A DNA stretch of 50,585 bases, taken from the NCBI GenBank assembly GCA_903899655.1, contig CAIUKF010000017.1:1-50585 (forward strand), read 5' to 3'. How positions within the stretch are numbered: the stretch's first letter is position 1; every line of letters begins with the position of its first letter. Below the pieces are notes generated by a model, which did not search any database, was not told where the DNA came from, and was given only the letters and a program-made list of their open reading frames with translations. Of this stretch, positions 1 through 50,585 are shown in pieces. Source of the stretch: an uncultured bacterium (GTDB taxonomy: Bacteria; Patescibacteriota; Saccharimonadia; Saccharimonadales; Saccharimonadaceae). The translations under genes were made by a program, and so were the position numbers.

Positions 1-200
1 TAGTTTCTTTGTAGTCTGCGGAACGACCTTCCTGTATGGTACGCGTGGACGGTACCATAAAGTGAAGGATCGCCTTCACGCCAATTGTTTTGCTGAACAG
101 CAAACAATTGGGTTCAGGTAGTCCTCGACTAGCAACGAAACTAACTAACCATTTTTACGGTAATCTAACAGCCGACTTAGTGGTTTGTGGCGGAGTTGGT
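1..200 (+). ncRNA. Structured RNA-like region, possible 3' part of RNase P RNA (partial)
   Basis: No convincing ORF covers this stretch. It contains three consecutive stem-loops: TATGGTAC/GTACCATA near 36-60, GTGAAGG/CCTTCAC near 61-80, and CCAATTGTT/AACAATTGG near 81-111. After them come GGTAGTCCTCGA and, near 160-180, AACAGCCGACTTAG. The order of a GGTAG-type motif, an AACTAACTAACC stretch and a final ACAG-CCGACTTA motif loosely recalls the 3' half of bacterial RNase P RNA (GGTAGGCT, GATGAATGA, ACAGAA, GGCTTA). The normally invariant ACAGAA and GGCTTA blocks are not exact, so this identity is weak. tmRNA was considered and no Ala-Ala tag or CCA end was found. The 5' part would lie outside the window. 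Confidence 0.3.
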
Positions 201-284
201 GGTTAGCGAAATTTCAACAGTTTTTTAAAAGCCATTTTTAAACTTGCAGAATTATCCTTGCAAATAACAGATAATGAAAAGAAC

Positions 285-512
285 CTACAGTCCTTTAAAT
301 AGTTGCTCAAGTGATATATTTAAAGATTTTGCAATTTTAAACAAAGTTGATAGGGTTGGTTTGCGACGACCTTGCTCGATGAATCCCATATGTGAGCGAT
401 CAATGTTGCTTTCTGATGCTAGATTTTCTTGTGACATATTTTTTGCTTTGCGGGCAATAACTATTCGTTTGCCAATTTCTTTGTAAATTTCTTCGATAGA
501 TTTTTTATTCAT
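285..512 (-). CDS. Small XRE/Cro-type helix-turn-helix regulator
   Basis: A 75-residue protein that is almost entirely one HTH_3 (Cro/CI) domain. The first helix carries GKRIVIARKAKNMSQENLA, followed by the recognition-helix region SNIDRSHMGFIEQGRRKPTL, then two helices ending in LEQLFKGL. Proteins of this kind are dimeric DNA-binding repressors, often autoregulated. It is divergent from the DUF4352 gene starting at 609, and the 96-bp gap holds three copies of a TTTGTAATCA-like motif, so it probably controls both genes. The start codon at 510-512 is the first Met and gives the expected domain boundary. A stand-alone regulator of this size often belongs to an accessory or stress module. Its target is an inference. 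Confidence 0.85.
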   Translation of the reverse strand: MNKKSIEEIYKEIGKRIVIARKAKNMSQENLASESNIDRSHMGFIEQGRRKPTLSTLFKIAKSLNISLEQLFKGL

Positions 513-525
513 ATTTAAAGCCTAT

Positions 526-593
526 TGATTACAAAAGTAAGTAACCACTGACATTTGTAATCAAATGATATATACTGATGACAAATGTAATCA
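526..593. promoter_or_regulatory. Operator-like TTTGTAATCA repeats between divergent genes
   Basis: TGATTACAAA at 526-535 (reverse orientation), TTTGTAATCA at 554-563 and AAATGTAATCA at 583-593 are three copies of one motif in a 68-bp span between the XRE gene and the DUF4352 gene. Repeated sites between divergent genes are typical of XRE-family autoregulation. Binding is inferred, not shown. Confidence 0.5.
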
Positions 594-608
594 AAGAAAG
601 GTATACAT

Positions 609-1169
609 ATGGCTAACGACAATAAAAAAACTAACTGGTTTATGAAACACAAGATATTATCAGTTATTGGTTTATTTATTATAATAGGTGTGATTGCTTC
701 ATCTGGCAAAAGCCAAACGGCAACAAAAGTGAGCGATGCGTCTAGTAATAATCAAACGACATCAGCAACCAAAGAACAAACGGTTTTTAAAGTTGGCGAC
801 GTAATTAGCTTTGATGGTAAAAAAGTAACCGTTGTTTCAGTAGAACGTAATTGGAATACAGGTAATGAATATATTAAACCACAAAGCGGAAATGAATTTG
901 TAAAAGTTCAATTGACGATTGAAAATGATTCAAACAATCAAATCTCGTACAATACATTTGATTGGAAAATTCAAGATTCTCAAGGTGTAATTAAAGATAT
1001 ATCAAGCAATACTTATATTGCTGATGGAAATCTTGGCAGTGGTAATTTAGATGCAAACGGAAAAGTATCTGGGGTTTTAATATTTGAAGTTACAAATGGC
1101 GATAAGGGATTAGTATTACAATACAATCCATCATTCTGGTCAGACAAAAAACTCGAAATTCAGTTATAA
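609..1169 (+). CDS. Membrane-anchored DUF4352-like protein
   Basis: The 186-residue protein has a basic N-terminus, one hydrophobic segment at about residues 14-31, a Ser/Thr/Gln/Asn-rich linker to about residue 60, and a C-terminal beta-rich domain. That domain has the DUF4352 look: FKVGDVISFDGKKVTV, then GNEFVKVQLTIENDSNN, then a late FEV segment. DUF4352 domains are immunoglobulin-like folds found on surface or lipoproteins; their role is not known. There is no lipobox Cys, so a signal anchor is likely. The start at 609 follows AAGAAAGG at 594-601. It is divergent from the XRE regulator, shares its operator region, and ends just before a strong terminator, so it is probably monocistronic. 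Confidence 0.75.
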   Translation: MANDNKKTNWFMKHKILSVIGLFIIIGVIASSGKSQTATKVSDASSNNQTTSATKEQTVFKVGDVISFDGKKVTVVSVERNWNTGNEYIKPQSGNEFVKVQLTIENDSNNQISYNTFDWKIQDSQGVIKDISSNTYIADGNLGSGNLDANGKVSGVLIFEVTNGDKGLVLQYNPSFWSDKKLEIQL

Positions 1170-1184
1170 TTATCTTTCTATTTT

Positions 1185-1220
1185 AAATATCCCAGATAAA
1201 AGTCTGGGATATTTACTTTT
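1185..1220 (+). terminator. Rho-independent terminator after the DUF4352 gene
   Basis: A perfect 12-bp stem, AAATATCCCAGA (1185-1196) with TCTGGGATATTT (1203-1214), with a 6-nt loop, followed by ACTTTT. It lies 15 nt after the stop codon. Confidence 0.85.
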
Positions 1221-1300
1221 CCGTGTTTAAACCTTGGAAAATGTTATATATTTTCGTCCGCTGATAAAGCGATGATATGGAACATCGCTAGCCGTCCAAC

Positions 1301-1534
1301 ATGAACAATACTAATACAATATCCCTTTGTTTGACCGTTAAAATTAAATCGACTGAACCATGCTATCCGAGTATGTTTGAACGTAGTGAGTTACGCAGGA
1401 TACATAGTTTAGTTGATTTAATTTTAAGCGCGTCAAACAAACAGGATGCTCAGATTAGTGTTGGAATGGTGGACGGTGATGAAATAATTTCCCATTGTCA
1501 AATTAATAGACAAACAGGACATTCAGAGGAATGA
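1301..1534 (+). CDS. Small hypothetical protein (77 aa)
   Basis: I do not recognise this protein. It has 77 residues with one short central helix-like stretch (RRIHSLVDLILSA), no membrane segment and no known motif. A small hairpin (AGCGATG/CATCGCT, 1268-1289) sits just before the start, and no clear Shine-Dalgarno sequence is present. It lies in the gap between two better supported genes on the same strand and ends in TGA. It may be a real small gene or a chance ORF. Confidence 0.35.
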   Translation: MNNTNTISLCLTVKIKSTEPCYPSMFERSELRRIHSLVDLILSASNKQDAQISVGMVDGDEIISHCQINRQTGHSEE

Positions 1535-1610
1535 GGGGATGAGGGGGTGGTGATGTAGATAACATGTTAATATTCACCTTAATTTGCTATAGTTAATCTC
1601 AATAAACACT

Positions 1611-2201
1611 ATGAATCTGATATCTGATCAAGTTGATAAAAAAGAAATCGAAATCATTGTTCGCGAGCTGAAAAAGGTTCTAGGTAGCAATATTATTGGT
1701 GATGTGACTGAGTTTGGATGCTATTTGGGTACGACCAGTGTGTATTTGGCAAAAACATTGATGTCGACGCCTGATCGATTGTTGTATGTTTACGACTCTT
1801 TTGCTGGGCTGCCTGAAAAAAATGGCAAAGACATTAGTCCGCTGGGTGAAAGTTTTAAAGCAGGCGAATTGTTGGCATCTAAAAAGCAATTTATTAAAAA
1901 CATGCATCAACATGGCGTGCCTGTGCCACATATTACCAAAGCTTGGTTTGCAGATATTCAGACAACTGATTTACCTGAAAAAGTCGCTTTTGCATATTTA
2001 GACGGTGATTATTACATGTCGATTGTTGATTCGTTGCGAGCTCTAAACGGTCGTTTGTCATCAGGCGCGACAATAGTAGTTGATGATTATGGCAACGCGG
2101 CGCTACCTGGTGTGGCAAAGGCGATTGACGAATGGTTAAAAACTAACGCCGCAACTATAAAAGTTGAACATTCATTAGCAATAATCTATGTAAAACGCTA
2201 A
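1611..2201 (+). CDS. TylF/MycF-like SAM-dependent methyltransferase
   Basis: A 196-residue class I SAM methyltransferase. Motif I is VTEFGCYLGTTSVYLA (about residues 33-48), the post-I acidic region is LLYVYDSFAGLPEK, and the later motifs are FAYLDGDYY and TIVVDDYGN. The DSFAGLPE and DDYG blocks are characteristic of the TylF/macrocin O-methyltransferase family, which methylates hydroxyl groups of sugars. In a CPR genome the likely role is modification of a surface sugar or small molecule, but the substrate cannot be told. A TATAGT -10 box lies at 1588-1593, 17 nt before the start. It is followed closely by the PilB-like gene, which has its own -10 box. Confidence 0.8.
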   Translation: MNLISDQVDKKEIEIIVRELKKVLGSNIIGDVTEFGCYLGTTSVYLAKTLMSTPDRLLYVYDSFAGLPEKNGKDISPLGESFKAGELLASKKQFIKNMHQHGVPVPHITKAWFADIQTTDLPEKVAFAYLDGDYYMSIVDSLRALNGRLSSGATIVVDDYGNAALPGVAKAIDEWLKTNAATIKVEHSLAIIYVKR

Positions 2202-2226
2202 AGCTTTTATGATATGATTAGTGTAA

Positions 2227-3849
2227 ATGGACGAAGATAAAATACAGCAAAATCGTCGCGAGGCGGATGAACAAGCAACTGCACAACGTGCAGCGATTTT
2301 GGGTATTAAATATCTGGATACGCGTCAGATTGAGAACACGATTGAACTAGCTCAGAACGTACTTGATATTCCCGTCATGCATCAAAATCGATTAGTGCCG
2401 TTGGTGGCTGGTAATGAGGGTCAACCTTGGCAATTTGGCGCTACAACCCAAACACCCCAATCTTATATTCGTGAATTAACCCAACAATACAACTCGGTTG
2501 GTCACAATATTCAGTTTTTCTTGATTAGTAACAGTGGTTATAAGCAAATTATGGATCGGTTTGACCCAGTTATCAAAGTAATTCATGACGATATTAAAAT
2601 TGCCAGCGAAGGTGACAGTAATACGATTACCCAGGTTAGCCAAACTTTAAATTCAGTTGGCAGTGATGAGGTTTTTGATTATCTTGTCGACCAAGCCGAC
2701 CGTTTAGGCGCCAGCGATATCCACATCGAAAATCAACGCACTCACATGCGAATTAGAATGCGTATTGATGGTGTGTTACACCCCGTAGCTGATCTTGAAA
2801 ATGACCGATACCGTATTATTTTAGGTGCTTTGGCATCAAGGGCTAATATTTCAACGGCGTCCAAAGAAGCTCAATCTGGCCACATGCAAAAAGAGATTAC
2901 TCGTGATGGTGCGACACATATGTTGAACTTACGTGTCGAAACTGTGCCAACGATGTACGGTCAAGACGCAGTTCTAAGGTTGTTTAACTTTGATCAATCA
3001 ATGTTGAATTTGGACAGATTAGGAATTGATCCAATTGAAAGGTCTCAGATTGATGAAATTGTTAGTCATCCGCGCGGCATGGTACTGATGGTTGGTCCAA
3101 CCGGCAGTGGTAAATCAACGACACTTTACAGTATTATTAACGCGCTAAATACAACTGATCGCAAAATAATTACCTTGGAAGACCCAATTGAATATGGCAT
3201 TACTGGTATTACTCAAATTCCGGTTGATACAACTGGTGGTCAAAGTTTTGCCGAAGGTTTGCGTTCGGTTTTGCGTCTGGACCCTGATGTTGTGATGGTG
3301 GGTGAGATTCGTGACGCTGACACCGCCAAGACAGCTATACAGGCGTCAATCACTGGTCACTTGGTACTTTCCAGCTTTCACGCAAATTCGTCGGCAGCGG
3401 CCTTTAGTCGTATGATTGACCTGATTGGTGTTAATCCAATCTTTAGTTCGGCGATTCGTTTAATTATTGCTCAGCGTTTAGTCAGGCGACTGGATGACGA
3501 AACAAAAGAAGAATACGAGCCAGATGAATCAACCCGCAAATGGGTCCAAAATGCCTTGAAAGATTTGCCGTCACATATTGAAAAGCCCGACCTTAATACC
3601 TTTAAATTGTGGCGTCCCGTTATCACTGATTCGTCACCGTTTGGTTTCAAAGGCCGAATCGTGATCATGGAACAAATGGTGGTTGATGAAGATATTCAAA
3701 AGTTCTTGCGCGGTGACGAAGCTGATGTCCATACTGAAATTATCGAACGGGTGGCCCGTAAAAACGGTATGGTGACATTGATGGAGCGTGGAATTTTGGC
3801 GGCGCTTCGTGGCGAAACGACACTAGATGAAATAAATCAGGCAATTTAG
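2227..3849 (+). CDS. pilB: Type IV pilus assembly / type II secretion ATPase (PilB/GspE)
   Basis: A 540-residue hexameric secretion ATPase that would power extension of type IV pili. An N-terminal T2SSE_N-like region (to about residue 130) precedes the ATPase core. The core shows Walker A GPTGSGKSTT, the Asp box ITLEDPIEY, Walker B DPDVVMVGEIRD and the His box TGHLVLSSFHAN. The usual tetracysteine zinc motif after the His box is missing: the equivalent region reads RPVITDSSPFGFKGR with no Cys. It is far from other pilus genes here, so it acts with components encoded elsewhere. TATGAT at 2213-2218 lies 8 nt before the ATG, consistent with leaderless transcription. The symbol pilB is chosen over gspE because CPR bacteria commonly carry type IV pili. 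Confidence 0.9.
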   Translation: MDEDKIQQNRREADEQATAQRAAILGIKYLDTRQIENTIELAQNVLDIPVMHQNRLVPLVAGNEGQPWQFGATTQTPQSYIRELTQQYNSVGHNIQFFLISNSGYKQIMDRFDPVIKVIHDDIKIASEGDSNTITQVSQTLNSVGSDEVFDYLVDQADRLGASDIHIENQRTHMRIRMRIDGVLHPVADLENDRYRIILGALASRANISTASKEAQSGHMQKEITRDGATHMLNLRVETVPTMYGQDAVLRLFNFDQSMLNLDRLGIDPIERSQIDEIVSHPRGMVLMVGPTGSGKSTTLYSIINALNTTDRKIITLEDPIEYGITGITQIPVDTTGGQSFAEGLRSVLRLDPDVVMVGEIRDADTAKTAIQASITGHLVLSSFHANSSAAAFSRMIDLIGVNPIFSSAIRLIIAQRLVRRLDDETKEEYEPDESTRKWVQNALKDLPSHIEKPDLNTFKLWRPVITDSSPFGFKGRIVIMEQMVVDEDIQKFLRGDEADVHTEIIERVARKNGMVTLMERGILAALRGETTLDEINQAI

Positions 3850-3932
3850 CCCAAAAACCCTTTTAAGAAATATAATTATGTGTTATAGTCAATAGCTGAT
3901 TGTATCTATATAAATGTAAAAGTGAGTAAAAA

Positions 3933-4454
3933 ATGAGTTTTGAACTAATCAAAAAAGTTAATGATGCTCAGAAAAAAATGAGCGTAGTTGAAGTCCGAAG
4001 TGGCGACACTGTTCGTGTCCACCAAAAAATTAAAGAAGGTACCAAAGAGCGTATCCAGATTTTTGAAGGCGTTGTAATTCGCACCGATCGTCGTGCGTCA
4101 CACACTTCACGAATTACTGTTCGTAAAGTTGCCAGTGGTGTTGGTGTTGAAAAGAGTTTCTTGATTCACAGCCCACTAGTTGAAAAAATTGAAGTTGTAC
4201 GTCGTTCAAAAGTTCGCCGTAACTTCCTAAGTTTCTTGCGTAACCGTAGTGGCAAAAGCACACGCCTCAAAAGCGTTAACTTTGACCGCGACAGTGTCAA
4301 CGATATTCACGATGCTGCAGCCGAAGCCGAAGAAGCTCGTCTAAAAGAAGTTGCATTGGCTGCTCACGAAGCAAAAGAGGCCGAAAAAGCCGCTGCCGAA
4401 GCTGAACTATTGGCTAAACAAGCCGAAGTCGAAGCCCGCCACGCTGAAGCTTAA
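3933..4454 (+). CDS. rplS: 50S ribosomal protein L19 with Ala/Glu-rich C-terminal extension
   Basis: Residues 1 to about 115 match L19: the [12 protein letters not shown]-like block (here [15 protein letters not shown]), [42 protein letters not shown] and [22 protein letters not shown]19 sits at the 30S-50S interface of the ribosome. The protein is 173 residues, about 50-60 longer than typical bacterial L19. The extra C-terminus (about 118-173) is a highly charged Ala/Glu/Lys helix with repeats such as EAEEA and AAEAE, probably a long single helix or coiled coil. The gene stands alone with its own terminator, rather than in the usual rpsP-rimM-trmD-rplS group. Confidence 0.95.
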
Positions 4455-4474
4455 TAAATTTGTTTTGAATATTT

Positions 4475-4507
4475 AGACGGCAGATTAATCTGCCGTCTAT
4501 TTTTTTA
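4475..4507 (+). terminator. Rho-independent terminator after rplS
   Basis: A 24-nt perfect palindrome (AGACGGCAGATT at 4475-4486 with its complement at 4487-4498) followed by ATTTTTTT. It lies 20 nt after the rplS stop. Confidence 0.9.
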
Positions 4508-4545
4508 CCATTTACTATCTACCATCTACTAATTACTATAGTTAT

Positions 4546-5493
4546 ATGATTCTTGGTATTGATGAAGTTGGGCGGGGACCGTGGGCGGGGCCGTTGGTGG
4601 TTGGGGCGGTTGTTTTGGGTGGTGCGACTGTTGAGGGATTAACGGATAGTAAAAAGTTATCAAAAAAACGTCGTGACGCATTGGATATTGAAATCAGGGA
4701 CAAAGCTGCTGGCTTTGGGCTAGGTTGGGTGTCAGCCGATGAAATTGATCGGATTGGATTGTCGCAGGCGTTAAAACTGGCGACCCGACTAGCAGTTGAA
4801 CAAGTCAAAGTGCCGTATAATGAAATTATTATTGATGGTACGGTTAATTTTTTGGCTGAAACTGGCAAAGGTAAGTACGTTACGACCATGAAAAAAGCTG
4901 ATTTGTTGGTGCCTAGCGTGTCGGCGGCGTCAATTATTGCCAAAGTCGCCCGTGATAATTATATGGAACAACAAGACGAAACCTATCCAGGTTATGGGTT
5001 TAAAAGTCATGTTGGTTATGGTACGGCGGCGCACATTGCTGCGATTGATAAGTTAGGTGTCACGCCACTACACAGATTATCATTTGCGCCACTCAAAAAA
5101 TATGCGCCAAGTATTAGTAAAGCCTACGAACCAATAAATGAACCTGGCGAAATCACGACTAAACAAATTGGTGACAGTGCCGAAGATGTGGCAGCGAAAT
5201 ATTTGCGTAAAAATGGTCATGAAATTCTTGATCGAAATTGGAAGACGAAATATTGCGAAATCGATATTGTATCGACGCGTAATCAGATAATATATTTTAC
5301 TGAAGTTAAATTTCGCCAGAAACCAGACCAAGGCGGAGGACTAGCGGTAATTACGCCCAAAAAACTAAATCAAATGAAGTTTGCAGCTGAATTTTATGCA
5401 TTGTCGAATCAAATATCTGATACAAATTTACGTTTGTCAGCGATATCCCTAACTGGCCAGCCGCCAATCGTTGAGACTTTTCTAGAGATTTAG
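4546..5493 (+). CDS. rnhB: Fusion of ribonuclease HII and YraN/UPF0102 nuclease-like domain
   Basis: The first about 188 residues are RNase HII, which removes ribonucleotides and RNA primers from RNA-DNA hybrids. The catalytic carboxylates are visible as D6-E7 (GIDEVGRG), D97 (IIDGTV) and D119 (KKADLLVPSVSAASI). After a short linker, residues about 201-315 form a YraN/UPF0102 domain with a restriction-nuclease-like core: GDSAEDVAAKYLRKNGHEIL, NW at 231-232, EID at 238-240 and EVK at 253-255. The usual GEID is CEID here. In many bacteria rnhB and yraN are adjacent separate genes; here they are one 315-residue chain with no internal stop. TACTAT at 4534-4539 lies 6 nt before the ATG. The gene overlaps the 3' end of the convergent pepN by 12 nt. 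Confidence 0.92.
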   Translation: MILGIDEVGRGPWAGPLVVGAVVLGGATVEGLTDSKKLSKKRRDALDIEIRDKAAGFGLGWVSADEIDRIGLSQALKLATRLAVEQVKVPYNEIIIDGTVNFLAETGKGKYVTTMKKADLLVPSVSAASIIAKVARDNYMEQQDETYPGYGFKSHVGYGTAAHIAAIDKLGVTPLHRLSFAPLKKYAPSISKAYEPINEPGEITTKQIGDSAEDVAAKYLRKNGHEILDRNWKTKYCEIDIVSTRNQIIYFTEVKFRQKPDQGGGLAVITPKKLNQMKFAAEFYALSNQISDTNLRLSAISLTGQPPIVETFLEI

Positions 5494-8007
5494 CAATGCA
5501 GAACGTACTGCGCCACCGTCGCGCTCAATTATATTAACGCGATTAGTGATTTCATTAACTCCCATATCAATAGTGCGTGTTAGTGATGGGTCCTCGCGCA
5601 GAGGCATAAAAAATTCACGGTATTCGTCAAGTTGAGCGTTGGTTGATAACGCTGTGGCTGTATAGCGAGGGTAGTCACTGTAGCTTTTGTCGCCACCGAA
5701 TGTTGCTTTGATCCAATCCCAATTGTCGCGAATCCATCGCCAAGTTAATGTACGTCCGTATTTGTTGCGCACCAAGTAAATCATCCATCTGAAAGTGTCT
5801 TGATGGCGTATTATTGATGAATCTTTTAAGGCGTCTAGTAGTCTGACAACGATATCTTCATCTTTGGTTGCTGTAACCCCAGCACAAATATCATGTTCAA
5901 TTTCGGGTGAATCGGTTGTTTTTAGGGTTTCAATCAATGAGCTAACAATATCGCGGTCTTTGATTTGGCGCACAGCTACTGCAATGATTTGGCCTCTAAG
6001 TTCAGGGTCAAGGTTGTTAAGGTCTGTTGAGTTGTAAATTTCGACTGCCCGATTGATAGCGTCGTTGTTTTCGCTGTAAAGTGTTAGACCGATGATTGTA
6101 CTGCGTAGTTTGCTGTCAGATTCGGATTCACCCGGTTTCATTGCCCAGCCTAGGCGTTCGTACTGGGCTAATGACAATGATCCTGCTAGTTGATGAAGTT
6201 TTTCTTCAGCGACTTTATCAGTTTCAACAAACTTTTTTAATTCACTAATTGCCATGCCGATAATATTCCAGACGGCTTCGGTGGTTTCGTTTTTGTAGGC
6301 GGCAATTAACGGAATCAGTTCAGCACTCGAAATAATACCAGCGTTGGCTAATAATACATGCTCGTTCAATATTTGTAGTCGATCGATAGTTGATATTTTT
6401 CCAGCCGCAACTTCAGCAATGATTTGTCGCAATAATTCATTTGAATAATGAGTAATGAAGTGGGCATAATTGTTGACATTAAATCTCAAAACGTCTGTAT
6501 TGGTGCTGTTGATTTGAATCGACCTAGCATCAAATAAATCAGGTACGTCAGGATTGTTGGAATACAGTGGAATTGGCCATAGCGAATCAGAGACAACACT
6601 GCGATCATTGGTTAAGCGTTCTTGGGAAAGCAATATTTGATTATTTTGTCGACTGACGTGCAAAACTGGATATCCAGGTTGAGATATCCAACGGTTCATG
6701 AAAGACGCAATATCTTTACCGCTGGCATTAGATAATGAATTCCACAGATCATTAGCTTCAGTGTTTTTATAGGCGTAGGTTTTAAAATATTCGGTAAGAC
6801 CTGATCTAAAGGCGGTCTCGCCAATATAATGTTGCAACATTTGTAGTAACCTAGCGCCTTTGGCATATACAATTGCACCGTCAAATAATGTGCCGATTTC
6901 GTCTGGATGATTGACGTCGGTTTGGACTGATTGAACGCCAGCGACACTGTCGCGACGTAGGGCGGCCATACTCTCAAAACTAGCAAAGTCTTCCCAAGCA
7001 TTCCAACTTGGCTCTAACGCATCAACGGCAATATACTCAACCAAAGATGCAAAACTTTCATTCAACCACAAATCATTCCACCACTTCATTGTGACTAAGT
7101 TGCCAAACCATTGATGACTTAATTCATGGGCGATAACAGTTGCAATGTAATGTTTACTACTGATTGATATTGTTTTTGGGTCGGCTAATAAGGCGGCTTC
7201 GCGATAAGTTACAAGGCCCCAGTTTTCCATAGCGCCAGATGAAAAGTCAGGCAAGGCGACTTGATCGGATTTTGGTAAAGGATATGGAGTGTCAAAGTAT
7301 TCTTCGTAAAAGTCAATTGAACGTGTCGCGATATCTAATGCAAAATCAAGACTGTCGCTAGATTGAGCAGGTGTTGCCCAAACGTTTACATCAATGCCAT
7401 TTTTAGTCTTTGCGGTTTTTTTATGTAATTCACCGACAACCCATGCTAATAAATAACTGCTCATGATCGGCGTTGTTTCAAAAGTTGTTACTAACTGGTT
7501 GCCTTCATTTGATTGCGATTTAACTGGCATGTTGCCCAATACAACAATATCCGACTCGGTCGTTAATGTAACGTCAAAAGTTGCTTTGGCAGCTGGTTCA
7601 TCAATACAAGGAAAGACTTCACGAGCATGGTGGCTTTCAAATTGAGTGGCTAGTAATTCCTTTTTAACGCCATCATGTTCAAAATAGCATAGATAAAGTC
7701 CGTGCATAGCATCAGTAATCTTGCTATTAAACTTGATTGATACGATATGTTCGCCAGCGGTGATGTCGGATTGCGCAATTATTAGCGCGTCGTTATCACC
7801 AAACGAAAATTCAGCGTTTTTATCGTCAACAATTATGGATTCGATATTTAATTCTTTGCTGTGAAGTGTAATTTTACTGGCATCAGTGACAGAGGTGCCT
7901 TTGATGATGACAGTGCCATCGAAAGTTCGGCCAATCCGGTTTAGGTTTAATGATAGTTGATAGTTTTCGGGCACGAATTGAGATATAAGTTGAATAACAG
8001 TTTGCAT
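5482..8007 (-). CDS. pepN: M1 family aminopeptidase N
   Basis: A zinc aminopeptidase that trims N-terminal residues from peptides. With the start chosen here the protein has 841 residues. It shows the substrate-binding GAMEN motif (about 258-262) and the zinc site HELSHQW (about 294-300) with the third ligand Glu in WLNESF (about 317). The N-terminal beta domain and C-terminal ERAP1-like helical domain are both present. A longer ORF starts at 8040, but a TACAAT -10 box on this strand (8020 to 8015) lies 7 nt before the ATG at 8007, so a leaderless mRNA starting there is more likely. There is no signal peptide, so it is probably cytoplasmic, suited to peptide salvage in a host-dependent cell. 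Confidence 0.95.
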   Translation of the reverse strand: MQTVIQLISQFVPENYQLSLNLNRIGRTFDGTVIIKGTSVTDASKITLHSKELNIESIIVDDKNAEFSFGDNDALIIAQSDITAGEHIVSIKFNSKITDAMHGLYLCYFEHDGVKKELLATQFESHHAREVFPCIDEPAAKATFDVTLTTESDIVVLGNMPVKSQSNEGNQLVTTFETTPIMSSYLLAWVVGELHKKTAKTKNGIDVNVWATPAQSSDSLDFALDIATRSIDFYEEYFDTPYPLPKSDQVALPDFSSGAMENWGLVTYREAALLADPKTISISSKHYIATVIAHELSHQWFGNLVTMKWWNDLWLNESFASLVEYIAVDALEPSWNAWEDFASFESMAALRRDSVAGVQSVQTDVNHPDEIGTLFDGAIVYAKGARLLQMLQHYIGETAFRSGLTEYFKTYAYKNTEANDLWNSLSNASGKDIASFMNRWISQPGYPVLHVSRQNNQILLSQERLTNDRSVVSDSLWPIPLYSNNPDVPDLFDARSIQINSTNTDVLRFNVNNYAHFITHYSNELLRQIIAEVAAGKISTIDRLQILNEHVLLANAGIISSAELIPLIAAYKNETTEAVWNIIGMAISELKKFVETDKVAEEKLHQLAGSLSLAQYERLGWAMKPGESESDSKLRSTIIGLTLYSENNDAINRAVEIYNSTDLNNLDPELRGQIIAVAVRQIKDRDIVSSLIETLKTTDSPEIEHDICAGVTATKDEDIVVRLLDALKDSSIIRHQDTFRWMIYLVRNKYGRTLTWRWIRDNWDWIKATFGGDKSYSDYPRYTATALSTNAQLDEYREFFMPLREDPSLTRTIDMGVNEITNRVNIIERDGGAVRSALLNL

Positions 8008-8049
8008 ACTGACTATTGTAGCATTATATATCTGGTGCATAATAGTCTC

Positions 8050-8745
8050 ATGACGCTTACGTTTCGTGCCAGGCGTACAATTATTGTTTTTATGTCATTG
8101 ATATTGATGACGTTTGTTATTAATTCCAATATGACTGGTCAAGTAAAATCGGCCGAAACAAAAAAAGTTATTGTGACAAACTTTAATCTGGCGGTTGATG
8201 CGCTGACGAAATTAGAAATTAAAGGTCGTGCGCCAAAAACTGATTATGCGCGCGAACAATTTGGTGCTAATTGGTTAGTTAAAAATGGTTGTGACACGCG
8301 AAATATTATTTTACATCGAGACTTAATCAATGCCGTAGTTGATGAAAGCTGTAATGTTGTTAGTGGCACATTAAACGACCCTTATGCGGGTAAAGTAATT
8401 GAATTTAAAAGAGGTAGTAGTACCAGTAATGCTGTTCAGATTGACCATGTGGTGGCGTTATCTGATGCTTGGCAAAAAGGAGCGCAGCAATGGACCTTAA
8501 ATCAACGTATCGCCTTGGCAAATGATCCGCTGGAATTGTTGGCGGTGGATGGAGCCGCTAATCTGGAAAAAAGCGATAGTGACGCCGCAACTTGGTTGCC
8601 GTCCAACAAATCTTTTCGCTGTGAATATGTCGCCAGACAGATTGCTGTCAAGCAAAAATATAATCTGTGGGTAACTAGCGCCGAACATGACGCAATTGCC
8701 TTAGTTTTGACTAAATGCTCCAACCAATTATTGCCAAGCCCGTGA
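8050..8745 (+). CDS. Secreted HNH-like nuclease (DUF1524 / GmrSD C-terminal type)
   Basis: From the ATG at 8050 the protein has 231 residues. It begins with RARR and a hydrophobic signal or anchor segment (about residues 10-27). The mature part carries NGCDTRNIILHRDL, a C-V-V-S-G turn, DPYAGKVIEF, the metal-binding VQIDHVVALSDAW, then LANDPLELLAV and NLEKSD, ending with a Cys-rich C-EYVARQ segment. This is the HNH-like DUF1524 arrangement of secreted nucleases. An upstream in-frame Met at 7957 lies inside the divergent pepN; CATAAT at 8038-8043, 6 nt before 8050, supports the shorter leaderless start. A likely role is degrading external nucleic acid to supply nucleotides. That role is inferred. 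Confidence 0.85.
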   Translation: MTLTFRARRTIIVFMSLILMTFVINSNMTGQVKSAETKKVIVTNFNLAVDALTKLEIKGRAPKTDYAREQFGANWLVKNGCDTRNIILHRDLINAVVDESCNVVSGTLNDPYAGKVIEFKRGSSTSNAVQIDHVVALSDAWQKGAQQWTLNQRIALANDPLELLAVDGAANLEKSDSDAATWLPSNKSFRCEYVARQIAVKQKYNLWVTSAEHDAIALVLTKCSNQLLPSP

Positions 8746-8759
8746 ATTTGGAGTATAAT
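8731..8759 (+). promoter_or_regulatory. nusA promoter
   Basis: TTGCCA (8731-8736), a 17-bp spacer and TATAAT (8754-8759). The predicted start near 8766 gives a leader of about 80 nt before nusA. The -35 box overlaps the end of the nuclease gene. Confidence 0.75.
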
Positions 8760-8780
8760 GAGATTAGTACATTGCATTTC

Positions 8781-8828
8781 GTCGGCCGGCAGGTCGGCTT
8801 TTTTAATACCAATTCGCTGGCCAGCGAA
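8781..8828 (+). promoter_or_regulatory. Structured nusA leader: GC-rich hairpin with T-run, then 16-nt palindrome
   Basis: GTCGGCCGGCAGGTCGGC followed by TTTTTT (8781-8802) resembles a short terminator. It is followed by the perfect palindrome TTCGCTGGCCAGCGAA (8813-8828), ending 7 nt before the AAGGAG of nusA. The order promoter, terminator-like hairpin, second hairpin and SD would fit attenuation or autoregulation of nusA. That is an inference. Confidence 0.45.
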
Positions 8829-8845
8829 GAAAATAAGGAGAAAAT

Positions 8846-9967
8846 ATGGAAGAAATAAATATTAAACAATTAGTCCTAGCAGTACATACTATTGCCGAGG
8901 AAAAGAATTTACCAGAAGAGACAGTTATGTCTGTTATTGAGCAAGCAATTGCGGCTGCATGGCGCCGTGACAATGGCGAACGTGATCAAGAAGTTCGCAG
9001 TGAGTTAAATATCAATGATGGCACCGCTAAAGTCTTCGTGGCTCGTGAAGTTGTCGAAGAAGTCGGATCAGATGCTGTCGAAATCAGCCTAGTCGATGCC
9101 AAAAAAGTTAAAAAAGATGCCGTTATTGGCGATATTATCGAAGAAAGTCATGACGTCACGTCATTTGGTCGCGTTGCTGCTCAGACCGCTAAACAAGTTG
9201 TTTTGCAACGTTTACGTGAAGCTGAACGTGAAGTTGTCTTGGGTGAATATGAAGACAAAATCGGTACCGTTGTTAACGGAACCGTCCAACGCGTCGAACC
9301 ACGTGTCATCCGAGTTGAACTTGGCAAAGCATCTGGTATTATTCCTCAAAGCGAACAAATTCAAGGTGAATATTACACCGTTGGTAACCGCATCAAAGTT
9401 TACATCAAAGACATCGAACGCGATAATCGTGGTTCACAATTGATTTTAAGTCGTGGTAACGAAGAATTTGTAGCATATTTATTCCGCCAAGAAGTTCCTG
9501 AACTTGAAACTGGTGCTGTTGAAATTAAAGCTATTGCCCGTGAAGCCGGTCGTCGCACTAAAATTGCTGTTGCCAGCACCGTACCTGGAATTGACCCAGT
9601 TGGTACATTTGTCGGTGGTCACGGAACTCGCGTTCAAGCCGTTATGAACGAAATCGGCAGTCAAGAGAAGATTGATATTATTGCTTTTGATGAAAATCAA
9701 GAACAATTTATCAAAAATGCACTTAGCCCAGCTGAAGTTGCCAAGGTTGATATCGATGAAAAAGGTAAACGCGTAACGGTATTTGTTAACGAAGACCAAC
9801 AATCGATTGCGATTGGTCGTGCTGGACAAAACGTTCGCCTAGCCAGCCGTTTAACTGGTTATGAAATTGATATTAATCAAGTTATCGTTGCTAAACCAGC
9901 TGCGCCAGCGCCTCGTAAAAACATTGAGGACAGCTTGCTAGACGCTCTTGAAAAATCAGCCGAGTAG
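8846..9967 (+). CDS. nusA: Transcription termination/antitermination protein NusA
   Basis: NusA binds RNA polymerase and modulates pausing, termination and antitermination. The 373-residue protein has the N-terminal polymerase-binding domain (to about 125), an S1 domain (GTVVNGTVQRVEPRVIRVELG onward, about 135-200) and two KH domains (GIDPVGTFVGGHGTRVQAV, and SIAIGRAGQNVRLASRLTG near 330). The acidic C-terminal repeats of the E. coli protein are absent, as in many other bacteria. A good SD, AAGGAG at 8835-8840, precedes the start. The usual neighbours (rimP upstream, infB downstream) are missing. The leader is structured, and a strong terminator built on a dispersed repeat follows. Confidence 0.97.
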   Translation: MEEINIKQLVLAVHTIAEEKNLPEETVMSVIEQAIAAAWRRDNGERDQEVRSELNINDGTAKVFVAREVVEEVGSDAVEISLVDAKKVKKDAVIGDIIEESHDVTSFGRVAAQTAKQVVLQRLREAEREVVLGEYEDKIGTVVNGTVQRVEPRVIRVELGKASGIIPQSEQIQGEYYTVGNRIKVYIKDIERDNRGSQLILSRGNEEFVAYLFRQEVPELETGAVEIKAIAREAGRRTKIAVASTVPGIDPVGTFVGGHGTRVQAVMNEIGSQEKIDIIAFDENQEQFIKNALSPAEVAKVDIDEKGKRVTVFVNEDQQSIAIGRAGQNVRLASRLTGYEIDINQVIVAKPAAPAPRKNIEDSLLDALEKSAE

Positions 9968-9969
9968 AA

Positions 9970-10066
9970 AATAGCTAATGGCTATTGGAATGTGGCTATT
10001 GGCTAATTACCAATAGCCACTTTTTGTATTTTGCCATATTCCAATTGCTATATTCTAATAGCCAAT
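9970..10066. repeat. Dispersed GGCTATTGG/CCAATAGCC intergenic repeat, copy A
   Basis: The nusA-clpC gap is filled by related segments: AATGGCTATTGGAATGTGG, then CCAATAGCCAC, then GCCATATTCCAATTGC and CTAATAGCCAATAAGG. The same words recur after the PIN-TRAM gene and after tig. Confidence 0.65.
9992..10025 (+). terminator. Terminator after nusA built on the GGCTATTGG repeat
   Basis: GTGGCTATTGG (9992-10002) pairs perfectly with CCAATAGCCAC (10010-10020), with a 7-nt loop and TTTTT after it. Confidence 0.85.
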
Positions 10067-10084
10067 AAGGTATAATAGTAATGT

Positions 10085-12568
10085 ATGGCTGATGAGTTTG
10101 CAGAATTTGTTTCGCACTTGACCGACAACGCGCGGACTAGCCTGCATCACGCAAATATTATTGCACAAGGCTATGGAAGTTCGTATGTTGGGACAGAGCA
10201 TTTATTGCTGGGTATTTTAGCCCAGGTATCTTCGGTTGGCGCTAAATTATTAGCCGATGCTGGCGTTACATTGGAACGGGCGCGAGTTGCTTTGAATCTG
10301 GCGCCACTAACTGTAATTGTTAATCCTGAAGCCAAGGGTCTTAGCGAAACTGCAAAGCTGACATTAAAAATGAGTTGGGATATTGCACAGGAATTTCATC
10401 AAGACTTTTTAGGGACTGAACATATTTTATACAGCATTATTTCTCAACGTAACGCCCGAGCAGCGGTTTTATTGCGTGATATGGGCATTGATTTAAACGA
10501 ATTAAATATGCAACTTGAAGAGTATATTGATCGTCAAACTAATGGGTTTATGAATGATCATCAGTCAACTCCAACCTACATCGAAAAAAAGACTAAGTCC
10601 AAGCCAAAAGGTTCGTTGATTTCATTTGGCACTGATTTAACAGCTCTAGCAAAAGCCGGCAAATTAGACCCCGTTATTGGTCGTGAAGTTCAAGAAGAAC
10701 GCGCGATTACGATTTTAAGCCGTCGCACTAAAAATAATCCAGTATTAATTGGTGAACCTGGTGTCGGTAAGACAGCGATTGCTGAAGGTTTGGCGCAAAG
10801 AATTGCCAGTGAAAACGTGCCCGAGCATCTGTTGGATAAACACATAATTCAGCTTGATTTAGCTGGCATGATTGCTGGTACAAAATACCGTGGTGAATTT
10901 GAAGAACGTTTGAAAAAAGTTATTGACGAATTGCAGCAGCAAAAAAATATTATCCTATTTATTGACGAAATACATCTGTTAGTTGGTGCTGGCTCGGCTG
11001 AAGGTTCGATTGATGCCGCCAATATTTTAAAACCAGCTTTGGCGCGCGGTGAATTACGTTTAATTGGCGCCACGACATCCGAAGAGTATCGTCGATATAT
11101 CGAAAAAGACAGTGCCTTGGAACGACGTTTGCAAACAATTGTCGTGCCTGAGCCCAGTCTAAAAGACACAATTGCCATCTTGAAAGGTTTGCGAGCTCGT
11201 TATGAAAAACATCATGGCGTCAGTATGAGCGACGAAATTATTGATGATGCGGTCTATATGGCCGATCGTTATGTCAGTGAACGATTTATGCCCGACAAGG
11301 CGATTGATGTGATTGATGAAGCGGCCGCCTTGGTTCGTGTAAAATCTGGCCAAAAGCCCAGTCGATTGCGCGATTTTGCTAAGCAATTAAATAATTTGAA
11401 TGAAAAAATGGAAGAAGCGGTGTTGGCTGAAGATTACGAACGGGCGGCTTTATATAAAACCAGAATCAGCCAAATTAATTTTAAAATTAATGAAACGCGC
11501 GAAGAATCTGACAGTAAAACCCCAGTCGTTTTAACGAGCGATGACATTGCTTATGCGGTGGCGTCAATGACTGGTATTCCAGTAAAACGTTTGCAAAAGT
11601 CTGAGGCAAATATGCTACGAAATCTTGAAAAACACTTGTCGAAATATATAATTGGTCAAGAAGAAGCAGTTACCAAAGTCTCAAGGGCTATCAGGCGCAG
11701 CCGTAGTGGCGTAGCCGACAGTCATCGACCAATTGGATCATTTGTTTTCATGGGTCCGACAGGTGTTGGTAAAACTGAACTAGCAAAAGTATTAGCACGC
11801 GAAGTATTTGGCAGTGATAGCTCGTTGATTAAAATTGATATGAGTGAATTTGGCGAAAAGCACACTGCCAGTCGTTTGGTCGGCGCACCAGCTGGGTATG
11901 TTGGTTATGATGATGGCGGACAATTGACTGACAAGATTCGTCGTCAACCGTATAGTGTGGTTTTATTCGATGAAATTGAAAAAGCCCACCGTGATGTCTT
12001 TAATTTACTGTTACAAATTCTTGAAGATGGCACATTAACAGATGCCAAAGGTCGCAAAGTAAGTTTCAGTAACTCTATAATTATTTTGACCAGTAATTTA
12101 GGTGCTGATTTTATGGTCAAAGAATCAAGTTTAGGTTTTCATGCGGTAACAAAAAGTGATGAGAAAAAACTAGACCAAGCACACCAAGACAACATCGAGG
12201 CGGCCGAGGCGGCGCTGGCCAGAATTATGCGGCCTGAACTAATTAATCGGTTTGACGCTGTGGTCACTTTCCGGGCTTTGATACGACCACAAATTGGTAA
12301 AATATTTGATAATTTGATTGAAGAACTGCAGCAAAGATTAGTGACTAAAGGTATTCATTTAGTAATTAAGCCAGCTGTCAAAAAATTCATCATCAAAAAA
12401 GGTTACAGCGAAAAATTTGGAGCCAGACCACTGCGTCGAACAATCCAAGATGAGTTAGAGCATCGTATTGCTGACGGCATTTTGTCATCAAGCTATGAAC
12501 GTGGTAGTGTATTAATAGTCAGTATAAAAAGTGGGGATATTCAGATTAATGTTGCAACGGAAGTATAG
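10085..12568 (+). CDS. clpC: ATP-dependent Clp protease ATP-binding subunit ClpC
   Basis: A class 1 Hsp100 unfoldase that feeds substrates to ClpP. The 827-residue protein has two N-terminal Clp repeats (about 5-150), AAA-1 with Walker [10 protein letters not shown] near 223, a UVR-type middle region (about 430-470, [18 protein letters not shown]) and AAA-2 with Walker [10 protein letters not shown] near 557 plus sensor [14 protein letters not shown] near the C-terminus. The UVR region identifies ClpC rather than ClpA or ClpB. Its probable partner clpP is at 41961. TATAAT at 10071-10076 lies 8 nt before the ATG, so the mRNA is probably leaderless. The 3' end overlaps the next gene. Confidence 0.96.
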
Positions 12569-13559
12569 CAAAGCCACAGTATTATTAAACGTTATTATCT
12601 GTGTATTATTATTGCTGGTATCTTACTCAATAATCGTGAATCGGCAGTATATTATTGACCAAATTACGGTTTGGCAATTTCAATCGACTAGTCAGCTTGA
12701 TAATTTAGTTGATCGTTCGGGGTTGAATGATTATGGTAAGTTTTTGTACCATGCTAGTCAGCCGAATTTAGATGCAACTCAGACTTTTAATGAAGAGTGT
12801 GATCGGATTGAGAATACAACTTCAATTTTGGGCTGTTATAAAAATAGTCGAATTTATATCTATGACATATCGGACGCGCAACTGGATGGTATTCGTGAAG
12901 TAACGGCGACCCATGAAACTTTGCACGCAGCCTATGAGCGGTTAAGTACTAGTGAACAGCTTAAGATTAATGTTCTATTAGATGCAGAATATTCTAAATT
13001 AGCAGGAAATAAAGATTATACTGACCGCATGGCATTTTATGCTCGGACTGAACCTGGCGAACGGGATAATGAGTTACACTCTGTGATTGGTACTGAAATT
13101 GCTGATATCAGTCCTGAACTTGAAACATATTACAGTAAATATTTTTCGAATCGACAAAAAGTAGTGTCCTTAAATACAAAATACAGCAGTGTGTTTATTA
13201 ATTTAAAGAACAAAGCAAATGCGCTAGCAACTCAATTAAACGCATTATCGACCAGTATTAATAGTCAATCGGCTGAATATAATGCAGAAGCTATTATCTT
13301 GAATAAAGATATTGCGACATTTAATTCGAAAGCCAACGGTGGTGGTTTTACTTCAAGCTCACAATTTAATTATGAACGAGCAATTTTATCGTCGCGTGTG
13401 GCAACAGCTAATGAGCTACGTGATAGTGTAAATAACGATATCGCAACTTACGCCGCAACATTAAAAGAATATAATTCAATCGCAACCGAGTCAAAGACTT
13501 TATATAATACAGTCGATAGTACTCTCGCGCCGGCACCATCGGTAACGCCATCGACATAG
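12549..13559 (+). CDS. Membrane-anchored protein with HEXXH motif and coiled coil
   Basis: A 336-residue protein from the ATG at 12549 (an upstream Met lies at 12531). It has a short basic N-terminus, one membrane segment (about 10-30), then an outside domain. That domain contains THETLHAAYERLS at about residues 121-133, a perfect HEXXH zinc-protease signature. About 50 residues later comes NELHSVIGTEIADI, which could give the third Glu ligand. The rest is a long helical region (about 200-300) and a Pro/Thr/Ser tail. The start lies inside clpC (20-nt overlap), suggesting translational coupling. I do not recognise the family; a membrane-tethered gluzincin-like peptidase is the best guess. Confidence 0.7.
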   Translation: MLQRKYSKATVLLNVIICVLLLLVSYSIIVNRQYIIDQITVWQFQSTSQLDNLVDRSGLNDYGKFLYHASQPNLDATQTFNEECDRIENTTSILGCYKNSRIYIYDISDAQLDGIREVTATHETLHAAYERLSTSEQLKINVLLDAEYSKLAGNKDYTDRMAFYARTEPGERDNELHSVIGTEIADISPELETYYSKYFSNRQKVVSLNTKYSSVFINLKNKANALATQLNALSTSINSQSAEYNAEAIILNKDIATFNSKANGGGFTSSSQFNYERAILSSRVATANELRDSVNNDIATYAATLKEYNSIATESKTLYNTVDSTLAPAPSVTPST

Positions 13560-13573
13560 GCTATAATGAAATA

Positions 13574-14929
13574 ATGGTAAAATCAAAAACCCAGTTTATC
13601 TGTCAAAATTGTGGCGCAAGTTATCCTAAATGGATAGGTAAGTGTGATAACTGTGGTGAATGGAATACACTAGTCGAGCAAGCGGCTGTTTCGACAGGTA
13701 AGTCAGTTGTATCGCGGGGTGAGTCATCCGGTAAAGTTTTAACCGTACAAACGATGCGCTCAATATCCAACAAAGAAAGTATTAAACGTTTAGCGACTGG
13801 ATTTAAGGATTTGGACGACGTTTTGGGCGGTGGAATTTTGCTGGGCGGTGTCGTTTTGTTGGCGGGACAGCCTGGAATCGGCAAAAGTACATTATTATTG
13901 CAAGTCTCGGCCTTTGTCGCTAAAAGTGAAGCGGTTTTATACGCCAGTGGCGAGGAATCAGCCGGTCAAGTCAAATTACGCGCCCAACGATTAGGTGCTG
14001 AAACCAGCGAACAACTTAGTTTTGCTTCCAGCACTAGTGCCGATGATATTGCGGCCACTATTCGGTCTGGCGGGTATAAATTAGTTGTAATTGATTCAAT
14101 TCAAACCTTGGCACTCGACGAAATAACATCTGCGCCGGGTACTGTCAGTCAAATCACTAATAGCAGTAATGTTATTATTAGGGCAGCTAAACAATCTGGG
14201 GCGGCAGTTATTTTGGTCGGTCATGTTACCAAAGAAGGCAGTATTGCTGGTCCAAAAGTTTTAGAGCATCTAGTTGATGTTGTATTGCAGTTCGAAGGCG
14301 ATCGTTACGGTGGGTTCAAGATTGTTCGGGCAGTTAAAAACCGGTTTGGGTCTACCAGTGAAGCGGCTATTTTTGAAATGTATCAAGAAGGCTTGCGACT
14401 GGTCGAAAATCCGTCGGCGGCGCTGCTGGCCGAACGTCAAAATTCGGACGGATCAGTAGTTTTAGCTACCCTAGAAGGCACGCGACCACTACTGGTTGAA
14501 ATTCAGGCCCTTGTTAATCCCACCAGTTTCGGTTATCCTAAGCGTACTGCTAGTGGGTTTGATTTAAACCGATTGAACTTGCTGATTGCAGTCCTAGAGC
14601 GCCGCACCAAACTGAATTTATCTGATAAAGACATATATATTAACGTGGTTGGCGGGCTAAAACTTAATGACCAAGCAGCTGATTTGGCGATTTGCATGGC
14701 AATTGCCAGCGCTGCAGCTGGACGTCGAATCGATGACGGGGTAGTCGTATTTGGCGAAGTTGGACTCGGTGGCGAAATTCGGTCAGTATTATCAGCTGAT
14801 CGACGCGTAGCTGAGGCTAAAAAACTAGGATTTACAGTGGCGATTGCCCCAAAAAGCGTCGCCAAAAACACATTTATTAAAGGTGTCAGTGATTTGCGCA
14901 CAGCACTGATTGACTACCTACAAAAGTAG
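13574..14929 (+). CDS. radA: DNA repair protein RadA (Sms)
   Basis: A RecA-like helicase that promotes branch migration during recombination and transformation. The 451-residue protein has the N-terminal C4 zinc finger (CQNCGASYPKWIGKCDNCGEW), a RecA core with Walker A GQPGIGKST near residue 98, the RadA-specific KNRFG motif near 255, and a Lon-protease-like C-terminal domain (about 300-451). All four zinc cysteines are kept, unlike in RpoC and PilB in this window. TATAAT at 13562-13567 lies 6 nt before the ATG, implying a leaderless mRNA. Confidence 0.96.
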   Translation: MVKSKTQFICQNCGASYPKWIGKCDNCGEWNTLVEQAAVSTGKSVVSRGESSGKVLTVQTMRSISNKESIKRLATGFKDLDDVLGGGILLGGVVLLAGQPGIGKSTLLLQVSAFVAKSEAVLYASGEESAGQVKLRAQRLGAETSEQLSFASSTSADDIAATIRSGGYKLVVIDSIQTLALDEITSAPGTVSQITNSSNVIIRAAKQSGAAVILVGHVTKEGSIAGPKVLEHLVDVVLQFEGDRYGGFKIVRAVKNRFGSTSEAAIFEMYQEGLRLVENPSAALLAERQNSDGSVVLATLEGTRPLLVEIQALVNPTSFGYPKRTASGFDLNRLNLLIAVLERRTKLNLSDKDIYINVVGGLKLNDQAADLAICMAIASAAAGRRIDDGVVVFGEVGLGGEIRSVLSADRRVAEAKKLGFTVAIAPKSVAKNTFIKGVSDLRTALIDYLQK

Positions 14930-14958
14930 CCTGTCGACTGACAGGACAAGGAGAAAAA

Positions 14959-15873
14959 ATGGAAATTATTATAATAGCGTTACTGCTGATTATTGCGGCA
15001 GAAGCATCATATTTAGTAGCTGTTAACACGAAAAAACTATCACATAAAAAAGAAATTAGACCGATTTTCGTTGATACCTCAGTTTTAATCGATGGTCGGA
15101 TTATAGCCGTTGCTCAATCTGGTTTTATAGGCGGCACATTAAATATTCCACGCAGCGTCATTGGTGAATTGCAATATCTGGCTGATCACGCTGACAGTGA
15201 AAAGCGGTCACGGGCTCGTCATGGACTAGACAACGTGACTGAACTTCAGAATATGCCAAACGTCAAAGTTGAGATATTTCAAGATGGTAGTAAAGCTGCC
15301 GAAGGTGTTGATGAGCGATTACTAAAACTAGCCAAACAATACCAAGGCTCAATTTGCACAATTGATTATAACCTGAATAAAGTTGCTCAAGTTGAGGGAA
15401 TTACAGTTCTAAACGTCAATGATTTAGCGATGAGTTTGCGTATGGCATACTTACCAGGCGAAAAGATGCTGCTGGAGCTGTCTGGGAAGGGCCAGGACGC
15501 ACATCAGGCGGTTGGACACCTTACGGATGGCACGATGGTTGTAGTCGAACATGCCAGTAATCAGATAGGTAAAACCGTCGAAATTGAATTTATTCGAAGT
15601 TTGCAAACGGCTGCTGGCAAGATGATGTTTGCTAAAACAACGAAACCAGTCGAAAAAGCTATTGCGCCAATCGATAATCGAAAACAGAATAACAATAAAC
15701 AGCGACCTGCAATCAGGCAGACGGTTCAAAATCAGCAACCACCCAAAACTTTTCATAGTGATTCAAATGATCAACGTTTGGCCAATCGCCCAAAACGTCA
15801 CAAGCAGTATAAAAACAACAACCGCTCAGCTAATAAAGAACAAGGTTTGATTGATCTAGTTAATAAGCAGTAG
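14959..15873 (+). CDS. PIN-TRAM domain protein (YacL-like)
   Basis: One N-terminal membrane segment (about 1-22) precedes a PIN nuclease-like domain with acidic residues in FVDTSVLIDGRI (about 37-48), a Glu in VIGELQYLADHAD, and ICTIDYNLNKVA. A TRAM RNA-binding domain follows (about 170-225, GQAVGHLTDGTMVVVEHA-like). This is the YacL architecture. The last about 75 residues are Asn/Gln/Lys/Arg-rich and likely disordered, suited to RNA binding. A perfect SD, AAGGAG at 14948-14953, precedes the start. The 29-nt gap from radA contains CCTGTC/GACAGG, a small hairpin, so it is probably cotranscribed with radA. The RNA target is unknown. Confidence 0.88.
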   Translation: MEIIIIALLLIIAAEASYLVAVNTKKLSHKKEIRPIFVDTSVLIDGRIIAVAQSGFIGGTLNIPRSVIGELQYLADHADSEKRSRARHGLDNVTELQNMPNVKVEIFQDGSKAAEGVDERLLKLAKQYQGSICTIDYNLNKVAQVEGITVLNVNDLAMSLRMAYLPGEKMLLELSGKGQDAHQAVGHLTDGTMVVVEHASNQIGKTVEIEFIRSLQTAAGKMMFAKTTKPVEKAIAPIDNRKQNNNKQRPAIRQTVQNQQPPKTFHSDSNDQRLANRPKRHKQYKNNNRSANKEQGLIDLVNKQ

Positions 15874-15876
15874 GAA

Positions 15877-15926
15877 ATGGCTAATGGCTATTGGAATATG
15901 GCAAATTACAATAACGCCAATAGCCA
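15877..15926. repeat. Dispersed GGCTATTGG/CCAATAGCC intergenic repeat, copy B
   Basis: GGCTATTGG (15886-15894) and CCAATAGCC (15917-15925) flank AATATGGCAAATTACAATAACG. This matches copy C after tig at nearly every position. It lies between the convergent PIN-TRAM and penicillin-binding genes and may act as a bidirectional terminator. Confidence 0.65.
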
Positions 15927-15927
15927 A

Positions 15928-18588
15928 CTAAGGTGTGTAGACTATCTCAGTTGGTGAGTCGACAGCACCACTATCGCCGGTGTAATAATAATCATCTGTG
16001 ACTATAGCCGAAGCCGTAATCGTCTTGGCAGTTGTGTCGGTTGCGGCAACAGTGTACGTATATACATATGGGCCAGGCGCTGCAATTGTCTTAACCGTTG
16101 CGCCGCCAATCTTGATGTCAACACTTGTAATCGGGCGTGTGCCTTGTGTAACCGTTGCGGTTACAGTGTAAACGTTTGGATCTGACGTAGCTCCCCAATC
16201 GACTGAAACTAGTGGTTTTATGTCAGTGGCAAGGTGAATATCATCGTCTTTGTTGCCGTCATATCCATCTGGTGCGATATATACATCTTTTTTAGTGACA
16301 GGATCGATTGACTTGGTGACATCTAATTCAATTTTGGCTGCGGCAGGAGTTAAATCGGTTGCTTTCTTCTTTGACACTTTGTCGAAAGTCAATTTAGCGT
16401 TAGTCTGGCCTTGATCTTTGTTCCACCATGATGGATATAATTCGCCATTTACAGTTTGGATACCAGAAGGTTTTGTAAACCAATCACCAGATGTCCATAA
16501 ACCTTCACCAGCATAGACATCTTTATGGGCGTAACTCATAACAGTTGCAATGATTGCACCAGGTAATGATGATGTTCCGTTTTTCAAGATAGTTGCATCT
16601 GAGTTTCCAAACCAAACTCCCATCGTTAAAGCTGGGCTGTAACTTGCCATCCAGATATCTTTAGCATTGCCGGCTTTATCTGATGTACCAGTTTTGGTAG
16701 ATGTTTTAACGCCGGGTATTTCCATACCTTTTGCGTGGCGTCCGTCAAGTGGAGCACGTGCGACATCATCAGTTAAAATATCGCTAACAATATAAGCTGA
16801 TTGTTGGTCGATAACTTGAACACCAGCAACGTCAATCCATTTTTTCAAAACTTCGCCAGCATTATTTTTGACTTCCAAAATTGTTGATTGTGGCTTGTAT
16901 GAACCCTGTCTGCCAAGGGTTGCATAAGCGTTAACTAGGTCAATTTGTTTTAGACCACAGCCACCGATTGCAGCCGCCAAACCAACTTGGACTTCGTCAC
17001 CCTGAGTACAATAACTGGTTGCACCCATAGCATGTATGGTGTCAATTGTTTTTTGGACGCCTGATATGTACATGGCTTTGACGGCAGGAATATTGCGCGA
17101 TGTAGCCAGGCTTGATCGAATTGTAATATCACCATTAAACTTTTGATCAGCGTTTCGTAGCTTGGCTCCATAAATGGCGTCAATATCTTCGTCTTTTAGG
17201 ATGCTACCACTGCCATAATTTGCTAACCCAGTTGGTTTTTTCTGGAATAATTCAGCGTAATCGAGTGGTTTTATGGTTGAGCCAGGTTGAATATATGCTA
17301 CGGCGGCATTATCTTGGCCGAAACCAGAGTAATTGTAATCGCGACTGCCCATTAAGGCTACGATTTGACCAGTTTTAGTGTCTTCGACAGTTGCAGCGGC
17401 GTTGCTAAAACCAGCCCATGCTGGAATGTATGAACTAAACATGCTATTCATCGACTCTTCTAGTTTGGTTTGGATGCGTAAATCCAGTGTAGTTTTAACT
17501 GTCAGTCCGCCTTTACCGACAGTGGCAGTACCTAGTTCTTTTTCGAGTTCAGATTTAACCATTTGAACGAAATGTGGTGCTTTTATGTTTGTGTACTGAT
17601 TAGACTCAGGAATAATATGATCAATAATTGGATATTTTTTTGCTTCTTCAGCTTGAGCTTTGGTGATATAGCCCTGATCAGCCATATCGTCTAGAACTAT
17701 ATGTTGTCTATCGATTAACGCAGCATGACCAGCAATGTTATAAGGATTATAAGTTGATGGGTTTTGGGGAATAGCGGCCAGCAAGGCAGCCTCTGGTAAG
17801 GTTAAATCTTTGGCTGCCACACCGAAATACGTTTGAGCGCCAGATTCGGCACCATTACGTCGTCCACCATAAGGTGATTCGTTTAGATAAAGTGTTAAAA
17901 TCTGGTTTTTATCATACATTCGTTCGACTTCAATAGCCAAGATCGCTTCTTTGATTTTACGAGGGATGCCGTTGATGCCGCGTTGTTGAGCTTCATCAGC
18001 AAAAAATACTTGTTTAACTAGTTGTTGGGTTAAGGTTGATCCACCTTGGGTGCTGTTGCCAGTCAGGTTATTGACGAAGGCGCGGAATAATCCAGATGGG
18101 CTAATACCGCCCTCGGTGTAAAAATTACGATCTTCGATTGCAACGGTTGCATCTTTTAGGTATTTGCTTAGTTCGCTATCTTTAACAACTAATTTGTAAT
18201 CGCCGTCGCCTTTGTCTTCCCAGAGTAATTGGCCGTTACGATCGTAGTATTTTGTGACAGTTGTCTGGACACTTTTATCTAGTTCACCTGGTCGAATAGA
18301 ATCAAGATCTTTACTAAAATATGCAAAAAGTCCACCAACTAACAGGCCAAGTAGTAGGATTGTAACGCCAGTAATCTTCAAAAACATTATCAAACCGCGC
18401 TTACTAAACCAGTATCGAAGTACGCGTTTAGGGTGTAGACGATAGAAGAAGCGTTTTATTGGGTTTTTAGGTAAAGAAGCTAAATATTGAGCGTGTTTGC
18501 GTGCCGCAACATCTTTTTTAGCTTTGCGTGAATGTGATAGATTTGAGTACACGCTGAGTTTGCGTGATTTAAACGATTTTTTAGTCAC
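15928..18588 (-). CDS. Class A penicillin-binding protein (glycosyltransferase/transpeptidase)
   Basis: A bifunctional peptidoglycan synthase. The 886-residue protein has a basic cytoplasmic tail of about 65 residues, one membrane anchor (about 66-90), a GT51 domain with catalytic Glu in IEDRNFY (E152) and the GGSTLTQQL block, then a transpeptidase with SXXK at S437-K440 (GSTIKP), SRN at 497-499 and KTGT at 632-635. A C-terminal Ig-like domain (about 790-886, VTATVTQGTRPITSVDIK) ends the chain. The start codon is GTG (18586-18588 on the minus strand), preceded by GGGGA. The protein shows that this cell makes its own peptidoglycan polymerase. Confidence 0.94.
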   Translation of the reverse strand: MTKKSFKSRKLSVYSNLSHSRKAKKDVAARKHAQYLASLPKNPIKRFFYRLHPKRVLRYWFSKRGLIMFLKITGVTILLLGLLVGGLFAYFSKDLDSIRPGELDKSVQTTVTKYYDRNGQLLWEDKGDGDYKLVVKDSELSKYLKDATVAIEDRNFYTEGGISPSGLFRAFVNNLTGNSTQGGSTLTQQLVKQVFFADEAQQRGINGIPRKIKEAILAIEVERMYDKNQILTLYLNESPYGGRRNGAESGAQTYFGVAAKDLTLPEAALLAAIPQNPSTYNPYNIAGHAALIDRQHIVLDDMADQGYITKAQAEEAKKYPIIDHIIPESNQYTNIKAPHFVQMVKSELEKELGTATVGKGGLTVKTTLDLRIQTKLEESMNSMFSSYIPAWAGFSNAAATVEDTKTGQIVALMGSRDYNYSGFGQDNAAVAYIQPGSTIKPLDYAELFQKKPTGLANYGSGSILKDEDIDAIYGAKLRNADQKFNGDITIRSSLATSRNIPAVKAMYISGVQKTIDTIHAMGATSYCTQGDEVQVGLAAAIGGCGLKQIDLVNAYATLGRQGSYKPQSTILEVKNNAGEVLKKWIDVAGVQVIDQQSAYIVSDILTDDVARAPLDGRHAKGMEIPGVKTSTKTGTSDKAGNAKDIWMASYSPALTMGVWFGNSDATILKNGTSSLPGAIIATVMSYAHKDVYAGEGLWTSGDWFTKPSGIQTVNGELYPSWWNKDQGQTNAKLTFDKVSKKKATDLTPAAAKIELDVTKSIDPVTKKDVYIAPDGYDGNKDDDIHLATDIKPLVSVDWGATSDPNVYTVTATVTQGTRPITSVDIKIGGATVKTIAAPGPYVYTYTVAATDTTAKTITASAIVTDDYYYTGDSGAVDSPTEIVYTP

Positions 18589-18706
18589 GTAATTTATTCC
18601 CCATAAGCAATACTACTAACTATTATAGCACTATGTTTGGTACGTAAATAGGGAAATGTGACAAGCCAAAACCCCCTCGAGTCCTGTTAGGTCGGGATTG
18701 GGGGTT

Positions 18707-18780
18707 GGGAAATGGGAAATAGGAAATAAAAAGACAAAACAGGTTAATTTATAATGCAATTAACCCCATTTCCCATTTCC
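18707..18780. repeat. Long imperfect inverted repeat in the PBP-tyrS gap
   Basis: The 315-nt gap 18589-18903 holds no gene. It contains GGGAAATGGGAAATAGG (18707-18723) against CCCCATTTCCCATTTCC (18764-18780), with a nested hairpin GGTTAATT/AATTAACC (18742-18765). A related GGGAAATAGGAAATAGGG string occurs after the SpoU gene near 32906. An ACCC...GGGT hairpin with TTTTT follows at 18806-18824. No T-box was found. Confidence 0.6.
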
Positions 18781-18903
18781 TAGTAACCATACCCCAGAAT
18801 GCGTCACCCGCGGTGTGGGTTTTTACTTGGCATATTACATAGGTTGTTAATATTTGTTATACTAAAAATTGAATTACGTTAATTAACTTACTGGGGAAAA
18901 ATA

Positions 18904-20118
18904 ATGAAACTGTCTGAAGAACTAGCTTGGCGCGGCTTTATCAATCAAACAACTTACGCAGATATTACAGTTTTGGATGGTGATCCAATTTCGTTTTACT
19001 TTGGTGTTGACCCCAGTGCTGACAGTATGACAATCGGTAATTTAGCAGCGGCGATGATGGTGCGACATTTTATCGACCATGGCCACAAAGCTTATCTGTT
19101 AGTTGGTGGTGCAACTGGTATGATTGGTGATCCAGACGGCAAAGCTAGTGAACGTAATCTTAAAACGCTGGAAGAAATTTCCAAAAATAAGGCTGGTATT
19201 GCGGCGCAATATAAACAAGTCTTTGCCTGTAAAGATTTTACATTGGTTGATAACTACGATTGGTTTAAAGAAATTAATTTTTTGGATTTTTTGCGTAATG
19301 TCGGTAAATATGTGCCGATGAGTCAAATGTTGGGGCGAGATTTTGTGCAATCACGTTTGGGCAATGAAGGTGCAGGAATCAGTTATGCTGAGTTTAGTTA
19401 TTCGTTAATTCAAGGCTATGATTTTGTTCATTTATTTCGCGAACATGGCGTAACCTTGCAACTTTGTGGCGCTGATCAATGGGGTAATTCAGTTACTGGT
19501 GTCGATTTGATTAGGCGTTTAGAAGGCAAGAACGTTGATGTTTACTCGACTCCACTGATTATTAACAAATCGACAGGTGTTAAATTTGGTAAATCTGAAG
19601 GTGGAGCAATTTGGTTGGATGCCAACAAAACCAGTGTTTATAAATTTTACCAATTTTGGTTGAATGCTGATGATGATGGCGTGATCGATTATTTGAAAGT
19701 GTTTACGCTACTGAATAAGGACGAAATTGATCAACTTGACCAACAAAAGCAATCAAATCCTGGCTTACGTCAAGCTCAAAAAGCTTTGGCGCAAGCTGTC
19801 ACGACCTTAGTTCACGGTGCTGATCGAACGGTGAGCGTTGAGCATGTAACTGATGTGCTTTTTGGTGGAGCCGACTTTTCGACGCTATCTAGCGATGAAC
19901 TAGACTCATTATCGGCCGAAATACCTACAGCAGGGCCGAATAAAACTGTGGTTGAATATCTAATCGAATTAGAAATCGCCACTAGTAACGGCGACGCTAG
20001 ACGTTTATTAACTGGTAACGCCATTACTGTTAATGGCCAAAAAGTTACAGAAGATCGACAAATCACTGAACCAAGTTTGCTTAAAAAAGGCAAAAACAGC
20101 TTTGTATTAATTCGTTAA
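18904..20118 (+). CDS. tyrS: Tyrosyl-tRNA synthetase with altered HIGH motif
   Basis: A class Ic aminoacyl-tRNA synthetase that attaches tyrosine to tRNA-Tyr. The 404 residues contain the Rossmann catalytic domain (FYFGVDPSADS, GGATGMIGDPDGK, LQGYDF-type block, QLCGADQWGNS), a KMSKS-like loop KFGKS near 228 and a C-terminal S4 RNA-binding domain (about 340-404, LIELEIATSNGDARRLL). The HIGH signature reads TIGN at 43-46, so both histidines are replaced, while the KMSKS-side residues look normal. The SD is weak (GGGGA at 18893-18897). The rest of the protein is well conserved, so it is probably functional. Confidence 0.95.
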   Translation: MKLSEELAWRGFINQTTYADITVLDGDPISFYFGVDPSADSMTIGNLAAAMMVRHFIDHGHKAYLLVGGATGMIGDPDGKASERNLKTLEEISKNKAGIAAQYKQVFACKDFTLVDNYDWFKEINFLDFLRNVGKYVPMSQMLGRDFVQSRLGNEGAGISYAEFSYSLIQGYDFVHLFREHGVTLQLCGADQWGNSVTGVDLIRRLEGKNVDVYSTPLIINKSTGVKFGKSEGGAIWLDANKTSVYKFYQFWLNADDDGVIDYLKVFTLLNKDEIDQLDQQKQSNPGLRQAQKALAQAVTTLVHGADRTVSVEHVTDVLFGGADFSTLSSDELDSLSAEIPTAGPNKTVVEYLIELEIATSNGDARRLLTGNAITVNGQKVTEDRQITEPSLLKKGKNSFVLIR

Positions 20119-20139
20119 TGGTTTGGTATAATTATTAGT

Positions 20140-20898
20140 ATGATTAAAAAATTAATTGCATTTGACTTAGACGACACATTAGCAATCACAAAATCTCCAA
20201 TATCAGACCGTATGGGCGAGATATTAGTAAAACTATTACAAAAATACGATGTTTGCGTAATTTCTGGTGGCGCATTTGAACAATTCAAGATTCAGGTTGT
20301 TGACAGACTAGAGGCGACATCACGCGAGCTAACCAGACTACATTTGATGCCAACTTGTGGTACCAAATACTATCGTTACGATGAATTATCTGAAAATTGG
20401 GTCAAGCAATACGAAAATTCATTGACACCTGAACAAAAAAAGCGTGCCATTAAAGCGCTCGAAGATGGCGCCAAAGAATTAGGTTTATGGGAAAATAAGC
20501 CATTTGGTGAAATTATTGAAGATCGTGGCTCGCAGGTAACTTATTCAGCCTTGGGGCAAAAAGCTCCAGCCGAATTAAAATACAAATGGGATCCAACTGG
20601 CGAAAAAAAGCTAAAAATCCGTGACCATATTGCACCGTTATTACTAGATTTGGAAGTTCGCGCCGGCGGTACAACGTCAATTGACGTCACGATGATTGGT
20701 GTCGATAAAGCCTATGGCATGCAAAAGTTACTTGAAGAGATGAATTTTAGCAAAGAGGACATCTTATTCCTTGGCGATAAGCTAATCGAAGGTGGCAATG
20801 ATTACCCAGTTAAAGCTATGGGGATTGATACGATTGCAATTGAACGTTGGGAAGATACAGCATTAGTACTGGAAGGTATTTTGGCTGTTACCGACTAG
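20140..20898 (+). CDS. HAD-superfamily phosphatase, eukaryotic-phosphomannomutase-like
   Basis: A 252-residue HAD hydrolase. It has the nucleophile motif AFDLDDTLA (about residues 8-16), motif II in VISGGAF (about 39-45), a C2-type cap, and the motif IV block FLGDKLIEGGNDYPV (about 210-224). The GDK-x-x-x-GGND block is the form seen in the eukaryotic PMM family of HAD-IIB proteins. It may therefore be a sugar-phosphate mutase or phosphatase feeding cell-surface sugar synthesis; the substrate is not certain. TATAAT at 20127-20132 lies 7 nt before the ATG, consistent with leaderless transcription. Confidence 0.82.
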   Translation: MIKKLIAFDLDDTLAITKSPISDRMGEILVKLLQKYDVCVISGGAFEQFKIQVVDRLEATSRELTRLHLMPTCGTKYYRYDELSENWVKQYENSLTPEQKKRAIKALEDGAKELGLWENKPFGEIIEDRGSQVTYSALGQKAPAELKYKWDPTGEKKLKIRDHIAPLLLDLEVRAGGTTSIDVTMIGVDKAYGMQKLLEEMNFSKEDILFLGDKLIEGGNDYPVKAMGIDTIAIERWEDTALVLEGILAVTD

Positions 20899-20916
20899 TC
20901 TTGATACACTATATAC

Positions 20917-22947
20917 ATGAACTTAGTTTCACCACTTGATAAAGTCAAGGGAATTGGCGCCAAAACTGGTGAGCAATTCGATTTGGCTGGGATTCATACG
21001 GTTGGTGATTTAATTGAGTTTTTACCGCGTAATTACGAAGATTTTTCGCATGTCACAACGATTGCTGGTATTAAACCCGGCAAAGCGACTATAAAAGCGC
21101 ACTGCGAAAAGATTGCGACTCGTCCGGTCCGACGTGGACTGCGAATTACAACCGCAACACTTACCGATGACACAGGAAAATTGCAAGCCGTTTGGTTTAA
21201 TCAGCCGTACCGCGAAACTCAATTAAAATCAGGTGAAGATTTTTACTTTTCAGGCGAGTTTGAATTTAATTACAATCGTTATCAACTGACAAATCCTAGT
21301 GCCGAGATGGTGAAAGACATGCCAGTTCAAACTGACCGAATTTTACCAGTCTACCGTTCAATTAAAGGTCTCAAAACTACACTTGTTCGCAAGATTTTGG
21401 CCGAACTGCGACCATTAATTACAATGCTACCTGAAACATTGCCGGCTGACATTATTAAATCCGAGAAATTAATGTCACGTAGTGACGCAGTACTTGCTAT
21501 GCATTTTCCTGAAACGATGGCCGAGGTTCAATCAGCCCGCGAAAGACTTGGTTTTGAAGAATTATTCCAATTATTGTTGGCCAGTCAATTAAATCGTCAA
21601 GAAAACGCCAAATTAACTGGATGGACGATTCCGTTTGAACAGCCAGTAGTGGCTGACTTTGTTAAACGATTACCGTTTGCTTTGACTGGTGCACAGCGCC
21701 GGGCAGCTTGGGAAATTATTCAGGACATGGAACGTAAAACACCAATGAATCGACTGTTGCAAGGTGATGTTGGATCGGGCAAAACTGTCGTTGCAGGCCT
21801 GGTTGCTTGCCAAGTGGCACATTTTGGCTTTCAGACAGCAATCATGGCTCCGACCGAGATATTGGCCTCACAGCACGCCGAGACTCTTAGTAAGCTGCTG
21901 CAACCACTAGGTATAACCGTTGGCTTGCTGACTGGTAGCGTCAAAGGTATGGCCAGAAAAACATTGTACGAACAGATTGCGAATGGTTCGGTTCAAGTTG
22001 TCGTTGGTACACACGCCTTGATTCAAGAAACTGTTAAATTTCACAAACTCGGTTTTGTAGTGATTGATGAGCAACATCGATTTGGCGTCAAACAACGTCA
22101 ATTATTGCTGGATAAGTCTGAATTTATGCCTCATATGTTGGCGATGACGGCAACTCCAATTCCGCGTAGTTTGGCGCTGACGGTTTATGGTGAACTTGAT
22201 ATTAGTATTTTGAATGAATTACCAACTGGTCGCAAGCCAATTGCTACGAAGATTTGGTCGCCCAACAGTCGGGCGCAATTATACGAAAAAGTTGATGCCG
22301 AAATTACTGCTGGACGTCAGGCTTACGTGATTTGTAGTTTAATCGAAGATAATCCCGAAAATGATATTAAAAGTGTGCAGGCGGAATATGTTAAATTACA
22401 GAATTCTATCTTTAAACATCGACGAATTGGATTATTGCACGGCAAACTCAAACCAGCTGACAAGGATGAGGTTATGCAAAAATTTAGTCGTGGTGAATTT
22501 GATATTTTGGTTAGTACGACAGTTGTTGAAGTTGGTGTTGACGTACCAAATGCGACGGTGATTGTCATCGAAAACGCTGATCGTTTTGGTCTGTCACAAC
22601 TACACCAATTACGCGGTCGAGTTGGACGTAGTGTTCACCAAAGTTATTGTTATCTGATTAACAGCATTAGTGCTAAACCGTCGCAACGATTGCGTGAAAT
22701 AGAAAAAAGTAATGATGGTTTTTATTTGGCTGAAGTCGACTTAAAATTACGTGGCCCAGGTGAAATTTATGGTCGGGCTCAACATGGTGCTTTAAATCTA
22801 CAGATCGCTACTTTGGCTGATACAAAACTGATTGCTAGGGCTCAAAAACGAGCCAAGGTATTCGCCGAAAGCGGCCAAAATATGTTACAATATAAACAAT
22901 TAGCGACGCAGGTACAGTATTACCAGCGCCTAACAACGTTAAATTAA
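20917..22947 (+). CDS. recG: ATP-dependent DNA helicase RecG
   Basis: A branch-migrating helicase that remodels stalled forks and recombination intermediates. The 676 residues start with an N-terminal helix-hairpin region (PLDKVKGIGAKTGEQF), an OB wedge domain (about 55-150), then helicase motifs: Walker A GDVGSGKTVVAG near 284, the TPTEILA-like block APTEILASQH, DEQH near 384, motif III MTATPIPR and motif VI QLRGRVGR. The TRG region near the end is present (LKLRGPGEIYGRAQHG). TACACT at 20905-20910 lies 6 nt before the ATG. Confidence 0.96.
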   Translation: MNLVSPLDKVKGIGAKTGEQFDLAGIHTVGDLIEFLPRNYEDFSHVTTIAGIKPGKATIKAHCEKIATRPVRRGLRITTATLTDDTGKLQAVWFNQPYRETQLKSGEDFYFSGEFEFNYNRYQLTNPSAEMVKDMPVQTDRILPVYRSIKGLKTTLVRKILAELRPLITMLPETLPADIIKSEKLMSRSDAVLAMHFPETMAEVQSARERLGFEELFQLLLASQLNRQENAKLTGWTIPFEQPVVADFVKRLPFALTGAQRRAAWEIIQDMERKTPMNRLLQGDVGSGKTVVAGLVACQVAHFGFQTAIMAPTEILASQHAETLSKLLQPLGITVGLLTGSVKGMARKTLYEQIANGSVQVVVGTHALIQETVKFHKLGFVVIDEQHRFGVKQRQLLLDKSEFMPHMLAMTATPIPRSLALTVYGELDISILNELPTGRKPIATKIWSPNSRAQLYEKVDAEITAGRQAYVICSLIEDNPENDIKSVQAEYVKLQNSIFKHRRIGLLHGKLKPADKDEVMQKFSRGEFDILVSTTVVEVGVDVPNATVIVIENADRFGLSQLHQLRGRVGRSVHQSYCYLINSISAKPSQRLREIEKSNDGFYLAEVDLKLRGPGEIYGRAQHGALNLQIATLADTKLIARAQKRAKVFAESGQNMLQYKQLATQVQYYQRLTTLN

Positions 22948-22985
22948 CAAACAATATTTCAAAAATCTGAAGGTAAACAAATCAT

Positions 22986-23798
22986 ATGTACGCAGGAACA
23001 ACACTACGCCACGGTTCGGGCAAAATAGTTGGTGTTCACCAAAAAATTGATCGTATTGCACGTCGCCACCTCAATAGGTTTGTCGATAAGTCGGTTGATT
23101 TTCCAAATATTAAACAAATTCTACACTTTGAAGGTAAAAATGGTCCTGATGGCCTGAAACGTAAAAGCTCATCTGTCGATGAGCCCTGGCATTTTATTGA
23201 CCCGGCATCACCAGACGATATTGGTCTGGTCTTGATGGTTAATGACCATATTACAAATTTGGCACAGGCTTTACGTGATAAAAACGAAGCTAGGGCTTCA
23301 TTTGAGGCCGCCTGGTTAGCTCATGCTGTGGTTGATGGTTTGACCCCACCACATCACTATCCTTTGGGCGACAAAATTCAAGAATTATGGGGTAAATCAC
23401 GTCACGAACGGCTATCGGTAATGGACAAAAATATTATTCGTGGAATTAATCGACGTGATACTTTGTCGAAAAACTGGCAATATTGGGGCAAGGGTGGTGT
23501 ATTTACGACTCATTTTATGTTTGAATGGGGCGTTGCAACCATTATCGCGCCTGATAAGTACGACAAGGCATTTCCGTCTGTGGCTGATATTAAACGAATG
23601 CGGATGTTAGGTTTTGAGACAACATTCATGCAATCGATTCAAAAGGTATACAAAATGAAATTATATGATGAGTATGGTAAATCTGGCTGGACCAGAAAGC
23701 TAGCAACAAAAACCAAGCAAACATTAATGCCTGAAATTATTAAAACCGTTATTTTGGCGTGGTATCAAGCGGTAATATTAGCAACGGAAGAAAAATAA
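22986..23798 (+). CDS. Putative zinc-dependent phospholipase C / P1-nuclease-like helical protein
   Basis: A 270-residue, mostly helical protein with no signal peptide. His- and Asp-rich clusters suggest a metal site: EPWHFIDP (about 76-83), NDHITNLAQAL (about 94-104) and AAWLAHAVVDGLTPPHHYPLG (about 107-127). The WLAHAVVDGLTPPHH block resembles the HxxxD-x-x-x-P-x-H core shared by phospholipase C and S1/P1 nucleases. The specific activity is unknown. It is followed directly by rsmD, whose GTG start comes 1 nt after this stop, so the two are translationally coupled. Confidence 0.6.
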   Translation: MYAGTTLRHGSGKIVGVHQKIDRIARRHLNRFVDKSVDFPNIKQILHFEGKNGPDGLKRKSSSVDEPWHFIDPASPDDIGLVLMVNDHITNLAQALRDKNEARASFEAAWLAHAVVDGLTPPHHYPLGDKIQELWGKSRHERLSVMDKNIIRGINRRDTLSKNWQYWGKGGVFTTHFMFEWGVATIIAPDKYDKAFPSVADIKRMRMLGFETTFMQSIQKVYKMKLYDEYGKSGWTRKLATKTKQTLMPEIIKTVILAWYQAVILATEEK

Positions 23799-23799
23799 A

Positions 23800-24339
23800 G
23801 TGAATTTACGTATTATATCTGGTAAATTTGGCGGCCGTACAATAGCCGCGCCCGATGGTGATTTGACTCATCCAATGGGTGACCGAGTCCGTGGGTCGCT
23901 ATTTAATATTATCAACAGCCGATTGGATAACGCCGAAGTTTTGGATGTATTTGCTGGAACTGGATCATTGGGCCTTGAATCAATTAGTCGCGGTGCCAAA
24001 TCGGCCATATTTATCGAACGCGACCGAGTCGCCAGTCGAATACTAGCTGAAAATATCGCAACATTAGGTGTTGGGCAATTAGTTCAATCAATTCAAATTG
24101 GCGCTGCTACCTGGATTGATAAAAATCAAGATAAAAAGTTTGATATTATCTTTGTCGACCCGCCATATAATGATATGCAATTTAATGTCGTAAAAAAACT
24201 AGGCGGATTATTGAAATCTGATGGATTATTAGTGTTATCATTTCCTGAAAAAACAACCGTACCAGACTTTGACGGCCTTACCTTAACCGACAGTCGTAAT
24301 TACGGAACGGCAAATTTAGGGTTTTATAACGCAATTTAA
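23800..24339 (+). CDS. rsmD: 16S rRNA (guanine-N2)-methyltransferase RsmD
   Basis: RsmD methylates G966 (E. coli numbering) of 16S rRNA during 30S assembly. The 179 residues begin LRIISGKFGGRTIAAP and contain HPMGDRVRGSLFNII (the usual RPTxxRVRExLFN block), motif I VLDVFAGTGSLGLE, IERD, and motif IV FVDPPYND near 120. The start is GTG at 23800-23802, 1 nt after the previous stop. coaD, which often follows rsmD, is absent; the restriction-modification pair comes next. Confidence 0.94.
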   Translation: MNLRIISGKFGGRTIAAPDGDLTHPMGDRVRGSLFNIINSRLDNAEVLDVFAGTGSLGLESISRGAKSAIFIERDRVASRILAENIATLGVGQLVQSIQIGAATWIDKNQDKKFDIIFVDPPYNDMQFNVVKKLGGLLKSDGLLVLSFPEKTTVPDFDGLTLTDSRNYGTANLGFYNAI

Positions 24340-24399
24340 TTTAATATTTTTTAGTAAATATATTGTCAGCATAAACGTAATAGGTTATGCTAGTAATAT

Positions 24400-26388
24400 A
24401 TGGACGATGCATACTTTGGAAATAAATCATTCCGCATAAATCAAAGACGTTATCTTGGATCAAAGACAAAACTCCTTGAATTTATTGACAATATAATTCA
24501 AGAAGAAAATATTCAGTTTAGTTCATTTGCGGATATATTTGCGGGTACTGGGACTGTTGCGAATCATTTTTATGATCGTGCACATATAATCGTTAACGAT
24601 ATTCTAGATTCAAATAATCATATTTATAATGCATTCTTTGGTAAAGATGAAATACAAGTAGAAAAGTTGAAAGGCTATTTGAAATTTTATAATTCTATTG
24701 ATGTAAGTAAATATGGAGATAATTATTTTTCAAATAACTTTTCAAATACGTATTTTGATGTAACTAATTCAAAGTCCATAGGAATTATACGAGATGATAT
24801 TGAAAAACTATTTGAACAAAAAATAATAACAAGTAGAGAGAAATCTTATCTACTTACTTCGTTGATTTATGCTCTTGATAGAATTGCAAATACAGTGGGC
24901 CATTACGATGCATACCGTAAAATTGATATTCCTGAAAAGCGACTGTTTTTACTACCGCTTGATTTAAAAATCTCAAAATATTCTGCAGAAATACATAAAG
25001 ACGATGCAAATGAATTAGTTAAAAAAATCAAAGCGGATATTGTTTATATTGATCCGCCGTATAATTCACGCCAATATTCTGATGCTTATCACTTGCTTGA
25101 AAACGTTGCTACATGGAAAAAAGAGGAAGTTTTTGGTGTTGCTAAAAAACTAAATCGATCACATATTAAAAGTAAATATAGCATGAAGTCTGCTGGTGTC
25201 GCTTTTGGCGAACTTATAGATAATATCGATGCTAAGTATATCCTCATTTCATATAATGATATGGGAGATTCTGGCAATGCTCGATCTCAATCAAGGATTA
25301 GTGACCATGAAATTTTATCTGTATTAAAACGCAAGGGTCAAGTTCAAATATTTGAAACTAATTTTAAACAATTTACTACTGGTAAATCAAATAAAGATAA
25401 CCTAAAGGAGCGTATATTTCTTTGTAAAGTTGATGCGTCGATTAAGACGGGTGAGGGTATAGTTGCTTCAAAAAGGAATCCGGTTCAAAGTGGGTTTGTA
25501 AAGTCACCACTAAATTACACTGGTGGAAAACACAAACTTTTGCCTCAGATAACAAAATTATTTCCTAGCGATATAAATACCTTTTATGATATTTTTTCGG
25601 GCGGTGCTAATGTTGGAATTAATGCAAATGCTCGAAAAATTATTTGTATAGAAAAGAACAAATATGTAGTTGATATTTTGAAATATATTCAAGCAAATAA
25701 TTTTGAAGATATAAATCAAAGAGTTATCGATATTGTAGATAAATTTGGATTAAGCCAGAGTTTCATTAAAGGTTATAATTTTTATGAATCTGACAGTTCA
25801 AATGGATTAGGCATGTATAATAAAACGGCATTTTTGGGACTTCGTAATGAATTCAATAATTCAAAATCTAGGATAGATTTTTTATTAGTACTTATCCTAT
25901 ATTCGTTTAATAACCAAATTAGATTTAATTCTAGTGGTAACTTTAATTTACCAGTTGGAAAAAGAGATTATAACGGTAGTTCACGAAAGAATATTGCCGC
26001 CTTCAATCAATTATCAAATGAAAAGAATATTATATTCAATAATTGTGATTTTAGAGATATAGAAAAAAATGATTTAGTAAAAGACGATTTTATCTATTTG
26101 GATCCTCCGTATTTATTAGGTCTTGCTAGTTATAACGAGCTGGGCGGATGGACTGAAAACGATGAAAATGACTTATATCTATTATTGACACGATTAGATA
26201 AAAGAGGTATAAAGTTTGCCTTATCAAACGTATTAGAGCATAAAGGGAAAATCAATAATATATTAAAAGATTGGGCTAATAAGCACGAATATATCGTGCA
26301 TAAACTTACAAAAGATTATAGAAACTCCAATTATCATTCTGCTGCCAAAAACAATAAAACCATTGAAGTCTTGGTGACTAATTATTAA
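24400..26388 (+). CDS. Type IIS DNA N6-adenine methyltransferase, two fused D12 domains (FokI-methylase-like)
   Basis: One 662-residue chain with two complete D12-class methyltransferase domains. Domain 1 has motif X RRYLGSKTKLLEF (about 16-28), motif I FADIFAGTGTV (about 42-52) and DPPYNSRQY near 218. Domain 2 has NYTGGKHKLLP (about 371-381), FYDIFSGGANVG (about 394-405) and LDPPYLLG near 567-574. DPPY marks adenine N6 methylation. Two domains in one protein, as in M.FokI, suit an asymmetric site whose strands need separate methylation. Arg codons are often AGA, unlike the CGT/CGC-rich core genes, suggesting transfer. The partner endonuclease starts 9 nt after the stop. Confidence 0.92.
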   Translation: MDDAYFGNKSFRINQRRYLGSKTKLLEFIDNIIQEENIQFSSFADIFAGTGTVANHFYDRAHIIVNDILDSNNHIYNAFFGKDEIQVEKLKGYLKFYNSIDVSKYGDNYFSNNFSNTYFDVTNSKSIGIIRDDIEKLFEQKIITSREKSYLLTSLIYALDRIANTVGHYDAYRKIDIPEKRLFLLPLDLKISKYSAEIHKDDANELVKKIKADIVYIDPPYNSRQYSDAYHLLENVATWKKEEVFGVAKKLNRSHIKSKYSMKSAGVAFGELIDNIDAKYILISYNDMGDSGNARSQSRISDHEILSVLKRKGQVQIFETNFKQFTTGKSNKDNLKERIFLCKVDASIKTGEGIVASKRNPVQSGFVKSPLNYTGGKHKLLPQITKLFPSDINTFYDIFSGGANVGINANARKIICIEKNKYVVDILKYIQANNFEDINQRVIDIVDKFGLSQSFIKGYNFYESDSSNGLGMYNKTAFLGLRNEFNNSKSRIDFLLVLILYSFNNQIRFNSSGNFNLPVGKRDYNGSSRKNIAAFNQLSNEKNIIFNNCDFRDIEKNDLVKDDFIYLDPPYLLGLASYNELGGWTENDENDLYLLLTRLDKRGIKFALSNVLEHKGKINNILKDWANKHEYIVHKLTKDYRNSNYHSAAKNNKTIEVLVTNY

Positions 26389-26397
26389 CAGTTAAAT

Positions 26398-28227
26398 ATG
26401 AGTTATAATAAAAGTATGTTAAAGGCATGGTCGATTACAACTACCGTTCGTAATCCTGATAGATTGAGGGAATTTTTAGTTGCCTTACGGCCTTTAGTTG
26501 GTCAAGAATGGAATAGTGGTACTCAAGAAAAATTTCAAAAATTATTGATAAAGAACCGACTTTACGGATATGGCAATCAGCAATTCTATAATGGTTTACC
26601 TCACGATATAATTGATTTTATAAATAATGCCGATAATGAGATTAATGATTCCTTGATCGATAAAATTGTCGATATCAAGAATTATAAAGACTTTGCGATG
26701 CGCGGTCGCCAATCAATAAATCCGTTAACTAAGTTTGGTTTTGTTTTTGTTGATGATGGGATATTAAAGATTACTAAATTAGGCCTAAAACTTATTAATA
26801 GCGAGAAAGATACCGGCGATGTATTCTTGAAATCTTTTATAAAGTGGCAAATACCAAATCCAGCCAACGATGATTTTTCTGATAACGGCGACTATAATGT
26901 TGTACCGTTTGTGGCGACATTGAAATTGATAAGTGAAGTTAATCGGCTTGAATTAAGTCGAGGTAATAAACCGGTAGGCATTAGCAAGCGCGAATTATCA
27001 TTATTCGTACCAACATTAGTAAAATATACAGATATTATAAATTATGCGAATGAAATTATAAAATTACGTGATTTGCAAAAAAACAAGAATAAGCAAGAAC
27101 GCAAATCCATTCGCGATTCGTATCGCTATAAATTTGCTATTAATTTTTTGGGTACATCAGAAAAAATAAGAATTGATAAATTTTTAACTAATTTACGCGA
27201 TTATGGTGATAATACCATAAGGTATTTTCGTTTAACGAAGTATATCCGTATTCGTGGTAATGGTTTTTATGTCGACTTAGAGCCAAATCGATATACCGAA
27301 ATTGAATCATTATTTGAAAGTGAATCATATATACCAAAAATATTTACAGATAGAAACGACTATCTTAATTATATGTCCGATGACAGGTTGCCAAAGCTAC
27401 CTTGGCAGACCAAGGACAAGTTAATTAAGATAGCAAGTGGCGTTTATGATGAAATCAAGATATTGCAAAATAATCTTGGACTAACTATTCAGGATATGTT
27501 GGATATTGAATCGATGTCGGTTGACGAACTAGACGCGTATATTATTTCTTTGCGAGATGAGCGAAAAGACATTCAAGAAAAAGATAACCATAAAAAGTCA
27601 CAACCAATTGAATCAATAACATCATATATCGACAAACTTGAAGATATATATAGTTTTGATAATCGTGCCTTGATGCTGGAGTATCTTTCGACAATGGGAC
27701 TCCATGCTTTAAACGATGCTAAAGAGATAAAACCGAATTATCCGGTCGGTGACGATAATGAGCCGACATCTACTGCGCCAGGCGGAATGGCCGATATTGA
27801 GTGTTATTACGATAACTTTAATGCAATTTGTGAAGTCACAATGTTAAATGGTCGCGATCAATGGTTTAACGAAGGTCAACCGGTCATGCGTCATTTGCGA
27901 GATTTTGAAAATATTAACAGTAATGCATATTGTATATTTATTGCGCCGGTAATTCATTTAGACAGTGCAGAAACATTCTGGATTGCAAATACGATTGGTT
28001 ATAAAGGAACAAAGCAAAGAATAGCACCGATTACTATAAAACAGTTTATTGCGGTTCTGAAGGTCTTAAAACAACTAAGGGAATTAAATATTAGGTTTAC
28101 ACACGATAAGTTGCAAAATTTATTTGATAATATTGTTAATAGTGCTAGGTTGACAAATAATTCAGATGAATGGGTTATTAATATTAACGATATCGTAAAA
28201 CTTTGGGCAGCGAAATTAATTGTATAA
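26398..28227 (+). CDS. AlwI-family type IIS restriction endonuclease
   Basis: A 609-residue protein whose start (KAWSITTTVRNPDRLREFLVAL) matches the RE_AlwI family. Around residues 463-481 it carries a nuclease-like core: GGMADIEC with D466, then CEVTM with E479 and T481, in the D-(x)n-E-x-K/T spacing of PD-(D/E)XK enzymes. AlwI-type enzymes cut outside an asymmetric GGATC-type site. The specificity here is not proved. The gene lies 9 nt after the double methylase, shares its AT-rich composition and ends at a hairpin shared with tRNA-Leu. Together they form a type IIS restriction-modification system. Confidence 0.87.
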   Translation: MSYNKSMLKAWSITTTVRNPDRLREFLVALRPLVGQEWNSGTQEKFQKLLIKNRLYGYGNQQFYNGLPHDIIDFINNADNEINDSLIDKIVDIKNYKDFAMRGRQSINPLTKFGFVFVDDGILKITKLGLKLINSEKDTGDVFLKSFIKWQIPNPANDDFSDNGDYNVVPFVATLKLISEVNRLELSRGNKPVGISKRELSLFVPTLVKYTDIINYANEIIKLRDLQKNKNKQERKSIRDSYRYKFAINFLGTSEKIRIDKFLTNLRDYGDNTIRYFRLTKYIRIRGNGFYVDLEPNRYTEIESLFESESYIPKIFTDRNDYLNYMSDDRLPKLPWQTKDKLIKIASGVYDEIKILQNNLGLTIQDMLDIESMSVDELDAYIISLRDERKDIQEKDNHKKSQPIESITSYIDKLEDIYSFDNRALMLEYLSTMGLHALNDAKEIKPNYPVGDDNEPTSTAPGGMADIECYYDNFNAICEVTMLNGRDQWFNEGQPVMRHLRDFENINSNAYCIFIAPVIHLDSAETFWIANTIGYKGTKQRIAPITIKQFIAVLKVLKQLRELNIRFTHDKLQNLFDNIVNSARLTNNSDEWVININDIVKLWAAKLIV

Positions 28228-28233
28228 ATATTA

Positions 28234-28266
28234 TTAAAATGACAGCCTTTCGGGTGTCATTTTAAT
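28234..28266. terminator. Bidirectional terminator between the endonuclease and tRNA-Leu
   Basis: Arms ATTAAAATGACAGCC and GGGTGTCATTTTAAT (about 28233-28266) pair with one internal G-G mismatch and a TTTC loop. A/T-rich flanks on both sides would give a T-run in both directions. Confidence 0.75.
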
Positions 28267-28267
28267 T

Positions 28268-28351
28268 TGGTACGCGAGAGAGGACTCGAACCTCCACACC
28301 TTGCGGAACCAGCACCTGAAGCTGGCGTGTCTACCATTCCACCACTCGCGC
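28268..28351 (-). tRNA. tRNA-Leu (anticodon CAG)
   Basis: Reading the minus strand, the acceptor 5' strand is GCGCGAG. The D-arm region is TGGTGGAATGGTAGACA, the anticodon stem is CCAGC/GCTGG with loop TTCAGGT (anticodon CAG), and the variable arm is long and typical of Leu tRNAs. The T-arm is GGAGG-TTCGAGT-CCTCT, followed by CTCGCGT, A and an encoded CCA (28268-28270). Confidence 0.95.
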
Positions 28352-28402
28352 AAGTATACTATATTAGCATACCGTTTTAAGAGTAATTATTCAATGGTTG
28401 GA

Positions 28403-30046
28403 CTAGGCTTGTGGCGAATATTGTGCAAAATCAGCGCCGCTGTAGTCGTGATTTAGGGTTGATACGGCGGTTTTAAGGTCGGTTTTTTGTTTGACGCCAG
28501 GGTTCAATGTGCCGAATGGGTCAAATGCCAATCGGATTTGTGTGTAAACATCTAAGACTGATTCGTCCAATTGCGCATAAGCGGCGGTGGCTTTCAGGCG
28601 GCCTTCACCAGATTCAACTGACATACTGCCACCTAATTTAGCAACTAACTCCAAATAATCAGTAATTAATTTAAAGACTTTTTGTTTGTCACCGACTTGG
28701 TGAAGTTGTAATAATGGGCGAGTACGAACGACGCCGTTTAGCCAGTCAATACTGACAGGTAAACTGATGTGGTGTTTGTCAGCTAGTTCGTTAAGGGCGG
28801 TAATGAATTCTTCGCGACGTTCGGTTGGAATCGATGACCCGTCAATTAACGAAGGCATTGATTCTTCTTTTGATTCGGGTTGCAAGATTACTGAACTGAC
28901 TTCGCGAATAGCGTACAATTCTTCATTGGCGTGGTCGACATTAGTTAAAATCGTTGATCCACCTAATTTAGCCAGCTTTTTCAATGTCTTTTTAACTTTA
29001 CGATGTCGTGGGCCGTTGCTGAAATCATTAAAGCTGATATACAGGACGGCGCCAATGTTTTTACTTTCGTCAACTCCAAAGAAGGTGAATTTTTTGCCAT
29101 GAGTTCGAGCAATGTTGAATAATTCAGCGTCAATATAAGTTAGTTCTGCTGGTTGAATGGCGCTGATTATATTAGCGGCGTTACGGGCAACGGCAGCGTC
29201 ACCAAAGGCGGCTACTATGATCGATTCATCAACATTGTAAAAGTCAGTCCTGAGGACGATTTCGGAAATAATTCCTAGCGTGCCTTGGCTGCCGACGAAA
29301 AGCGGTGTCAAATCAAATGACCCGTCGCGATTTTTTACCTTGGCGATACCTGGATAGCCAGTGATATCTTGACCAAACTTTGAAATTTTATCAGCAATAA
29401 CAGGTTGAGAGTCTTCGATAATGCCATCAATTTTACGGTACAGGTCGCCTTCGAAAGTCTGTAGGCCTTTCTTTTTACTTAGTTCGTGACGATTAATGCG
29501 GGTTGTTTCGATTAAATCGCCATTTGCCAGTACGACTTCTAGGCGTTTAACCCAGTCGCCAGTTTGACCATGTCGGCCAGATAATGGCCCACTGTAGTTA
29601 TTGGCAACGGCGCTGCCAATCGTACTGACAGCAGCTGATGTGGGATAGGTTGGCACAATCATGCCGTGCGATTTGATAGTTTCATTTAAAGTTGCAAATG
29701 TTACGCCTGGTTGAACGTGAACAAATTGGTCTTTTGATTTGGGATTAATAAAAATAATGTTGTTTAGGTGGGCTAGGGTATTGATAATGATGCCTTTGCC
29801 AATTGAAGCGCCGGTTTTGTCTGATCCGCCACCGCGAGCAGTCAATGGTAGTACATGGCCTTTTTCGGCTAATTGCCAACTGAATCGGGCGACTTTGCGA
29901 ATGTCATTTGTGACGCGTGGATGAACGATAAGTTCGGGTTTAATACTAAGGACGCTACCATCGCGTGAAAATCGATCGCAAACAGCTTCGTTGTTGGTGA
30001 CTTCGCCCAAAACGTGTTCATTTAGATATTGTGTGATTTTGCTCAT
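28403..30046 (-). CDS. FAD-binding oxidoreductase (GlcD / D-lactate dehydrogenase-like)
   Basis: A 547-residue flavoprotein of the VAO family. The N-terminal FAD_binding_4 domain has the PLTARGGGSDKTGASIG pyrophosphate loop (about 47-65) and NNYSGPLSGRHGQTGDW (about 130-146). The C-terminal FAD-oxidase_C domain follows, ending with GEGRLKATAAYAQL and AFDPFGTLNPG. Such enzymes oxidise 2-hydroxy acids such as glycolate or D-lactate. No Fe-S partner or respiratory gene is adjacent, so the electron acceptor and substrate are unknown. On the minus strand TAAAAT lies 5 nt before the ATG, compatible with leaderless transcription. Confidence 0.9.
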   Translation of the reverse strand: MSKITQYLNEHVLGEVTNNEAVCDRFSRDGSVLSIKPELIVHPRVTNDIRKVARFSWQLAEKGHVLPLTARGGGSDKTGASIGKGIIINTLAHLNNIIFINPKSKDQFVHVQPGVTFATLNETIKSHGMIVPTYPTSAAVSTIGSAVANNYSGPLSGRHGQTGDWVKRLEVVLANGDLIETTRINRHELSKKKGLQTFEGDLYRKIDGIIEDSQPVIADKISKFGQDITGYPGIAKVKNRDGSFDLTPLFVGSQGTLGIISEIVLRTDFYNVDESIIVAAFGDAAVARNAANIISAIQPAELTYIDAELFNIARTHGKKFTFFGVDESKNIGAVLYISFNDFSNGPRHRKVKKTLKKLAKLGGSTILTNVDHANEELYAIREVSSVILQPESKEESMPSLIDGSSIPTERREEFITALNELADKHHISLPVSIDWLNGVVRTRPLLQLHQVGDKQKVFKLITDYLELVAKLGGSMSVESGEGRLKATAAYAQLDESVLDVYTQIRLAFDPFGTLNPGVKQKTDLKTAVSTLNHDYSGADFAQYSPQA

Positions 30047-30131
30047 TACCTATTTTACCCCCAGACAATTACTATATTAATGATAGCACAAGCTGAATGG
30101 CGCGAGAATAGAAATGGCTAATGCATTTAAA

Positions 30132-30151
30132 AAGCCCCCATACGGGGGCTT
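30132..30151 (-). terminator. Terminator of the orphan gene at 30156-30695
   Basis: AAGCCCCC (30132-30139) and GGGGGCTT (30144-30151) form an 8-bp stem with a 4-nt loop. On the minus strand it is followed by TTTTAAATG. It lies 4 nt after the orphan gene's stop on that strand. Confidence 0.85.
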
Positions 30152-30155
30152 CACG

Positions 30156-30695
30156 CTAGATGTCCATTATATTGTCTGATAATACATCAGACAATATTAA
30201 GAGTTGAAATTCTTCTGAATGGTTGGGTAATATATATTGTGCCATTGCAATATATGCCTTTTTATAACCGTATTTACCTATTAAATAGGACGTGTATGGT
30301 ACTAATACATTCAGCTCAGTACCTAAATACGGTTTAATTTCAACACTTCTATGAACTAATATTCTCCTCAAAACTCTTTCAATATAAATTGGATCAGACT
30401 GTCTAGCATGCAGATTAAATTTTTTGCATGATTTTTTGAAAGCAGCTATAAACTGCTCTTTAGGCAAATCTTTTCCTCCAGCTTTCCTGTATTCATCTTT
30501 GCAATCTTGGTAAAGATGAAATATAATATGCATTTTTGAATAAAAAACATTCAAAAGTGTATTTTCAGAATCATTAGCTCTTTTTAGGCCAAATTGATCT
30601 AAAAAATACTTAACAAATTCCCCAGGCTTTTGAACGATTCTTTGTTCAGTTAAAAAATCATTTTCAATCGCTTTGGCGATTTTGGTTGTTTCCAT
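30156..30695 (-). CDS. Hypothetical protein, orphan (179 aa)
   Basis: I do not recognise this protein. It is a soluble, mostly helical chain of 179 residues with no membrane segment. Basic and aromatic patches include FIAAFKKSCKKFNLHARQSD and ERVLRRILVHRS, and the C-terminus is hydrophobic (YIAMAQYILPNH). It is AT-rich, has its own terminator, and lies alone between the FAD oxidoreductase and tRNA-Leu(UAG), a position typical of acquired genes. No function is proposed. Confidence 0.65.
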   Translation of the reverse strand: METTKIAKAIENDFLTEQRIVQKPGEFVKYFLDQFGLKRANDSENTLLNVFYSKMHIIFHLYQDCKDEYRKAGGKDLPKEQFIAAFKKSCKKFNLHARQSDPIYIERVLRRILVHRSVEIKPYLGTELNVLVPYTSYLIGKYGYKKAYIAMAQYILPNHSEEFQLLILSDVLSDNIMDI

Positions 30696-30813
30696 ATTGT
30701 TTATAAATTATTAAAAAATTATTTAGAGTCGAGTTATGAATATTCGAGTCTGAAACAGACTGTATTGATTATATTATAATATGTATTTAATATAGTCAAA
30801 TCTAGGTCTTACG

Positions 30814-30859
30814 GTACCAAAGAAAATAGAGACCAAATGGTCTCTATTTTCTTTGGTAC
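30814..30859. repeat. Perfect 22-bp inverted repeat at the 3' end of tRNA-Leu(UAG)
   Basis: A 22-nt arm at 30814-30835 is exactly complementary to 30838-30859, with only two bases between. Each arm contains the core AGAAAATAGAGACC or its complement. The right arm covers the encoded CCA end and the discriminator of the tRNA-Leu gene, so part of the tRNA end is duplicated in inverted orientation. It could be a tRNA terminator on the minus strand or a remnant of an integration event. Confidence 0.8.
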
Positions 30860-30937
30860 GCGAGAAAAGACTTGAACTTTCACGCCCGGAGGCACCAGCT
30901 CCTAAAGCTGGCGTGTCTACCATTCCACCACTCGCGC
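30854..30937 (-). tRNA. tRNA-Leu (anticodon UAG)
   Basis: Reading the minus strand, the 5' strand is GCGCGAG and the D-arm region is identical to the CAG tRNA. The anticodon stem is CCAGC/GCTGG with loop TTTAGGA (anticodon TAG), with a long variable arm and a TTCAAGT T-loop. CTCGCGT, A and an encoded CCA at 30854-30856 end it. The D-arm and anticodon stem match tRNA-Leu(CAG), which points to duplication. Confidence 0.95.
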
Positions 30938-31058
30938 ATACAATAATGTGATTTTTAGGTAACTTAATTATTATATCAAATATTTTCTATCAGATAAAGA
31001 CTAAAAAGTTATCTATGAATGTGCTTGAGTAATTGTGGCGATATTATTAATAAACAAT

Positions 31059-31283
31059 CTATTTAAATAATTTATCAGTATCAACTTTTTCGACGCCAAA
31101 TAAATATATAATCTCTAATATGCCTACGGTGTTAATTAAAGACATCGCAACAAACCAGTTAAGTTTATGATGTCTGGCAGCGTGCCACAGGGCAGCAGCT
31201 TTCCAATAAAGTGACCAAACGACCAATGCTAAAATCATTAGTACTGCCCAGTCTGGTAATAGTGAGATTTCATTACGCCACAT
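31059..31283 (-). CDS. DUF5652-like small membrane protein
   Basis: A 74-residue protein with two membrane segments (about 9-27 and 43-62) and the block WSLYWKAAALWHAARHHKLNWF between them. The order W-KAAALWHAAR-...-NWF-...-NTVGILEIIYLF matches the DUF5652 family, common in CPR and other small genomes. The function is unknown. It ends 15 nt upstream of the pyrH 3' end region on the same strand and may be read through from pyrH. Confidence 0.75.
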   Translation of the reverse strand: MWRNEISLLPDWAVLMILALVVWSLYWKAAALWHAARHHKLNWFVAMSLINTVGILEIIYLFGVEKVDTDKLFK

Positions 31284-31314
31284 AGTTTTGCCTCCGTTTT
31301 ATATACTAATTATA

Positions 31315-32043
31315 CTACTTTTTCTTTGCAACACCATCAATCATAGTGCCAAAAGAGTAGTCGCCGTCAATAATATCAGTTAATTTGTGTAGGTCATTAA
31401 TGTCAAAAACAAAAATAGGAATATCAGATTTTTCACACATTGCAAAGGCCGTTCGGTCCATGACTTCTAGTCGTTGATCAAGGGCTTGCTGATATGTCAG
31501 TTCGGAATATTTTTTGGCTGAACTGTTTTTGCGGGGGTCTGAATCATAAACACCGTCAGTTGTACTGGCTTTGAAAATAATTTCGCATTGTAATTCACTT
31601 GCAAATTGCGCGACAGCTGAATCAGTTGAAAAGTTTGGCATTCCAAGACCACCAGCAATAATTACCATTCGTCCGTGACCCAAATGATGTCGGCCTTTGG
31701 TGCGAATATACGGTTCGGCAATTTGCGGAATACTGATAGATGTCATTAATCTGGTGTCGGTTGCGCCGTTGCGAACTAACGCTTCACGCAGGCCAATGCC
31801 GTTAATAATCGTCGCCATCATACCCATTGAATCGGCTTCTGTATGATCAACGCTACTGTCAGCCTGACGGCCACGAAAAATGTTGCCACCACCGACAACG
31901 ACGGCTAATTCAATTTTAGTTTGTTTTTGGACCTGTATCAGATGTTTTGCAACGTCATTGTATCTGTCAAAGTTAATATTCTCGCTTTTATCTTGAAACA
32001 ATTCACCGCTCAGTTTAAGTATCGCGCGTTTAATATTTGCCAT
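31315..32043 (-). CDS. pyrH: UMP kinase
   Basis: PyrH phosphorylates UMP to UDP. The 242 residues show the amino-acid kinase fold: KRAILKLSGELF at the start, VVVGGGNIFRGR (about 48-59), the ADSMGMMATIINGI block, GGLGMPNFSTDSAVAQFA and FKASTTDGVYDSDPRK. frr, often the next gene, is absent. On the minus strand TATACT lies about 9 nt before the start, compatible with a very short or absent leader. Confidence 0.95.
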   Translation of the reverse strand: MANIKRAILKLSGELFQDKSENINFDRYNDVAKHLIQVQKQTKIELAVVVGGGNIFRGRQADSSVDHTEADSMGMMATIINGIGLREALVRNGATDTRLMTSISIPQIAEPYIRTKGRHHLGHGRMVIIAGGLGMPNFSTDSAVAQFASELQCEIIFKASTTDGVYDSDPRKNSSAKKYSELTYQQALDQRLEVMDRTAFAMCEKSDIPIFVFDINDLHKLTDIIDGDYSFGTMIDGVAKKK

Positions 32044-32090
32044 TACCTAAAAGTATATTGGTTTATTGCCACACAGTCAATTTTTACCTA

Positions 32091-32218
32091 CTTCAATAAT
32101 TTATCCGACCGGACAAATTATTGAAGCAACAACTTTTCCAAGCTTCGATTTTGGAAAACAGACAGAGTCCATTTTTTGAAATAGAAAGTTGTACTTTTTG
32201 CTCGGCCGAGCAAAAAGT
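32091..32218. repeat. Three successive inverted repeats between pyrH and the SpoU gene
   Basis: First, a 36-bp near-perfect palindrome (32091-32126) begins CTTCAATAATTT. Second, TTTTCCAA/TTGGAAAA (32134-32158) sits inside ACAACTTT/AAAGTTGT (32129-32192). Third, a perfect 26-bp palindrome lies at 32193-32218, centred on CTCGGCCGAG. They fill the 235-bp gap between divergent genes. They could be terminators, operators or a small repeat element. Confidence 0.7.
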
Positions 32219-32278
32219 GTACCTAATAATTTATTGCACGGATTATCCTTACAAAGATGGATAAGATATAATGAGGTT

Positions 32279-32896
32279 ATGAATGAACAGGTGAATGAAG
32301 TCGTTGTTGGCGTTGGACCACATCCGAAACCTTGGCCGACTGATGCCAAGTATGATTTAGATTTGCTGGAAAATGGCGATAAACGTAATGTTTTGGATAA
32401 ATATCGCTATTGGACGCTAGAGGCTATTAAGGCTGATCTGGACGACAATAGGGTGTCACTGCATATCGCAATTGAAAATTGGCAACACGACTTTAATATC
32501 GGTACGATTGTGCGCACGGCAAACGCTTTTAATGTTGAAACGGTCCATATTATCGGCCGTCGCCACTGGAATCGACGCGGAGCGATGGTAACTGACAGGT
32601 ATATGAATATTGTTAATCATCAGACAGTTGCTGAATTTGTGGAATGTATGAAGTCAGATAATCGTCAAATTATTGCTGTTGATATCGTGCCTGGTGCTGT
32701 GCCGCTATTTGAATCAAAACTACCTGAACGTGCCGTTTTAGTATTTGGCGGTGAAGGTCCAGGATTGAGTGACGAAATGCAAAAATCAGTCGAAAAAATC
32801 GTTATGATTGAACAATTTGGATCGACTCGGTCTGTGAATGTTGGCGTTGCGGCTGGTATTGCTATGTATGCGTGGATTCAACAAAACGTACTGTAG
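32279..32896 (+). CDS. SpoU/TrmH-family RNA 2'-O-methyltransferase
   Basis: A SPOUT-fold enzyme that methylates ribose in tRNA or rRNA. It has motif 1 NIGTIVRTANAFN, motif 2 LVFGGEGPGLSDE and motif 3 STRSVNVGVAAGIAMYAW. A longer ORF begins at 32189, but the family starts later, and TATAAT at 32267-32272 lies 6 nt before the ATG at 32279, so the 205-residue form is preferred. The exact RNA target cannot be told. Confidence 0.9.
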   Translation: MNEQVNEVVVGVGPHPKPWPTDAKYDLDLLENGDKRNVLDKYRYWTLEAIKADLDDNRVSLHIAIENWQHDFNIGTIVRTANAFNVETVHIIGRRHWNRRGAMVTDRYMNIVNHQTVAEFVECMKSDNRQIIAVDIVPGAVPLFESKLPERAVLVFGGEGPGLSDEMQKSVEKIVMIEQFGSTRSVNVGVAAGIAMYAWIQQNVL

Positions 32897-32931
32897 GGAG
32901 TGGGGATTGGGAAATAGGAAATAGGGAAATG
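32897..32931. repeat. GGGAAATAGGAAAT-type intergenic repeat
   Basis: GGGATTGGGAAATAGGAAAT, followed by AGGGAAATG, is the second occurrence in this window of the words seen in the PBP-tyrS gap (18693-18725). It lies after the SpoU gene stop. Confidence 0.5.
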
Positions 32932-33018
32932 CTTGTTTGAAAAACATGCACAAAATAACACTTCTCAAGGTCGGTGCTCTAACAGAGGGAAAAAGTTGCA
33001 TGTTTTTTTATCAAGATT

Positions 33019-34320
33019 CTATGAGACTAAGTACTGAGTAATTGCAGTCGCAATTGTATCAAGGTTGGACTTGAATTTATCGTCATCCATTTCAAGTAAC
33101 GTGATTCGGAATCCAGGTAGATCTGAATTAAATCCTGACAGTGGCACGACGCAAATGCCAGTTGATGCCAGCAGGTAATAGACGAATCTTTTGTCCAGGG
33201 CAGACGTAGCAACTAGTGGTTCGATGTAACCTTTAATGTCAGTGCTGTTAATTGGCAAAGTTAGATTGGCATTTAATACGCCATCATTAAATACCACAGT
33301 TGCATACAGTGCGCCATGCGGTCGAACGCAGGTAATACCGCCGATTTTTGAGAATGTTTGATACACCGTTTCGGCCCGTTTGTTATATAAGGTGTTATTT
33401 ATTGCTAAATAATCATGATACCGCGCATCAGATAATATTTTTGGCAGTGCTTTTTGTGGTAAAGTTGTCGAACAAACTTCCAACATTTTAGAATCAACCA
33501 ACGATTTAACGTAACGAGCAAAAATTGTATCTTTGTCGGTGTTATAAAACTCTACCCAACCACAACGTGACCCAGGCCAAGGTACTTCTTTGGATAATCC
33601 CTTCATTGCCATGCCTGGCACGTTGCCAATTACATCAGATAACGGAGTCATAACAGCGTCGCCATAGACAATATTGGCGTAAATTTCATCGGCTACGATA
33701 AACAGGTCAAATTCGCGGGCGATAGCCACAATTGCGGTCAAAACTTGTTTAGAATAGACCATTCCAGTTGGATTGTCGGGGTTAATTATCAAAATACCAC
33801 CGATTGACGGGTTATATTTGACCTTGTTGCGCAGGTCGTTTAGGTCGGGAATCCAATTATTAGCTGGGTCCAGTCGGTAGGTTATATGTGGCGAACTGGC
33901 GTGTGAAGCCTCGGCTGACGAATGAGTTGAATAAGCTGGGTTTGGTCCAATTACGCGGACATGTTCGTTTAGATTACTATAAACTCGGGATATAGCGTCA
34001 CCTAGTCCGTTAAAAAACAAAATATCTTCGGCTGTTATCTGGGCGCCACCAGCATTATTACGCTGATCGGCAATAAATTCACGGGTCGTGGTCAAACCTT
34101 TGGTAGGTGAGTATCCAAAAGCTGAATCGTCGGACATAACAATATCACGGACAATCTCTTTAATCCAACTGGGTACACAATGACCTTTTTGGACGGGGTC
34201 GCCAATATTTTCCCAGGCAATTGTCACGCCTAGTTTTTCTATCCGTTTTGCGACGGTAACAATTTCTCGAATTTCATAAGTTAATTCATCAGCACCACTG
34301 TAAACAATATTATTTCGCAT
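33019..34320 (-). CDS. Class I/II PLP-dependent aminotransferase (AlaT-like)
   Basis: A 433-residue fold-type I aminotransferase. It contains IGDPVQKGHCVPSWI, FGYSPTKGLTTTREFIA, NGLGDAISRVY, the cofactor-binding INPDNPTGMVYS and VADEIYANI, then KGLSKEVPWPGSRCGW with the Schiff-base Lys. This layout is seen in alanine/aspartate aminotransferases of the AlaT type. A longer ORF starts at 34383, but the first conserved residues follow the Met at 34320. The substrate is inferred only. Confidence 0.92.
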   Translation of the reverse strand: MRNNIVYSGADELTYEIREIVTVAKRIEKLGVTIAWENIGDPVQKGHCVPSWIKEIVRDIVMSDDSAFGYSPTKGLTTTREFIADQRNNAGGAQITAEDILFFNGLGDAISRVYSNLNEHVRVIGPNPAYSTHSSAEASHASSPHITYRLDPANNWIPDLNDLRNKVKYNPSIGGILIINPDNPTGMVYSKQVLTAIVAIAREFDLFIVADEIYANIVYGDAVMTPLSDVIGNVPGMAMKGLSKEVPWPGSRCGWVEFYNTDKDTIFARYVKSLVDSKMLEVCSTTLPQKALPKILSDARYHDYLAINNTLYNKRAETVYQTFSKIGGITCVRPHGALYATVVFNDGVLNANLTLPINSTDIKGYIEPLVATSALDKRFVYYLLASTGICVVPLSGFNSDLPGFRITLLEMDDDKFKSNLDTIATAITQYLVS

Positions 34321-34376
34321 ATAAATAATAATACACCATTTTAAATACCTTAGCCCTGAAAAAAGCATGACTAGTA

Positions 34377-34405
34377 TTGACAAAAACGTTACAATGTGCT
34401 AATAT
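34377..34405 (+). promoter_or_regulatory. Near-consensus sigma70 promoter of the small membrane protein gene
   Basis: TTGACA (34377-34382), 17-bp spacer, TAATAT (34400-34405). The transcript would carry a leader of about 165 nt with AAGTACAT/ATGTACTT (34470-34506) and GTGT/ACAC hairpins. Confidence 0.75.
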
Positions 34406-34578
34406 CAAATTAAGTCGTTTCATAGGTGGAAATTTGATCGACAAGTATTATTTACAAATCAAATCATTAAAGTACATGTGATCCGTTAAAAGATTATATG
34501 TACTTACGGGTGTAATAATTAACACCACTCACTACCGCACAAAACATCGTTTTTGAGCGACTGGTGGGTCGAAATTGT

Positions 34579-34911
34579 ATGGAATTCATACAAGGTCAAG
34601 GCAATGGCGGAAACAACGGTGGCAATGGCACTAAGAAAGGCAAAATGTTTGCCGGACTTAAGGACCAAGCCTCGTCTGCTTCTGTCTATATCCTTCCGGC
34701 AGCTGTTTGGTGTTCGCTAGTTTTTATTAACATAGCGAAGATCGGCAACGTACCGTTGAAGGACGCCGACAAGGCAATGGCAATGACGCTTGTCATGGGC
34801 ATCGCTTTCCTTATCATTTCCAAGATGGAAAAGGATAAGGTTAAGCAGATGGCTATGAACACGATCATCGCCGGCGTCGGTATGCTTGCATACTATCTGT
34901 TGCTGCAATAA
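34579..34911 (+). CDS. Small Gly/Asn-rich multi-pass membrane protein (holin- or pilin-like size)
   Basis: A 110-residue protein; an in-frame GTG at 34564 could give 5 more residues. The N-terminus is GQGNGGNNGGNGTKKGK. Three hydrophobic segments follow (about 33-53, 66-81 and 91-110). Codon use is unlike its neighbours: Lys is almost always AAG and Ile often ATC. Together with the near-consensus promoter this suggests high expression or foreign origin. It lies just upstream of a lysozyme-like gene, so a holin-like role is possible; a pilin of the VirB2 type is an alternative. No family match is certain. Confidence 0.75.
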   Translation: MEFIQGQGNGGNNGGNGTKKGKMFAGLKDQASSASVYILPAAVWCSLVFINIAKIGNVPLKDADKAMAMTLVMGIAFLIISKMEKDKVKQMAMNTIIAGVGMLAYYLLLQ

Positions 34912-34938
34912 TTGCGCAAAGAAGTTGCTGCTACCAAA

Positions 34939-34974
34939 CGTTACGGGAATCTACAATGCTAGATTCCCGTAACG
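34939..34974 (+). terminator. Perfect 15-bp hairpin after the small membrane protein gene
   Basis: CGTTACGGGAATCTA (34939-34953) pairs with TAGATTCCCGTAACG (34960-34974), with a 6-nt loop. There is no T-run, so it may protect the mRNA 3' end rather than terminate by itself. Confidence 0.55.
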
Positions 34975-35029
34975 ATAAAACCCCTACGTGTACTTTAATG
35001 AATTGATTTGGCTAACAGATGTCGAAGTA

Positions 35030-35058
35030 TTGACAATACAATGCTAATGTAGTATATT
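35030..35058 (+). promoter_or_regulatory. Sigma70 promoter of the lysozyme-like gene
   Basis: TTGACA (35030-35035), 17-bp spacer, TATATT (35053-35058), about 28 nt of leader before the ATG at 35093. Confidence 0.75.
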
Positions 35059-35092
35059 ATGGTTTGATAATCATATTTTGGGTTATTAACTT

Positions 35093-35938
35093 ATGGCAAA
35101 AAGACAAGGTGAAATATTAAGTGATAATGAGCAAAGCTCAACTGCTGGCATAGTGCTAACACTAGGCTTGATAGGTGTCACTATTTTTGGCCTAAAAATT
35201 CAAAATGGTAACTTTGATAACCCACTAAATAATGTTCACTTTAAATTATCGACGACAACCGAGAAAACTATTGAAGTTGAACCGGTTGCCCAGTTAGATA
35301 GGACATCAATTGCATCCAGGATGGTTCAGTCGGTGATTGGATTATTTGAATCAGATTCTATTACGTTAGTAGACTCGTCATCTGTTGAGCAACCAGCCAA
35401 AACTTATGATATGAATAAAATAGAAAAAGAAGTATCTAGACAGCAAAAAACAGAATCTGAGCAGTTTGCTGAAAAGGCTAAAATCGCATTAGAAAATAAT
35501 GACTACAGAACTTATACTTGGAATTTTCTAAGAGCTAGAGGATATTCAGAGATTACAACGGCCGCAGTAATGGGTAGTGTTGAAAAAGAAAGCAGGTTTA
35601 GTCCAAAAGCAAGTCCTTTGGTATACAAACAAGGTGCTTTGTTTGGTGGCGGTACTATTTTTCAGCATATTGGTAAACGATATGAACTACTAAAAATTAT
35701 GTATCCGAATGATTATCATCGATTTGATGTTCAGCTGGCCTTTGGTTGTTATGAGTTAGAACAGGGCAATTATCAAAAGGTTTTGATAGGTATGCAAAAA
35801 ACTAACAAACTAGATGAAGCTGTGATTGATTTTGCAGAGAATTACGAAGTAGCCAATGCGCGCTTTATTGATATTGAGAGGCGTATAGAGTTTGCAAAAA
35901 GATTCTTGGCTTTATACGGTGAAAATTCTGACAGTTAG
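35093..35938 (+). CDS. Membrane-anchored protein with phage-tail-lysozyme-like domain
   Basis: A 281-residue protein. A signal anchor lies at about 18-36, followed by a charged linker. The C-terminal part (about 140-275) begins TYTWNFLRARGYSEITTAAVMGSVEKESRF. The pattern W-x-x-L-x-x-x-GYS-...-A-x-x-GS-x-x-x-ES-x-F is that of phage tail-tip lysozymes (Phage_lysozyme2-like), with E166 as the probable catalytic Glu. Such enzymes cut peptidoglycan. Here it would sit outside the membrane and might act on the cell's own wall or on a host wall. It follows the small multi-pass protein and has its own promoter. Arg is often AGA, suggesting transfer. Confidence 0.68.
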   Translation: MAKRQGEILSDNEQSSTAGIVLTLGLIGVTIFGLKIQNGNFDNPLNNVHFKLSTTTEKTIEVEPVAQLDRTSIASRMVQSVIGLFESDSITLVDSSSVEQPAKTYDMNKIEKEVSRQQKTESEQFAEKAKIALENNDYRTYTWNFLRARGYSEITTAAVMGSVEKESRFSPKASPLVYKQGALFGGGTIFQHIGKRYELLKIMYPNDYHRFDVQLAFGCYELEQGNYQKVLIGMQKTNKLDEAVIDFAENYEVANARFIDIERRIEFAKRFLALYGENSDS

Positions 35939-36015
35939 TTGATATTGTAATACAATAGTTTATGTTAATTGTGAGTGTTTACAATTAAGTTTTTTTACAA
36001 GTCAGTTCGTTACAG

Positions 36016-36510
36016 TGCACGTCATTTTGGCGACACCTTAATCATTAATAAGACAAATATATGTCAAAAATTAGATGGAAAATCAATTTTAGCGTAATGT
36101 ATAATTTTTTAAAACATGAATCAATAATCGATATCATATGTTTTGGTATATGGTGGTTGGTTCATATTTTATTATTAGTTCTTAGTATCAAGTTGTTTTT
36201 TTGGGCGTTCGCTATTTATTGTCTATTGGCAGTATACGTACCATTATTGGTACTTGGATCGGAAACAAACAATAATAAAGAAATATTGTTAGTTTGTATC
36301 AGATGGATGAATATTGGTTTTTGGTCTTTGCTGGCCGGCGGTATTGGTATTATCATTGTCAGCAAATTTTTAGTACAGATAATGTTTTTTGGTTTTTCGT
36401 ATGTGTCGGAATTTTTTTCGGGAGTATTGAAGCTTTAACACCTAATTGTATGGCAATCGGCGGGGCTGGCTAATTATTTAGGCCAGAACCCGCTGGTTGG
36501 TCCGAAGTGA
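36016..36510. repeat. Inverted GTGCACGTCA repeats flanking a small membrane gene
   Basis: GTGCACGTCATTTTGG starts at 36016 and CCGAAGTGACGTGCAC ends near 36513. Their cores GTGCACGTCA and TGACGTGCAC are exact inverted copies on either side of the gene at 36061-36438. A further hairpin, GCGGG/CCCGC with TGGC/GCCA (about 36458-36491), lies inside and may terminate that gene. Confidence 0.5.
36061..36438 (+). CDS. Hypothetical membrane protein (125 aa)
   Basis: I do not recognise this protein. It has three strongly hydrophobic segments (about 25-45, 47-66 and 80-105) and a short amphipathic tail. The interhelix loop is GSETNNNKEI. It lies alone between the lysozyme-like gene and the gene at 36772 and is flanked by inverted GTGCACGTCA repeats. 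No SD is clear. Confidence 0.6.
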   Translation: MSKIRWKINFSVMYNFLKHESIIDIICFGIWWLVHILLLVLSIKLFFWAFAIYCLLAVYVPLLVLGSETNNNKEILLVCIRWMNIGFWSLLAGGIGIIIVSKFLVQIMFFGFSYVSEFFSGVLKL

Positions 36511-36556
36511 CGTGCACTAATTAATCTGTAATGAGTTGATTTTAGACTGCAAAATA

Positions 36557-36585
36557 TTGACAAAACGTCGTGTTTATGCTATCAT
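36557..36585 (+). promoter_or_regulatory. Sigma70 promoter with long downstream leader
   Basis: TTGACA (36557-36562), 17-bp spacer, TATCAT (36580-36585). The next start codon is at 36772, giving about 180 nt of untranslated leader, which includes GTTAAA/TTTAAC and GGTG/CACC pairings. Confidence 0.7.
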
Positions 36586-36771
36586 GAGGAATGTTAGTTT
36601 TTCAGGCATTAGCCGAAAAGCAAAGGGTCGTTAAAAAGTCGTATCAATTTAACGCAGGTTTTTGATTGCTGGTCGATCATAAAGAACTTGAGTTAATAAT
36701 CAAAATAAAATCCAAGCTACCCCCATTATAATTTGGTGCCCAAGTGACACCATGGGTGGTAAAACAAATTT

Positions 36772-37059
36772 ATGAAAATTGAACTCGTTAGTAAGACTCT
36801 AGTAGATTTAGGAATCGAAGAAAAAAAGAACATTAAGTTAACTGAAGTCTTTAATAAACAAGCAACAGAAATTTTGCTTAAACGATATCAGAACGATGTC
36901 AAAGTCGACGACAATGACATCGAGAGTATGGTATATGTTGCCAATCAAGCGCGAGTTGTCGGACAAAAGATTATTAACAGCAATGTTAATATAACCGAGC
37001 GCATTGTAATATATGTTGCGCAGTATTATTGCAACAACGTACGCAAGTATGCCGCCTAG
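36772..37059 (+). CDS. Hypothetical soluble protein (95 aa)
   Basis: I do not recognise this protein. The 95 residues are predicted mainly helical, with an acidic centre (DVKVDDNDIESMVYVANQA) and no membrane segment. It has a promoter 180 nt upstream and a strong terminator downstream, so it is probably a single-gene transcript. Between its stop and the terminator lies a hairpin, GGATCTGCTC with GAGCAGGTCC (about 37076-37125), which could be part of the 3' UTR or a small RNA. Confidence 0.6.
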   Translation: MKIELVSKTLVDLGIEEKKNIKLTEVFNKQATEILLKRYQNDVKVDDNDIESMVYVANQARVVGQKIINSNVNITERIVIYVAQYYCNNVRKYAA

Positions 37060-37172
37060 TCAATTGATTCGTGATGGATCTGCTCCAAGATTGTATTACA
37101 ATTTTTGTGAGCAGGTCCGTCTCTAACCTACATCAGAACCTGCGTTTTAAATTGATATGATTTGTAAGTAAT

Positions 37173-37204
37173 ATCGCCAAGGCTTTAAGTCTTGGCGATT
37201 TTTA
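37173..37204 (+). terminator. Rho-independent terminator after the gene at 36772
   Basis: ATCGCCAAG (37173-37181) with CTTGGCGAT (37191-37199), 9-nt loop, then TTTTT. Confidence 0.88.
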
Positions 37205-37212
37205 CGTTTTTA

Positions 37213-37241
37213 TTGACCGAAAATACAAAACATGTTAAGAT
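37213..37241 (+). promoter_or_regulatory. Sigma70 promoter with about 220-nt leader
   Basis: TTGACC (37213-37218), 17-bp spacer, TAAGAT (37236-37241), just after the preceding terminator. The first plausible start downstream is at 37472. The leader contains the GCTAT/ATAGC hairpin near 37251. Confidence 0.65.
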
Positions 37242-37471
37242 ATATTCCATTGCTATTTTACGATAGCGCGCTGTTTAACAAATCAAATAACTACGATGCA
37301 TAGCTGAATTGCTATCATCTAATGTCTTAATCATTATCAATGATTTCGTTTATGCGCATCAAAATCAATGCTAGGATGCGAGTATTACGATTTTTTTCAT
37401 GTCTATGACTTAAATAATTGCATCTAAGGTTTGTAGAGTTTGTATTAATAAATAATATTTAAAATTATTAT

Positions 37472-37813
37472 ATGTATATTCGAAACGTTAAGAAAGCTAA
37501 ATGCGATAGACTTCGAGGTGGTTATGGCACACGGGTAAAGCTTAAGGCTTTGCGGCCATTTGAAATTCATACCCTGTTTCGAACAGTTTTGTTCGAACTG
37601 GGGGTTTTTGGTAAAGAACAAAGAAATAGTCGGGACGCTTGTCTTACCAGGCCGGAAATGGCAAAGTATCAGACGACGCTCGGCAAATATGGTCGAAAAG
37701 AAGCATTTTTTCGCGCAGTCAGACAGACAGCAAACGAGTGTGGCATAGATGATGAAGAGAATATTCGAACAAAGGTCAACGAGGTGTTGAAATTGAAAAA
37801 AAAGAGACGATGA
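37472..37813 (+). CDS. Small basic hypothetical protein (113 aa)
   Basis: A 113-residue, strongly basic protein. The segment RPEMAKYQTTLGKYGRKEAFFRAVRQTANECGI looks like a short DNA-binding repeat of the homing-endonuclease-associated type, but this is only a resemblance. The promoter at 37213 points this way. An opposite ORF (37445-37915) overlaps it fully; the plus-strand gene is preferred because of the promoter and its sensible composition. It ends in TGA, and a GCAAAGCGCCA/TGGCGCTTTGC hairpin follows at 37844-37871. Confidence 0.45.
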   Translation: MYIRNVKKAKCDRLRGGYGTRVKLKALRPFEIHTLFRTVLFELGVFGKEQRNSRDACLTRPEMAKYQTTLGKYGRKEAFFRAVRQTANECGIDDEENIRTKVNEVLKLKKKRR

Positions 37814-37843
37814 TGATAGTATGTTTTCCGGTTTTTTGCTTCC

Positions 37844-37871
37844 GCAAAGCGCCATACGTTTGGCGCTTTGC
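37844..37871. repeat. Perfect 11-bp hairpin after the gene at 37472
   Basis: GCAAAGCGCCA (37844-37854) with TGGCGCTTTGC (37861-37871) and a 6-nt loop. It has no T-run downstream. The gap 37872-38207 (about 335 nt) otherwise holds only a weak hairpin, TTCACTGG/CCGGTGAA at about 38126-38149, and no clear gene. Confidence 0.5.
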
Positions 37872-38207
37872 AGCAAAGCAAATTCCGTGACTCGCATATT
37901 GCGGTCGCTGTGCATTAACGTAGTTATTTGATTTGAAGGACGTGTACATTAACAAATCATATTATTGTGTGCGCAACCTAATAGCAAACACTGAATGTCA
38001 TAATTCGTAATCTTTTCTATCTTTACAATTCGTATTGTATGGTGTGAAAACTCAAAGAAATATAAATATCTACAATTAAATGAACGTTAGCGGTATAAAT
38101 TATACTTTGCGAACAACGTCAACAATTCACTGGCTTTAACCGGTGAATGTTAGTCTAAACCATAATATATATTGCGTATGACATGGATTGTCGTGGCGTA
38201 ATACAAA

Positions 38208-38855
38208 ATGCTTATGAAAGAAGATAAAGGATTTTCCGAAGAGTTTAAAGTGACTGGAGATGCTCTTGTCACTGCGTTTGATCAACAAGTTGATCAGGAC
38301 AAAAAAAGTCGTGAACTAGTATTACTAGAAATTCAATTGCAAAATGCCGAGAAAACCCGCGAAAGAATTGAAAGAATCAATAATTTGCCTGTCTTTCTTT
38401 TGCTAAGTTATGGCGCAAAGCAAATGAATGTCGAACAGTATTGGGCTGACGACATGGTCATGGAATACAATCAACGTATAGCCAAAGGTCCTATTGTCAA
38501 CTGTAAAAAAGATTCGATTGAAGCTGCTATGTGGTCAGTGGCAAAAAGAATGTCAAAGTTTGACCAAAACGAGCTTCTTAAGGCAATTGAGAAAACGACT
38601 AGATATAGTCAGTCATTTTTACTTAAAACTAAGATTAAAGTATACGAAATAGCCAGAAAGTATACGGCTTGGTTTTTTGTGTCGACTATAGTCGCTATTA
38701 TTGCTATCGAAATCTTTCTTTATCGATTGATAGTAGTTAGTAATAGTAGTTTTAATCTCATTCTGTTTGAGATGATAACATTTGGTTTTATATTCAACTC
38801 AATTGGATATTTAACTTCCTTGGTATCAGAGATATTAAAGCAGAAAGAGGCGTAG
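38208..38855 (+). CDS. Hypothetical protein with two C-terminal membrane segments (215 aa)
   Basis: I do not recognise this protein. A charged helical region of about 150 residues (coiled-coil-like near 35-65, LVLLEIQLQNAEKTRERIERI) is followed by two membrane segments (about 155-176 and 182-205) and a short basic tail. This is the layout of a cytoplasmic domain anchored by a C-terminal hairpin. A second Met lies 6 nt downstream of the start. No SD is visible. Confidence 0.6.
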   Translation: MLMKEDKGFSEEFKVTGDALVTAFDQQVDQDKKSRELVLLEIQLQNAEKTRERIERINNLPVFLLLSYGAKQMNVEQYWADDMVMEYNQRIAKGPIVNCKKDSIEAAMWSVAKRMSKFDQNELLKAIEKTTRYSQSFLLKTKIKVYEIARKYTAWFFVSTIVAIIAIEIFLYRLIVVSNSSFNLILFEMITFGFIFNSIGYLTSLVSEILKQKEA

Positions 38856-38877
38856 TGATGTTTCGGTCCATCGTTCT

Positions 38878-38903
38878 CGTAAGCACCTGTATTGGTGCTT
38901 ACG
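38878..38903 (+). repeat. 10-bp hairpin after the gene at 38208
   Basis: CGTAAGCACC (38878-38887) with GGTGCTTACG (38894-38903), 6-nt loop, no T-run. Confidence 0.6.
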
Positions 38904-38955
38904 ATTGAATGGTGTGTGTTATGTGGTTGCACACTTGTAATAATGTGATTTGTTT

Positions 38956-38989
38956 TATAGCCAAGGTTTTGCCTTGGCTATATTTTTTT
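38956..38989 (+). terminator. Strong rho-independent terminator ending the accessory stretch
   Basis: TATAGCCAAGG (38956-38966) with CCTTGGCTATA (38972-38982), TTTTG loop, then seven T. Confidence 0.92.
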
Positions 38990-39001
38990 ACCTCATGACT
39001 T

Positions 39002-39036
39002 GGCCCGTTAAAGAACGTTACATTCTTTAACGGGCC
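39002..39036. repeat. Perfect 14-bp hairpin sharing CCCGTTA with the hisS/tig arms
   Basis: GGCCCGTTAAAGAA (39002-39015) with TTCTTTAACGGGCC (39023-39036), loop CGTTACA. Its CCCGTTA-AGAA core resembles the CCCGTTAGAAC core of the arms upstream of hisS and tig. Confidence 0.6.
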
Positions 39037-39079
39037 TTGCAATAAACAGATAAAAATGTAAAAATTATAGGTAATGAGT

Positions 39080-39179
39080 CCCGTTAGAACTCTGCAATAT
39101 AGTTATTCGAATCAAATGCTTTTGCGTATCAAACGGTTGATTTTTATAAAAATTAATTATAGAAAGGAGTTCTAACGGG
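39080..39179 (+). promoter_or_regulatory. Inverted-arm control region upstream of hisS
   Basis: CCCGTTAGAACTC (39080-39092) is the exact complement of GAGTTCTAACGGG (39167-39179), with 74 nt between. The 3' arm includes part of the SD AAAGGAG and ends at the ATG (39180). A -35/-10 pair, TTGCGT (39123-39128) and TATAAA (39146-39151) with a 17-bp spacer, lies between the arms, so the 5' arm is probably upstream of the transcription start and the pair may be operators. An RNA hairpin on read-through transcripts is the alternative. Confidence 0.65.
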
Positions 39180-40478
39180 ATGAGCGCATTATCATCACAA
39201 CCATATAAAGGTACCAGAGATTATTATCCTGAGGATAAAAGAATCCAAAATTATATTTTTTCAGTTTGGCGAAAAACAGCTGAATCATATGGGTATGAGG
39301 AATATGGTGCGTCAATTTTGGAACCATTGGAAGTTTATACGGCTAAAAGTGGTCAAGAACTGGCCAACGAACAAACTTATACATTCGTTGATCGTGGCGG
39401 CCGAACCGTAGCGATTAGGCCTGAAATGACGCCAACGATTAGTCGTATGGTGGCAGCGCGCCGCCAAGAATTGTCTTATCCTGCTCGGTTATATTCGATT
39501 GCTAACTTTATGCGCTATGAACGTCCACAACGTGGTCGTGAGCGTGAGTTTTGGCAATTAAACGTTGATACTTTTGGGTCTGATGGCGTTGGTGCCGAGG
39601 CCGAGATTTTGACATTGGCTGACAGCATTATGAAGGCCTTTGGCGCTAAATCTGAAGATTACGTTATCAAGATTAACAATCGCAAGTTGATTAACTTTAT
39701 GATGGCGCAATATTTGGGTTTGGATGTGGCGCAAGCGCAATTTATGATTAAACTATTTGACCGTAAAAACAAGATTACGGACAAAGATTTTACCGATCAA
39801 GCGGCTGAAATTTTTGGAGAACAAGCCGAAGTTGGTATGCAAAAGATTAATGCCTTGTTGCAAGCTAAAAGCATGGCTGAACTACCCGAAGAAATTCGTG
39901 AGAGTGAAACTGTTCGTGAAGTTCAAGAACTATTTACACTACTTGAACGATCTGATGTGGCCAGTGCTGTATTTGACATTACTTTGATGCGTGGACTTGA
40001 TTATTACACCGGCATGGTGTTTGAGGTTTATGACACGCACCCTGATAATAATCGCGCGCTGTTTGGTGGCGGTCGTTATGATGGTTTGGTTGGATTATTT
40101 GGTGCCGAGCCTATATCGGCGGTTGGTATGGCACCAGGTGGCACGATGATGGAGAACTTTTTGGTGGTTCACGGATTGTTACCTAAATTTAGGTCAACTA
40201 CTGACGTTTACGTGGCGGCATTGGGTGATGTTGCCCGTGAGGCCAGCAAATTAGCTCGTGATTTACGCGCGGCTGGTATTAATGTTGAACTTGATTTGTC
40301 GGGTCACAAATTAGACCGTCAAATCAAAACAGCTATCAAAAAGGCTATTCCGTATGTCATCTTTATTGGTGAACAAGAAGTGGCTAGTGGAATATATACA
40401 ATTAAAAATATCGCCAAATCCGAAGAATATAAGTTAGGTTTTGCTGAGTTATTGAACAAAATTAAGGAGTCCCGTTAG
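39180..40478 (+). CDS. hisS: Histidyl-tRNA synthetase
   Basis: A class II synthetase that charges tRNA-His. The 432 residues contain motif 1 (GTRDYYPEDKRIQ), ILEPLEVYTAKSG, motif 2 (YERPQRGREREFWQLNVDTFG, about 112-132), the His-A loop RGLDYYTGMVFEVY (about 271-284) and motif 3 GGGRYDGLV (about 297-305), plus a C-terminal anticodon-binding domain. The SD AAAGGAG is good. The last codons and the stop overlap the 5' arm of the next control region (tig), so the genes are linked. Confidence 0.97.
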   Translation: MSALSSQPYKGTRDYYPEDKRIQNYIFSVWRKTAESYGYEEYGASILEPLEVYTAKSGQELANEQTYTFVDRGGRTVAIRPEMTPTISRMVAARRQELSYPARLYSIANFMRYERPQRGREREFWQLNVDTFGSDGVGAEAEILTLADSIMKAFGAKSEDYVIKINNRKLINFMMAQYLGLDVAQAQFMIKLFDRKNKITDKDFTDQAAEIFGEQAEVGMQKINALLQAKSMAELPEEIRESETVREVQELFTLLERSDVASAVFDITLMRGLDYYTGMVFEVYDTHPDNNRALFGGGRYDGLVGLFGAEPISAVGMAPGGTMMENFLVVHGLLPKFRSTTDVYVAALGDVAREASKLARDLRAAGINVELDLSGHKLDRQIKTAIKKAIPYVIFIGEQEVASGIYTIKNIAKSEEYKLGFAELLNKIKESR

Positions 40479-40570
40479 AACTCTTTAGTTTTTGAATGGA
40501 TAATGTAATACAATTGATTGAACACACAAATTTGCTATAACTACTAATTTTTATAAGGAGCTCTAACGGG
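40471..40570 (+). promoter_or_regulatory. Inverted-arm control region upstream of tig
   Basis: CCCGTTAGAACTC (40471-40483) and GAGCTCTAACGGG (40558-40570) are complementary except at one position. The distance is again exactly 74 nt. The 3' arm overlaps the SD AAGGAG (40555-40560) and ends at the ATG (40571). TTGATT/TATAAC with a 16-bp spacer lies inside. The 5' arm overlaps the hisS stop codon. Confidence 0.65.
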
Positions 40571-41857
40571 ATGGAATCATCTGTCAAAAACGTATCAGAC
40601 ACTAAAGTTGTCGTCACAATTAAACTTAACGCTGAAAATTTAGCAGTTGCTGAACAAGTTGCAGCGACCAAACTGGCACGCAATGTCAAAGTTGCCGGTT
40701 TTCGTAAGGGCAAAACGCCAATTGCTGTCGCGATTAAAAATATTGACCCAGCGATGTTACAAGAAGAAACAATGAATAATGCAATTAGCAAAGCAGTATC
40801 TGAAGCATTTATTGGTAATGAAATTCAAGCGTTGGACCGTCCAGCGGTTGAAATTAAGAAGTTTGTGCCAGGTGAATCGATGGAATTTACTGCCGAAGCC
40901 GAAATTTTACCTAAAATTAAACTTGGTAATTACAAAAAATTAAAAGCGACAGTTGAAAAAGTCGTTGTATCAGACAAAGACATTAATGAAATTATTGATC
41001 GCATGCGTAATGCTTTTGCTGAAAAAGCTGAAGTTACACGAGCTGCAAAATTAGGTGACGAAACTGTGATTGATTTTGTTGGTAAAAAAGACGGCGTAGC
41101 CTTTGACGGTGGCACAGGTAATGACTATCCATTAACACTGGGCTCAAAGCAATTTATTACTGGGTTTGAAGAGGGAATTGTTGGACATAGTGCCGGCGAG
41201 ACGTTTGATTTGGACTTAACTTTCCCAGCCGATTACGGTTCAGCTGATTTGAAGGGTGCTAAAGTTACCTTTACGACGACACTGAAAACCGTCAAAGAAG
41301 TCGTATTACCTGAAGTAAATGATGAATTTGCCGCCAAAACTGGTCCATTCAAGACCGTTGCCGAATTAAAGGCTGACATTGAACGTGAATTAACGTCTCA
41401 AAAAGAGCGTGAAAATAACGAAAAATTGAAGGACGACTTGGTCAGTCAATTAGTCGCTGCTAGCCATGTGCCAGTACCTGAGATTTTAGTTGCCGACCAA
41501 GCAAAATCAATCGAACAAGATTTTACGAATAATTTGATGTATCAAGGTATATCACTAGAACAATATTTGGAAAACAAAGGCTTTGAGTCCAAAGAAAAAT
41601 GGCTGGAAACTGAAGTTAACGAAGTTGCCGTTAAACGTGTCAAAGCTGGTTTGGCCCTAGCCGAATTAAGCAAGGTTGAAAAAGTTGAAGCGACAGTTGC
41701 TGAACTGGACGCCCACGTTGAAACTTACCGCCAACAATATGCCAAAAACGCCGAAGCTTTGAAGCAATTCGAACAACCCGAAGTCCGCCGCGATATTGCT
41801 AATCGATTGTTGACTGAAAAAACGGTTGATTTGTTGGTTTCGTTCAACAAGAAGTAG
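40571..41857 (+). CDS. tig: Trigger factor
   Basis: A ribosome-bound chaperone and peptidyl-prolyl isomerase that meets nascent chains. The 428 residues begin with the ribosome-binding domain containing the signature GFRKGKTP (about 48-55). An FKBP-like PPIase domain follows (about 155-240, GDETVIDFVGKKDGVAFDGG and the GFEEGIVGHSAGE block), then the C-terminal helical domain. It is followed by clpP, the usual partner order, but clpX is absent here. Confidence 0.96.
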   Translation: MESSVKNVSDTKVVVTIKLNAENLAVAEQVAATKLARNVKVAGFRKGKTPIAVAIKNIDPAMLQEETMNNAISKAVSEAFIGNEIQALDRPAVEIKKFVPGESMEFTAEAEILPKIKLGNYKKLKATVEKVVVSDKDINEIIDRMRNAFAEKAEVTRAAKLGDETVIDFVGKKDGVAFDGGTGNDYPLTLGSKQFITGFEEGIVGHSAGETFDLDLTFPADYGSADLKGAKVTFTTTLKTVKEVVLPEVNDEFAAKTGPFKTVAELKADIERELTSQKERENNEKLKDDLVSQLVAASHVPVPEILVADQAKSIEQDFTNNLMYQGISLEQYLENKGFESKEKWLETEVNEVAVKRVKAGLALAELSKVEKVEATVAELDAHVETYRQQYAKNAEALKQFEQPEVRRDIANRLLTEKTVDLLVSFNKK

Positions 41858-41911
41858 CTATTGGAAGATGGCGGATTACAATCGCGCCAATAGCCAATAG
41901 CCAATAGCCAA
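41855..41911. repeat. Dispersed GGCTATTGG/CCAATAGCC intergenic repeat, copy C
   Basis: TAGCTATTGGAAGATGGC, then GGATTACAATCGCG, then CCAATAGCCAA with the TAGCCAA unit repeated three times. Copy B has the same order with a few substitutions. It fills the tig-clpP gap up to the CIRCE element. Confidence 0.7.
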
Positions 41912-41912
41912 T

Positions 41913-41939
41913 TTAGCACTCATTTGAAAGGAGTGCTAA
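41913..41939 (+). promoter_or_regulatory. CIRCE element (HrcA operator) upstream of clpP
   Basis: TTAGCACTC (41913-41921), 9-nt spacer, GAGTGCTAA (41931-41939): an exact match to the CIRCE consensus. The -35 box TTGAAA (41924-41929) lies inside the spacer and the -10 TATAAT is at 41947-41952 (17-bp spacing), so bound HrcA would block the promoter. HrcA itself is not in the window. Confidence 0.93.
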
Positions 41940-41960
41940 ATTTATGTATAATAATATTAT

Positions 41961-42563
41961 ATGAGTACAAGGAAACCTGGGAATTATTTGGTGCCGACGG
42001 TTGTTGAGAAGACGTTTGATGGTGAGCGGGCTTATGATATCTATTCACGTTTGTTAAACGAGCGAATTATCTTTTTGGGTGAAGAGGTGAATGAACACAC
42101 GGCTAATATTGTTGTGGCGCAACTGCTACATCTAGCGTACGCTGATCCTAAAAAGGATATAAAATTGTATATTAACAGTCCTGGCGGCACGATTTATGAC
42201 GGCATGGCGATTTATGACACGATGCAATACATTACACCTGACGTGCAGACGATTGGTATTGGTTTACAGGCCAGTATGGGCGCTTTTTTGCTGTCCAGTG
42301 GCGCTAAAGGCAAACGATTTATGTTGCCACATAGTAAAGTTATGATTCATCAACCCAGCAGTGGTACACGCGGCCGCGTGTCGGACATGGAGATTGATTT
42401 AAAGGAAAATTTATCTGTCAAAGATATGTTGGACAAGATTTTGGCTGAAAATACCGGTCAAAAATTGTCCAAAATCAAACAAGACGTTGATCGTGATTAT
42501 TGGATGACTGCGGCCGAGGCTAAAGAATACGGTTTGATTGACGAAGTGATTGCTAAGGCTTAA
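41961..42563 (+). CDS. clpP: ATP-dependent Clp protease proteolytic subunit ClpP
   Basis: A serine protease that forms the Clp degradation chamber with ClpC (10085). The 200 residues contain [22 protein letters not shown], the active Ser in [14 protein letters not shown] (S105), His in MIHQPSSG (H130) and Asp in VDRDYWM (D179). TATAAT at 41947-41952 lies 8 nt before the ATG, so the mRNA is probably leaderless. Heat-stress control by HrcA/CIRCE is strongly indicated by the operator over its promoter. Confidence 0.97.
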
Positions 42564-42597
42564 CATTTATTGTTTAGTATGTTAAAATAACTTAATT

Positions 42598-43263
42598 ATG
42601 TCAGAGTTGTTTGTTTCTTATTTAGGTCCGTGCAAAGAGAATGCGCGCGATATGATGTTGCTGGATCGCAAAGAATATATTAGTTGTGGTCTGCCACATA
42701 AACAAGTAAACCAATTGGTTAAATTAGGCGATATTGATCAAATAAACTCAAAGATTATGACTTTAGAAAATGCTGATAATCATATCGGTGTGTATGGGAT
42801 AGTAAATCGTGATGAAAAACCTGATAAGAAAGTGCCAAAAGCAAGTTTAATTGGCTATATGGAATCAAACAGCTGGGATAAATGTAATCAAAAGCCGATG
42901 ATCAAGATGTTTGGAAAAATTGCCTTAAAGTACATGATATTTAAAAATGAAAAAAATCCATATGTGATTAATTCGTTAGTTGTTGATAGTGAAAATACCA
43001 AAAATCAGAGTGAAGCTGTCAATATTTTTTTTGAACATGCAATCGAAAATATTACGCCTGACAAAGTTATATATTCTGTATTAAATCAAGATAGCCCAAC
43101 AGCAGATATACTAACTACTAGTTATGGTTTTCAGGATACTGGATACAGTGGAAAAATTGATGGTGTCAATAAGACTTTATATAAAAGGCCGCCGTATATC
43201 AATGTAATGGTAAGGGTGGCAAGTTTTTCGTTTATGCAGAGTCAATGTTCGGTTGAGGTGTAA
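42598..43263 (+). CDS. GNAT-like N-acetyltransferase-like protein (low certainty)
   Basis: A 221-residue protein. The region about 80-200 has a GNAT-like order: KASLIGYMES, then NSLVVDSENTKNQSEAVNIFFEHA (beta4 plus a long helix), then VIYSVLNQDSPTADILTTSYGFQDTGY, whose GFQDTG is typical of the GNAT C-terminal strand turn. The usual acetyl-CoA P-loop Q/RxxGxG/A is not clear, so the activity is uncertain. It lies between clpP and rpoB. Confidence 0.55.
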   Translation: MSELFVSYLGPCKENARDMMLLDRKEYISCGLPHKQVNQLVKLGDIDQINSKIMTLENADNHIGVYGIVNRDEKPDKKVPKASLIGYMESNSWDKCNQKPMIKMFGKIALKYMIFKNEKNPYVINSLVVDSENTKNQSEAVNIFFEHAIENITPDKVIYSVLNQDSPTADILTTSYGFQDTGYSGKIDGVNKTLYKRPPYINVMVRVASFSFMQSQCSVEV

Positions 43264-43474
43264 CAAAAGAGAATTCCAATAGTCAAACCTCTTGACTATT
43301 TTACCTATATACTCCACAATAAGTATCAAGAAGTAGTGTAGCTGTGTGTATTTAATGTAGTTTTGTATGAGTGGCATCATGCAAGGCGCTGACCACAGTT
43401 AAGGGAATCTTCGGCGCCAAAGAAAAACCCTAATAACTAAATACAATTTAACTCTTGAAGGAGTAGCATCATAT
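43264..43474 (+). other. rpoB upstream region, about 210 nt without a gene
   Basis: It holds GGCGCTGACC and TTCGGCGCC (43385-43419), which can pair as a loose hairpin, and a good SD, GAAGGAG (43458-43464), before the rpoB ATG at 43475. rplL, rplJ or other usual upstream genes are not adjacent. No clear promoter was identified. Confidence 0.5.
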
Positions 43475-46400
43475 ATGGCAAAAGCTAAGCCTGACAGCGC
43501 TAAGCGTATCTTTTTTACGAAAGATGACACCGCGCTTCCTTTACCAAATCTAATTTCTCACCAAAAGGACAGTTGGCGTGATTTCGTCGAAACTGGTTTA
43601 AGTGAGATTTTTGCAGAACTAAACCCAATTGACGACTATACTGGTCAAAAATTATCATTACGTTTTGCTGGCTATTCATTCGACGACCCAAAGGTCAGCG
43701 AATCTGATGCCAAAGAAAACAATTTAACTTTTGATGCACCTTTGCATGCAACAGTTGAATTGACAAACAAAGTTACAGGCGAAGTTAAAGAACAACAAAT
43801 CTACATGGGTGACTATCCATGGATGACTGACCGTGGAACGTTTATCGTTAACGGTACGGAACGTGTTGTCGTATCACAGCTAATCCGCAGCGCCGGCGTA
43901 TTTTTTACAGCTGATGAAGCCGCAACTCGTAACTTTTATGGTGCTAAATTAATTCCAGGCCGTGGTGCATGGTTAGAGATTGAAACCGCCTCAAACGGTG
44001 TTATTTCAGTTAAAATCGACCGCCGCCGTAAATTGCCAATTACGACATTATTGCGCGCCCTTGGTTACAGCAAAACATCTGAAATCAAAAGCTTGTTTGA
44101 AGATATCGACACAGGTGAAGTCAAATATATTGATGCCACATTAGACAAAGACCCAGCCCGTGGTTCAAACGAAGCCCTAATCGAAGTTTACCGTCGTTTG
44201 CGACCAGGTGATTTGGCGACTGTCGACAACGCTCGCAGTATGATCGAACGCATGTTTTATGACTTTAAACGCTTTGATTACAGCCGTGTTGGTCGTTACA
44301 AATTAAATCAACGCCTTGGTTTGAATGTGCCTAATACAACTGAAAATCGTGTTTTCCAATTGACGGACTTGATTGCGATTATCCGCGAAATTATTCGTTT
44401 GAATAATACCCAAGACAAACCGGATGATATCGATGCTTTGTCTAACCGCCGAGTTAAATTGGTTGGTGAATTGGTGGCCCGCCAATTCCGCGTTGGTATG
44501 TTGCGTATGCAACGTAATGCCATGGACCGCATGAGCATGACTGATATCGAAAACGTTACTCCAGGTCAGCTGATTAATGCTCGTCCAGTTGTTGCCGCTG
44601 TTCGTGAATTCTTTGCCAGTTCACAACTTTCACAGTTGATGGACGAAACTAACCCTCTTGCAGAACTTTCGCACAAACGACGCCTAAGCTCGATGGGGCC
44701 AGGTGGTTTGTCACGCGAACGTGCTGGATTTGATGTTCGTGACGCTCACCCAACTCACTACGGACGCTTGTGTGTGGTTGAAACTCCAGAAGGTGCCAAC
44801 ATTGGATTGGTATTAAACCTTGCATCTTATGCTCGTGTTAACGAATACGGATTCATCGAAACTCCATACCTAAAGGTTGTTAAAGGCAAAGTAACTGATG
44901 AAGTTGTTTTCCTTGATGCTGCCCAAGAAGTTACTGAAGTTATTGCTGACGCCAGCGTTAAATTGAACGATGACGGATCATTTGTTGATTTGCGTGTAAG
45001 CGCCCGAAACGGTGTCTTGCCAGAGCAAGTTGATGCTACAGAAGTTACTTATGTCGATGCTGCCCACAAACAAATTTTGGGTTCATCTGCTGCCTTGATT
45101 CCATTTATCGAGAAAAACCGTGTCGACCGTTCGCTAACTGGTTCAGCCATGCAAAAACAGGCCGTTCCACTGTTGAACCCATGTTCTCCAGTTGTTGGTA
45201 CCGGTATTGAAGCTGAAATTGCTAAAAACACAAGCCAACTAATCACTGCCAGCGGCGATGGTGAAGTTGTTCGTGCTGATGGCGACGAAATTCATGTTAA
45301 ATACAAAGATGGTGTCCGTAAGTACGAATTAGTTCACTTTGAAAAAAGTAACGATGATCGTTCAATCAACCAAAAAGTTCGTGTCGAGCGTGGCCAAAAG
45401 GTCAAAGCTGGCGACATTTTGATTGAAGGTGCATCAATCGCCGAAGGCGAATTAGCACTTGGCCGTGACCTACTTGTGGCCTTTATGCCATGGGGTGGAT
45501 ACAACATGGATGATGCTATTGTCCTATCGAGCCGTATCGTCCAAGATGATGAACTAACAAGTATCAACATCAAAGATTACACAGTTGAAGTTCGTGAAAC
45601 TAAACTAGGTGATGAAATTGTAACCCGCGATATTCCAAATGTCAGCGAAGAATCGCTGCGACACTTGGACGAACAAGGTATTGTTCAAGTTGGTTCAGAA
45701 GTAAAAGCTGGCGACGTATTGGTCGGCAAAATTACTCCAAAAGGTGAACAAGAGCTTTCAAGCGAAGAACGCTTGTTACGCGCCATCTTTGGTGAAAAAG
45801 CCAAAGACGTTCGCGATACATCACTACGCATGAATAATGCTGGTGGCGGTAAAGTTGTCGGTGTTAAAATCTTTAGCCGCGAAAACGGCCATGAATTAAA
45901 AGCCGGCGTTTTGATGCAAATTCAAATCTTTGTGGCTCAACTACGCAAAATTAGCGTAGGTGACAAGTTGGCTGGACGCCACGGAAACAAAGGTGTTATT
46001 GCCAAGATTTTGCCAGTCGAAGATATGCCATTCATGGAAGACGGAACAGCAGTTGATGTTGTCTTGAACCCACTTGGTGTGCCATCACGTATGAACATTG
46101 GTCAGTTGTTTGAAACTCACCTTGGTATGGCTGCTCGCGCCCTTGGATACAAAGTTGCAACGCCTCCATTTAACGGTGTGCCAAACGATGTAATTAGCGA
46201 TCAACTTGAAAAAGCTGGTTTTGCCCGCGATGGTAAATTCCAACTTTATGATGGACGCGACGGAAATGCCTTTGAAGAGCGCACAACTGTTGGTGTCATG
46301 CACATGATCAAATTGCACCACATGGTTAGTGACAAGATTCACGCCCGTTCAACTGGTCCATACACCATGGTGACTCAACAGCCACTAGGTGGTAAGGCTC

Positions 46401-46798
46401 AAAACGGTGGTCAGCGATTCGGCGAGATGGAAGTCTGGGCGCTTGAGGCTTACGGTGCAGCTGCAACATTGCAAGAAATGATTACGATCAAATCTGACGA
46501 TGTTTACGGACGTGCTAAGGCTTATGAATCGATTATCAAAAACGAAGCAATCGTTGGTCCAAAATTACCTGAATCATTTAACGTTTTGGTTAAAGAACTT
46601 CAAGGTTTGGGACTACGTGTCGACCTGTTAGATGAGTCAGTTGATGCAATCGTTGATGCTGAACAAGTTATTACAGGCATCAAACAAGATCCCGAAGAAG
46701 GTTTATTTGTTGAAGACATCGTTGTCGAAGAAGATGCACCTGAAGAATTTACAATTGAGGAAGAACCAGACGCAGTAGAGTTTAAGGAGGAGGCGTAA
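43475..46798 (+). CDS. rpoB: DNA-directed RNA polymerase subunit beta
   Basis: The beta subunit of RNA polymerase, forming with beta' the catalytic cleft. The 1107 residues contain the rifampicin-region block SQLSQLMDETNPLAELSHKRRLSSMGPGGLSRERAGFDVRD, VVETPEGANIGLVLNL, the GYNMDDAIVLS block, KLAGRHGNKGV and the C-terminal GGQRFGEMEVWALEAYGA. It is shorter than the E. coli protein (1342), lacking its lineage-specific insertions. The C-terminal tail is acidic. rpoC starts 1 nt after the stop. Confidence 0.98.
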   Translation: MAKAKPDSAKRIFFTKDDTALPLPNLISHQKDSWRDFVETGLSEIFAELNPIDDYTGQKLSLRFAGYSFDDPKVSESDAKENNLTFDAPLHATVELTNKVTGEVKEQQIYMGDYPWMTDRGTFIVNGTERVVVSQLIRSAGVFFTADEAATRNFYGAKLIPGRGAWLEIETASNGVISVKIDRRRKLPITTLLRALGYSKTSEIKSLFEDIDTGEVKYIDATLDKDPARGSNEALIEVYRRLRPGDLATVDNARSMIERMFYDFKRFDYSRVGRYKLNQRLGLNVPNTTENRVFQLTDLIAIIREIIRLNNTQDKPDDIDALSNRRVKLVGELVARQFRVGMLRMQRNAMDRMSMTDIENVTPGQLINARPVVAAVREFFASSQLSQLMDETNPLAELSHKRRLSSMGPGGLSRERAGFDVRDAHPTHYGRLCVVETPEGANIGLVLNLASYARVNEYGFIETPYLKVVKGKVTDEVVFLDAAQEVTEVIADASVKLNDDGSFVDLRVSARNGVLPEQVDATEVTYVDAAHKQILGSSAALIPFIEKNRVDRSLTGSAMQKQAVPLLNPCSPVVGTGIEAEIAKNTSQLITASGDGEVVRADGDEIHVKYKDGVRKYELVHFEKSNDDRSINQKVRVERGQKVKAGDILIEGASIAEGELALGRDLLVAFMPWGGYNMDDAIVLSSRIVQDDELTSINIKDYTVEVRETKLGDEIVTRDIPNVSEESLRHLDEQGIVQVGSEVKAGDVLVGKITPKGEQELSSEERLLRAIFGEKAKDVRDTSLRMNNAGGGKVVGVKIFSRENGHELKAGVLMQIQIFVAQLRKISVGDKLAGRHGNKGVIAKILPVEDMPFMEDGTAVDVVLNPLGVPSRMNIGQLFETHLGMAARALGYKVATPPFNGVPNDVISDQLEKAGFARDGKFQLYDGRDGNAFEERTTVGVMHMIKLHHMVSDKIHARSTGPYTMVTQQPLGGKAQNGGQRFGEMEVWALEAYGAAATLQEMITIKSDDVYGRAKAYESIIKNEAIVGPKLPESFNVLVKELQGLGLRVDLLDESVDAIVDAEQVITGIKQDPEEGLFVEDIVVEEDAPEEFTIEEEPDAVEFKEEA

Positions 46799-46799
46799 T

Positions 46800-49700
46800 A
46801 TGTCGAGAGTAATTGCAAACAACGGAATTTCTGACTTTAATGCAATTCGTTTGACTGTTGCCAGTCCCGAAGACATTTTGAAGTGGAGTAACGGTGAAGT
46901 TACTAAACCAGAAACAATTAATTATCGTACTCAAAAACCAGAACGTGACGGACTATTCTGTGAACGTATCTTTGGACCAGTAAAAGACGTAAATCCACAC
47001 GATAGCAAGCTAAAAGGTGTTCGTTCTCGCGAAGCTGCGGTTGATAAAAATGGTGAATTGATCACCAAATCAATCGTTCGCCGCGAACGTATGGCGCATA
47101 TTACATTAGCAACTCCAGTTGCCCACATCTGGTTTATGCGTGGTACGCCAAGTGCCATGAGTTTACTGCTTGGCATCACTGTTCGTAACCTTGAACGCAT
47201 CGCTTACTTCTCGACATATGTAGTTTTGAAGGCTGATGACAAAAAACGCGAACAATTGTTGGCTGACAACGAAGCTGAATCTGAAGCTGGACGTGTTGCG
47301 ATTAAAATGCGCTACGAACGCGAAGCTAGTGTTGAAGGTGCTGACGTAAAGGCACTTGCAACTGCTCAATCAGCTGAAGTTGAAGAACTAAACGATACTT
47401 ACTTACTAAAAAAATCTCAACTAGAAATGCTAGTTAAGGGTGCTTTGGTATCAGAAGTTGATTACCGTAACCTTCCAGAAGAATACGAAGATTTAGTTGA
47501 AGTTGGTATGGGTGGTGCTGCACTTAAAGCATTACTAGACGAGATTGAATTACCTGAATTAATCGCTAAATTGTCGGCTGAAGTTGCTGAAGCAAAAGGT
47601 CAACGCGAAAAGAAACTCCAAAAACGTTTGAAGATGTTGGAAGGAATTTTGGTCGCTGGTATTAAACCAAGCAGCCTAGCGCTAACTGTGCTACCTGTGA
47701 TCCCACCGGACCTTCGTCCAATGGTGCAATTAACTGGTGGACGTTTTGCGACATCAGACTTAAACGATCTTTACCGACGTGTTATCAACCGTAACAACCG
47801 TTTGAAGAAACTTATTGGCCTAAATGCTCCTGAAGTTATTCGCCGCAATGAAATGCGCATGCTTCAAGAAGCTGTTGATGCCTTGATTGACAACAGCGCT
47901 GCAAAAGGTAACCGTGCAGTTAATGCAACTGGTGGCCGCCGCCGTTTGAAATCAATTAGCGACATGCTAAAGGGTAAACAAGGTCGTTTCCGTCAAAACT
48001 TGTTGGGTAAACGCGTTGACTATTCAGGACGTTCAGTTATCGTCGTTGGTCCTAAATTAAAGATTAGCGAATGTGGTTTGCCAAAACAAATGGCCCTTGA
48101 ATTATTCAAGCCATTTATTATCAGCTGGTTAATTCGCAACGAACACGCTTACAACATTCGTTCAGCTTCACGCTTGATCGAATCTGGTGATGCATTGGTT
48201 TGGGATGCACTTGATTCAGTCATTGAAGGCAAGTATGTTCTGTTGAACCGTGCGCCATCATTGCACCGTTTGTCAATTCAATCTTTCCAACCAAAATTGG
48301 TTGAAGGTAAAGCAATCCAACTGCACCCACTTGTCGCTAACGGCTTTAACGCTGACTACGATGGTGACCAGATGGCTGTTCACTTGCCACTTTCTGATGA
48401 CGCTCAACGCGAAGCTCGGGAATTGATGAGTGCAACTAACAACTTGCTAAAACCAGCCGATGGTGCGCCAGTTTTGCACATTGGTCAGGATATTGTGCTT
48501 GGTAACTACTATTTAACATACGAAAAACCAGGTGCTCAAACCAAAGAAGTTAAGGCTTACAGTTCAGTTTATGAAGCTGAAATGGCTTACGACAACGGAA
48601 TTTTGCAACTTCAAAGTCCAATTCGCGTCTTCTTTAAGGGTGAATTACGCAACACAACCCTAGGTCGTGTCTTCTTTAACGAAATTTTGCCTGAAGACTT
48701 CCCATACGATAATGCTATTCAAAATAAGGGTCAGCTAAAACGTGTTTTGGCTAAAATCTTTAATGAATATGGTGCCGAAACAACCGCTCAGACAGCTGAC
48801 CGCATGAAGGGCTTGGCATTCCGCTTTGCTACTGTTGCAGCTGTATCAACTGGTCAACAAGATTACGTCCAATTTAATGAAACTAACGAATTTGTCGCCG
48901 AAGGTGACACCAAGACTGCCTTGATTGCCGAACAATTTGACCAAGGTTTGATCACCGAAGACGAACGTTACAATTTGACAATTGGTGCATGGCGAACAGT
49001 CGACCGCAAGATTACCGACTTTTTGGAAACAAAAATGCGTGATATGGATACAAGTATCTCTGTCATGGTTAACTCAGGTGCTCGTGGTACGATCAGCAAC
49101 ATCAAATGGGCGTCAGCTATGATTGGTATCACAGTCGATGCTAACAACCGTGAAATCGAGTTGCCAATTCGTTCAAACTACAAAGATGGCCTCAGTTCAT
49201 TGGAACAATTCGTGGCCACTCGTGGTGCACGTAAAGGTTTGATCGATACCGCGCTTAAGACAGCCGATGCAGGTTACTTGACTCGTCGTCTAGTTGATGT
49301 GTCGCAAGATGTCTTTACAGTTGAAGATAGTGAAGTTAGTGACGATGATGGCTATGCAATCATCCGCAACGAACATGATGCGTCAATGATTAAATTCCGT
49401 AACAGGCTAGCTGGTCGTTATACGGCCGAAGCTGTACCAGGTTACATCGAAGCTGACCAAATCATTACTCGCGAAATTGCAACTGCAATCGAAGCTGATG
49501 TAAAGATCGAAAGCGTCAAGATTCAATCAGTCTTAACAACCAAAAACCTACGTGGCATTCCACGCAAGAGTTACGGTATTGATATGTCAACTGGTCACCT
49601 GGTTGCAAGTTCACAGCCTGTCGGTGTTATTGCCGCTCAGTCTGTCGGTGAACCAGGTACACAGCTGACACTAAAGACCTTCCACAAAGGTGGAGAGGCC

Positions 49701-50585
49701 GGCGGTGACATTACCTCAGGTCTTCCTCGTGTTGAAGAGTTGTTTGAAGCTCGTACTCCAAAAGGACAAGCTTACATTACTCAAGTTACTGGTCTGGTTG
49801 ATGTTTGGGAAGATGGCAAAAAGTATGTCGTCCAAGTTACCCCAGAAGCAGGACACGTTGAGAAAATCGCATTGGAAGGCCGCACAGTTGTCGTCAAATC
49901 TGGCAGCAACATCAAAGTTGGCGATGTCTTGGCAACTGGTGAAAGCGAATCAAGGCCACTAACTGCTCCATTTGATGGCGTAGTTGAAGTTACCGAAGAT
50001 ACGTTGGTCTTGGCTGCAAACGCCAGTTCACCTGTTCGTTATGAAATTCCAGGCACAGCTCAATTAGTAGTTGCAGCTGGTGCAATCGTTGAAGCTGGTG
50101 ATCGTTTGACTCAAGGTTCACTAAATCTACATGATTTGATGCGCCTAAAGGGTACCGAAGCAACACAACGCTATATCATTAACGAAGTCTTGCGTATTTA
50201 CGCAGCCCAGGGTCAAGACGTTGCTGACAAGCACCTCGAGATCATTGTTCGCCAAATGTTTAGCCGCGTTCAGGTTGAAAGCCCAGGTGATAGTATCTTT
50301 GTAACAGGTGATATCGTATCAAAAGCTTCAGTTGTTGAAGCTAACGCCGAATTAGCAGCTGCTGGTAAGGAATTGATCGGTTACACTCAATTGTTGCTTG
50401 GTATTACCAAAGTTTCAATCTGGTCAGACAGCTTCTTGTCGGCTGCATCGTTCCAGGATACTACTCGTGTCCTAATCAACGCTGCAATCAGCGGACGTGT
50501 TGACCGTTTGCATGGTCTAAAAGAAAACGTTATCATCGGCCGCAAGATTCCAGTTGGAACCGGCGCTGTTGGTTACGTTGATAAC
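46800..50585 (+). CDS. rpoC: DNA-directed RNA polymerase subunit beta' (3' end cut by window)
   Basis: The ORF is open to the window end (1262 codons). The start at 46800 follows AAGGAGGAGG in the rpoB end. It contains the zipper/clamp start (RIFGPVKD), [19 protein letters not shown], the active-site [12 protein letters not shown] (about 517-528; canonical Phe is Tyr), the bridge helix region and [16 protein letters not shown] (about 942-957). The first zinc site (four Cys in most bacteria) reads [20 protein letters not shown] and has no Cys. The second site reads [20 protein letters not shown], with Thr, Pro and Ser where Cys is usual, and the fourth ligand (DEDC-type) is VEDSEV. Both zinc sites are therefore lost. 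Confidence 0.98.

Follow-up and report, generated by a model that had tools for sequence, protein, structure and literature searches.

A palindromic mobile element at the start codons of hisS and tig in a Saccharibacteria lineage, with a possible relay of translation

The window, i.e., the whole stretch of DNA analysed (50,585 nucleotides), belongs to the genome of a Saccharibacterium, with 924,537 bp in 18 contigs (labelled G000 hereinafter), and the genomes compared in this work are metagenome-assembled. Two genes, hisS and tig, follow each other on the forward strand, and their identities as the genes for histidyl-tRNA synthetase and trigger factor were confirmed by Pfam. Each of them is preceded by a pair of inverted arms, which are embedded in the following set of features:

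38999-39002 and 39036-39039, no strand: perfect 4-bp duplication CTTG flanking the 33-bp palindrome
39003-39035, no strand: 33-bp palindromic short element G-CCCGTTAAAGAACGTTACATTCTTTAACGGG-C in the hisS upstream region (38999-39039 with its flanks)
39037-39073, forward strand: conserved hisS upstream block TTGCAATAAACAGATAAAAATGTAAAAATTATA, found directly before the hisS ATG in many element-free genus relatives
39074-39175, forward strand: upstream reading frame of 33 codons, MSPVRTLQYSYSNQMLLRIKRLIFIKINYRKEF, beginning at the original hisS start codon, with its stop TAA within the right arm, 7 nt upstream of the hisS start
39075-39078, no strand: left target duplication TGAG, 4 bp
39079-39180, forward strand: element copy at hisS, T-CCCGTTAGAACTC ... 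GAGTTCTAACGGG-A; relatives have an empty site, and copies occur elsewhere
39166-39169, forward strand: Shine-Dalgarno GGAG of hisS, within and next to the right arm and paired in the predicted RNA hairpin
39180-40478, forward strand: hisS, histidyl-tRNA synthetase, whose stop TAG (40476-40478) falls in the left arm of the tig copy
39181-39184, no strand: right target duplication TGAG, corresponding to hisS codons 1-2
40470-40571, forward strand: element copy at tig, T-CCCGTTAGAACTC ... GAGCTCTAACGGG-A; relatives have an empty site
40557-40560, forward strand: Shine-Dalgarno GGAG of tig, within and next to the right arm
40571-41857, forward strand: tig, trigger factor
41913-41939: perfect CIRCE TTAGCACTC-ATTTGAAAG-GAGTGCTAA, upstream of a clpP-like gene at 41961

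The original prediction had described, before hisS, the arm CCCGTTAGAACTC at 39080-39092 and its perfect complement at 39167-39179, with 74 nt between them and the ATG (39180) adjoining, and, before tig, a second pair (40471-40483 and 40558-40570) with one mismatch, again 74 nt apart and again adjoining the ATG (40571). Both pairs were found as described, and so was the overlap of their right arms with the Shine-Dalgarno motif GGAG. It had overlooked that the arms of both genes extend by one further complementary base (T...A), that a copy of the gene's first bases precedes the left arm (ATGAGT at hisS), that the inter-arm segment of the hisS copy is an open reading frame, and that a third, short member of the family, the 33-bp palindrome, lies at 39003-39035; the site of the latter is empty in the genome G016 (locus L064, which reads ...ctcgaCTTGcattaaacag). 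The promoter-like stretch AATTTTTATAA that it had seen enclosed by the arms is missing from other copies of the element, and the idea of a conserved promoter within the element was therefore rejected. The conserved block at 39037-39073 is a putative promoter, from which a leaderless or near-leaderless transcript might start. As for known RNAs, only two tRNAs in the window matched Rfam families; the arm element had no Rfam match, so that an Rfam family such as the T-box was ruled out for the arm region.

Arms with up to two mismatches pair at the identical offset of 87 at ten places in this 0.92-Mb genome, far more often than chance would produce, and three further pairs with other spacings bring the total to 13, a count obtained, like the other genome-wide ones, by pattern searches that decayed copies escape; two unpaired matches of CCCGTTAGA, which look like chance, are all that remain. 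The comparison of loci revealed that the hisS site is empty in 23 genus relatives. Indeed, G016 reads ...cagataaaaatgtaaaaattatagaac joined directly to ATGAGTACACTATCATCACAACCA, versus ...cagataaaaatgtaaaaattataggta-ATGAG-(T CCCGTT...AACGGG A)-TGAGCGCATTATCATCACAACCA in the window. The tig site is likewise empty in relatives, and the alaS site is empty in 24 of them (G012 reads tataatcaacagat joined to ATGAATGCA) and occupied in this genome and in G024. The element, T-CCCGTTAGAACTC...GAGTTCTAACGGG-A, is about 102 bp long and its target duplication is the 4-bp TGAN, which matches at 4/4 positions in 29 of the 37 unique genus copies. A duplication of 6 bp (ATGAGT) was rejected in favour of 4 bp plus a terminal base borne by the element, given the exchanges between ATG and GTG: in three copies ended by C..G, a gene formerly starting with ATG now starts with GTG, and in two copies ended by T..A, a left start GTG is accompanied by ATG at the present gene start. 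Since C..G copies give GTG starts and T..A copies give ATG starts, the outer base belongs to the element; at hisS, the element ends with the A of the ATG. At tig, neither a clear target duplication nor a separate leader start codon is present, the frame entering the left arm and stopping there being hisS itself. At the level of sequence comparison, the arm pairs are well shown to be the ends of a mobile element inserted into the start codon. The insertion point lies within the start codon, after its first base (A^TGAN), and 4 bp (TGAN) were duplicated; the new start codon takes its first base from the end of the element and its TG from the target.

A survey of the genus, based on a pattern that made no demand for a start codon, yielded 40 copies (37 unique), distributed in 5 out of 28 genomes, with 1 to about 20 copies each and none in the others. 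Of the 40 copies, 39 adjoin, without any gap, the start codon of a gene at least 73 codons long, and their orientation is the same throughout; the single exception lies about 25 nt upstream of a 218-codon frame. The element locus of one of the carriers, G016, matches Candidatus Saccharibacteria bacterium CG2_30_41_52. The target genes include alaS, tyrS, hisS, tig, tsaD, ftsX, rpiB, and those coding for L18, L19, ATP synthase epsilon, polymerase III delta', and a UvrD-like helicase, which have no common pathway.

This distribution bears on one of the two options that the original prediction had put forward, i.e., that a looping repressor related to CIRCE/HrcA might bind the arms as paired DNA operators. 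Inverted 13-bp arms, the same 74-nt spacing at ten places in this genome, and an arm core just one base off the CIRCE half-site would fit this idea. However, searching the genome and its relatives for the arms, as it had suggested, confirmed the fixed offset at ten places here and showed that spacing varies in the genus (element length 64-101 nt, or about 64-133 bp overall when distant copies are included), and nearly all relatives lack the arms at hisS, tig, and alaS, an outcome which had been named beforehand as evidence against the prediction. Moreover, the genes hit are housekeeping genes unrelated to one another; there is covariation at arm positions 0 and 10-12, for which half-sites of one protein would have no need; the arms differ in sequence and spacing from TTAGCACTC-N9-GAGTGCTAA; and the genuine CIRCE stands separately, before the clpP-like gene. 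We regard the probability of such operators as close to negligible. In front of that CIRCE, AATAGCC heptamers are arranged in tandem (at about 41888-41909), and similar heptamers are present near other genes of this genome and also in G004.

The reading frame that starts from the old start codon is open through the element in 29 of the 37 genus copies, versus 5 of 37 for each of the other two forward frames and versus 5.9 on average, and never more than 15, when the interiors were shuffled 5000 times, counts whose units are not fully independent, the copies being related by descent. The lengths of the genus elements are distributed 28:8:1 modulo 3. The leader stop starts at -7 (TAACGGG followed by ATG) in 25 copies and overlaps the gene start as ATGA (-1) in four; the other eight copies have early leader stops, every one of them past the left arm. 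On the gene side, 34 of the 37 copies carry a Shine-Dalgarno motif, versus five on the opposite side. By contrast, among the distant copies located at start codons the motif occurs in 1 out of 27 and an open frame in 7 out of 27, and the lengths are distributed 11:8:8 modulo 3; thus, the frame and the motif are features of this lineage. A functional leader peptide was set aside, as no clear purifying selection acts on its sequence (pN/pS of 0.74, versus 0.70 in a control frame), and therefore translation itself, rather than the peptide, seems to matter. The positions of the leader stops correspond to the geometry of translational coupling, and we infer the coupling itself from frame, stops, and motif. 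For annotation purposes, the small 'MNPVR...' open frames of these genomes should be considered parts of the repeat and not ordinary genes.

The second option of the original prediction, an RNA hairpin covering the Shine-Dalgarno motif, agrees with the data: the motif is at the right arm in almost all the genus copies, 13 positions are paired, with covariation, and the predicted folds are stable (energies between -25 and -37 kcal/mol, z from -2.3 to -6.0), with a hairpin of 13-16 bp over the motif beside the start codon. Arm position 0 and positions 10-12 vary and yet stay complementary; in the phylum set, covarying positions are complementary in 59-61 of 64 copies versus about 29-41 expected if they were independent, and pairing drops to chance at position 13, i.e., sharply after 13 bp. 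Because the phylum set includes copies located away from genes, the stem is probably needed for mobility too. Neither of the two earlier options, operator or hairpin, accounts for the nature of the element, which is a mobile insertion.

In translational attenuators of the erm and cat type, translation of a leader opens a hairpin over the Shine-Dalgarno sequence of the next gene. The element resembles them, by sequence and predicted fold, in that a leader frame overlaps a hairpin masking the next Shine-Dalgarno motif; it differs from them in that the leader is brought by a mobile element to unrelated targets, with no sign of a ligand or of a stall sequence and with a peptide that is not conserved. 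One might speculate that we are dealing with a conserved regulatory RNA leader of this kind, governing a regulon by hairpin opening, the spread of which would be secondary. The 13-bp stem with compensatory changes, the stable folds, the leader frame with its coupled stop, and the occurrence, beyond chance, of several sites common to the distant species G000 and G024 speak in its favour, but they have to be set against the patchy presence in five of 28 genus genomes, the clean empty sites and target duplications, the interiors that differ in sequence and length even at shared sites, targets without a common pathway, and the same arms and duplications found away from gene starts in distant genomes. 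We hence judge a conserved attenuator to be improbable.

The reading that we prefer is that of a start-codon mobile element plus a translational relay, to which, taken as a whole, we assign a probability of roughly 0.8. According to this reading, each arm pair marks a non-autonomous, MITE-like palindromic element of about 102 bp, belonging to a Patescibacteria-wide family. Once the element is in place, the former promoter or ribosome-binding site and the former start codon would drive a short frame across it, which ends at -7 or -1 relative to the gene start, and the right arm gives the gene a new Shine-Dalgarno motif. In the RNA, the arms would form the 13-16 bp hairpin masking this motif; the anatomy of the copies suggests that a ribosome translating the leader might pass the left arm, open the hairpin, and hand translation on to the gene. 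Such a relay might represent a way for selfish DNA to persist cheaply in a very small genome, that is, by inserting into a start codon with its own ribosome-binding site and passing the ribosome on, so that an invaded essential gene can still be made. Essential genes whose sites are occupied in some genomes and empty in others also constitute natural material for studying translational coupling in Patescibacteria, where experiments are rare.

The two distant species G000 and G024 are both hit at hisS, tig, alaS, a family 2 glycosyltransferase gene, and a gene for a 162-aa protein, i.e., five common target genes versus about 0.3 expected, with a hypergeometric probability below 1e-5 when 14 and 20 target genes and an assumed total of 850 are entered (the actual G000 count being 13). 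The interiors of the two species are related at alaS and at the 162-aa gene, and apparently unrelated at hisS, tig, and the glycosyltransferase gene. At the start of this same glycosyltransferase gene, G016 and G017 harbor elements of 100 and 76 bp, respectively, different from each other, whose duplications (TGAG vs. TGCG) each fit the second codon of their own species. In the tree based on hisS and tig, G024 groups with G003 and G017, and G000 with G016 and G021; vertical inheritance of all the shared sites was rejected, as this tree splits G024 from G000 and G016 and G021 are empty at hisS. The different interiors and duplications and the topology of the tree therefore make independent insertion into the same start codons likely for several genes.

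Within the preferred reading, a further question is whether the element selects start codons at all, or whether insertion is random at TNNA targets and only the harmless insertions at start codons survive. Among 287 sampled genomes of Patescibacteria, 27 have pairs with the same ends, and a reversed control pattern had no match; in these distant genomes, the duplication is again of 4 bp, mostly TNNA, in most copies. Start codons are the site of most copies in G127 and G213, but not in G299 and G159. Copies such as those of G299, mostly off start codons and with the same kind of duplication, and the intergenic location of the short palindrome in the window would agree with survival alone; on the other hand, the five genus genomes contain no intergenic full-length copy, even though such insertions should be tolerated, and the start codons of the same genes have been hit by different elements in different species. 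We consider the two outcomes nearly balanced, the scales tipping slightly against survival alone.

No mobilising enzyme was identified among the DDE and Y1 families considered. The DDE family PF01609 is absent from G000 and gave one weak match in the distant genome G297, and PF13701 had no match in G000 and the other genomes searched; nor did G000 contain a long element with the same ends, all CCCGTTAGA matches being accounted for. A different possibility is that the element is of the REP/RAYT type and that a Y1 (HUH) transposase mobilises it as a folded single strand. As in REP/BIME, the repeats form hairpins; at variable positions it is the pairing of the stem, and not the sequence, that is conserved; the family includes short hairpins of 27-51 nt; and Y1_Tnp (PF01797) is present in all five genus carriers. 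However, it is also present in 12 of 23 non-carriers (Fisher 0.12), the arms do not flank the Y1 genes, the copy-rich genomes G299 and G213 gave no Y1 match, and the duplication of the target is a clear 4-bp one. Insertions of the IS200/IS605 type are not known to make a target duplication. The Y1 transposase was rejected as a partner, because the arms do not flank it and the association is not significant, and we deem movement by a REP/RAYT-type mechanism quite unlikely. We infer that the start-codon element is actively mobile through an enzyme acting in trans. Beside the Y1 gene of G000 (L161 1047-1351, G000:C8), two terminator-like hairpins are located inside 65-nt direct repeats, whose ends (GGACTTGAAACTCCGACCTCG) resemble a tRNA 3' end.

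By structure, the element is a MITE. Bacterial MITEs (Correia, RUP, BOX, ERIC, MITEAba12) are described as short, with terminal inverted repeats, a target duplication, and no transposase of their own, some of them carrying promoters (PMC10969869). The element shares with them its shortness, arms of 13 bp including the terminal pair, the target duplication, and the absence of a transposase gene; a parent insertion sequence was not found in G000 with the two DDE families. Unlike in MITEs, the arms covary instead of keeping one fixed sequence. The closest known case is that of the Rickettsia palindromic elements, small palindromic repeats found within the genes of reduced genomes, where they leave the frame open (PMC10969869), as the element reported here does. 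Nevertheless, Rickettsia palindromic elements lie inside frames and add a peptide to the protein, whereas this one sits at the start codon, has a frame of its own that ends at the gene start, and gives the gene its Shine-Dalgarno motif and first base. Indeed, wherever the leader of a full-length genus copy is open, it stops at -7 or -1, and only a distant copy (L119) or a short one (L245) is in frame with the gene. The passages of that review taken into account do not contain the words 'start codon' and describe neither placement at start codons nor a coupled leader. In the literature, mostly outside subscription journals, nothing matched start-codon MITEs, Patescibacteria MITEs, or the repeat itself, and no element was encountered there that combines a position at the start codon with a relay leader.

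The data point to a mobilising system common to the phylum. It might even be, although we find this rather doubtful, that a phylum-wide class of mobile DNA exists whose recognition relies on a folded 13-bp stem instead of an invariant end, which duplicates 4 bp, is without a DDE or Y1 parent, and has become start-codon-specific, with a relay of translation, in one Saccharibacteria lineage.

Some other members or look-alikes of the family deserve mention. Viral contigs contained four types of arm pair, none of which is clearly at a start codon except one that precedes a 260-aa frame with an imperfect duplication; one 91-bp pair recurs at one site in five IMG/VR contigs (L255, L256, L257, L259, and L260), with no matching duplication. 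G299 harbors a second size class of about 126-133 bp with CCCGTTAGAAGGCC-type arms, which is intergenic (L141 at 8760, L142 at about 19395-19521, and L143 at about 3533-3666) and in one case has a TATG duplication. Lastly, L245 (G017:C1:159817-159867) is a 51-bp member located at a start codon, the length of which keeps the frame and would give a 377-aa protein an N-terminal MNPVR... extension, as Rickettsia palindromic elements do.
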